From NCBI GenBank assembly GCA_028871055.1, contig JAGWON010000012.1, positions 1-40,444 on the forward strand: DNA of 40,444 nt, in the 5' to 3' direction. The stretch is from Alphaproteobacteria bacterium (GTDB lineage: Bacteria > Pseudomonadota > Alphaproteobacteria > ATCC43930 > CGMCC-115725). The translations under genes and the position numbers were made by a program. Below, piece by piece: positions 1 to 40,444 of the stretch. How positions within the stretch are numbered: the first letter of the stretch is position 1; each line of letters opens with the position of its first letter. The notes under the pieces were generated by a model. It saw only the letters and a program-made list of their open reading frames with translations, had not been told where the DNA came from and searched no databases.

Positions 1-201
1 TGATGAGGAAAAGGGGCAAATCGGTCTCTCTGGAATGGTTCGCGGAGCTCAGCACGCCGGAAGCGTCCCGGACGCCGCCTTTCGGTTTCCGGGTACTCCA
101 GCAGCATGCTATCGTTCACGCCGATCCCTGGTCATCTGGGGAATGTCGGATCAATACGGTTCGACGAGTAGACGGGCTATAGCCGCGGGGAGAACGTTAC
201 G

Positions 202-405
202 ATGAACACCATGCCGCAGAAGCATCGCGAATGGAGCTGGTGGTACCTGCTCTTTCTTGTCGAGTTCGTTGCCGCTCTGTGGGTGCCGTTCTACAACACC
301 ATCGAACCCAGCTTCATTGGCATACCGTTCTTCTACTGGTTCCAGCTGGCAGTGGTACTCGGCGGGGCAGTACTGACCGCGATCGTCTATTTCGCCACCG
401 AATAG
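202..405 (+). CDS. DUF3311 small membrane protein, transporter partner
   Basis: A 67-residue protein with two hydrophobic segments (about residues 14-32 and 42-63) separated by a short loop with the motif PSFIGIPFFYW. This matches DUF3311 proteins, which are nearly always encoded directly upstream of a sodium:solute symporter. That is the arrangement here, with the symporter starting about 50 bases downstream. The role is presumed to be a small accessory subunit of the permease in the inner membrane; no biochemical function is established for the family as far as I know. The ATG at 202 is well supported by a GGGGAGA ribosome binding site at 187-193. The pair is probably one transcription unit. 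Family assignment is fairly sure, function is inferred. Confidence 0.85.
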   Translation: MNTMPQKHREWSWWYLLFLVEFVAALWVPFYNTIEPSFIGIPFFYWFQLAVVLGGAVLTAIVYFATE

Positions 406-454
406 CCCGCCTGCCGCCTTGCCTGTTTATTAGGAAACCGATCGGGGGAATGCC

Positions 455-1999
455 GTGAAGGACGTGAACTGGGTCGCGCTCGTCGTCTTCGTGCTGCTGT
501 TCGGTTTCATCACGTGGCTGGGCTTCGCCGCCGCCCGCTGGCGCCGCGGCGATCTCGATCAGCTGCATGAATGGGGGCTCGGCGGGCGGCGCTTCGGCAC
601 CGTCGTCACCTGGTTCCTGGTCGGCGGCGACGTCTATACCGCCTACACCTTCATCGCCGTCCCGGCGCTAGCCTTCGGCGCCGGCGCCGTCGCCTTCTTC
701 GCCGTGCCCTACACCGTCATCATCTATCCGCTGCTGTTCCTGGCGTTTCCGCGCATGTGGCAGGTGGCGCGCAAGCACAGCTACATCACCGCCGCCGATT
801 TCGTGAAGGGCCGCTACGGCAACCGTTGGCTGGCGCTCGCCGTGTCGGTCACCGGCATCGTCGCCACGATGCCTTACATCGCGCTACAGCTCGTGGGATT
901 GCAGGTGGTCATCGCCGCCATGGGCGTCGCGGGCAAAGGCCTAGTCGGCGATCTACCGCTCATCATCGCCTTCGTGGTCCTGGCGGTGTTCACCTACAGC
1001 AGCGGGCTACGCGCGCCGGCCGCGATCGCCATCGTCAAGGACACGCTGATCTATCTGACGGCTTTCGTCGCGGTGATCGTGGTGCCGATCGAGCTCGGCG
1101 GCTTTGGCCATATCTTCTCGGCGGTGCCGGCGCAGAAGCTGCTACTCGCCGCGCCCGGCGCCCATACCACCGGGTCGTACGGCGTCTACATCACGCTCGC
1201 CATCGGCTCGGCCATGGCGCTGTTCCTTTACCCGCATACGATGACCGGCATTATGAGCGCCACCAGTGGTCATGTGGTGCGGCGCAACGCCGCTCTGTTG
1301 CCGGCTTATTCCTTCATGCTCGGACTCTTGGCGTTGTTGGGCTTCATGGCGCTCGCCGCCGGCGTCGACAAGCTGCCGGAATATGCCGCCGGCTTCGCGC
1401 AGTACAAGGCGAATTTCGCGGTGCCGGCGCTGTTCCTGCACAGCTTCCCGTCCTGGTTCGTCGGAATCGCCTTCGCGGCGATCGGCATTGGTGCCCTGGT
1501 GCCGGCCGCGATCATGTCGATCGCCGCGGCCAATCTCTACACGCGCAACATCCACCGCGAATTCATCAACCGCAATCCCACCGACAAGCAAGAAGCGCAG
1601 ATGGCGAAATGGGCGTCGCTGGTCGTTAAGTTCGGCGCGCTGGTCTTCGTCATCTTCGTGCCGGCGCAATACGCCATCCAACTGCAGCTGCTCGGCGGCA
1701 TCTGGATCATCCAGACCTTCCCGACGATCATCATCGGCCTCTACACCCGGTGGTTCAATGACTGGGCCCTGTTCTTCGGCTGGCTCGCTGGCACGGTTCT
1801 GGGCACCGCCATGGCGGCGGTGATGAACTTCACGCCGACATACCCGCTGGCAATCGATGGCTGGACCTTCCCCGGCTACACCGCGCTTTACACGGTGGTG
1901 CTGAACTTCGCCGTGGCGATCGTGCTGACGCCGGTGTTCAACGCCATAGCGGCTGGAACCAAGCGCGACCAGACCGCTGCGGTGGATTATCACGCCTGA
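455..1999 (+). CDS. mctP: Sodium:solute symporter, MctP-like monocarboxylate permease
   Basis: A 514-residue polytopic membrane protein of the SSS family with about 13 hydrophobic helices. Residues 27-60 (RRGDLDQLHEWGLGGRRFGT followed by a glycine-rich helix) and the helix ending in YITAADFVKGRYG (about 108-120) are typical of the family. Pairing with an upstream DUF3311 gene is characteristic of MctP-type carriers, which import monocarboxylates such as lactate, pyruvate or alanine in rhizobia. Substrate is inferred from that resemblance only. The start is a GTG at 455, chosen because a GGGGGA ribosome binding site lies at 443-448 and no in-frame ATG is better placed. Length is normal for the family and the C-terminus looks complete. 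No dedicated regulator is adjacent. Confidence 0.85.
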   Translation: MKDVNWVALVVFVLLFGFITWLGFAAARWRRGDLDQLHEWGLGGRRFGTVVTWFLVGGDVYTAYTFIAVPALAFGAGAVAFFAVPYTVIIYPLLFLAFPRMWQVARKHSYITAADFVKGRYGNRWLALAVSVTGIVATMPYIALQLVGLQVVIAAMGVAGKGLVGDLPLIIAFVVLAVFTYSSGLRAPAAIAIVKDTLIYLTAFVAVIVVPIELGGFGHIFSAVPAQKLLLAAPGAHTTGSYGVYITLAIGSAMALFLYPHTMTGIMSATSGHVVRRNAALLPAYSFMLGLLALLGFMALAAGVDKLPEYAAGFAQYKANFAVPALFLHSFPSWFVGIAFAAIGIGALVPAAIMSIAAANLYTRNIHREFINRNPTDKQEAQMAKWASLVVKFGALVFVIFVPAQYAIQLQLLGGIWIIQTFPTIIIGLYTRWFNDWALFFGWLAGTVLGTAMAAVMNFTPTYPLAIDGWTFPGYTALYTVVLNFAVAIVLTPVFNAIAAGTKRDQTAAVDYHA

Positions 2000-2242
2000 A
2001 ACGGTCTTGTTCATCGGGGCGATCTAAAATAAACCCGCCTCGGCAACAGGCGGCGGAGTAGGCGCGCGCTCTTCCATGCCGCCGAGGAAGCAGTCACGTT
2101 CGCGCGACGCCGAGCCGCGGCGACTCGTTGGTTGCGCTGTGAGACGGACACTTTTAGGCCACCGCACGCGAATTTCCGCGTGACGGTAAACGCGAATCAA
2201 CCAATACTGGGCGCCGTGGCAACGGAGGAACGGAGGACTGTC

Positions 2243-2572
2243 ATGCGACAGTTGCTGTCCCGTGCAGCCCGTGTCGCGGCTGTCGCGCTTGGCGCGCTCG
2301 CTTTCACCGCCGGCGTCGCGACGGCGGGCGATCACGAGGCCTTCATCGCCGGCACCGCGACGACCAAAACCAGCGCCACCAGCTTTTTCGCGCCGCTCTG
2401 GGTCTATCCGTCGATGCAAGGGATCGCACCGCTGATGGTCGCGCCGCCGCCGGCCGGGCCGGGGACGCTCGTCATCCGCGAGGCGCCGTCGCTGCTGACG
2501 CCGGCCGATCTGCGCTTCTCGGTCGAGAGCGAGAACGGCGTCACGGTGGTGCGCGGTCCGCGCGCACGCTGA
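2243..2572 (+). CDS. Small secreted protein of unknown function
   Basis: I do not recognise this 109-residue protein. It starts with a clear Sec signal peptide (basic MRQLLSRAAR, hydrophobic core to about residue 24, then ATAGDHE as likely cleavage region). The mature part, about 85 residues, is rich in Pro and Ala in the middle (APPPAGPGT) and ends in a short charged segment. The ATG at 2243 is preferred over a TTG at 2132 because GGAGGAC lies at 2232-2238 and the signal peptide begins here. It sits between the transporter pair and a secreted cupin gene in the same direction, with 55 bases to the next start, so the two exported proteins could be co-transcribed. Real gene likely; function unknown. 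Confidence 0.6.
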   Translation: MRQLLSRAARVAAVALGALAFTAGVATAGDHEAFIAGTATTKTSATSFFAPLWVYPSMQGIAPLMVAPPPAGPGTLVIREAPSLLTPADLRFSVESENGVTVVRGPRAR

Positions 2573-2627
2573 TTGTCGGCGTGGGAGCGCGCGGGGATTC
2601 GTTCCATCTGATCTCGGGAGAGCAAGG

Positions 2628-3038
2628 ATGATCCGAACCATCGCCGTCGGCGCAACGGCGGCGCTGTTGCTGGCCGTGTCCGCCGACGCGCAGCCGGCGC
2701 GGCCGCCGAAGCCGATTCCGACGCACGTCTTCCTCGACCACGTGCCGCTCAGCGGCGTTCCGGGCAAGAACACCACCATGCTGGCAATCGAGTGGCCGCC
2801 CAACGCCAGCAGCGGCCGCCATTACCACGCCGGCGACGAGTACGGGCTCGTCACCGAGGGCGCGCTGCGCATCACCTATTACAACGGCAAGCCGCCGCTG
2901 ACGGTGACCGCCGGCCACGCCTATCGTACGCCGGCAGGCGTCGTGCACGAGACGCGCAACGTCGCCTCCCGCATGACCTATTCGATCTCGGTGCTGGTGC
3001 TCGACCGCGGCAAGCCGCTGTCCATCCCGGCGAAGTGA
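2628..3038 (+). CDS. Secreted cupin-domain protein
   Basis: A 136-residue single-domain cupin with an N-terminal signal peptide (residues 1-21, ending ADAQP). Both cupin motifs are visible: HYHAGDEYGLVTEG, giving the HxH plus Glu metal ligands, and GHAYRTPAGVVHETRN, fitting G-x5-PxG-x2-H-x3-N with the fourth metal-binding His. The protein should therefore bind one divalent metal in a small beta-barrel, probably in the periplasm. The exact activity cannot be read from sequence: cupins range from dioxygenases to isomerases and sugar-binding proteins. The ATG at 2628 has GGGAGAGCAAGG just upstream. It follows another small exported protein in the same direction. Confidence 0.8.
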   Translation: MIRTIAVGATAALLLAVSADAQPARPPKPIPTHVFLDHVPLSGVPGKNTTMLAIEWPPNASSGRHYHAGDEYGLVTEGALRITYYNGKPPLTVTAGHAYRTPAGVVHETRNVASRMTYSISVLVLDRGKPLSIPAK

Positions 3039-3076
3039 CGGCCGCGGCACGGCTATATTTTCAAGCTGCGCAAATT

Positions 3077-3163
3077 TCCCGTACTTCCCTCCCCGCCAAG
3101 ATGGAGAGAGGATTGCTTTGGGTTGTCGACGCGCAGCAGAGCTTTACCGAGAGCTGGACGAAG
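3077..3163. repeat. Degenerate copy of intergenic palindromic repeat family B
   Basis: The stretch GAGAGAGGATTGCTTTGGG with the following bases matches the core of the intact repeat at 36486-36586 with few differences, then degrades towards its right arm (GCTTTACCGAGAGCTGG against CCTTACCCAAAGCTGGG). It fills most of the gap between the convergent cupin and deacetylase genes. The copy looks old and decayed. Confidence 0.55.
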
Positions 3164-3188
3164 GCATGCGCTATGGCGATCGGAATCG

Positions 3189-4121
3189 CTAGCCAGCGGC
3201 GCGCGGCCTGATCACCGCGGTCAGCGGCACCAGCACGATGCCCTGCCGCCGCAGGGTCGGCAGCCAGCGCGCCAGCGCCGCGAGCGTCGTCGCATGCGGG
3301 TGGCCGACGGCGATAGCGCTGCCGCGCTTGCGCGCGATCGCCACCAGCTGCGCCAGCCGCGCATCGACGGAGATTGCCGCCTCTTCGCCATCGAGGAAGA
3401 TGTCGCGTGACGCATAGGGCACGCCCAGGTCTTGCGCCGCCACCGCGACCGGCTCGGTCGGCGCGGCACGCGCATCGAGATAGAGCAGGCCGCGCTGCTT
3501 GAGCTCGCCCATCACCACGCGCATCGCCGGCGCATCGGCGGCGAATGCGGTGCCCATGTGATTGTCGATACCGACATAGCCGTCGAAGCGCGCCAGATCC
3601 CAGCGCAGCCGCCGCAGCAGCTCGTCGCGCGGCATGTAGCGGCCGAGTCCGTAGGCGCCCATCGCGGCGTTCACCGAAACCGGCTCCATCGGCACGCGCA
3701 GCAGCAGCTCGTGTCCGGCGCGGTGTGCCGCCGCGGCTTGGCCGGCGAGATCGGCGGCGTAGACGACGAACGACAGCGTCACCGCGGGCGGCAGCGCGAT
3801 GGCGCGCGCGGTCTTGGTGGAATCGATGCCGAGCCCGTCGATGATGACGACGACGCGCGGCCGGCCGTCGTCCGGCGGCGCCGGCACAGCGTAGCGGATC
3901 CAGGCCGGCAGGTTCTCGGGCGCGGCCGTCTTCGCCGGCAGCGGCACCGCCGCCGGCGGAATGATCGCCACCGCCTCGCTCGGACGCCGCGCGCGCTCCT
4001 GCCACACGCCGAAGGCGAGCAGCAGGGCGAGCGCCAGCAGCGCCCACAGGCGCCAGCGCCAGCGTCGCCGCCGCGGCTGCGGCGTCTCGTCTCGATGCTC
4101 GATCGTCTCGTTCACTGCCAC
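3189..4121 (-). CDS. Divergent polysaccharide deacetylase family protein
   Basis: A 310-residue protein with a short basic N-terminus, one transmembrane helix (about residues 26-45, WALLALALLLAFGVW) and a periplasmic catalytic-type domain. Motifs of the divergent polysaccharide deacetylase family (YibQ/DUF610) are present: VVVIIDGLGID, LRVPMEP, GIDNHMGTAF and AVGHPH, which supply the Asp and His positions expected to bind metal. Probable role is in cell-wall or periplasmic polysaccharide modification; substrate unknown. The start is set to GTG 4121, which has GAGG about nine bases upstream. The open frame upstream to 4244 runs through a palindromic non-coding stretch (TCCCGGACGCAAGGCCCGGGA) and is unlikely to be translated. 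A second GTG at 4115 is also possible. It is divergent from trpG. Confidence 0.8.
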   Translation of the reverse strand: MAVNETIEHRDETPQPRRRRWRWRLWALLALALLLAFGVWQERARRPSEAVAIIPPAAVPLPAKTAAPENLPAWIRYAVPAPPDDGRPRVVVIIDGLGIDSTKTARAIALPPAVTLSFVVYAADLAGQAAAAHRAGHELLLRVPMEPVSVNAAMGAYGLGRYMPRDELLRRLRWDLARFDGYVGIDNHMGTAFAADAPAMRVVMGELKQRGLLYLDARAAPTEPVAVAAQDLGVPYASRDIFLDGEEAAISVDARLAQLVAIARKRGSAIAVGHPHATTLAALARWLPTLRRQGIVLVPLTAVIRPRAAG

Positions 4122-4263
4122 GCGCTTCGTCCTCGTCCCGGACGCAAGGCCCGGGATGGCCCAGTCGGCCCCGCCTTTTTCTGTCATTCGCGCGGCCGAG
4201 CGGAACGGCTCCAGTTTAGCCGATCTCGCAGTGATGCGCCGCAACGGACGACTCCGCCGCGGC

Positions 4264-4292
4264 TTTTCCGCCCGCGCCCCGCCTGATATAAC
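4264..4292 (+). promoter_or_regulatory. Candidate sigma-70-type promoter of trpG
   Basis: TTTTCC at 4264-4269 and TATAAC at 4287-4292 are separated by 17 bases. The -10 hexamer matches the consensus at five of six positions and the -35 at three. Initiation near 4299 would give a very short leader before the trpG ATG at 4313, containing little beyond the ribosome binding site. That argues against classical trp attenuation at this spot. Confidence 0.4.
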
Positions 4293-4312
4293 CTCGGCGG
4301 AGAGGCCACGAA

Positions 4313-4897
4313 ATGTTCCTGCTGATCGATAACTACGACAGCTTTACTTACAACCTGTGGCACTACCTGGGCGAACTCGGCGCCGAGGTGGTCGTCAAGC
4401 GGAACGACGCCCTGTCGGTTTCCGATGCACTCGCGCTCAAGCCGCAGGGCATCGTGATCTCGCCCGGACCGAGCGACCCCGACCGCGCCGGCATTTGCCT
4501 CGAGCTCGTCGCCAAGGCCGGCCGGGTGCCGATGCTCGGCGTCTGTCTCGGCCACCAGGCGATCGGCCAAGTCTTCGGCGGCAAGGTGGTGCGCGCGAAG
4601 GTGCCGATGCATGGCAAGCTCAGCGAAATCCGCCACGATAACAGCGGCGTATTCGCGGGATTGCCCAATCCGTTCCGCGCGACGCGCTACCATTCGCTGA
4701 TCGTCGAGCGCGCGAGCCTGCCGGCCGCGCTGGTGGTGACTGCCGAGACTGCGGACGGCATCATCATGGGCCTCAAGCACCGCGAGCGGCCGGTGCACGG
4801 CGTGCAGTTCCATCCCGAGAGCATCGCATCCGAGGGCGGCCACCGCCTCCTCGAGAATTTCCTCGCGCTTGCCGCCGCCGAAAGCGTCGCGGCATGA
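4313..4897 (+). CDS. trpG: Anthranilate synthase component II (glutamine amidotransferase)
   Basis: A 194-residue class I glutamine amidotransferase that hydrolyses glutamine and passes ammonia to TrpE for anthranilate synthesis, the first step of tryptophan biosynthesis. The N-terminal signature [13 protein letters not shown], the oxyanion loop [11 protein letters not shown], the nucleophile Cys78 in [10 protein letters not shown], and the His167/Glu169 pair in VQFHPES complete the catalytic triad. Length is normal for a stand-alone TrpG. The same protein type can also serve PabB in folate synthesis. trpD follows after a 118-base gap filled by a palindromic repeat. No trpE precedes it, although trpE-trpG is the common alphaproteobacterial arrangement, so the large subunit must be encoded elsewhere. 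Confidence 0.95.
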
Positions 4898-4913
4898 GAC
4901 AGCCAGCATGTAA

Positions 4914-4965
4914 CGCCCCCCTCCCATCCCCTCGCCCTCGAGGGGGGAGGGTTAGGGAGGGGATA
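4914..4965. repeat. Palindromic repeat family A, trpG-trpD gap
   Basis: Pyrimidine-rich left arm (CCCCCCTCCCATCCCCTCG) and purine-rich right arm (GAGGGGGGAGGGTTAGGGAGG) meet around a CTCGAG centre. The RNA would form a long stem. The same design recurs at 6194-6247 and 40281-40327. Confidence 0.8.
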
Positions 4966-5015
4966 ACCTCGCGCCGCCGCTCGCGCGCTCATACGTCTTC
5001 CGATCGGAAGGCGGC

Positions 5016-6047
5016 ATGAGCGGTTCCACCGACTTCAAGGCGCTGCTGGCGAAGGTGGCGGCAGGCGAACGCCTGTCGGAGGCGGACGCCACGCGCGCCT
5101 TCGACGCGATGATGTCGGGCGACGCGACGCCGGCGCAGATGGGCGGCTTCCTCATGGCGCTGCGCGTGCGCGGCGAGACCGTCGACGAGATCGCCGCCGC
5201 GGCACACACCATGCGCAGCAAGGCATTGCACATCGAGGCGCCGGCCGACGCCATCGACGTCGTCGGCACCGGTGGTGACGGCCGCGGCAGCTTCAACGTC
5301 TCAACCGCGGCGGCGATCGTTGCCGCCGGCGCCGGCGCGCACGTTGCCAAGCACGGCAACCGCAACTTTTCGTCGCATTCGGGCTCGGCCGACATCCTCG
5401 CCGCGCTCGGCGTCAACATCGAGGCCGATCCCAGGCTGGTCGAGCGCGCGATCCACGAAGCCGGTATCGGCTTCATGATGGCGCCGCGCTATCACGCGGC
5501 GACGCGTCACGTCGCGCCGACGCGGGTCGAGCTTGGCACGCGCACGGTGTTCAACCTGCTGGGACCCTTGTCGAACCCGGCGCTGGTCAAACGCCTGCTG
5601 GTCGGCGTGTTCGCGCCGCAATGGGTGACGCCGGTAGCCGAGGTGCTGGGCAAGCTCGGCGCCGAGCACGCCTGGGTGGTGCACGGCGACGGCTTCGACG
5701 AGATCACCACCACCGGCAAGACCAGCGTGGCGGAGTGGAAGAACGGCAAGCTGGCGACCTTCGAGGTCGCGCCCGAAATGGCGGGATTGCCGCGCGCAAC
5801 GCCGGCGGATTTGAAGGGCGGCGATCCGCAAGCCAACGCGGCGAAACTCCGCGCGATCCTCGCCGGCGAGACCGGGAAGCTGCGCGATTGCGTGCTGCTC
5901 AATGCCGCGGCGGCGTTGATCGTCGCTGGCCGCGCCACCGATCTGATGGCCGGCGCGCGGCGCGCCGCGGACTCGATCGCGTCGGGCGCCGCGAAGCGTG
6001 CGCTCGAAAAGATGGTGGCGATCACCAACGAGACGGTGCCGGCGTGA
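5016..6047 (+). CDS. trpD: Anthranilate phosphoribosyltransferase
   Basis: A 343-residue enzyme that transfers phosphoribose from PRPP to anthranilate, the second committed step of tryptophan synthesis. The N-terminal helical domain (about 1-75) is followed by the glycine-rich PRPP site [17 protein letters not shown] and the anthranilate/PRPP motif [21 protein letters not shown]. The C-terminal [19 protein letters not shown] helix is also typical. Length is normal. The ATG at 5016 fits family N-termini (a short lead before [19 protein letters not shown]). It lies between trpG and trpC in the same direction, with repeat-filled gaps on both sides, so co-expression is likely but translational coupling is not. 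Confidence 0.96.
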
Positions 6048-6068
6048 GCGTGCTTGCAACCGTCCTTC

Positions 6069-6151
6069 GTCATGGCCGGGCTTGGCCCGGCCATCCACGT
6101 CTTGCACGCGGCGTCAAAGTCGTGGATGCCCGGAACAAGTCTGGGCATGAC
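6069..6151. repeat. Palindromic repeat family C, trpD-trpC gap
   Basis: Two hairpin units face each other: GTCATGGCCGGGCTTGGCCC with its complement arm ending in CCATCCACG, then CGTGGATGCCCGGAACAAGT with GGGCATGAC. The outer arms (GTCATGGCC..., ...GGGCATGAC) are also roughly complementary to each other. Related copies lie at 26448-26519, 38846-38992 and 40368-40398. Confidence 0.85.
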
Positions 6152-6193
6152 CAACGAAAGAGTCGATTATCCGCTGGCTGCAATCTTTGGCTA

Positions 6194-6247
6194 GCGCCCC
6201 CCCTCCCATTCCCTCCCCCTCGAGGGGGGAGGGAATGGGAGGGGGTG
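6194..6247. repeat. Palindromic repeat family A, just upstream of trpC
   Basis: This is a near-perfect inverted repeat. The left arm CCCCTCCCATTCCCTCCCCC is mirrored by GGGGGAGGGAATGGGAGGGG, with a CTCGAG centre and one extra G. It accounts for the open frame upstream of trpC, which is not part of the gene. Confidence 0.85.
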
Positions 6248-6282
6248 GCCGTTGTACTGCATTTCGACGAAAGGATGCCGGC

Positions 6283-7089
6283 ATGAACGACGTGCTGGCA
6301 CGCATATGCGCCGAAAAGCGCGCCGAGATCGCCGCCGCCAAGCGTGCGCATCCGTCGGCGGAGTTGGCGCATGCGGCGCGGCGCCTGGCGCCGCCGCGCG
6401 GCTTCGCCAAAGCGCTCGCTGCGGCGGTCGCGGCCGGACGCTACGGCCTCATCGCCGAGATCAAGATGGCGTCGCCCTCGGGCGGCATGATCCGGCCGGA
6501 TTTCGATCCCGCCGCACTGGCGCGCGCCTACGAGCGCGGCGGCGCCGCCTGTCTTTCGGTGCTGACCGACGAGCCCAATTTCAAGGGCCGGCCCGAGCAT
6601 CTGGTGCTGGCGCGTGCGGCGGTGAGGCTGCCGGTGCTGCGCAAGGATTTCATGCTCGATCCCTACCAGGTGAGCGAGGCGCGCGCCCTCGGCGCCGATT
6701 GCATCCTGATCATCCTGGCGGCGGTGAGCGATGCCGAGGCGGCGGCGCTGGAACGAGCGGCGCGCGAGCTCGGCATGGACGTTCTGGCCGAGGTGCACGA
6801 CACCGCGGAGCTGTACCGCGCGCTCAGGCTCAAGACGCGGCTCATCGGCATCAACAACCGCAACCTGAAGACGCTCAAGACCGACCTCGCCACGACCGAG
6901 AAGCTCGCTGCGCTGGTGCCGCGCGACCGGATCGTGGTGAGCGAGAGCGGAATATCCCAGCCCGCCGATCTGGCGCGGCTCGCCCGCGCCGGCGCCAAAT
7001 GTTTCCTGATCGGAGAGTCGCTGCTGCGCCAGCCCGACGTCGAGCAGGCGGCACGCGCCCTGCTCGCTCCCGCCGAGGCGCGGGCGTGA
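6283..7089 (+). CDS. trpC: Indole-3-glycerol phosphate synthase
   Basis: A 268-residue TIM-barrel enzyme closing the indole ring from 1-(o-carboxyphenylamino)-1-deoxyribulose 5-phosphate in tryptophan synthesis. Recognisable strands are [20 protein letters not shown] (with the substrate-binding Lys61), [40 protein letters not shown] and VSESGI, followed by the phosphate-binding FLIGESLL. The usual second Lys of the KKASPSKG motif is Met here, which is conservative for fold but worth noting. The ATG at 6283 is chosen because the family starts with a short helix like [16 protein letters not shown]. The 32 codons upstream in frame translate a palindromic repeat. trpC is followed by moaC after 121 bases. 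Confidence 0.95.
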
Positions 7090-7116
7090 TGCCGCGAACG
7101 ACGAAAATCCTTTTGG

Positions 7117-7195
7117 TCGTCATTCCCGCGAAAGCGGGAATCCAGGGTTGTCGCGGAGATGTCGCCCTGGACCTCCGCTTGCGCGGGGACGACGG
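7117..7195. repeat. Palindromic repeat family D, trpC-moaC gap
   Basis: CATTCCCGCGAAAGCGGGAA is itself a hairpin and continues into TCCAGGG. A second arm (CCCTGGACCTCCGCTTGCGC) pairs with it about 20 bases later. A related element is at 17051-17152. Confidence 0.75.
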
Positions 7196-7210
7196 ACTAT
7201 CGGTGGAAAG

Positions 7211-7693
7211 ATGAAGCGGCGTCGGCTCACCCATTTCGACAAGAAGGGCGCGGCGCGCATGGTCGACGTCTCGGCCAAGGACGTGACGGCGCGCGTCGCC
7301 ATCGCCAAGGGCAGCGTCACCATGAAGCGCGCGACGCTCGACCTCGTGCGCAAAGGCAAGGCGAAAAAGGGCGACGTGCTAGCGGTGGCGCGGCTCGCCG
7401 GCATCATGGGCGCCAAGCGGACGTCGGATCTCGTTCCCCTCACCCATCCGCTCGAGCTGTCGTCGGTGAACGTCGATCTGCGCTGCGACAAGAACCGCAA
7501 CGCCGTCGACATCACCGCCACCTGCAAGCTCACCGGCCGCACCGGCGTCGAGATGGAGGCGCTGACCGCGGTCGCGGTCGCGGCGCTCACGGTCTACGAC
7601 ATGCTCAAGGCGGTCGATCGCGGCATGAAACTTTCCGACATCCGCCTGGTTCACAAATCCGGCGGCAAGTCGGGCACCTTCGAGGCGGAATGA
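7211..7693 (+). CDS. moaC: Cyclic pyranopterin monophosphate synthase
   Basis: A 160-residue MoaC, acting with MoaA in the first stage of molybdenum cofactor synthesis (GTP to cyclic pyranopterin monophosphate). The N-terminal [19 protein letters not shown], the central [20 protein letters not shown] and the C-terminal [20 protein letters not shown] followed by MLKAVDRGM carry the conserved active-site His, Lys and Asp positions. Length is normal. The ATG at 7211 follows a purine-rich GGTGGAAAG. The longer open frame from 7148 reads through a palindromic repeat and is rejected. moaC and moeA are normally near neighbours here; they are now separated by an inserted KAP NTPase gene. Confidence 0.95.
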
Positions 7694-7730
7694 AAGTGCC
7701 ATCGCGTCCGCCGACAATCGCCGCGGGCTT

Positions 7731-7761
7731 GCCCCTCACCCTTCCCTCTTCCCCTTGAGGG
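7731..7761. repeat. Left half of a split family B palindrome
   Basis: GCCCCTCACCCTTCCCTCTT followed by CCCC-TTGAGGG is the left arm and centre of a family B element like the intact one at 36486-36586. Its right arm lies 2.2 kb away at 10001-10072. The last eleven bases (7751-7761, CCCCTTGAGGG) are repeated exactly at 10001-10011. Confidence 0.85.
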
Positions 7762-7765
7762 AAGC

Positions 7766-9913
7766 ATGCTGACCAACGACACCCCTATTACGAAACCGGA
7801 CGACGACCGCTTCGGGATTGATCCGTTTTCGCATGCTCTCGCAAGAGCCGTCGCGGAGATGCCAGCGCCCGAGGGCGTCGTCATTGGAATCAACGGGCCG
7901 TGGGGGTGCGGCAAAAGCAGCGCGCTCAATTTGATCCTGTACCACCTCAATCAGGCGATTTCAGACGGTAAGATCAAGGTGGTTCAGTTTAGCCCATGGT
8001 GGTTATCCGGAACTGATGCAATAGCGGCGACGTTCCTCGATGATCTTTTGACCGCGATCGGACCGTCTCTCGGGGATGCAGCAAAAATGGCATTCCAAGG
8101 CATGGCGAAAAAATTGCTGCGGTTCCGTAAGGCCGCAGCGCTTGCTGCGAATCTCGCAGTGCCGGGAGTTGGGACGGCGATCGACGGCGCTGCGCAGGCA
8201 GTTGAAGGTTTGCTGCCGGGTGATCCAAGTCTCGAATCTCAACACCAGAAGGTATCGGCGCTCCTGAAGGATTCGGATTGCCGCTATCTTGTGATCATCG
8301 ACGACATTGATCGACTGGCACCGGACGAGGCCCTAGAAGTGTTCAAGCTCGTTAAGTCGGTGGGTCAGCTATCAAACCTGATCTATATCCTGGCATTCGA
8401 CCGGGAACTCGCCGAGCGTCTCATCACAGAGCGGTTTCCGTCTGAAGGACCGCACTACCTCGAAAAAATTCTCCAGGCAGCGTTCGAGGTCCCGGCGGTG
8501 TCTCCCGCTGATATACGCGAGGCGTTTTTGGCTGAAGTGAACCATGTCTCTGCCCCTCGAACGGGGGAGGACGTGGTTCGCTTCATGAACATCATGCTTG
8601 AAGTTGTGACCCCATTTCTGAAGTCGCCCCGTGATCTCAAGCGTCTTATCGGGATGGTGCAGGTCACTTGGCCGGCAGTTGCCAGCGAGGTCGATCGCGC
8701 CGATTTCCTTGCGATCGAGGCCTTGCGGTTGTTCACGCCGGACTTATATCGAGCCATCCGGGACAACTCAGAGCGTTTGACAGGCGGAGCGCCGCGGTTG
8801 ACGAGCCGCTCGGATCAGGCCGCCGAATATGACGTGCTGCTCCTGGGCAACATCCGAGATCACGATAAGCCCAGGATTAGGCGTGCCTTACAGCGGTTGT
8901 TTCCTCGTTTGGAGTCCGTCTGGGCAAACGTCCATTACAATTCTGAGACGCGTTGGCGGCGACAACGCCTCATCTGTAGCGCAGATCATTTCCCGACGTA
9001 CTTTCGACTTTCGGTGGATGAATCAATCCTATCGGCGCGATCGATATCCGAAATCGTCGAGAAAGCTGGTGATCAGGAATACGTGCAGAAAACTCTGCGC
9101 CATGCGTCGAAGGAAATACTGAAATCAGGCAAAACAAGAGCGTCCATGTATTTGGATGAACTTCTCGTGCATGCAAGCGATATAGCGGAAGCGGACATCC
9201 AGCCGTTGGTCTCTGCCTTGTTCGAAGTTGCGGATGAACTTGATGTGGAATCTGACCAAGGAAAAGGGTTCGATTTGGTCAACAATCGGCTGCGTCTGCA
9301 CTGGATTCTTAACTCACTGGTTCGGGAGAGGCTTCCGCAATCGGCACGGATACCGCTTTTCGAGGCCGCAATGGAAGGAGCACCGCTCCACTGGTTTTGT
9401 GATTTCGCCGAGCGGTGCAACCGCGATCACACCGACAAAAAGGAAGTTACTCCGGAAGACCAACGCTTTGTCGATGCGAAGACCGCAAACGCATTTGTCC
9501 GGGACGCACTGAAGCGCCTGAGGCGCGCTGCCGATGACGGCAGCTTGCTCAGCCAAAACAAGCCCCTGTCATTGCTTTGGGAGTGGGCCAGGCTATCGTC
9601 TGAGGGAGAGGAAGAAGTGCGTCCTCGCCTAGAAGAGCTTCTTAAAGACGACAAGCAATTGATGCTATTCGTTCGCGACGCTGTGCAAATGGTCTGGTCG
9701 CAAGGGATGGGCATGTTTGGCTTAGGCGACCTTGTCTCTAAGGGCACCCCGCAGGTTAAGAAAGAGGCGATCATCCCCCTGCTCGATGAGAAGGTCTTTT
9801 TGGCTCGGGTCCGAGACGTCGCACAACGAACGACCGATGCCGCGGATAAGGAGTTTTTGAATTCGTTCCAGAAGACCTGGGCGGAGCAAAAGGACTCGCC
9901 TCTCGCCAAGTGA
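7766..9913 (+). CDS. KAP family P-loop NTPase
   Basis: A 715-residue protein with an N-terminal NTPase domain of the KAP type. Walker A is GPWGCGKSS (44-52), Walker B is YLVIIDDIDRL (174-184), and a sensor-like IYILAFDRELAERL (206-219) is followed by the family motif YLEKILQAAFEVP (231-243). Residues about 122-150 (AAALAANLAVPGVGTAIDGA) are moderately hydrophobic, where many KAP proteins carry membrane segments. The C-terminal two thirds is helical and unrecognised. KAP NTPases are linked to phage exclusion (PifA of F plasmid) and other membrane-associated functions; a defence role here is inference. The ribosome binding site GAGGGA (7757-7762) lies in the duplicated target sequence. Codon use and lower GC mark transfer. 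It separates moaC from moeA and has no partner gene. Confidence 0.85.
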   Translation: MLTNDTPITKPDDDRFGIDPFSHALARAVAEMPAPEGVVIGINGPWGCGKSSALNLILYHLNQAISDGKIKVVQFSPWWLSGTDAIAATFLDDLLTAIGPSLGDAAKMAFQGMAKKLLRFRKAAALAANLAVPGVGTAIDGAAQAVEGLLPGDPSLESQHQKVSALLKDSDCRYLVIIDDIDRLAPDEALEVFKLVKSVGQLSNLIYILAFDRELAERLITERFPSEGPHYLEKILQAAFEVPAVSPADIREAFLAEVNHVSAPRTGEDVVRFMNIMLEVVTPFLKSPRDLKRLIGMVQVTWPAVASEVDRADFLAIEALRLFTPDLYRAIRDNSERLTGGAPRLTSRSDQAAEYDVLLLGNIRDHDKPRIRRALQRLFPRLESVWANVHYNSETRWRRQRLICSADHFPTYFRLSVDESILSARSISEIVEKAGDQEYVQKTLRHASKEILKSGKTRASMYLDELLVHASDIAEADIQPLVSALFEVADELDVESDQGKGFDLVNNRLRLHWILNSLVRERLPQSARIPLFEAAMEGAPLHWFCDFAERCNRDHTDKKEVTPEDQRFVDAKTANAFVRDALKRLRRAADDGSLLSQNKPLSLLWEWARLSSEGEEEVRPRLEELLKDDKQLMLFVRDAVQMVWSQGMGMFGLGDLVSKGTPQVKKEAIIPLLDEKVFLARVRDVAQRTTDAADKEFLNSFQKTWAEQKDSPLAK

Positions 9914-9949
9914 ACTTGGCTACGGCCCTTGCCACTCCTGCAACCAACA

Positions 9950-10000
9950 TTTTTGTGCAGCCAAGGGACTTTTTGTGCAGGTAACCTATATTGTGCAAAA
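9950..10000. repeat. Iterated TTGTGCA motifs at the right edge of the insertion
   Basis: TTTTTGTGCAG occurs at 9950-9960 and again at 9970-9980. A third TTGTGCA is at 9991-9997, three bases inside the right 11-bp direct repeat. Spacing is 20 and 18 bases. Short iterated sites at one end are what a recombinase or transposase binding region looks like, but the left end has no counterpart. A weak hairpin (CCCTTG 9926-9931 with CAAGGG 9962-9967, then ACTTTTTG) overlaps the region and might end KAP transcription. Confidence 0.5.
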
Positions 10001-10072
10001 CCCCTTGAGGGGGAGAGAGTTGCTTTGGGTTGGCGAGGCGGACCCGAGCCTTACCCAAAGCTGGGTGAGGGG
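10001..10072. repeat. Right half of the split family B palindrome
   Basis: CCCCTTGAGGG is followed by GGAGAGAGTTGCTTTGGG, TTGGCGA and then CCTTACCCAAAGCTGGGTGA. The order matches the right half of the intact element at 36486-36586. Its terminal GGGTGAGGGG is complementary to CCCCTCACCC at 7732-7741, on the far side of the KAP gene. Confidence 0.85.
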
Positions 10073-10108
10073 TAAGCACATGCAGCCAAATAAGAACGAG
10101 CATTCGGC

Positions 10109-11347
10109 ATGAGCGACGGCGGCGGCAAGCAGGGCATGATCTCGGTCGACGAGGCGACACGCCGGCTCCTGGCGCTGATCCGGCCGCTCGGCGCCGAGCA
10201 GGTGGCGGTGAGCGAGGCGGCGGGCCGCGTGCTCGCCGAGGACGTCGTCGCCCGGCGGACGCAGCCGCCCTTCCCGGCCTCGGCGATGGACGGCTATGCC
10301 GCACGCAGCGTCGATGTCAAATCCGTGCCGGCAACGCTCAAGATCGTCGGCAACGTGCCGGCCGGCCAGGCCTATGGCAAGGCGCTCGGGCCGGGCGAAG
10401 CTGTGCGCATCTTCACCGGCGCGCCGGTGCCGGACGGCGCCGACTGCATCGTGATCCAGGAAGACACGGAACGCAGGGACGACGATGTCATCGTCAAGGA
10501 GATACCCAAGCCCGGCCGCCACATCCGTTCGGCGGGGCTCGACTTCCGCGACGGCGACGCCATGCTCAAGACCGGAACGCGGCTGACGCCGCGCGACGTC
10601 GGCTTGGCGGCGGCGATGAACCGGCCGTGGCTGTTGGTTCATCGTCGGCCGCGCGTCGCGATATTGCCCACCGGCGACGAGGTCGTGCTGCCCGGCGATC
10701 CGATCGGCCCCAACCAGATCGTGAGTTCCAACGGCATCGCGCTCGCCGCCTTCGTCGCCGGCGAAGGCGGCGTGCCGGTGCAGCTGCCGATCGCGCCCGA
10801 CGACAGCGACGCGCTCCGCGCCATCGCAGACGGCGCAAGCGGCGCCGATTTGCTGCTCACCAGCGGCGGCGCTTCGGTCGGCGAGCACGATCTGGTGCGC
10901 AGCGCGCTCGGCGCCGACGGTTTGAGTCTCGATTTCTGGACGGTGGCGATGCGGCCGGGCAAGCCGCTGATGGTCGGCAAATACCGCGCGACACCGATGA
11001 TCGGCCTGCCCGGAAATCCGGTCTCGGCGCTGGTCTGCGCGCTGCTCTTCGTCAAGCCGGCGCTCGAGAAGCTGCAAGGCCGGGCCGCGGCCGGTGCGGC
11101 CAATCCCAAGGCGCGGCTGGCCAAGGATTTGCCGGCCAACGACCGGCGGCAAGATTATCTCCGCGCCAAGCTGACGCGCGGTGCCGACGGCGTGGCTGAG
11201 GCGACGCCGTTCGACAAGCAGGACTCGTCGATGATGTCGCTGCTGGCGCGAGCCGATTGCCTCGTCGTGCGGCCGCCGCACGCGCCGCCGGCCAAGAAGG
11301 GCGAGTGGGTCGAGATCGTGCCGCTGGGCGTGGACGCGGTGGTTTAA
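10109..11347 (+). CDS. moeA: Molybdopterin molybdenumtransferase
   Basis: A 412-residue MoeA that inserts molybdate into adenylylated molybdopterin, the last general step of molybdenum cofactor synthesis. Visible motifs are PFPASAMDGYA near residue 55, FTGAPVPDGAD, the MoCF-fold segment VAILPTGDEVV, TSGGASVGEHD, AMRPGKPLMVG and GLPGNPVSALV, then a C-terminal beta domain (domain IV). Length is normal. The start ATG at 10109 lacks a strong ribosome binding site but agrees with family N-termini (MISVDEATRRLLALI follows closely). It is now separated from moaC by the inserted KAP gene, so it may depend on a different promoter from its ancestral operon. The downstream gene is convergent. Confidence 0.95.
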   Translation: MSDGGGKQGMISVDEATRRLLALIRPLGAEQVAVSEAAGRVLAEDVVARRTQPPFPASAMDGYAARSVDVKSVPATLKIVGNVPAGQAYGKALGPGEAVRIFTGAPVPDGADCIVIQEDTERRDDDVIVKEIPKPGRHIRSAGLDFRDGDAMLKTGTRLTPRDVGLAAAMNRPWLLVHRRPRVAILPTGDEVVLPGDPIGPNQIVSSNGIALAAFVAGEGGVPVQLPIAPDDSDALRAIADGASGADLLLTSGGASVGEHDLVRSALGADGLSLDFWTVAMRPGKPLMVGKYRATPMIGLPGNPVSALVCALLFVKPALEKLQGRAAAGAANPKARLAKDLPANDRRQDYLRAKLTRGADGVAEATPFDKQDSSMMSLLARADCLVVRPPHAPPAKKGEWVEIVPLGVDAVV

Positions 11348-11473
11348 GCCGCGACGAATACCTCAGATCACGAACATCGGTGCAAAGCCGCCGCCCGGGG
11401 TTCTCAAGTTGCGCCCAGCGGGGATCTGCCGGACCCTATCCGGGCCGTTTGGCAGACCCCGCTTGCGCCGGTG

Positions 11474-11788
11474 TCAGTCGGCGACGATGAGTCGCTTCCG
11501 CGCCTCGAAATCGGGGATATCGATCTCGCCGCGCGCCAGGCGCTCCTTGAGGATGTCGAGCGGGCTCTGGGCCTGGTTTTTCTCCGTCGCGCTCCCGCCG
11601 TCGGATTTGCTCGTCGATGAGCCCTCCTTTTCTTTCGAACCTGAGCCCTCGGCTTTGCCGGACGGCGTCTGGCCTTCCTGCTCCTTATCCCAGCCGCCGT
11701 GCATGCCGCGACCACGCATGCCGCCGCCGCAGCATTCGTCCGTTGGCGATTGAGCGGCATGCCGTTGTGAACCGTCTCGCTGCATCAT
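11474..11788 (-). CDS. SHOCT-domain protein with Cys/Met/His-rich segment
   Basis: A protein of about 104 residues ending in a clear SHOCT (short C-terminal) domain, SPLDILKERLARGEIDIPDF followed by EARKRLI. The middle is a low-complexity hydrophilic linker rich in Ser, Gly, Lys and Glu. Near the N-terminus is ECCGGGMRGRGMHGG, whose paired Cys, Met and His could bind a soft metal; this is inference. SHOCT domains are common on otherwise unrelated proteins and are thought to mediate oligomerisation. The start is set to ATG 11788 because GGAGAG precedes it. Upstream in-frame starts at 11800 and 11911 are possible but less well supported. No signal peptide or membrane helix is seen. It is convergent with moeA. 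Confidence 0.6.
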   Translation of the reverse strand: MMQRDGSQRHAAQSPTDECCGGGMRGRGMHGGWDKEQEGQTPSGKAEGSGSKEKEGSSTSKSDGGSATEKNQAQSPLDILKERLARGEIDIPDFEARKRLIVAD

Positions 11789-12003
11789 CGCTCTCTCCAT
11801 TCCTTCTACGCTGTCCGCCCGCTCGGACACGGGCTCACGTTGGTTCGTTCCAGAGATCGCCGAAACGAGCGTGAATGAAAGATGGCTAGCGCCGCGCCGG
11901 GGACCCGGCATTGATCTGGCTCAAGGCCGCCAATTTCCGCGCCGATCCAGGGTCGGCGCGTCCGTTAAGGCAGCGCTAACCAAACCCAGCTGAAGCTTCC
12001 GGT

Positions 12004-12462
12004 ATGTTGGAAATCCATGCGCCCAGCCTGGGCATCCGGAATGCCCGGTTGCAGCGGCTGCTGGCCGATTGGGAGGCGCGCCGCCACGGCCGCGAATTCC
12101 CGGCGCGCGCGGATTTCACCCCACACGATTTCCGCTATCTGATCGGCAACCTGTCGCTGCTCGACGTGCTCTACGAGCCGCTGCGCTTCCGCTATCGCGT
12201 CCACGCCTCGAATCTCGCGCAGCGCATGGGCGCCGAGATGACGGGCAAGTGGATCGACGAGATTCCCAACCCGAGACATGCCGCGGCCGCGCGCTCGCAT
12301 TTCGCCGAGGTGATCGAGCGCCGCGCGCCGGTCGTCTATCGCCGCGACGATCAGTTCGTCACCGACAACCTGCCGCACGACTGCGAGGTCCTGGCTTTGC
12401 CGCTGGCGCGCGACGGCCGGACCATCGACATGCTGATGAGCGCCTTCGTCTGGGCCGAATAG
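12004..12462 (+). CDS. PAS_5-type PAS domain protein
   Basis: A 152-residue protein that is one PAS-fold domain of the PAS_5 type (PF07310), widespread in alphaproteobacteria. Characteristic stretches are LLADWEARRHGREFPARADF, then LIGNLSLLDVLYEPLRFRYR, then GAEMTGKWIDEIPN, with a C-terminal LALPLARDGRTIDMLMSAF. There is no output domain, so it may act by binding a ligand or partner; no function is established that I know of. The ATG at 12004 gives a normal family N-terminus. It is convergent with the next gene and unrelated in function to its neighbours as far as can be seen. Confidence 0.75.
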   Translation: MLEIHAPSLGIRNARLQRLLADWEARRHGREFPARADFTPHDFRYLIGNLSLLDVLYEPLRFRYRVHASNLAQRMGAEMTGKWIDEIPNPRHAAAARSHFAEVIERRAPVVYRRDDQFVTDNLPHDCEVLALPLARDGRTIDMLMSAFVWAE

Positions 12463-12466
12463 CGCG

Positions 12467-13006
12467 TCAGCGCTTGAGCAAGCGGAAGGAATTGCGGAAC
12501 TTCAGCGCGTCGGCGCTGGCCTCGTGCCGGCCGGAGCCGGCCGAGACGACCGTGTACAGCCGGTGACCCGCGACCACGATGAGCAAAAGCTGGTGAAAGT
12601 CGGCGCCTGCGGCGTCGTCGAGAATCGCTTCCGCACCGGGATGGCCGCCGATGGTCGTCGCGTGTTGCGCGCGCACCCGGCTCTGGCTGCCGTGGGCGTA
12701 GGCGCCGACCAGCCGGCCGTAAAACGTCATGTCGGGCGCGGCGGGCAGGCTGCCGGGCGGATACGACACCACCACGACTTGATAACTCTCGTTGGCGCCG
12801 ATCGTGAAACGCCACCTGCGCTGCACCGCGCCTGCCTTGCCCGACACGGCGCCGGTCGCGAGCTCGGGCCGGCCCGGAAACTGGACAGTAAAGCGGTCCG
12901 CCGTCGAGCGGACTTCCTGCCAGTGTCGCGGCGCGGCGGCGGTGCCGGTCCACGACGCCGGCAGCACGAGCAGCGCAACGAGCACGACCAACGCGATCCG
13001 GCGCAT
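12467..13006 (-). CDS. Secreted protein of unknown function
   Basis: A 179-residue protein with a strong signal peptide (MRRIALVVLVALLVLPASW, cleavage probably after TAAA). The mature domain starts WQEVRSTADRFTVQFPGRPE, a pattern seen in small periplasmic proteins that resemble lipid- or ligand-binding folds; I cannot name the family with confidence. Later segments (LLLIVVAGHRLYTVVSAG, then ALKFRNSFRLL) suggest an alternating beta and helix fold. The start is the ATG at 13006 because it opens the signal peptide; a GTG at 13024 is an alternative. It is divergent from lexA, about 200 bases away, and convergent with the PAS_5 gene. Confidence 0.65.
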   Translation of the reverse strand: MRRIALVVLVALLVLPASWTGTAAAPRHWQEVRSTADRFTVQFPGRPELATGAVSGKAGAVQRRWRFTIGANESYQVVVVSYPPGSLPAAPDMTFYGRLVGAYAHGSQSRVRAQHATTIGGHPGAEAILDDAAGADFHQLLLIVVAGHRLYTVVSAGSGRHEASADALKFRNSFRLLKR

Positions 13007-13087
13007 GCGATTCGCCCATTCCACTCTCGCGGCCGACCCTAACATGACGCCATTCGCGCCAACCGGTCGCGTCGGCTGCCCGGCACT

Positions 13088-13108
13088 TTATCCACCCCCT
13101 GTGGATAA
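13088..13108. promoter_or_regulatory. Inverted pair of DnaA boxes upstream of lexA
   Basis: TTATCCAC at 13088-13095 and GTGGATAA at 13101-13108 form a perfect inverted repeat around five bases. Read on the minus strand, 13100-13108 is TTATCCACA, an exact consensus DnaA box. The plus-strand copy, TTATCCACC, differs at the last base. The pair ends six bases before the lexA -35 element. DnaA binding is inference. Confidence 0.55.
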
Positions 13109-13114
13109 ACCCGC

Positions 13115-13144
13115 TTGACAGTACCGCTGGAACTAAACTAGAAC
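13115..13144 (+). promoter_or_regulatory. lexA promoter overlapped by an SOS box
   Basis: TTGACA at 13115-13120 is a perfect -35 element. TAGAAC at 13139-13144, 18 bases on, is a fair -10. The operator GAAC-N7-GAAC spans 13130-13144 and overlaps the -10; it is the reverse complement of GTTC-N7-GTTC, the alphaproteobacterial LexA site. LexA bound here would block polymerase, giving the usual autorepression. Confidence 0.8.
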
Positions 13145-13207
13145 GTCGATCGGTTGTCGTTTTGTTCCGAAACCGGCGTTCGCGCCGACTGACGCAGGGA
13201 CAAGCCC

Positions 13208-13903
13208 ATGCTGACGCGCAAGCAACACGAACTCCTGCTCTACATCAACCGGCGTCTTGCCGAGTCGGGCATCTCGCCCTCGTTCGAGGAAATGAAGGAC
13301 GCCCTCAGCCTCAAGTCGAAATCCGGCATCCACCGGCTGATCTCCGGCCTGGAGGAGCGCGGCTTCATCCGCCGCCTGCCCCACCGCGCGCGCGCGCTCG
13401 AAGTGGTCAAGCTGCCGGAGGAGACCGCGGCCAAGAGCCGGCCGACCAAGTTCTCACCCACCGTGATCAAGGGCGACTTCAAGACCGCGCTGCCCGGCAT
13501 GGCGGTCAACGACACCGGCCAGGCGCAGGAGCTGCCGCTTTACGGCCGCATCGCCGCCGGCACGCCCATCGAGGCGCTGCGCGACAACGCCAACACCATC
13601 AGCGTGCCGGCCGGCATGCTCGGCCTCGGCGAGCACTACGCGCTCGAGGTCGCCGGCGACAGCATGGTGGAAGCGGGCATCTGCGACGGCGACACGGTGC
13701 TGATCCAGCGCTGCGACACCGCCGAGAACGGCGCGATCGTCGTGGCGCTGGTCGACAGCAACGAGGTGACGCTGAAGCGCCTGCGCAAGCGCGGCGAATC
13801 GATCGCGCTCGAGCCCGCCAACAAGGCCTACGAGACGCGCATCTTCGGCCCCGACCGCGTCAAGGTGCAGGGCAAGCTGGTCGGGCTGTTGCGGCGGTAC
13901 TGA
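13208..13903 (+). CDS. lexA: SOS repressor LexA
   Basis: A 231-residue LexA, the transcriptional repressor of the DNA-damage response that self-cleaves when stimulated by RecA. The N-terminal winged-helix domain ([20 protein letters not shown] to about residue 68) includes the recognition region [16 protein letters not shown]. After a linker comes the S24 protease-like domain: the cleavage site Ala117-Gly118 in YGRIAAGTP, catalytic Ser152 in [10 protein letters not shown] and Lys190 in EVTLKRL. All catalytic residues are intact, and length is typical of alphaproteobacterial LexA. ATG 13208 has AGGGAC about seven bases upstream. An SOS box overlapping its own promoter predicts autorepression. 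moeA upstream and comEC downstream are its usual neighbours. Confidence 0.97.
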
Positions 13904-13963
13904 CCGTCGCATCTTCGGCCCGCGCAACATGCGCGATCGCCGGCCGGTTCGGTCGCCCCACCT

Positions 13964-14413
13964 TTACTTGACGTCGCAGGTGACGTCGGAGGTGGTGCAG
14001 AATTGCTGACGATTCGGGCCGGCAGTAGCGCGACAGTTGGCGAGCGCCCGCTCCTTCGCCGCCTGTTGCGTCGACGCGATCGCCCAGCCGATACCCGGCG
14101 TACCAGCCGCCGGATCCATCGCAACCGAAACGCATTTCCGGTGGAAGCTCTGCACCACGGTGCAAAGCCGGCGCGCCGCGTCGGTTGAATCCTTGGCCGT
14201 GCGGCAGAGCTCAAGCGCACGCTGCCGCGCCGCCGCCTGGTTGGGTGAATTGACGTTGCGGCCATAGGCGAAGCCGTCCTTCGCCACGTCGCTCGGCACG
14301 CCGACGGCAAGCGCGCCGTCAGCCTTGGCCGGCGCCGGCGCCAGCGATAACGCAAAGAGCGAAAGCGCCGCAGCCGAGAGCACGGCGAGACTGCATTGGC
14401 TCGTTCTTGTCAT
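13964..14413 (-). CDS. Secreted DUF4189-like protein
   Basis: A 149-residue exported protein. The signal peptide runs from MTRTSQCSLAVLSAAALSLF to about KADG. The mature part contains two similar segments: AYGRNVNSPNQAAARQRALE, then CRT, and GWAIASTQQAAKERALANCR. Each has a helix ending in Cys, plus further Cys residues (RLCTVV, RKCVSV, QFCTTSDVTC), so disulfides are likely. This layout fits DUF4189 proteins, whose function is unknown to me. The start ATG 14413 has GGGGGC six bases upstream; the longer frame to 14467 is not supported. It is convergent with lexA. Confidence 0.7.
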   Translation of the reverse strand: MTRTSQCSLAVLSAAALSLFALSLAPAPAKADGALAVGVPSDVAKDGFAYGRNVNSPNQAAARQRALELCRTAKDSTDAARRLCTVVQSFHRKCVSVAMDPAAGTPGIGWAIASTQQAAKERALANCRATAGPNRQQFCTTSDVTCDVK

Positions 14414-14527
14414 GACGCCCCCGTTTGCGTCGTCTTCCCCACGACGACGTTCCCTAGCTAACAGCAATTTTAGCCGCCGGGTAAAGCAAAAGAACGCCGG
14501 AGCGCCAAGCCGCCGCAGCGTCGACGC

Positions 14528-14827
14528 TCAGCCGCCGACCCAGCCGCGCAGCCGCGACCAGTTATAAGTGATCCAGATGAGAATACCGGCAAGATTGATC
14601 ATGCCCGCATAGAGGCCGTGGCGCTCGCCCTTGGCATTCAACTGCCAGGCGATGATGCAGCCCATGACGCCGAAGCCCAATGGAATGAAGCTCGGCTCGA
14701 GGCCGATGACGTAGCTCAGCAGCGTGATCGCGCCGGTGACGTAGCCCCACATGATAAGGGTGCGGCGCTCGGAGTCCGCCTTGCGCTTGGCGCGCTCGTC
14801 ATCGGCCGGCGGTTTCGTATCGGCCAT
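14528..14827 (-). CDS. Small membrane protein of unknown function
   Basis: A 99-residue protein with a charged cytoplasmic-type N-terminus (MADTKPPADDERAKRKADSE) and about three hydrophobic segments (26-43, 47-62, 74-90). I do not recognise a family. The ATG 14827 is preceded by GAGGGGAGC, a strong ribosome binding site. Its first 29 bases overlap the 3' end of comEC, so it may be translationally coupled to, or simply follow, that gene. With comEC carrying a premature stop, polar effects on this gene are possible. Confidence 0.65.
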   Translation of the reverse strand: MADTKPPADDERAKRKADSERRTLIMWGYVTGAITLLSYVIGLEPSFIPLGFGVMGCIIAWQLNAKGERHGLYAGMINLAGILIWITYNWSRLRGWVGG

Positions 14828-16973
14828 GCCAGCTCCCCTCGCCGCCTATCGTAGAGCGCCGCCCATGCCGCGGCGACCATAGCCGTGCGCCCTGGTAATC
14901 GCGCACGCTTTCGAGCCGCACCGATCCCTGATCAAGCCACACCGCAGTGCCGCCGTCGCGGTAATCGTCGATGCGATCGACGATGCGCGCGCCGGGACAG
15001 ATGCGCCACGCCGGCACCGGCGCCACTACCAGGTCGGCGCGACACTGCGCGCGGTCGAATTGGTCGGGATCGCGCAGCAGCGTCACCACCGCGCCGCGCG
15101 CCGTATAGCGGCAGGCACCCGCGTCGCAGGCGAGCAGTCCGTCAGAAGACGATCCGGCGTCGGGCCACGCCGGCCCCATCGCCGTCGCCGCGCGCTTGGT
15201 CCAGCTGTCGGCGGTGGCGCGTTCGCCCTTGGCCTTCGACGGCAGATAGCGGCCGTCCGCGGCGCGCACCGCGACCAGTTTCGCGTCGGCCGAGATCAGA
15301 ATGTCGGGCGGCCGCTCGAAATTGGCCGAGACTAGGCCGAGGGCGAGCGGCAGGACGCCCCACCAGCGCCAGCGTCGCTGCCAGATCGCGAGCCACAATC
15401 CGCCTGCGGCGGCGATCGCGATGCCCCAGGCCGGCATGCTCGGCAGATTCATCACCGCGCCGGGCCACGACGTCACGCCCTTGGCGATCGCGGTGATGGC
15501 GTCGATGCCCCAGCTCATCGGAACGAGAGCGACGCTCTCGAGATGAACCGGCATCAGCAGGCAGGCGACGATCGCCCACGGCATCACCCAGAAACCGGTG
15601 ATCGGCACGGCGACGACGTTGGCGGCGACCGAATAAAGCGGAAAGCGGTTGAAGTGATAGACCGTGAAGGGCGCGGTCGCGACCGTAGTGACGACGGTGG
15701 TGAACGCGATGCCGAGCGCGTAGAGGCCGAGGCGCCTGAGCGCGCCGGCTTCGCGATACTAGCTTGCGAGCCGCGCGCGCCAGGCCTCGTAGAACGCGAC
15801 CAGCGCCGCCACCGCCGCGAACGACATCTGGAAGCTGGGACCGGTGGCGCTGTCGGGCGTCATCAGCATGATGACGACGGCGGCGAGCGCCAGCGCCCGC
15901 GCCGACAGGCTGAGTCGGTCCAGCAACACCGCCAGCAGCGCGAGCGCGGTCATGACGAAGGCACGGCGCGACGACACGGTGGCGCCCGACAGCAGCATAT
16001 AGAGAAAGGTCAGCAGCAGCGCGAGCGAAGCGGCGTATTTCTTGGTCGGATGGTTGAGCGCGATGGGCGGGATGAGGGCAAAGAGCGCCCGCAGCGCGAA
16101 AAAGCAGATGCCGGCGACCATGCCCATGTGCAGGCCGGCGATCACCAGGATGTGCGCGAGGCCGGCGTCGCGGAACGCGCCGGCGTCGTCGGGCGGTATG
16201 GCGTGGGTCTCGCCGGTGATCAGCGCCGCGGCGATGGCGCCGTCGGGACCCGGCAGCGCCGCGCGGATGCGCCGCGTGACGCCGTGACGCAGCGCCTCGA
16301 TCGCCTGGGCGACGGCGCCGGGCGCTTGGGCGTCGAACTTCACCGGTGCCGACAGCGCGTAGCCGACGCCGCCGAGGCGGTCGAACCAGGCGCGGCGCTC
16401 GAAATCGTAGGCGCCGGGCATGGCCGGTCCGGGCGGCGGCTCGAGCGACACGCGCAAACGGACGCCGTCGCCGGGAACGACGCCGCCGTCGCCGTGGCGC
16501 AGCCGGACACGAACGCGCGCCGGAAGATCCGCGGGCGCGAGATCGGCGAGGCTCGCCGGCGCAATGGTCAGCCGCGAACCTTCCGGCAGCGGATCGACCG
16601 CCAGCACACGGCCGGAGAGCGCGCCGTTGACGCGATGGGCGAGCACCGGCGCGGCGACCGAATGGGCCTCGAACTGCGCCGCGGCGAAGCCCAGCGCCAG
16701 AGCCAACACCGAAGCGGCTACCCACCGCCAGCGCGCGCGGCGCCAGGTGACCGCAATCGCGGCAAGGCCGAGCGCCAGCCCGGCGGGACCGAGCCACGCC
16801 GCCGGCTCGACCGACAGCCAGAAATAGACGCCGATGCCGGCACCCATGAAGCCGGGCAGCCAGAGCGGCCAGCGCGCGCGCTCGGCCAGTAGATTGGCGG
16901 CGAGCCGCGCGCCCAAACTGCGCCATGGAGCCGGACGCGCCAACGCCGTGGTATCCGCCCCGCTTCCCCCCAT
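14799..16973 (-). pseudogene. comEC: comEC/rec2 competence DNA channel gene with an internal TAG
   Basis: One reading frame of 725 codons, interrupted by a single TAG at 15759-15761. The first 404 residues cover the N-terminal helices, the DUF4131 region and much of the Competence domain, including LAHILVIAGLHMGMVAGICF and the helices after it. In the same frame after the TAG the protein resumes as YREAGALRRLGLYALGIAF and continues through the remaining helices (VVAVPITGFWVMPWAIVACL) and the C-terminal domain to 14799. ComEC moves single-stranded DNA across the inner membrane during transformation; half a channel should not function. No frameshift is needed, so this is a point nonsense mutation or a sequencing error. 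The lexA-comEC-gltX neighbourhood is the conserved one. Confidence 0.85.
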
Positions 16974-17050
16974 GGCGAAAGTGTAGAACGCCTACGGGAA
17001 ACGCTAAAGATCGACGAAATCGTCGCGACAGACCGACGAATTTTCTCAAC

Positions 17051-17152
17051 GCCATTCCCGCGCAAGCGGATCCAGAGCCACAAATCGGATGGCCGCCCCC
17101 GGATCAAGTCCGGGGCAGGCTCTGGACCCCCGCTTTCGCGGGGGCGACGAGG
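17051..17152. repeat. Palindromic repeat family D, with inner hairpin
   Basis: CATTCCCGCGCAAGCGGATC, continuing to CAGAGCC, faces GGCTCTGGACCCCCGCTTTC. Between them CCCCCGGATCAAGTCCGGGG forms its own hairpin. It lies between the 5' end of comEC and the 3' end of the lipoprotein gene and is related to 7117-7195. Confidence 0.75.
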
Positions 17153-17214
17153 AACAGGAGATGCGCCGGGTGCCACAGCCGTTGAGCCGCCGGCCGCGGA
17201 TGCGGCGCACGCCG

Positions 17215-18318
17215 CTACGGCGATTTCGCCGGCGGCTTCGCGGGCGACGTCGAGGGCGTTCCGGTCGTCGTGACGCCGGCGTATTTATCCGCCTCGGTGA
17301 TCAGCTCCTTGGCGATCGCGCCCTTGTTGCCGTGGAACAAGGCGGCGACGTTCTTCAGCAGCCACGGCACGTTGCCGGTTTCGGTGACCGCGAGGATGAG
17401 GCGCATCCTGTCGGTCGGCGGTGTCGAGCCGGCATCCCACGGCGGCAGCGGTACTTCGACGGACGGCACCCGCTTCTGGTCGTAGACCGTGTAGATGAAA
17501 GCGCCGGCGTTCAGCTGATCGACGTTGGCGATCTTGGCCGCGACGACGGACGCGTCGATCACGCCCTTGGCGGTGGTGCCTTGAACCGCGTTCAAGGTGA
17601 CGGCGTCCGCGCTCAGTTTCATGACGACGGCGACGCTGCGGTCGGACGACAGCGTCACGTCGCGGTTGATAAAGAGCCGGACCGGCGTGATCGTGACGAT
17701 CTGCCGGGCGGCGGGGTCGTAGCCGACCTTGCCGACGAAATCCAGGTACAGCGTCGGCGCGCTTTTCGGATTAGTCGGATCCGAGAGCCCGCGTTGGGTA
17801 TAGCGGAAACACGCGATCGACGGGCGGTTACGGTCAAAACCCTTGCCATTGCCTAAGACGCCATAGAAATCGAACGATGCGCTCTGAGCGGCATGCGTGA
17901 CGGTATACTTCTTCACCTCCGCTTGCAGCGTATTGTCGATCTCAGTCACCAACCGAGTCACCGCCTCGCTGATGCCCCAGCCGACGAGCGCCGGAGCAAC
18001 GAATTGGGCCGACACTTTTGCTGTTCCGCTGCACGTCTCGACCACAGCGTTTTTCTCGTCCAAATCCGCCAAAGTCTTGACGGCGAGATCGGCGGCCGCT
18101 GACCAATTGACGGCATCGTCCCGGTCGGACGGCGGCAAGCTGTCGGCGCCGACAATCCGCCGATACGCGTCCTTGGCGGCGAAGAAGGTCAGTAGGGCGT
18201 CCTTCGCAGGCGGCTGAGCCGTCGCGGATTGCGCTGGCGACTGTTGCTGCGAAGCGCCCGCGCAGCCCTGCAACGCCGCCACGACGGGCAGCGCCAAGAT
18301 CATGGCCCGATAGCGCAT
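17215..18318 (-). CDS. Predicted lipoprotein of unknown function
   Basis: A 367-residue protein with a lipoprotein signal: MRYRAMILALPVVAALQGC, where LQGC is a good lipobox and Cys19 would be acylated. After a Gln/Ser/Pro-rich tether (about 20-40) comes a domain with no family I recognise. It contains DAYRRIVGADSLPPSDRDDA, a helical part around 90-140 (VAPALVGWGISEAVTRLVTE), and beta-rich segments (PTLYLDFVGKVGYDPAARQI, then TITPVRLFINRD). The C-terminus is a Thr/Pro/Ser/Lys-rich tail (TTTGTPSTSPAKPPAKSP). It is probably anchored in the periplasm or outer membrane. It is divergent from gltX and interrupts the usual comEC-gltX adjacency. No assignment is offered. Confidence 0.75.
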   Translation of the reverse strand: MRYRAMILALPVVAALQGCAGASQQQSPAQSATAQPPAKDALLTFFAAKDAYRRIVGADSLPPSDRDDAVNWSAAADLAVKTLADLDEKNAVVETCSGTAKVSAQFVAPALVGWGISEAVTRLVTEIDNTLQAEVKKYTVTHAAQSASFDFYGVLGNGKGFDRNRPSIACFRYTQRGLSDPTNPKSAPTLYLDFVGKVGYDPAARQIVTITPVRLFINRDVTLSSDRSVAVVMKLSADAVTLNAVQGTTAKGVIDASVVAAKIANVDQLNAGAFIYTVYDQKRVPSVEVPLPPWDAGSTPPTDRMRLILAVTETGNVPWLLKNVAALFHGNKGAIAKELITEADKYAGVTTTGTPSTSPAKPPAKSP

Positions 18319-18458
18319 GGGACCCCCCGATCCGACGCTCGAACGATGCGGGCAAAAATATTGGCCGCACGTGTCGATAGAATTACCACTGCGTTTGATC
18401 TAGAGAAAGGCGCACATAACCGCGCACTCACTGGCGATCCGAGGCCTTCAACGCCGCC

Positions 18459-19892
18459 ATGACCGTCACCGTCCGCTTCGCCCCGTCGCCGACCGGCTTC
18501 CTGCATATCGGCGGCGCGCGCACCGCATTGTTCAACTGGCTCTTCGCCAAGCACCATAAGGGCACCTTCCGCCTCCGCATCGAGGACACCGATCGCGCGC
18601 GCTCGACGCCCGAGGCGATGGCGGCGATCCTCGACGGCCTCAAATGGCTCGCGCTCGACTGGGACGGCGAGGTCGTCTATCAGTCGCGCAACCAGGCGCG
18701 CCACGCCGAGGTCGCGCGCCAGCTTCTCGCCGCGGGCCATGCCTATTACTGCTATTGCACGCCGGCGGAGCTCGAGGCGATGCGCCTCAAGGCGCTCGGC
18801 GAAGGGCGCAGCCTGCGCTACGACGGCACCTGGCGCGACCGCGACCCGAAGACCGCGCCACAAGGCGTCAAGCCGGTGATCCGCCTCAAGGCTGCGCAGG
18901 GCGGCGACACCGTGGTCGACGATCTGGCGCAGGGCGCGGTCACGGTCTCGAACCAGCAGCTCGACGACCTCATCATCCTGCGCGCCGACGGCACGCCGAC
19001 CTACAACTTCTCGGTCGTGGTCGACGACCACGACATGGCGATCAGCCACGTCATCCGCGGCGACGATCACCTGACCAACAGCTTCCGCCAGACCCAAATC
19101 TACAAGGCGCTCGATTGGACGATCCCGCGCTTCGCCCACCTGCCGCTGCTGCACGGGCCGGACGGCGCCAAGATGTCGAAGCGCCACGGCGCGCTTGCGG
19201 TGCAGGAGTACCAGAAGATGGGCTACCTGCCCGCGGCGCTCCGGAACTATCTGCTGCGCCTCGGCTGGAGCCACGGCGACGACGAGATCATCGCGACGGA
19301 ACAGGCGATCCAGTGGTTCGATCTCGACGCCGTCGGCCGCGCCGCGGCGCGGTTCGATTTCGTCAAGCTCGCCAATCTCAACGGCCACTATATCCGCCAG
19401 ACGCCGGACGACGAGCTCGCCGCGCTCGCCCTGCCCTTCGTCGAAGACAAGCTCGGCCAGGCGTTCGACGCGGCGCAGCGCGAACGCTTCCTGAAGGCCA
19501 TTCCCGACCTGAAGCCGCGCGCCAAGACACTGGTCGAGCTCGCCGAGCGGGCGCGGTTCTACGTTGCCAAGCGGCCCATTCCGGTCGAGGCCGAGGCACG
19601 CAAGCTGCTCGACGACCCGGCCAGGGCGCGGCTCAAGGACCTGCACGCGGCGCTCGACCTGCTGGTCGATGGCCCGCAATGGAACGCACCGCACCTCGAG
19701 CGCTTCGTCAAGGAGTACTGCGAGACCGCCCATCTCAAGCTCGGCGATGTGGCCCAGCCGCTGCGCGCTGCGCTCACCGGATCACGGGCTTCGCCCGGCA
19801 TCTTCGAAGTGATGGCCGTGCTGGGACGCGCCGAATCGCTGGCGCGTCTCGCCGATGCAGTGGAGTTTCGAGCAAGCACATCGGAGTCCTGA
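18459..19892 (+). CDS. gltX: Glutamyl-tRNA synthetase
   Basis: A 477-residue class I aminoacyl-tRNA synthetase charging tRNA-Glu (and tRNA-Gln in organisms using the amidotransferase route). The HIGH-type motif is [12 protein letters not shown], followed by [20 protein letters not shown] (near residue 241) is the second ATP motif. The C-terminal anticodon-binding helices run to [19 protein letters not shown]. The last ten residues, after that conserved point, read EFRASTSES and are unlike the alternative end preserved at 24846-24986 (AVAAPTG). The 3' end seems to have been replaced when the signalling block arrived. Upstream motifs are intact, so it should be functional. ATG 18459 fits the family N-terminus [13 protein letters not shown]. 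Confidence 0.96.
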
Positions 19893-19971
19893 TGGGCAGG
19901 ATGACGAACATGCTGGGCGCCCAGTCAACGGAAGGCGGCGACGCGAGATACGCTTCGGCTCGGTGGCAGAT

Positions 19972-20391
19972 TTATGGAGGGCCTTCGGTAGAATTTCGTC
20001 GAGCTGTCGCGAACGCCATGCTCATGCTGCGCTCCAGTGCCTCCGAATTGAATGGTTTCTGAAGTAACGGCCGTTTACACCACTCCTTCGGTAGACGGTC
20101 TGCGCCATAGCCGGAGACGAAAAGGAACGGGATTGCGCGGCGGGCGAGCTCGCAAGCCACCGGAAAGACTTCTTCGCGCGCCACGTTAACATCCAATATG
20201 GCCGCATCGAGCGGTTCTAATTTGGCGAGCGGGATCGCCTTCGCTACCCGTCCTATTGGACCGATGATTCTGCAACCGAGTCGCCGCAGAAACTCTTCGA
20301 ACAGCATCGCAATCAACATTTCATCCTCGACCACGAGGACGCGCAATCCGGTCGGTAGCGCGGCCACGCGCGGCGTATTTGCGGCCGTCAT
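19972..20391 (-). CDS. Single-domain response regulator
   Basis: A 139-residue receiver domain without an output domain. The acidic pair is in VVEDEMLIAM (Glu22, Asp23), the phosphoacceptor is Asp67 in AILDVNV, the switch residue is Ser in FVSGYG and the conserved Lys is in LLQKPF. Such stand-alone receivers pass phosphate between proteins or act by binding a partner. The start overlaps the stop of the large hybrid kinase by four bases (20388-20391), so the two are translationally coupled and this is the probable phosphoacceptor of that HWE kinase. Both belong to a lower-GC block inserted between gltX and gltA. Confidence 0.88.
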   Translation of the reverse strand: MTAANTPRVAALPTGLRVLVVEDEMLIAMLFEEFLRRLGCRIIGPIGRVAKAIPLAKLEPLDAAILDVNVAREEVFPVACELARRAIPFLFVSGYGADRLPKEWCKRPLLQKPFNSEALERSMSMAFATARRNSTEGPP

Positions 20392-23300
20392 GGCACCCCC
20401 TCGACCGCGGCGAGAGATGTGACGACGGTGCAGCGAAGACCCGTCGGCTCGAAATGGAGTCTGGCCTCGCCGTTGAGCTCGTGCGCGAGACCGCGCTCGA
20501 TCAACGTCGACCCGAAGCCACGTCGTCTCGGCTTCTCAACAGTGGGGCCGCCGCTTTCGACCCAAAGCACGTGCAGCCGGCGGCGCTCACCATGCCCGTC
20601 AACCTCCCATGAAAGTCGAATCTGCCCTTCTAGTACCGATAACGCCCCGTATTTCGCCGCGTTGGTCGCCAACTCGTGAAACATCATCCCAAGCGCGAGG
20701 GCCGCATTGGGCTTAAGAAAAACATCCGCGTCAGGAAGAATGACGGAATCCACGCCGGCCCGCTCGTAAAACCTTAGCTGCTGTCGCGCCACCTCGCGCA
20801 GCGACACGCCCTTCCAGCCACTCTGAGTCAGCAGGTCGTGCGTCTCAGCAAGCGCCATCAGCCGAAAACCGAAGGCCTGCTGGAACTCCTCGGTCGTTTC
20901 TGCGGTCTTAGACGTCTGAACCGCAATCGATTGCACAGTTGATAGAGTATTCTTCACGCGATGGTTCAACTCCTGCAGCAAGAGTTCCCGCTGCCGATCG
21001 GCGTGCTTGCGCTCGGTGATGTCGACGATTGCGCTGAGCACCAACAGCCCCTCATCGCTATGAATTGGATTTAGTCCAATCTCGACCGGGAATTCCGTGC
21101 CGTTCTTACGGACGCCGCGAAGGTCGCGGCCGACGCCCATCATCCGGGCTTCCGGCTGCTCGATGAACGCATTGCGATACCCTTCATGGTGCCGGCGGGC
21201 CGCCGCGGGAACCAACATATCAATCGAATGTCCGAGGAGTTCGTTCCGCGAATAGCCGAACAGGCGCTCGGTCCCGGCGTTGACCAGCACGATCTTGCCT
21301 GTGGTATCGGTCATGATCATGCCGCCGGGGAAGGCTTCGACCGCGGCGCGAAACTTCTCCTCGGCGCGCTCGCGCTCGGTTATATCGGCATTGATGTGGA
21401 TGACCCGCGCGGTGCCGTCCGGCTCGCGGTATCGCAGCCAGTTGCTCGCCACGATCACCACGCGGCCGTCGCGATGCCGGTGGACGAGTTTTCCGCTCCA
21501 CTTACCGGTGTGCTCGAATTCCGCCTCAATCTCGGACAGCGGTCTCGGAAACACCGTGGCAAGCAACTTGTGGAAGACACGGCCTCGCGCTTGTTCCGCC
21601 GAGTACCCATACAAGGCTTGCATGCCTTGGCTCCAATATTCGATCCGGCCCGATTCATCGCGGATCAACGCGGGCGTTAAATCGATGGCCGCGGCAATCC
21701 TGTGCTGACGCTGTTCTGTGATGTCGCGGCCGATCGTCGAAGCCGCGACGATGTTGCCGTCGTTATCCCTCACCGGAGAAATCGTGAGGGAAACCGCAAC
21801 CTGCGTCCGATCCTGTCTGATCCGCTCAATATCAAAGCTGTCGAATTTCTTGCCGCGTCTTAGTTCTTTGACGATCTTTGGAACTTCGTCGGCTTTGTCG
21901 GGAGGGATGAGCATCGCCAGCGGCTTGCCGACTGCTTCCGCGGCGGTATAGCCGAAGATACGCTCCGCCGCCTTATTCCAGCTCGTGATGGTGCCATTCA
22001 GCGTATGACCGATGACGGCGTCCTGCGTTGAGTCGACGATAGCGGCGAGCATCGCCCGATCCTGTTCGTGGCGCTTGCGGTCGGTGATGTCGAAAAACGT
22101 GAGCACGACGCCGTCAATGACATCGTCCAGCGTGCGATAGGGCCTGATGCGCATGAGGAACGTCGATGCGTCGTCTGCCGTGCGAACTTCATGCTCGACA
22201 ACCGACAGGTCACGCAATACCCGCGCCGCGTCGTGACGCAACTGGCTGTAGGCGACGCGGCTGACGATCTCGGTCACCGGCCGACCGCGGTCGCTGTCCC
22301 GCAAGTGGAAAAGACCGGTCATTGCCGGCGTGAAGCCATTAATTCGCAATTGACGATCGAGGAACAGCGTCGCGACCTGTGTACTATCGAGCAGGTTCTT
22401 GATGTCGCTGTTCGCGCGCAACAGTGCCTCGTTCTTACTGCTCAGCTCGGCGTTGACCGTCTGCAACTCCTCATTGATCGACTGCATCTCCTCCTTCGAG
22501 GTTTCCAACTCCTCATTCGTTGATTGCAGCTCCTCGTTGACGGACAGATATTCCTCATTGGAGGACTTCATTTCCTCGTTGGCGGTCTCGAGTTGATCGA
22601 TCGTGGCCTGCAGGCGCTCGCGGGTTGCGACGAGTTCCTTGTCGATCGCCTCGACAGGCGGCGGCTGGAACGCCGTAGGCGCAATGCCAGAGCTGCGGCC
22701 TCGGTCGAGGAACGCGATAACATAGAGACCGCCGTTATCCCCGGGGATTGGTTCGACGACCAGATCGACAAGCTGATGGTCGCTGCTGGCGTCCATGGCG
22801 AGCTGCGGGTGCTTAACGGCACGCTGCGTGCAGTGCGCCTTCAGCAGGGCGGCCCTCACCGCCGGGCGCAGTGGCTCCTGAAGCAGATTGAACAGGTTCA
22901 GACTCGCCGCGCCGGGCGAAGGTCCGAGGTATTTTTCGGTCTGTCCGGAGAATCGTACAATCTCGTAATTACCGTCGACCACGATATAGGGCGGAAAATG
23001 CTTTTCCATTATCCGGCGCGAACGCTTGTCCACATCGTCGAGCGGCGCGCGCGGCGCGGCCTGCTGAGTCGCGGTGTTTGCCGCCACGCCGAGCGGGAAA
23101 ATCGGAAGCGTCCCGGTGGCGATATTGCGCCGCCGAAAAATGCGGTGTTTTGAATTCACGGCCGCGAACAGCTTGCCATACCGCGTGACGCTTTCGGCGG
23201 TACCGAGGAACAGATAGCCACCCGGCCGTAGCGCATAATGGAACGTGCGGATCAGCCGGTCCTGCAGCGTGGAATCGAGATAGATCAGCAGATTGCGGCA

Positions 23301-24743
23301 CGAGATCAGGTCCAGTTTAGCGAATGGCGGGTCCTTGACGAGGCTGTGCGTCGAAAAGATGCACATCTCGCGGATGTCCTTAACCAAGCACCAATGGTCG
23401 CCGTCCTGGACGAACCATCGCTCACGCCGCTTGTCGGAAATGCCCTTGAGCAGCGATTTCCGGTAGCGCGCGGCCCGCGCTATCGCGATGGCATGGTCGT
23501 CGACGTCGGTAGCGAAAATCTGTACCTTCGGTACGTCTTCGCGCTTGCCCATGGCTTCTTTCAAGAGGATCGCAATCGAGTAGGCTTCCTCCCCGGTTGC
23601 GCACGCGGACACCCAGACCCGGACCACGTCATTGACGCCTTTGTCCTGCAGGAGTTTCGGCACGACCTCGGCTTGCAGCACATCGAATGCCGGCGGATCG
23701 CGGAAGAATTGAGTGACGCCGATCAGTAATTCATGAAACAACAGCTCTAACTCACGCGGCTCCTTGCGCAGACGTTCGACGTACGCAGCCATTTCTTTGA
23801 TCTGCAGCACTTGCATGCGACGCTGGACGCGACGGACGATGGTCTTCTCCTTGTAGTGACTGAAGTCGTGCCCGAGCGCGCCGCGCAGCAGCGTGCAGAT
23901 TTTTGCCAAATACACACTGGTGTCCTGGCGAACGCCATCACGCCCTTTCTTTGTCTTGATGTCCGCGAGGTGTGCCCAGTACTCAATGAGCTTCGCCGGC
24001 ATTTTCTCGACCGGCAGCAGGTAATCCACAAGGCCGGTTGCGGTGGCGCTTTCTGGCATCCCGCTCAATGCGTGCTCGTCAACCGCGGCCTGCGCAAGGG
24101 TCAGCCCGCCATGCTCCTTGACTGCCCGCAGTCCTTCCGTGCCATCGCTTCCGCTGCCGGAAAGAATGATGCCGACCGCGTTGTCCGCTTGGTCCTCGGC
24201 GAGAGCCGACAAGAACGTATCGACCGGCCAGCGTTGCCCCAGCTTCGGCGCCGGCTTCGACACGCGGAGGACGCCGCGTGCGATCGTCATCGTTGCGTTG
24301 GGCGGGATCACAAAAACGCGGTCCGCCGCAACCGCCATGCGGTTTTTAGCCTCGACGACCGGCATTGCGGTTTGCGCACCCAACAAGTCGACGAGCATGC
24401 TCTTGTGATCGGGGTCGAGATGCTGGACCAAAACGAACGCCATGCCGCTGTCGGTGGGCATATTGGCGAAAAAGGTCTTAAACGCCTGCAATCCGCCGGC
24501 AGAGGCTCCGATCCCGACGATTAAAGGGGATCTCTGGGTCGATCGCGGATGCGAAGCACGCGATATCCTCGGACGTGCCTTGGTTTGGCTGACCCTTGCT
24601 GCTTTTGCCTTCCCGAGACGATTTCCCCGCCTCCGGGATCGTTTCTGTGACTTCACGCCACGCGCCTGTTTTTGCAACCAGCCGGTGCCATTGATAGAAC
24701 CCGTTGCTGGTATGCCCCAGCGGAACAGCTTGCGACCGCGCAA
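20388..24743 (-). CDS. CheB-CheR-PAS-HWE hybrid sensor histidine kinase
   Basis: A 1451-residue multidomain protein. Residues 72-260 are a CheB methylesterase with the triad Ser81 (GASAGG), His108 (VQHLD) and Asp200 (GSGSDGTEG). Residues 275-540 are a CheR methyltransferase with SACATGEEAYS and the late motif CRNLLIYLD. A glutamate-rich coiled coil spans about 698-787 (SNEEYLSVNEELQSTNEELE). About four to five PAS domains lie between 575 and 1270. The C-terminus is an HWE-family kinase: LLLQELNHRVKNTLS holds the phospho-His, FHELATNAAKYGALS is the N-box and LWVESGGP gives the W-x-E mark. No chemotaxis receptor, cheA or cheW is near, so this is more likely a general sensor. The start is uncertain: TTG 24743 is the far limit and GTG 24656 is possible. 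It precedes the receiver gene. Confidence 0.9.
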   Translation of the reverse strand: MRGRKLFRWGIPATGSINGTGWLQKQARGVKSQKRSRRRGNRLGKAKAARVSQTKARPRISRASHPRSTQRSPLIVGIGASAGGLQAFKTFFANMPTDSGMAFVLVQHLDPDHKSMLVDLLGAQTAMPVVEAKNRMAVAADRVFVIPPNATMTIARGVLRVSKPAPKLGQRWPVDTFLSALAEDQADNAVGIILSGSGSDGTEGLRAVKEHGGLTLAQAAVDEHALSGMPESATATGLVDYLLPVEKMPAKLIEYWAHLADIKTKKGRDGVRQDTSVYLAKICTLLRGALGHDFSHYKEKTIVRRVQRRMQVLQIKEMAAYVERLRKEPRELELLFHELLIGVTQFFRDPPAFDVLQAEVVPKLLQDKGVNDVVRVWVSACATGEEAYSIAILLKEAMGKREDVPKVQIFATDVDDHAIAIARAARYRKSLLKGISDKRRERWFVQDGDHWCLVKDIREMCIFSTHSLVKDPPFAKLDLISCRNLLIYLDSTLQDRLIRTFHYALRPGGYLFLGTAESVTRYGKLFAAVNSKHRIFRRRNIATGTLPIFPLGVAANTATQQAAPRAPLDDVDKRSRRIMEKHFPPYIVVDGNYEIVRFSGQTEKYLGPSPGAASLNLFNLLQEPLRPAVRAALLKAHCTQRAVKHPQLAMDASSDHQLVDLVVEPIPGDNGGLYVIAFLDRGRSSGIAPTAFQPPPVEAIDKELVATRERLQATIDQLETANEEMKSSNEEYLSVNEELQSTNEELETSKEEMQSINEELQTVNAELSSKNEALLRANSDIKNLLDSTQVATLFLDRQLRINGFTPAMTGLFHLRDSDRGRPVTEIVSRVAYSQLRHDAARVLRDLSVVEHEVRTADDASTFLMRIRPYRTLDDVIDGVVLTFFDITDRKRHEQDRAMLAAIVDSTQDAVIGHTLNGTITSWNKAAERIFGYTAAEAVGKPLAMLIPPDKADEVPKIVKELRRGKKFDSFDIERIRQDRTQVAVSLTISPVRDNDGNIVAASTIGRDITEQRQHRIAAAIDLTPALIRDESGRIEYWSQGMQALYGYSAEQARGRVFHKLLATVFPRPLSEIEAEFEHTGKWSGKLVHRHRDGRVVIVASNWLRYREPDGTARVIHINADITERERAEEKFRAAVEAFPGGMIMTDTTGKIVLVNAGTERLFGYSRNELLGHSIDMLVPAAARRHHEGYRNAFIEQPEARMMGVGRDLRGVRKNGTEFPVEIGLNPIHSDEGLLVLSAIVDITERKHADRQRELLLQELNHRVKNTLSTVQSIAVQTSKTAETTEEFQQAFGFRLMALAETHDLLTQSGWKGVSLREVARQQLRFYERAGVDSVILPDADVFLKPNAALALGMMFHELATNAAKYGALSVLEGQIRLSWEVDGHGERRRLHVLWVESGGPTVEKPRRRGFGSTLIERGLAHELNGEARLHFEPTGLRCTVVTSLAAVEGVP

Positions 24744-24845
24744 AGCCCTATCATTTCACATACTTTCTCCACCCGCTACCGCGTCACGGGCGAAAAGATT
24801 TTCAGTACCGCGCTAATAATCGGCCAGCGAAGCCATGGCGCCTAG

Positions 24846-24986
24846 CTCGGCGGCCTCGCCCAGCCGTTGCGCGCCGCGCTCACCGGTTCCCGGGCTTCGC
24901 CCGGCATCTTCGAGGTCATGGCGGTGCTGGGACGGGCCGAAAGTCTCGGCCGTCTCGCAGATGCGGTGGCGGCTCCGACAGGATGA
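24846..24986 (+). pseudogene. Orphan second 3' end of gltX
   Basis: About 46 codons, open in frame to a TGA at 24984-24986, read [46 protein letters not shown]. This matches the C-terminus of the gltX product upstream at 38 of 41 residues over LGDVAQ to ADAV. At DNA level the 127-base match (24844-24970 against 19738-19864) is about 83% by eye, and most differences are silent. A TAG immediately precedes it and there is no start, so it is a remnant. It sits next to gltA, the normal position of a gltX end, which suggests this is the original terminus left behind by the insertion. Confidence 0.85.
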
Positions 24987-24998
24987 AACCCAAGCGAA

Positions 24999-25027
24999 TT
25001 GCTAAAATCGATAGGCCGCCTTATGCT
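24999..25027 (+). promoter_or_regulatory. Candidate gltA promoter
   Basis: TTGCTA at 24999-25004 and TATGCT at 25022-25027 are 17 bases apart, a plausible sigma-70-type pair. It begins 12 bases after the remnant gltX stop codon and would give a leader of about 45 bases. Confidence 0.45.
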
Positions 25028-25042
25028 GACCTCATTAAAATT

Positions 25043-25057
25043 TGCTGCGGCGCAGCA
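25043..25057. promoter_or_regulatory. 15-bp palindrome in the gltA leader
   Basis: TGCTGCG-G-CGCAGCA is a perfect inverted repeat between the proposed -10 element and the ribosome binding site. Its core fits CTGC-N3-GCAG, the form reported for PhaR-type regulators of polyhydroxyalkanoate metabolism. It could also be a small RNA hairpin. Assignment is inference. Confidence 0.4.
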
Positions 25058-25081
25058 TAATTCGGAAATAGAGGAAGCGCG

Positions 25082-26419
<1,338 letters not shown>

Positions 26420-26447
26420 GCGCGGCGCCGCGTGGTCTTGCGGCACC

Positions 26448-26519
26448 GTCATGCCCGGACTTGGTCCGGGCATCCATGCCTTCAAAACGTGGATGGCCGG
26501 GTCAAGCCCGGCCATGACG
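26448..26519. repeat. Palindromic repeat family C between gltA and gloA
   Basis: GTCATGCCCGGACTTGGTCC continues to GGGCATCCATG, and CGTGGATGGCCGGGTCAAGC continues to CCGGCCATGACG. It lies between two convergent genes, where the hairpins could also help end transcription from either side, although no T-run follows. Confidence 0.85.
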
Positions 26520-26530
26520 AATAACCGAAC

Positions 26531-26968
26531 CTAAGCGCGCTCGATCAGCTCGATCTTGTAGCCGTCGGGGTCCTCGATAAACGCGATCATCGCGGTGCCG
26601 AACTTCACCGGGCCGGGCGGCCGCGTGATCTTGACGCCGGCCTTGGCGAGACCATCACAGGCGCGCTTGACGTCGGGTACGGCAATGGCGACGTGGCCAT
26701 AGGCCGAGCCGAGGTTATAGGGCTCCTTCTGGTCCCAGTTGTAGGTCAGCTCGATCACCGTCGCACGGTCCTCGCCGCCGTAACCGACAAAAGCAAGCGT
26801 GTAGCGGCCTTCCGCCCGCTCGCTCTTGCGGATCAACGTCATGCCGAGCTTGTTGACGTAGAAGTCGACCGAGCGGTCGAGGTCGAAGACGCGCAGCATG
26901 GTGTGCAGCAGACGCGAGCTCTTGGCGTTGAGTGCCGCTGCGGCGCGGGTTGTCGCTTCTGTGCCCAT
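26531..26968 (-). CDS. gloA: Lactoylglutathione lyase (glyoxalase I)
   Basis: A 145-residue glyoxalase I that isomerises the methylglyoxal-glutathione hemithioacetal to S-lactoylglutathione. The metal ligands are visible as His in RLLHTMLRV, Glu in VIELTYN, His in YGHVAIAV and Glu in KIELIE. The spacing and short loops suggest the Ni/Co-dependent bacterial type. The protein carries about 20 extra residues before the conserved [11 protein letters not shown] 26968 is chosen because GGAGG ends five bases upstream; the TTG at 26980 would include that site. It is convergent with gltA. Confidence 0.92.
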
Positions 26969-27001
26969 CAAGTCCTCCAACGCTGGATCAACGCCGTGCG
27001 G

Positions 27002-27093
27002 CCTTCGACAAGCTCAGGCTGAGGCTCTTTTCTTGATGCCATCCGAAATCTCTCCTCACCCTGAGCGCGAGCGTAGCGAGCCATCGAAGGGCG
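27002..27093. repeat. Palindromic repeat family E between gloA and lpxB
   Basis: CCTTCGACAAGCTCAGGCTG followed by AGG faces CCTCACCCTGAGCGCGAGCG, which runs on to CCATCGAAGGGCG. The two arms are imperfect inverted copies about 30 bases apart. Elements with this CTCAGG...CCTGAG wording are common between alphaproteobacterial genes. It fills most of the gap downstream of lpxB. Confidence 0.75.
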
Positions 27094-27113
27094 CACAATC
27101 CGCGTCCAGCAAT

Positions 27114-29123
27114 CTAACGCCTGAGGCGCGCCAGAACCTCGTCGGCGGCGCGCAGGCCGGGCGAGACCTGGCCGTAGCCCAGCGCTTGGAGCGCCTCTTG
27201 TCCAGCGGAGATTTGCGCCGCGCGCGCTGCCTGGTCCTCGAGCAGACGCTCGATGGCGGCGGCGAGCTTTTCCGGCGTTGCATCGGCCTGCAGCAGCTCG
27301 GGCACGGCGGGCCGGTCGAGGATCAGGTTGACCAGATTGGCGTAGCGCACCTTGACGATGCGGCGGAGCAGCGCGTGAGTCAGCGGGTTGACGCGATAGG
27401 TCACCACCGTCGGCACCCGGGCGACGGTGAGTTCGAGCGCGACCGTGCCCGAAGCGGCGAGCGCCGCGTCACTGGCGGCGAAGGCGTCGTATTTCTCGGC
27501 GGCTCCGACCACCACCGTGTCGACGTCCCAGGCCGCGACGGCCTCTTTTACGCGCGCCTCGACGTTCGCCGTCGCCGCCACCACCACCATGAGGTCGGGG
27601 AAACGCTTCGCCAGCAGCGCGAGGGTCGCGCCCAAGATCGGCAGCAGCCGGCCGACCTCGCCGCCGCGGCTGCCGGGCAGGATGGCGACCACGCGCGCCA
27701 GCGGCGGAATCTCGTGGCGGCGGCGGAAGCCGGCGCGATCGCCCTTGTCGGCGCCCATCTCGACGACTGGATGGCCGACATAGGAGCACGACAGGCCAAT
27801 CTTCTCGAAATAGGGCGGCTCGAACGGCAGCAGCGCCATCAGGTGGTCGTACCAGCGCGCCAGGCGCCGGGCGCGGCCGGCGCGCCACGCCCACACCATC
27901 GGCGCGACGTAGTGGATGAGCGGCACGGTCTCGCCGGCGCGACGCAGCCGCTGTGCCACGCGCCAGTTGAAGCCCGAGCTGTCGATGGTGACGACGGCCG
28001 AAGGATTTCGGGCGCGAATGTCGGCGACGGCTTCGCGCACCCGCTTGAGGATGGCGCGGGCGCGCGGCAGCACCTCGGCCACGCCCATCACCGCCAGATC
28101 GTCGAGCGGAAACAGGCTCGCCAGGCCCTCGGCCGCCATCTGCTCGCCACCGATGCCGGCGAACCGCACGGCGCCCTGCGTGCGATAGCGCAGCGCGCGC
28201 ATCAGGTTGGCGCCGAGCGCATCGCCCGAGGGCTCGCCAGCGATCAGGTAGATGAGCGGCGCTTCGGCCTTGGCGGTGGCGCGGCCGGCTTCCGCCGGCG
28301 ATTGCGGCACGCGCGCTCCGAGCACGAACACGCCGGTGCGGTCGGCGGCCGCGGCGATGGCAGCGCGGTCGATCAGCAGCGTGGCACCGGCTTCGACGAC
28401 GATGCCCTTGAGGCCGGCCGCCGCCGCCGCCGCGACCGTGTCGGGGCCGATCGCCGGCAGATCGGCGCGGCGCTCCTGGCCCGGCTTGCTGGTCTTGACC
28501 AGGACGCCGCCGGCGGCGCGGCCGCGACAGCGCGTCAGCAGCGCATCGGTGCCGTCGGCGCTTTCGCGATCAACCACCGTACCTGATGCCACGACCACGG
28601 CCTGGCCCTTGTCGCGGGTGCCGTGCTCACGCGCGGCGGCGAGGCCGAGCGCGATATCGGCCGCCGCCGCCGGATCGGGCGCGACCGCGCCGAGCAACCC
28701 CTCGGGCGCAAGGTCCTGTCTCAGCATGCTCTCGGCGCCGGTGACGGCGAAGCCCTCGGCCTCGAGCGCGTGGATCACCGCGCGCAGCAGGCCGTCGTCG
28801 CCGAGCGCGCGCCAGCCGAGCGCGGCGAAGAACTTGAGCGTGCGCCAATCGGGCCGCAGCGTCCACGGCGACGGGCGCTGCACGCCGCCGGCCATGACCA
28901 GCTCGCGGACGCCGCGATCGCGCAGCATCTTCAATCCGGTGCCGGCCTGGCCGAGGCGGATCCAGGCGTGCGGCACCCGGTCGACCACGGCGGGATCGGC
29001 GGCGCCGGTGAACGCCAGCACGAAGACCGGCCGTCCCGCCTTGGCGCAGGCTTCGATCAGACGGCCGGGAAGCGCGCCGGAACCGGCGAGAATGCCGAGC
29101 GCGCCGGGCTCAGCCGCCGCCAT
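27114..29123 (-). CDS. lpxI/lpxB: LpxI-LpxB fusion: UDP-2,3-diacylglucosamine pyrophosphatase and lipid-A-disaccharide synthase
   Basis: One 669-residue frame joins two consecutive lipid A enzymes. Residues 1-269 are LpxI: LGILAGSGALPGRLIEA, ELVMAGGVQRPS, AREHGTRDKGQAVVVASGTV, then KTSKPGQERRADLPAIGPDT, which holds the likely catalytic Asp221. LpxI cleaves UDP-diacylglucosamine to lipid X plus UMP. A linker of about 19 residues (RVPQSPAEAGRATAKAEAP) leads to LpxB, 289-669: IYLIAGEPSGDALGANLM, HYVAPMVWAWRAG, YVGHPVVEMG, ILPGSRGGEV and SGTVALELTVARVPT. LpxB joins lipid X to another UDP-diacylglucosamine. Both domains are full length. These are separate adjacent genes in relatives. An internal GTG at 28308-28310 (Val272) has GGAG five bases upstream and could also yield free LpxB. 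The start overlaps the lpxA end by 14 bases. Confidence 0.92.
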   Translation of the reverse strand: MAAAEPGALGILAGSGALPGRLIEACAKAGRPVFVLAFTGAADPAVVDRVPHAWIRLGQAGTGLKMLRDRGVRELVMAGGVQRPSPWTLRPDWRTLKFFAALGWRALGDDGLLRAVIHALEAEGFAVTGAESMLRQDLAPEGLLGAVAPDPAAAADIALGLAAAREHGTRDKGQAVVVASGTVVDRESADGTDALLTRCRGRAAGGVLVKTSKPGQERRADLPAIGPDTVAAAAAAGLKGIVVEAGATLLIDRAAIAAAADRTGVFVLGARVPQSPAEAGRATAKAEAPLIYLIAGEPSGDALGANLMRALRYRTQGAVRFAGIGGEQMAAEGLASLFPLDDLAVMGVAEVLPRARAILKRVREAVADIRARNPSAVVTIDSSGFNWRVAQRLRRAGETVPLIHYVAPMVWAWRAGRARRLARWYDHLMALLPFEPPYFEKIGLSCSYVGHPVVEMGADKGDRAGFRRRHEIPPLARVVAILPGSRGGEVGRLLPILGATLALLAKRFPDLMVVVAATANVEARVKEAVAAWDVDTVVVGAAEKYDAFAASDAALAASGTVALELTVARVPTVVTYRVNPLTHALLRRIVKVRYANLVNLILDRPAVPELLQADATPEKLAAAIERLLEDQAARAAQISAGQEALQALGYGQVSPGLRAADEVLARLRR

Positions 29124-29913
29124 TGGTGCGTGGCTGGCACAGCCCGCGGATCGAATCGGCGCGGGCGAATTCGACCACGTCGCGCACCGGGCCGACCGTG
29201 GCGAACTGCTTGTCGACCGCGGCGAGGCGGTCGGCGAACGTGCCGGTCTCGTTGCCGAAGAGCATCTGATACGCGGTGCGCAGCGCCTGGATGTCGTCGC
29301 GGGCGAAGCCGCGGCGCTGCATGCCGACGATATTGAGACCCGAAAGCCGCGCGCGATCGCCCACCACCGAGCCGTAGGGAATGACGTCGCGCTCGACGCC
29401 GGTAACGCCGCCGACCATGGCGTGCCGGCCGATGCGGACGAACTGGTGCACTGCCGACAGGCCGCCGAACACGGCGTAGTCGTCGATGTGCACGTGGCCG
29501 GCGAGCGTCGCGTTGTTGGCCATGATGACGTGATCGCCGATAATGCAATCGTGTGCGACGTGGACGCCGACCATGAAGGCGCAGCCGTCGCCGACCTTGG
29601 TCACCATGCCGCCGCCCGAGGTGCCGGGATTGATCGTCACCTGCTCGCGGATGATGTTGTCGCGGCCGATTTCGAGCCTGGACTCCTCGCCCTTGTACTT
29701 GAGGTCCTGCGGGATGTGGCCGATCGAGGCGAAGGGGAAGACGCGCGTGCCGTCGCCGATCGTGGTGCGACCCGCGACGGCGACGTGCGAGATCAGCTCG
29801 ACGCGCTCGCCGAGCTCGACTTTGGCGCCGACGACGCAGAACGGCCCGACCGCCGCGGTGGCGGCGAGCTTGGCGCCCGGCTCGACGATGGCCGTCGGAT
29901 GGATCTGCGGCAT
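29110..29913 (-). CDS. lpxA: UDP-N-acetylglucosamine acyltransferase
   Basis: A 267-residue left-handed beta-helix enzyme transferring 3-hydroxyacyl from ACP to the 3-OH of UDP-GlcNAc, the first step of lipid A synthesis. Hexapeptide repeats run from IHPTAIVEPGAKL to about residue 190. The catalytic His lies in GVHVAHDCIIGDHV. The C-terminal helical part (GMQRRGFARDDIQALRTAYQ) is typical and sets acyl-chain selection with the helix. Length is normal. ATG 29913 lies 10 bases after the fabZ stop, and the gene overlaps lpxI-lpxB by 14 bases, so the lipid A genes are tightly packed on the minus strand. Confidence 0.96.
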   Translation of the reverse strand: MPQIHPTAIVEPGAKLAATAAVGPFCVVGAKVELGERVELISHVAVAGRTTIGDGTRVFPFASIGHIPQDLKYKGEESRLEIGRDNIIREQVTINPGTSGGGMVTKVGDGCAFMVGVHVAHDCIIGDHVIMANNATLAGHVHIDDYAVFGGLSAVHQFVRIGRHAMVGGVTGVERDVIPYGSVVGDRARLSGLNIVGMQRRGFARDDIQALRTAYQMLFGNETGTFADRLAAVDKQFATVGPVRDVVEFARADSIRGLCQPRTNGGG

Positions 29914-29923
29914 GAATCCCGGC

Positions 29924-30394
29924 TCAGCTGTCCAAAATCATCGCGGCGAAGGTCGCCTCTGCGACCAGCTTGTCACTCACCTTGGCCTGGCCGTCGAACT
30001 TCCACACCATGCCGCGATGGCGCTGGCAGGTCACCTGCACCCGCATGACGTCGCCGGGCACCACCGGGCGGCGGAAGCGCGCGCTGTCGATCGACATGAA
30101 ATAGACCAGCTTACCCTCGAAATCGGGGCCGAGCGTGTGGACGACGAGCACCGCCGCGGTCTGCGCCATCGCCTCGATGATCAGCACGCCGGGCATCACC
30201 GGGCGCTGCGGGAAATGGCCCTTGAAATAGTATTCGTCGCCGCTGACGTGCTTGACGCCGATGGCGCTATGCCCGGCACGGATGTCGACGACCTGGTCGA
30301 TCATCAGGAACGGGTCGCGGTGCGGAATCATCTGCATGATCCGGACGCGGTCGATGTCTGGCGAAGTCACCGGCTGCGTGTCCACGCTAGTCAT
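29924..30394 (-). CDS. fabZ: 3-hydroxyacyl-[acyl-carrier-protein] dehydratase
   Basis: A 156-residue hot-dog-fold dehydratase of fatty acid elongation. The active-site helix is [19 protein letters not shown], with catalytic His and Glu. [13 protein letters not shown] near residue 24 and [16 protein letters not shown] at the end are also typical. Its substrate 3-hydroxyacyl-ACP is shared with LpxA and LpxD, which explains its place between their genes. The ATG at 30394 overlaps the lpxD stop by eight bases, giving translational coupling; the longer open frame upstream lies inside lpxD in another frame and is rejected. Confidence 0.96.
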
Positions 30395-31409
30395 TGCTCT
30401 GCTTCGCCAGCCGCCGCAGCGCCGCGACCTGGCGGTGAAATTCGCGCACCGGGAACGCCGGCGATCCGAGGACGGTCTCGCCGGCGGGCACGTCACGCAT
30501 GACGCCGGCCTGGGCGCCGATCTTCGCGCCCGTGCCGATATTGAGATGTCCAATGAGGCCGCCTTGACCGCCGATCATGACGAAATCGCCCAACTTGGTG
30601 CTGCCCGAGATGCCGGTCTGCGACACGAGCACGCATTGGCGTCCGATCTGCACGTTGTGCCCGATCTGCACGAGATTATCAATCATCGTACCCGCGCCGA
30701 TGACGGTGTCGGGGCCGGCGCCGCGATCGACGGTCGAATTGGCGCCGATCTCGACGTCGTCGTGGACGACGACGCGGCCCAGCTGCGGAACCTTGACGAA
30801 GCCCTTGGGATCGGGCGCGAAGCCGAAGCCGTCCTGGCCGAGACGCACCCCGGGATAGATCCGCACCCGGTTGCCGATCAGGCTGTGGCTGATGCTGGCG
30901 CTGGCGCCGACGCGCACGTCGTCGCCGAGCACGACGCCCGAACCGATCACGGCATTGGCGCAGACGAGGCAGCGCCGGCCGAGCTTCGCGTGGTCACCGA
31001 TCACGGCGTTGGCCTCGATACGGCAGCCTTCGCCGAGATCGACGGTGGCGTCGACCACCGCCGAGGGCGCGACGCCCGGAACCGGCGGCGGCTCGGGATA
31101 GAACGCCTGGGCGGCGAGCGCATAGGCGCGATAGGGTTCGGGCGTCAGCAGCAGCGCGACGCCCTTGGGCGCCTCGCGCGCGAGATCGGGATGGACGAAG
31201 CACGCGCCGGCGCGCGTCTGGCGAAAAACCTCCGCGTATTTGCGGTTGTCGAGAAAGCTCAGCTGGTCGGGTTCCGCCGTCTCGAGCGGCGCCACGTCGC
31301 GCAGGACGAGCTTTTCCTTGCCTGCGCCGGCGAGCGTCGCGCCGGTGCGGCGCGAAATCTCCTCGGCCGTGAACGGCCCGGCGACGGCGAAAAAGCGCGG
31401 ATCGGCCAT
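30387..31409 (-). CDS. lpxD: UDP-3-O-(3-hydroxyacyl)glucosamine N-acyltransferase
   Basis: A 340-residue enzyme adding the second, N-linked acyl chain in lipid A synthesis. The N-terminal uridine-binding domain (about 1-105) includes [20 protein letters not shown]. The beta-helix of hexapeptide repeats follows ([20 protein letters not shown]). Catalytic His is in IGHNVQIG, and [10 protein letters not shown] is a family signature. The C-terminal helix [18 protein letters not shown] is present. Length is normal. The ATG overlaps the ompH stop (31407-31411), and its own stop overlaps fabZ. Confidence 0.96.
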
Positions 31410-32005
31410 CAGTGCGGCTTCGCCGGCGCGGGCGCCACGGCGCTCGGCAGCTTGACCGTCATCGTCGGCAACTTGGCGTCGAGCCGCTTGGTCACTTCGG
31501 CGGTGATATCGAGCCCGTTGGCGGCGAATAGCACCGCGGCGCGCGTCAGCACCAGGTTCGCCTTATGCTCGCCCGCGATCTGGGCGACGATCTGGAGCGC
31601 GGCGTTCTCGATCTTGGTCATCGCTTCATTATAGCTCTGCTGCAGCGCCTTGCGACGCGCCTGGACGGTGCGGTCGAGCGCATCGAAGCGCTGCTGGTAC
31701 TGCCGCGTCTTGGCGCTGAACGCGTCGGGCGGAAGAACGTTGCGCTCGCGCTCGAGCTCGTCGCGCATCTTCTGGAGCTCATTCTCGCTCGTCGACACCT
31801 GTTTCGAGAAATCGGCCATCGCCTTGTTGATCTGGGTCTGGACGTCCTTGGCCGATTTCGCGTCACGCAGGATCTGGTTGATGTCGGCGATGACGACGAC
31901 CGTCATCGGCGGCGGCGCCGGCTCGGCGCGCGCCGGCGTACCGGCCAATGGCAGCAAGCACAGCAGCAGGGCGCCTACCGCCCGCCGTACCGAACGTCGC
32001 GACAT
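31409..32005 (-). CDS. skp: OmpH/Skp family periplasmic chaperone
   Basis: A 198-residue exported protein of the OmpH/Skp family. A signal peptide ([20 protein letters not shown], cleavage near ARAE) precedes [20 protein letters not shown] and a long coiled-coil-forming helical region ([20 protein letters not shown]). In Skp the helices form tentacles that hold unfolded outer-membrane proteins for delivery to BamA, whose gene lies directly upstream. The C-terminus has a Pro/Ala-rich tail ([12 protein letters not shown]). ATG 32005 is chosen because it overlaps the bamA stop codon as TAATG and opens the signal peptide; the larger open frame to 32704 is a shadow of bamA. Confidence 0.9.
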
Positions 32006-34374
32006 TAGAACCTGGACCCGAAGCCGAAGCGGAAGATGCTGATCTTGTCGAAGCTCTTGCGCAGAATCGGATGGCCGATGTCGATGCGGACCGGGCCGAA
32101 TGGCGACTTCCAGGTGAGGCCGAAGCCCGCCGACACGCGGAGCGAATTGCTCTGCTGGATCGGGTTCGCGGACGTCGGGACGTCGTCCGTGTGCATGAGA
32201 CTGCCAAAATCCGTCCACGCGCGGGCGGTGAGGCCAAGCTCGGACGGCAAGCCGAGCGGAAAGCCCTGCGTCAGAGATCCGACGTAGTAGACGTTGCCGC
32301 CCAGCGCCTCGGCGGTGTTCTGGTCGCGCGGGCCGATGCCGCCCGTCGCAAATCCGCGCAGGTTGTCGCCGCCGACGAAGAAACGGTCCTCGATGGCGAC
32401 GTGCTGGCCGATGCCGAAGATGTAGCCGCCCTCGCCGCTGACGCTGGCCACCCAGTCGGGCGCCCAGGAATGGTAGTAGGCGCCCGACAGCGAGGAGCGG
32501 AGGTAGCGGACGTCGCCGCCGGCGCCGGCCAGGTCGTTGCCTTCGGACACAAACCATCCGGCGCTCGGATCGGTCGGGCTGTCGCGCCGGTCGTAGAGCA
32601 GGGTCTGGCCGACGGCCGAGGTCAGCCGGCCGCCGGCCTGTTGGGCGACGTAGATCGAGGCGGGCGGGCTGCACAGACCGCTGGCGGCGCCGGTGGTGGT
32701 ACACACGTTGTAGATGCGGTCCTCGCGCAGCGTGTACTTGACGGTCTGGCGCAGCGGTCCGGCGATCTGATAGCCGGCGCGGACGTCGCCGCCGACGGTG
32801 AACTGATTGAAGCCGGCGAAGTCCTGGTTGTCGCGTTGGATCGCAAAGATGTCGAAGCCGGCCGCGACGTCGCGATCGAGGAAGTACGGGTTGGTGAAGC
32901 TGATGTTGCCCTGCTGAGTGCGGAACGACGCCAGCGTGTCGACGCGGAGGTCGAGGCCCTGGCCGAGCAAGTTGCGCTCGTGCACGCCGGCGTCGATCAA
33001 CGGCCCGTCGGTCGTCGAGAAGCCGACGCCGAACGAGAAATCGCCGGTCGATTCCTCCTCGACGTTGACGTGGACGATGGTCTTGTCCGGCGCCGAGCCC
33101 TGGGTGTTGGTGACGTTGACCTTCTTGAAGTAATTCAGGTTCTTGAGCCGCTTCTCCGACCGCTCGAGCTTGGCGGTGCTGAAGGCGTCGCCCTCGACCA
33201 GGCGCATCTCGCGCCGGATGACGCGGTCGAGCGTGCGCAGATTGCCGGTGATGTCGATGCGCTCGACATAGACCCGCGGGCCCTCCTTCACGTCGTAGGT
33301 GACGTCGATGGTGTGCGTCGTCGCATCGCGCTTCACCCGCGGCTGGACCTGGACGAAGGCGTAGCCGCGATTGCCAAGGGCGGCGGTGATCGCGGCAATC
33401 GAACTGTCGACCGCGTCGGCGTTGTACCAGTCGCCCTGCTTGGTCGTGATGAGCGCCTTGAGCAGGGCGGGATCGACCTTGGGCAGCTCGTCGATCAGGT
33501 CGACCTTGCCGAACTTGTAGCGCTTGCCTTCCTCGACCGTGAAGGTGACGAGGAAGCCGTCGCGCTCGGGCGTCAGCTCGGCGACCGCCGAGATCACGCG
33601 GAAATCGGCGTAGCCTTGCGACAGGTAGAATTTGCGCAGCAGGTCGCGGTCATAGCTGACGCGGTCTGGATCGTAGGTGTCGGAGGTCGTGAGGAAGCGC
33701 CACCAGCGCGATTCCTTGGTCGAGATGATGCCGCGCAGGCGATCGGAATCGAAGATGTGGTTGCCGACGAAATTGATGCTGCGCACGCCGGTGAACTCGC
33801 CTTCGTTGATCTCGAAGACCAAGTCGACGCGGTTCTGGCTGAGCTTGACGATCTTGGGATCGACCGTGGCAGCGAAGCGGCCGTTGCGGCGATAGAGATC
33901 GAGGATGCGGCCGACGTCGGCCTGGACCTTCTGGCGCGTGTAGACGCCGCGCGGCTTGAGCTGGATTTCGCTGTTCAGCGTGTCATCCTTGAGCTTGTGG
34001 TTGCCTTCGAACGCGATGCGGTTGATCACCGGATTCTCGACGACGTGGACGATGAGCGCGTCGCCCTCGCGCTTGAACGTCACGTCGCTGAACAGGCCGG
34101 TGGCGAACAGGCTTTTGAGCGACTGGTCGAGGCGCTGCGAATCGAACTTGTCGCCCGGGCCGACCTGCATGTAGGAGCGCACAGTCTCGGGCTCGACGCG
34201 CTGGGTGCCCTCGATGCGGATTTCCTGGATCGTGCCGCCGGACGAGATTCCGGACGGGGCCTGCGTCTGCGCTGCCGCCGGCCGCGGCGCGACGACGACA
34301 AACGACGCCAGCGCGAGGACGAGGACGACCGCTGCGCCGGCCAGAATCCGCAAGGCTCCCCCCTCCCCGCCCAC
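32005..34374 (-). CDS. bamA: Outer membrane protein assembly factor BamA
   Basis: A 789-residue Omp85 protein, the core of the BAM complex that folds beta-barrel proteins into the outer membrane. A signal peptide (to about AAAQ, residue 36) is followed by five POTRA domains. The first begins IQEIRIEGTQRVEPETVRSY and the last includes RVYVERIDITGNLRTLDRVI. The C-terminal 16-strand barrel contains the loop-6 motif NLRGF and ends in FGFGSRF with the terminal Phe. The start is GTG 34374 or the TTG at 34353, which has GGGGAGG upstream; the signal peptide begins at the latter. Its gene sits between rseP and skp as usual. Confidence 0.96.
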   Translation of the reverse strand: MGGEGGALRILAGAAVVLVLALASFVVVAPRPAAAQTQAPSGISSGGTIQEIRIEGTQRVEPETVRSYMQVGPGDKFDSQRLDQSLKSLFATGLFSDVTFKREGDALIVHVVENPVINRIAFEGNHKLKDDTLNSEIQLKPRGVYTRQKVQADVGRILDLYRRNGRFAATVDPKIVKLSQNRVDLVFEINEGEFTGVRSINFVGNHIFDSDRLRGIISTKESRWWRFLTTSDTYDPDRVSYDRDLLRKFYLSQGYADFRVISAVAELTPERDGFLVTFTVEEGKRYKFGKVDLIDELPKVDPALLKALITTKQGDWYNADAVDSSIAAITAALGNRGYAFVQVQPRVKRDATTHTIDVTYDVKEGPRVYVERIDITGNLRTLDRVIRREMRLVEGDAFSTAKLERSEKRLKNLNYFKKVNVTNTQGSAPDKTIVHVNVEEESTGDFSFGVGFSTTDGPLIDAGVHERNLLGQGLDLRVDTLASFRTQQGNISFTNPYFLDRDVAAGFDIFAIQRDNQDFAGFNQFTVGGDVRAGYQIAGPLRQTVKYTLREDRIYNVCTTTGAASGLCSPPASIYVAQQAGGRLTSAVGQTLLYDRRDSPTDPSAGWFVSEGNDLAGAGGDVRYLRSSLSGAYYHSWAPDWVASVSGEGGYIFGIGQHVAIEDRFFVGGDNLRGFATGGIGPRDQNTAEALGGNVYYVGSLTQGFPLGLPSELGLTARAWTDFGSLMHTDDVPTSANPIQQSNSLRVSAGFGLTWKSPFGPVRIDIGHPILRKSFDKISIFRFGFGSRF

Positions 34375-34392
34375 GCTGCTACCCGCCGGCCT

Positions 34393-35529
34393 TCAAGTCC
34401 CGAAGCCCTTCAAGAGCTTGATGAGCCCGATATGGACGAGGTCGTTCCAGGTGGCGAAGACCATCAGCGTCAGCACCAAGGCCAGTCCGAGCCGGAAACC
34501 ATATTCCTGTGCGCGCGCGCCGAGCGGCCGGCCGCGGACCGCTTCCGCGGCGTAGAACAGCAGATGGCCGCCGTCGAGCACCGGGATCGGGAACAGGTTG
34601 ATGAGGCCCAGATTGACCGACAGCACCGCCATGAACCAGATCAGCGCGACCGCGCCGCCCTGCGCCACCTCGCCCGACATCTGCGCGATGCGCAGCGGGC
34701 CGCCGATCTCGTCGGCCGGGCGCGCGCCGATGACCATCTGCCACACCGCGGTCAGCGTGCCGGAGACCAGGCCACCGGTCTCCTGGCCCGCGCGCCACAC
34801 CGCGTCGAGCGGATTGCGGCGGATGTAGTTGACGCCCTGGCGCTCGATACCGAGCAGCGGGAAACGGTGCTGGTTGCCGAAGCGGTCGGTGACGGTGGTG
34901 ACGCGCGGCGTGATCGAGAGCGTGACGTCCTTGCCGCCGCGCTGCACGGTGATCGCCAGCGGCTTGCCGTCGTCGAGCCGAACCGCGCGCTGGATGTCCT
35001 CGAAGCGGCTGATGGCGGTGGCGTCGATGCGGACGATGGTGTCGCCGGGCTCGAGCCCGCCGACGGCGGCGGCGCTGCCGGCCTCGACCTTGCCGATCTG
35101 CGGCGGCGTGAACGGTTGGCCGACGGTGGCGAAGAGCAGCGCGAGGGCGACAACGGTGAAGGCGAAATTCGCGACCGGGCCGGCGGCGACGACGGCGACG
35201 CGCTGCATCAGCCGCTTGTGGTGGAACGACACCGCCTTCTCGGCCTCGGTCATCTCCTCGAGCCGCTCGGGTGAGGCCATCGAGGCCGGATCGGCGTCGC
35301 CGAACATCTTGACGTAGCCGCCGAGCGGAACCGCGCTGACCTTCCAGCGCGTGCCGACGCGGTCGGTCCAGCCGAAGAGTTCCGGGCCGAAGCCGATCGA
35401 GAAGGTCTCGATCCGCACCTTGTTCCAGCGCGCGACCAGGTAATGGCCCAACTCGTGAACGAAGACGAGGACCGTCAGGACGACGAGGAAAGGCACCACA
35501 TAGCCGAGGCCACCAGTCAAGAAACCCAT
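34393..35529 (-). CDS. rseP: RIP metalloprotease RseP
   Basis: A 378-residue site-2 protease of the inner membrane, which in model bacteria cleaves anti-sigma factors in envelope-stress signalling and clears signal-peptide remnants. The zinc motif is FVHELGHYLVARW in the first helix. A PDZ domain covers about residues 140-220 (IGKVEAGSAAAVGGLEPGDT). The second active-site motif is NLFPIPVLDGGHL, where Asp is the third zinc ligand. One PDZ domain is evident. ATG 35529 has GGGAG ten bases upstream. bamA follows 18 bases after the stop. In many relatives dxr lies between cdsA and this gene; here only 100 bases separate them. Confidence 0.96.
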   Translation of the reverse strand: MGFLTGGLGYVVPFLVVLTVLVFVHELGHYLVARWNKVRIETFSIGFGPELFGWTDRVGTRWKVSAVPLGGYVKMFGDADPASMASPERLEEMTEAEKAVSFHHKRLMQRVAVVAAGPVANFAFTVVALALLFATVGQPFTPPQIGKVEAGSAAAVGGLEPGDTIVRIDATAISRFEDIQRAVRLDDGKPLAITVQRGGKDVTLSITPRVTTVTDRFGNQHRFPLLGIERQGVNYIRRNPLDAVWRAGQETGGLVSGTLTAVWQMVIGARPADEIGGPLRIAQMSGEVAQGGAVALIWFMAVLSVNLGLINLFPIPVLDGGHLLFYAAEAVRGRPLGARAQEYGFRLGLALVLTLMVFATWNDLVHIGLIKLLKGFGT

Positions 35530-35629
35530 GAAAACCGTACTCCCGCGAGCCCGAAGCGGCGGTAGATTAGCAAAAAACCGCGGATTACAGCGCTTAAAAG
35601 CGCGCCATCGGCAGGTCCGGCGCGAATCG

Positions 35630-36457
35630 TCATGGAAAGCGCCATTGCAGCGGCGGCGCGCCGGCCACGAGGGTGAGCAGGCCCAGCATCAGCGCCGCCG
35701 CCAGCAGGCTGTCGAGCCGGTCGAGCAGGCCGCCATGGCCGGGAATCAGGCCGCCCGAGTCTTTAACCTTGAAGCGCCGCTTGGCCATCGATTCGGCGAG
35801 GTCGCCGAACTGCGCCGCGAGGCCGAGCAGCAGGCTGACCGGCACCATGACCGCGACCGCGGCGCCGACGAGCGCCGCCGCGCCCCAGCCCGCGAGCGCC
35901 GCACCCGCCAGGCCGCCGCAGAATCCGGCCCAGGTCTTGTTCGGCGACAGCACCGGCGCGAGCTTCGGCCCGCCGAACGCGCGGCCGGCGACATAAGCGG
36001 CGACGTCGACCGACCAGACCAGCACCAGGAACCACAGCACCGTAGCGCCGTCATAAGCCTGGCCGGGCGCCTGCTGTGCGACCCAGAGGAAGCTGACGCT
36101 ACCGAGCGCGAGCCACAGCGTGCCGCCGGCGGCCCATAGCGGCGCCGGCGCGGTGCGGCCCACCGATTGCGCGCCGACCGCGGCGGCGCCCATCACCGCG
36201 ACGGCACAGCCGGCGGCCGGATAGGCGAAGGCGACCAGCACCGCGGCGGCGAGCGGCGTGCCGACGATGAGCGCGCGGCGCTGCTCCGGCCCGCCGTCGA
36301 CCAGCCGCGCCCACTCGATGCCCATGCCGGCGGCGGCGGCGACGACAACCGCCGGCAGCCACGGCCAGCCGAACCACGCCGCGGCGAGCGCCGGCGGCAT
36401 CAGCACCAGCGCCGAGATAATGCGGAGCCGCACGCCACCGTTGCCCGACTGCGACAT
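35630..36457 (-). CDS. cdsA: Phosphatidate cytidylyltransferase
   Basis: A 275-residue integral membrane enzyme making CDP-diacylglycerol from CTP and phosphatidic acid, the branch point of phospholipid synthesis. About eight hydrophobic helices are visible. The family signature is complete: SMAKRRFKVKDSGGLIPGHG followed by GLLDRLDS. The ATG at 36457 is preferred (MSQSGNGGVRLRIISALVLM); the longer frame to 36514 begins in a palindromic repeat. The gap to uppS (36458-36624) is occupied by that repeat, so the two genes are not tightly coupled. Confidence 0.94.
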   Translation of the reverse strand: MSQSGNGGVRLRIISALVLMPPALAAAWFGWPWLPAVVVAAAAGMGIEWARLVDGGPEQRRALIVGTPLAAAVLVAFAYPAAGCAVAVMGAAAVGAQSVGRTAPAPLWAAGGTLWLALGSVSFLWVAQQAPGQAYDGATVLWFLVLVWSVDVAAYVAGRAFGGPKLAPVLSPNKTWAGFCGGLAGAALAGWGAAALVGAAVAVMVPVSLLLGLAAQFGDLAESMAKRRFKVKDSGGLIPGHGGLLDRLDSLLAAALMLGLLTLVAGAPPLQWRFP

Positions 36458-36485
36458 TCCCCCAAGCCCCGCAGCGTTGCGCGTT

Positions 36486-36586
36486 GCCCCCTCACCCGTC
36501 CCTCTCCCCCTCACGGGGGAGAGGGTTGCTTTGGGTTGGCGAAGCCCGCGAACGGGCGAGCCTTACCCAAAGCTGGGTGAGGGGGC
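36486..36586. repeat. Intact palindromic repeat family B, uppS-cdsA gap
   Basis: The reference copy of this family in the window. Outer arms CCCCCTCACCC and GGGTGAGGGGG; inner arms CCCTCTCCCCCTCACGGGGG with AGAGGG; then TTGCTTTGGGTTGGCGA, a small hairpin, and CCTTACCCAAAGCTGGG. Nested hairpins would form in RNA. The order of parts is what identifies the split copy around the KAP gene and the decayed copy at 3077-3163. Confidence 0.85.
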
Positions 36587-36624
36587 GTGTATCCACGTGA
36601 ATCGAATGCGCGCCGAATTTTGAA

Positions 36625-37359
<735 letters not shown>

Positions 37360-37373
37360 AGCCAGGTCCGCTG

Positions 37374-37934
37374 CTACACTTGCAGGATTTCTTTGTCTTT
37401 TTGATGGAGCATCTCGTCGACGCGTTTGACGGTCGCGTCGGTGAGGGCCTGTACGTCCTTTTCGAGCTTGCGGTGCTGGTCCTGCGAGAGCTTGCCGTCC
37501 TTTTCCTGCTTCTTGAGGCCGTCGAGCCCCTCGCGTCTAACATTTCTGACAGAAACCCGCGCCTGTTCGGCGTAGCGCGCGGCGACCTTGGTCAGCTCCT
37601 TGCGCCGCTCTTCGCTCAGATCGGGTACCGGCACGCGGATGAGCTGGCCGTCGACCTGCGGATTCAATCCGAGATTGGATTCGCGGATCGCCTTCTCCAC
37701 CGCCTTGACCTGGCCCTTGTCCCATACTTGCACGACAATAAGCCGCGGTTCGGGCGCGCTGACCGAGCCGACCTGGTTCATCGGCATGGTCTGGCCGTAG
37801 GCCTCGACGCGCACCGGATCGAGCAGGCTCGGCGAGGCGCGGCCGGTGCGGATGCCGGCGAATTCCTTGCGCAGCGCGTCGAGCGCGCCGTCCATGCGCT
37901 TGCGCAGCACGCTGACGATCGGGTCTTCGCTCAC
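37374..37934 (-). CDS. frr: Ribosome recycling factor
   Basis: A 186-residue RRF that, with EF-G, splits post-termination ribosomes. The three-helix bundle is visible: [20 protein letters not shown] (helix 1), the small beta domain ([20 protein letters not shown]), and the long C-terminal helices ([40 protein letters not shown]). Length is normal. The start is GTG 37934, overlapping the pyrH stop by four bases (GTGA), so translation is coupled to pyrH. This pairing is conserved in bacteria. Confidence 0.97.
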
Positions 37935-38701
37935 CGCGTCTCCTCGATGATGGTGAAGTGGCCCGTGCCGGTGACCGCGGCGGCCAGCGAGCCGGGCTCG
38001 TGGATGGAGAAGACCAGGATCGGGATGCGGTTCTCGCGCGCCAGCGACACCGCCGCCGCGTCCATCACCTGGAGATCCTTCGACAGCACGTCATGGTAAC
38101 TCAGCCGGTCGAAGCGCGTCGCCTTCTTGTCCTTCTTGGGATCGGCGGTGTAGACGCCGTCGACCTTGGTCGCCTTCAACAGCGCCTGGCATTCGGTCTC
38201 GGACGCCCTGAGCGCCGCCGCCGTGTCGGTGGTGAAGAACGGATTGCCGGTGCCGGCGGCGAAGATGACGACGCGGCCCTTCTCCATGTGGCGGATGGCG
38301 CGACGCCTTATATACGGCTCGCACACGGCCTGCATCGAGATGGCGGACTGGACGCGCGTCGGCGCGCCCATGCGCTCGAGCGCCGACTGCATGGCGAGCG
38401 AATTGATGATGGTGGCGAGCATTCCCATGTAGTCGCCGGTGGCGCGGTCGATGCCGGCGCCCTCGCCCGTCAATCCCCGGAAGATGTTGCCGCCGCCGAT
38501 CACCAGCGCGACCTGGACGCCGAGGGCGTGGACCGATTTGATCTCGGCCGCCAGGCGCTGCACCACCTTGGGATCGAGGCCGTAGCCGTGATCGCCCAAC
38601 AGCGCCTCGCCCGACAGTTTCAGCAGCACGCGCCGGAATCGCGGCACCGCGGCCGGTTTCTTCGCCGTCGCAGGCACTGCCGCGTACACCGGGTCAGCCA
38701 T
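37931..38701 (-). CDS. pyrH: Uridylate kinase
   Basis: A 256-residue UMP kinase of the amino-acid-kinase fold, converting UMP to UDP. Motifs: [13 protein letters not shown] (phosphate-binding Lys), [35 protein letters not shown] and [10 protein letters not shown]. The first 20 or so residues before [10 protein letters not shown] are an extension that is often present in alphaproteobacteria. ATG 38701 is used. tsf normally lies directly upstream; here a GIY-YIG gene and three family C hairpins occupy the 604-base interval. Confidence 0.96.
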
Positions 38702-38845
38702 GGATCAACCGCCTCGCGCGCTGCTTTTTAAACCGCGCGGATCATACAACAACAGCGCCGTGGAGATAAGCATAGGGTATAGCGCGTCAGCCGCGGGTCC
38801 GGTCCGGATTCGGAGCGCATGAGATATCGCGCATCAGATATAGGG

Positions 38846-38992
38846 CGTGGATGCCCGGCACAAGGCCGGGCATGACGCTGAATTAATTCCTGCATCTGGG
38901 TCATGGCCGGGCTTGTCCCGGCCATCCACGCCTTCCTTCATGCACCGAGCCAAAACGAAGACGTGGATGCCCGGCGCAAGGCCGGGCATGAC
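38846..38992. repeat. Three family C hairpins in tandem, tsf-pyrH interval
   Basis: Units at 38846-38876 and 38961-38992 read CGTGGATGCCCGGC[A/G]CAAG to GGGCATGACG; the middle unit at 38900-38930 is inverted, GTCATGGCCGGGCTTGTCCC to CCATCCACG. They make up about half of the 311-base stretch 38702-39012, which has no supported gene; nothing else recognisable is in it. Confidence 0.85.
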
Positions 38993-39012
38993 GGTGAGGC
39001 GAGACAAGTCGG

Positions 39013-39309
39013 TCATAGAGATCGTCCCAGTTCGGATTCTGCTCCCGGATGAGGCGCACCTTTCCAGGCGCGCGACCAATGCTTGAGGTTCTTCTCGCGT
39101 TGCAGCGCCGTCCGGATGTCATCGTGGCGTTCGGCAAACACGAGTCGCTTCAAGCCGTAACGCTTCGTGAATCCGTCGGCAACGCCCGACTGGTGCTCCC
39201 ACGCGCGGCGCGCCAGATCGCTCGTGACTCCGACGTAAAGCGTCCCATTCGGCCGATTGGTCACGATGTAGACCCAACCGCCGCGATGCGGCACGACGGA
39301 TGCCCTCAC
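39013..39309 (-). CDS. GIY-YIG nuclease family protein, frameshifted near its end
   Basis: A 98-residue frame with a GIY-YIG domain: [20 protein letters not shown] followed by [10 protein letters not shown], and [16 protein letters not shown]. Small one-domain members are common and of unknown role. The C-terminus is abnormal. After WK the frame reads [15 protein letters not shown], whereas shifting by one base gives [18 protein letters not shown], the normal family ending. Removing one A from the AAA at 39061-39063 (minus-strand sense) restores it. The nuclease core is intact, so activity may persist. The start GTG 39309 overlaps the tsf stop as GTGA; another GTG at 39294 is possible. Confidence 0.75.
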
Positions 39310-40232
39310 CGCTTGGCGACGGCGGCGACCTCGGCGGCGAAATCGGTGCGTTCCTTCTCGATGCCCTCGCCCAACGCGAAGCGGGCGAAGCCGGCGAGCT
39401 TGACCGGCGCGCCCGAGTCCTTGGCGACGGATTCGACGACTTTGGCGACCTTGCTCTCGCCATCGACGACGTAGACCTGCTCCAGCAGCACGGTGTCCTC
39501 GTAGAACTTCTTGAGCCGGCCCTCGACCATCTTGTCGATGATGGCATCGGGCTTGCCCGAGGCCTTGGCCTGCTCGCGCAGCACGCCGCGCTCGCGCTCG
39601 AGGTCCTTGGCGTCGACCGAGGCCATGTCGAGATAGCGCGGATTGGCAGCGGCGACGTGCATCGCCAGGCTGCGGCCGCCAGCGCCGAGCTTGTCCGCCG
39701 GCGCGGTCGATTCGAGCGCAACCAGCACGCCGATCTTACCGAGACCCGGCGCCAGCGCCGAATGCATGTAGGCGACGACCGCGCCTTTGCCCACCGTGAG
39801 CCGCCTGGCGCGGCGCAAATTCATGTTCTCGCCGACGGTGGCGATCATGTGCGTCAATTCTTCGCCCACCGTCCGACCTGTCCCGGGGAACGGCGCCGTC
39901 TTGAGCGCCTCGACGTCGTCGCCCTTGGCGAGCGCGAGCTGCGTCACGGTGCGGACGAAATTCTGGAAGGTCTCGTTGCGGGCGACGAAATCGGTCTCGG
40001 CATTGACCTCGACCAGCGCGCCCGCGTTGCCGGCAACGGCGACGCCGACGAGCCCTTCGCTTGCGACGCGGCCGGCCTTCTTGGCGGCGGCGGCGAGGCC
40101 CTTCTTGCGCAGCCAGTCGACCGCGCCTTCGAGATCGCCCTGGGTCTCGCCCAGCGCGCGCTTGCAATCCATCATGCCGGCGCCGGTCTTCTCGCGCAGC
40201 TCCTTGACCAGCGCGGCGGTGACTTCAGCCAT
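39306..40232 (-). CDS. tsf: Elongation factor Ts
   Basis: A 308-residue guanine-nucleotide exchange factor for EF-Tu. The N-terminal UBA-like domain and signature are clear: [20 protein letters not shown], then [19 protein letters not shown]. The core begins [20 protein letters not shown] with the EF-Tu-contacting TDFV motif. The coiled-coil-like insert and C-terminal core domain follow to residue 308. ATG 40232 is used. It follows rpsB, as in most bacteria, across a gap containing two palindromic repeats. Confidence 0.97.
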
Positions 40233-40280
40233 CGTGTCGTCTCCTCAAATTCGCTCCTTCAATTCACGGGCCGCGCCATC

Positions 40281-40327
40281 ACCCCCACCCTAACCCTCCC
40301 CCCTCGAGGGGGAGGGAATGGGAGGGG
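40281..40327. repeat. Palindromic repeat family A, rpsB-tsf gap
   Basis: CCCCCACCCTAACCCTCCCC runs into CCTCGAGG and then GGGAGGGAATGGGAGGGG. Same design as at 4914-4965 and 6194-6247. Confidence 0.8.
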
Positions 40328-40367
40328 CGTCGTCTCGGGCGCGGTCGATCGTGCTCTCCGTCGAAGG

Positions 40368-40398
40368 CGTGGATGCCCGGCACAAGGCCGGGCATGAC
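40368..40398. repeat. Palindromic repeat family C, single unit
   Basis: CGTGGATGCCCGGCACAAGG followed by CCGGGCATGACG, nearly identical to the unit at 38846-38876. It lies just beyond the rpsB stop codon. Confidence 0.85.
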
Positions 40399-40410
40399 GG
40401 TGATTGCGAT

Positions 40411-40444
40411 TTAGGCGGTCGCGCCTTCGGGCGCGGCCGGCTTC
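40411..40444 (-). CDS. rpsB: 30S ribosomal protein S2, C-terminal tail only (partial)
   Basis: On the minus strand the last ten codons read KPAAPEGATA and end in TAA (complement at 40411-40413). An Ala/Pro/Glu-rich tail is typical of alphaproteobacterial S2, and rpsB is the universal upstream neighbour of tsf. The rest lies outside the window, so identity rests mainly on position. Confidence 0.6.
   Translation of the reverse strand, partial: KPAAPEGATA

What the first reader, a model, noticed from the sequence alone, without database searches (positions are those of the whole stretch)
7731..10072. A one-gene insertion splits a palindromic repeat and duplicates 11 bp
CCCCTTGAGGG is present at both 7751-7761 and 10001-10011. 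The sequence left of the first copy and right of the second are the two halves of one family B palindrome, as shown by the intact copy at 36486-36586. Rejoining them at the 11-mer restores a normal element in the moaC-moeA gap. The cargo is a lower-GC KAP NTPase gene and nothing else. The 11-bp duplication has no transposase or terminal inverted repeats to explain it, so it may be an undescribed or non-autonomous single-gene element.
Basis: partly seen in the sequence, partly recalled or inferred. Interest (0 to 1): 0.78.

Follow-up and report, generated by a model that had tools for sequence, protein, structure and literature searches.

The report
Stranded defence-gene cargo of a transposon
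A probable anti-phage gene was dropped into a repeated DNA hairpin between two housekeeping genes by a kind of jumping DNA that also occurs in other bacteria and in archaea, and it now looks stuck there because one of the transposon's two ends is missing.

Summary
A repeated palindrome between moaC and moeA is split by about 2.25 kb carrying one intact KAP NTPase gene (near full-length PifA-type match), and rejoining the halves restores a normal element. The interpretation needs changing: the insert does have a transposon end. Its last 56 bp (9947-10002) match a three-site end seen in loci from Bacteria, Archaea and viral contigs. Twelve complete relatives define the family: terminal repeat GGCTTTGCACA, a 9-bp target duplication (10 exact, 2 with one mismatch), and an open DDE_Tnp_1 transposase in five. 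So the 11 bp is a 9-bp duplication (CCTTGAGGG) plus the element's terminal CC, which happens to match the target. The left end is absent here, so the copy is probably immobile, through a deletion reaching KAP's start codon or through one-ended insertion. Eight of 12 insertion sites tested (window included) lie in strong hairpins. Four of nine cargo-bearing elements (window included) carry matches to defence-gene models. Best filed as a remnant of a passenger-carrying DDE transposon: a new variant of a known kind. The open papers searched did not describe the family; ISfinder could not be searched.

The parts
7734..7761 (+). left half of the interrupted family-B palindrome
   Evidence: rejoined with 10012-10072 it aligns with 14 other copies without a gap at the join
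7753..7761 (+). left copy of the 9-bp target duplication, CCTTGAGGG
7762..10002 (+). what remains of the inserted element (2241 bp); no left terminal repeat at its left edge
   Evidence: left edge has 7 of 11 mismatches to GGCTTTGCACA and -11.8 bits on the left-end profile
7766..9913 (+). KAP NTPase gene, PifA-type, 715 codons, Walker A GPWGCGKS and Walker B LVIIDDID present
9947..10002 (+). right transposon end: sites TTTTTGTGCAG (9950-9960), TTTTTGTGCAG (9970-9980) and terminal TTGTGCAAAACC (9991-10002)
   Evidence: 59.4 bits on a profile of 23 other right ends, next best place in the window -5.0
10003..10011 (+). right copy of the 9-bp target duplication, CCTTGAGGG
10012..10072 (+). right half of the interrupted family-B palindrome
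7211..7693 (+). moaC, upstream host gene (start codon chosen by me)
10109..11347 (+). moeA, downstream host gene

Best explanation
The KAP gene is a passenger of a DDE transposon that inserted near the axis of a repeated palindrome between moaC and moeA and duplicated 9 bp of target. The transposon belongs to a family with terminal repeat GGCTTTGCACA, repeated 11-bp sites inside the ends, a DDE_Tnp_1 transposase that reads towards the left end, and variable cargo. In this copy the right end and both target copies survive; the left end and any transposase are gone, and KAP's start codon lies 5 bp from the left target copy. Most likely a later deletion joined the G-run formed by the target and the left terminus to G-rich sequence just before KAP, which immobilised the copy and left KAP in line with moaC transcription. 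Shown: duplication, right end, complete relatives and their transposases, missing left end. Inferred: deletion rather than one-ended insertion, mobilisation by that transposase, read-through expression, anti-phage function.
For: Right-end profile hit 59.4 bits. Twelve complete relatives with 9-bp duplications next to the same termini: exact in L124, L182, L254, L278, L294, L336, L341, L392, L396, L401; one mismatch in L215 and L216. In the window the duplication begins exactly where the family's right terminus ends. Open DDE_Tnp_1 frames inside L182, L294, L341, L392, L396 and a remnant inside L216. Gap-free rejoining of the palindrome. PADLOC PifA 3.8e-116 over residues 3-702. Lower GC of the insert.
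Against: The scan that found the relatives was built on the window's own TTGTGCA triple, so that core is shared by construction. The window's terminus reads AAAACC where the others read AAAGCC or, in L401, AAAGCT. No copy with a left end, no exact empty site and no transposase of this kind was found in the own genome. Twelve of the 23 profiled right ends have no left partner in the sequence held, three or four of them with 4 to 14 kb upstream. Many relatives come from metagenome-assembled genomes.
Confidence: 0.87

Rival explanations
1. One-ended transposition: the transposase used the right end and an arbitrary second end just before KAP, so the 9-bp duplication arose directly and no deletion followed.
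For: The left target copy is perfect and abuts non-terminal sequence, which one-ended events would give (recalled for Tn3-type elements; the listing was seen, no paper read).
Against: None of 13 other right ends checked shows an exact 9-mer upstream without a left terminus; the G-run GAGGG + GG makes a deletion with a clean-looking target copy cheap. One-ended insertion is not known to me for IS5-like elements.
Confidence: 0.25
2. Not a transposon: a circle or fragment with KAP recombined into the palindrome through the common 11-bp palindrome centre CCCCTTGAGGG.
For: CCCCTTGAGGG is a recurrent palindrome centre in this genome, 11 copies.
Against: The insert ends in a 56-bp sequence that in complete elements of other genomes abuts 9-bp duplications; chance recombination would not place it exactly at the duplication.
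Confidence: 0.04
3. Passenger of an IS1595-family element, like the one on contig C7 that sits in a similar palindrome.
For: C7:2259-4240 has an IS1595 transposase, an extra ORF and an 8-bp duplication CTTGAGGG in a CCCCTTGAGGGG centre.
Against: Terminal repeats differ (GGGAATTATCCC against GGTTTTGCACAA), non-palindromic targets fix the duplication at 9 bp, and the family's transposase is DDE_Tnp_1.
Confidence: 0.02

Closest known systems
IS903 / IS903B (IS5 family)
   Same: Terminal repeat begins GGCTTTG and the duplication is 9 bp (PMC10569121, passages); NCBIfam puts the relatives' transposases nearest an IS5-family model.
   Different: Then TTGAATAAATC, not CACAA; passengers, three-site ends and, in two of five transposases tested with Pfam, a SWIM zinc finger; the two IS5_2 scores seen (135.5 and 100.4) are below the cut-off of 140.
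Mobile insertion cassettes (transposase-less cassettes with a passenger gene)
   Same: Passenger gene, no transposase, transposon end present, as in the qnrS2 cassette of pAC3 (PMC5444012, passages).
   Different: The window copy has one end only, so it is a remnant; the relatives L336 and L254 have both ends and no transposase found.
IS elements that target REP palindromes (for example ISRm22)
   Same: Insertion at the palindromy axis with a direct repeat (PMC1525189, abstract and passages).
   Different: Those are plain IS elements of named families with 3- or 6-bp repeats in the passages seen; here 9 bp and a defence-like passenger.
PifA of the F plasmid
   Same: Near full-length match to the PADLOC PifA model.
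   Different: The best relatives found are 41% identical or less; activity untested.
IS1595-family element on contig C7 of the same genome
   Same: Also in a CCCCTTGAGGGG palindrome and also with an extra ORF.
   Different: 8-bp duplication, other terminal repeats, other transposase family.

Membership tests
Transposon family defined here (GGCTTTGCACA ends, DDE_Tnp_1) | three-site right end with terminal TTGTGCAAARCC | tested here: met
   59.4 bits at 9947-10002; terminal AAAACC instead of AAAGCC
Transposon family defined here (GGCTTTGCACA ends, DDE_Tnp_1) | 9-bp target duplication starting at the right terminus | tested here: met
   CCTTGAGGG at 7753-7761 and 10003-10011
Transposon family defined here (GGCTTTGCACA ends, DDE_Tnp_1) | left end GGCTTTGCACA with inner sites | tested here: not met
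   7 of 11 mismatches; -11.8 bits: the window copy is a remnant, not a complete member
Transposon family defined here (GGCTTTGCACA ends, DDE_Tnp_1) | encoded DDE_Tnp_1 transposase | tested here: not met
   none in the insert and none in the own genome at E 1e-8; seven of the twelve complete relatives also lack an open one in my reading
IS903 group of the IS5 family | GGCTTTG terminal repeat and 9-bp duplication | tested here: met
   in the relatives against IS903B in print
IS903 group of the IS5 family | transposase above the curated IS5_2 cut-off | tested here: not met
   L294 135.5 and L182 100.4 against 140; scores of the other two members were not shown
Mobile insertion cassette | passenger gene between two transposon ends, no transposase | tested here: not met
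   only one end in the window; L336 and L254 have two
REP-targeting IS | insertion at the axis of a repeated palindrome | tested here: met
   window stem of 8 pairs, reached at 10 of 399 background places; gap-free rejoining
PifA-type KAP NTPases | full-length model match with Walker motifs | tested here: met
   3.8e-116, residues 3-702; motifs at 44 and 175
PifA-type KAP NTPases | phage exclusion | not testable with these tools
   needs a plating assay
IS1595 family | 8-bp duplication and IS1595 transposase | tested here: not met
   9-bp family with DDE_Tnp_1; IS1595 only in the C7 element

The most novel reading that the evidence does not exclude
The insert exposes an undescribed transposon family present in Bacteria (complete copies in Alphaproteobacteria, Planctomycetota, Acidobacteriota and Falkowbacteria) and Archaea (Woesearchaeota, Nanoarchaeia, Methanocellaceae) that prefers hairpins as landing sites and ferries defence genes (PifA, Type II and IIG restriction-modification, a DUF488 candidate), whose cargo then becomes fixed in the host by loss of one end.
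Probability: 0.35. Interest if true: 0.72.

Novelty: new variant of a known kind. Interest (0 to 1): 0.55.

Why it matters
It turns an odd one-gene insertion into a traceable route for single defence genes. A DDE transposon lands in a repeated intergenic palindrome, where it breaks no gene, leaves a passenger without a recognisable promoter beside a host operon, and the passenger stays when one end is lost. The 56-bp right end is a tag by which such stranded cargo can be found when no transposase remains, in bacteria and in archaea. If the defence bias of the cargo holds up in a proper survey, it would add a small, overlooked carrier of immunity genes.

Tried and rejected
IS1595 as carrier: considered because the C7 element of the same genome sits in the same kind of palindrome and because L254 can be parsed with an 8-bp duplication; rejected once non-palindromic targets (L124, L182, L341) fixed 9 bp and the transposase proved to be DDE_Tnp_1. 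IS4/IS231-type 10-12-bp duplications (recalled): considered on the apparent 11-12 bp, dropped for the same reason. Plasmid iterons for the TTGTGCA triple: dropped when the triple was found at element ends. Rfam on 7000-10800: one match up to E 1, Twister-sister at 7490-7599 inside moaC, 24.1 bits against a gathering score of 34. RNA fold of the right end: z -1.54; DNA fold of 9905-10075: z -2.58, partly the palindrome itself.

Empty or negative results: KAP relatives by peptide pattern in genome contigs none (finds close relatives only), phages none at E 1e-5, plasmids 1057 records, all under 60% identity; KAP in none of same-genus G001-G003 and in 13 of 99 relatives including the own genome, best other 41%. 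Right-end pattern with RCCC: only the own genome of 385, none in viral contigs. Transposase by peptide pattern in viral contigs none, although L341 and L342, found by their ends, encode it and L344 does in part. Transposase profile: 0 of 299 phylum genomes at E 1e-25; in a control set of 16 genomes with known right ends, 10 match at 1e-10 and 5 of these at 1e-25. Right-end-like rows left out of the 23-row profile by my judgement: L185, L287, L309, L340, and L354 as a second copy of L124; L395, L399 and L401 were found after it was built. Three of the 23 (L348, L349, L353) show only two of the three sites.

Papers: searches are search listings; only PMC1525189 (abstract, passages), PMC10569121 (passages) and PMC5444012 (passages) were opened. 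One search found one or other terminal-repeat string in 35 papers, 20 of them listed; among the listed titles only the IS903B paper is about insertion sequences, and 15 were not seen.

Full report
Observation. CCCCTTGAGGG stands at 7751-7761 and 10001-10011. The sequences outside the two copies are halves of one family-B palindrome: joined, they align with 14 other copies of the same genome without a gap at the join, with a loop as long as in four of them. One copy as query gives 41 matches including itself, some partial. The cargo is one ORF, 7766-9913, 715 codons. It matches Pfam KAP_NTPase (1e-43) and, nearly full length, the PADLOC PifA model (3.8e-116, residues 3-702). It is poorer in GC than its surroundings (55% against 66%; GC3 63% against 89% for moeA). 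The exact empty site was not found: in G001 moaC and moeA abut, in G003 the gap holds another palindrome, in G002 moaC was not found.

TTGTGCA occurs three times in the window, all within 50 bp at the right end of the insert (9953, 9973, 9991); about 1.3 per strand are expected by a dinucleotide model. A profile of 23 other right ends (three of them with only two of the three sites) scores window 9947-10002 at 59.4 bits; the next best place scores -5.0 and the best of 20 shuffles -3.0. The TTGTGCA core is shared by construction, because the pattern came from the window. The terminus, the duplication, the left end and the transposase are not.

What the element is. For each right end I compared the 9 bp after it with the 9 bp before any GGCTTTGCACA-like sequence upstream. 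Exact pairs: L124 (120 bp), L182 (4066), L254 (737, Planctomyces), L278 (86, Methanocellaceae), L336 (2909, Reyranella), L341 (3833), L392 (3478, Acidobacteria), L396 (8454, Nanoarchaeia), L401 (1532, Falkowbacteria; terminus AAAGCT) and L294 (Woesearchaeota; its right flank lies on a second contig, taken as the continuation). One-mismatch pairs: L216 (2531, Xanthobacteraceae, also one mismatch in the terminal repeat) and L215 (97). Of the 23 profiled right ends, 11 are paired; L401 was added later. The other 12 have no partner in the sequence held: some are cut by a contig or locus end, but L240 (4.0 kb upstream), L205/L402 (10.3), L222/L403 (10.2) and L353 (14.3) are not short. Targets that are not palindromic, such as AACCGGAGC in L124, fix the duplication at 9 bp. 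In the window it is therefore CCTTGAGGG at 7753-7761 and 10003-10011; the CC before it belongs to the element.

Transposase. L294 carries a 354-aa DDE_Tnp_1 protein beside its left end. Related proteins, 40-48% identical by tblastn, lie in L275/L392, L182, L341 and L342, and a 55-aa remnant lies inside the L216 element. L396 has a DDE_Tnp_1 protein as well. In these the gene reads towards the left end; it lies next to that end in L294, L341, L342 and L396, and deeper inside in L182 and L392. Pfam finds a SWIM zinc finger in L182 and L342 but not in L275, L294 or L396. NCBIfam places all four members of the alignment nearest IS5_2, and the two scores shown are below its cut-off. The own genome has no such gene at E 1e-8; of the 42 other genomes of the order, three gave fragments or distant hits. 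The profile found none in 299 genomes of the phylum at 1e-25; in 16 genomes with known right ends it found 10 at 1e-10 and 5 at 1e-25.

The missing left end. The left boundary AAGCATGC has 7 of 11 mismatches to GGCTTTGCACA and scores -11.8 bits on a left-end profile whose ten members score 24.9 to 55.5. At 13 other right ends checked there is no exact 9-mer upstream that lacks a left terminus, so such a half-element is unusual. I prefer a deletion whose left break lies in the G-run formed by the target (GAGGG) and the terminal GG, and whose right break lies in G-rich sequence before KAP; the perfect target copy then costs little. One-ended insertion stays open. Either way the copy should be immobile. 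KAP's ATG lies 5 bp from the target copy, no sigma-70-type promoter was matched in 7650-10150 (0.9 expected), and KAP has the strand of moaC and moeA, so read-through expression is plausible and untested.

Target choice. At 8 of 12 empty sites (window, L215, L216, L254, L278, L336, L392, L401) a hairpin of 7 to 11 pairs is centred on the duplication; at most 11 of about 390 random places in the same locus reach as much. At 4 of 12 (L124, L182, L341, L396) there is no such excess (L294 not tested). Insertion of IS elements at the axis of repeated palindromes is known (PMC1525189). In the same genome an IS1595-family element with an extra ORF sits in another CCCCTTGAGGGG palindrome with an 8-bp duplication.

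Cargo. Of nine elements with protein-sized cargo, four match a defence model: the window (PifA), L341 (Type II methyltransferase 1.6e-146; the neighbour only weakly like a restriction enzyme, 0.009), L396 (Type IIG restriction-methylation enzyme 1.3e-147, specificity subunit 5.4e-50, candidate PDC-S01 2.3e-52) and L294 (DUF488, candidate PDC-M19A 3e-38). In five I found none or only weak matches: L182, L216, L336 (Cas2-like, 1.9e-4), L392 (a response regulator; PD-T4-6 1.1e-4) and L401. Not every ORF was scanned. This is suggestive, not a test of enrichment.

Comparison and verdict. Terminal repeat and duplication resemble IS903B (GGCTTTGTTGAATAAATC, 9 bp; PMC10569121). The passengers, the repeated inner sites, the occasional SWIM domain and the sub-threshold IS5 scores keep me from filing the family there. 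It works like a passenger-carrying IS or mobile insertion cassette, but the window copy fails that definition because one end is missing. The searches of open papers showed no description of the family in what was listed; ISfinder and closed literature were not searched. The finding is real, and its explanation is a stranded transposon passenger.

Noticed in passing
L026:2259-4240 (own genome, contig C7): IS1595-family element (Zn-ribbon + ISXO2-like transposase) with an extra 254-codon ORF without a Pfam match, terminal repeats GGGAATTATCCC and 8-bp duplication CTTGAGGG, inside another CCCCTTGAGGGG palindrome: a second, unrelated element in the same kind of target.
   Followed up: partly
L047 and L051 (own genome, C29:16806 and C15:70138): Family-B palindromes whose two halves are separated by a further short repeat (…GAGGAGCC ACGCGCTCTC CTTCGAG…), as if one repeat family had inserted into another.
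   Followed up: no
L064:1978-2090 (G003, same genus, moaC-moeA gap): The moaC-moeA gap holds a different palindrome (CCCTCCCCCCTCGAGGGGGAGGG type) here and no palindrome in G001, so repeated palindromes turn over at this spot between species.
   Followed up: no
L396 (Nanoarchaeia genome, G704:C1), element on the - strand 2358-10811: 8.45-kb complete element with exact duplication TCTGATAGA carrying a Type IIG restriction-modification gene, a specificity subunit, an AAA/DUF4143 protein and a PD-(D/E)XK nuclease.
   Followed up: partly
L124 and L354 (viral contigs), L278, L215: Very short elements of the same family (86-120 bp) with both ends and no room for a gene; L124 and L354 share element and target copies.
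   Followed up: no
window 22438-22580: Six copies of a direct repeat with a 21-bp period (CTCCTCATT-like), probably coding.
   Followed up: no
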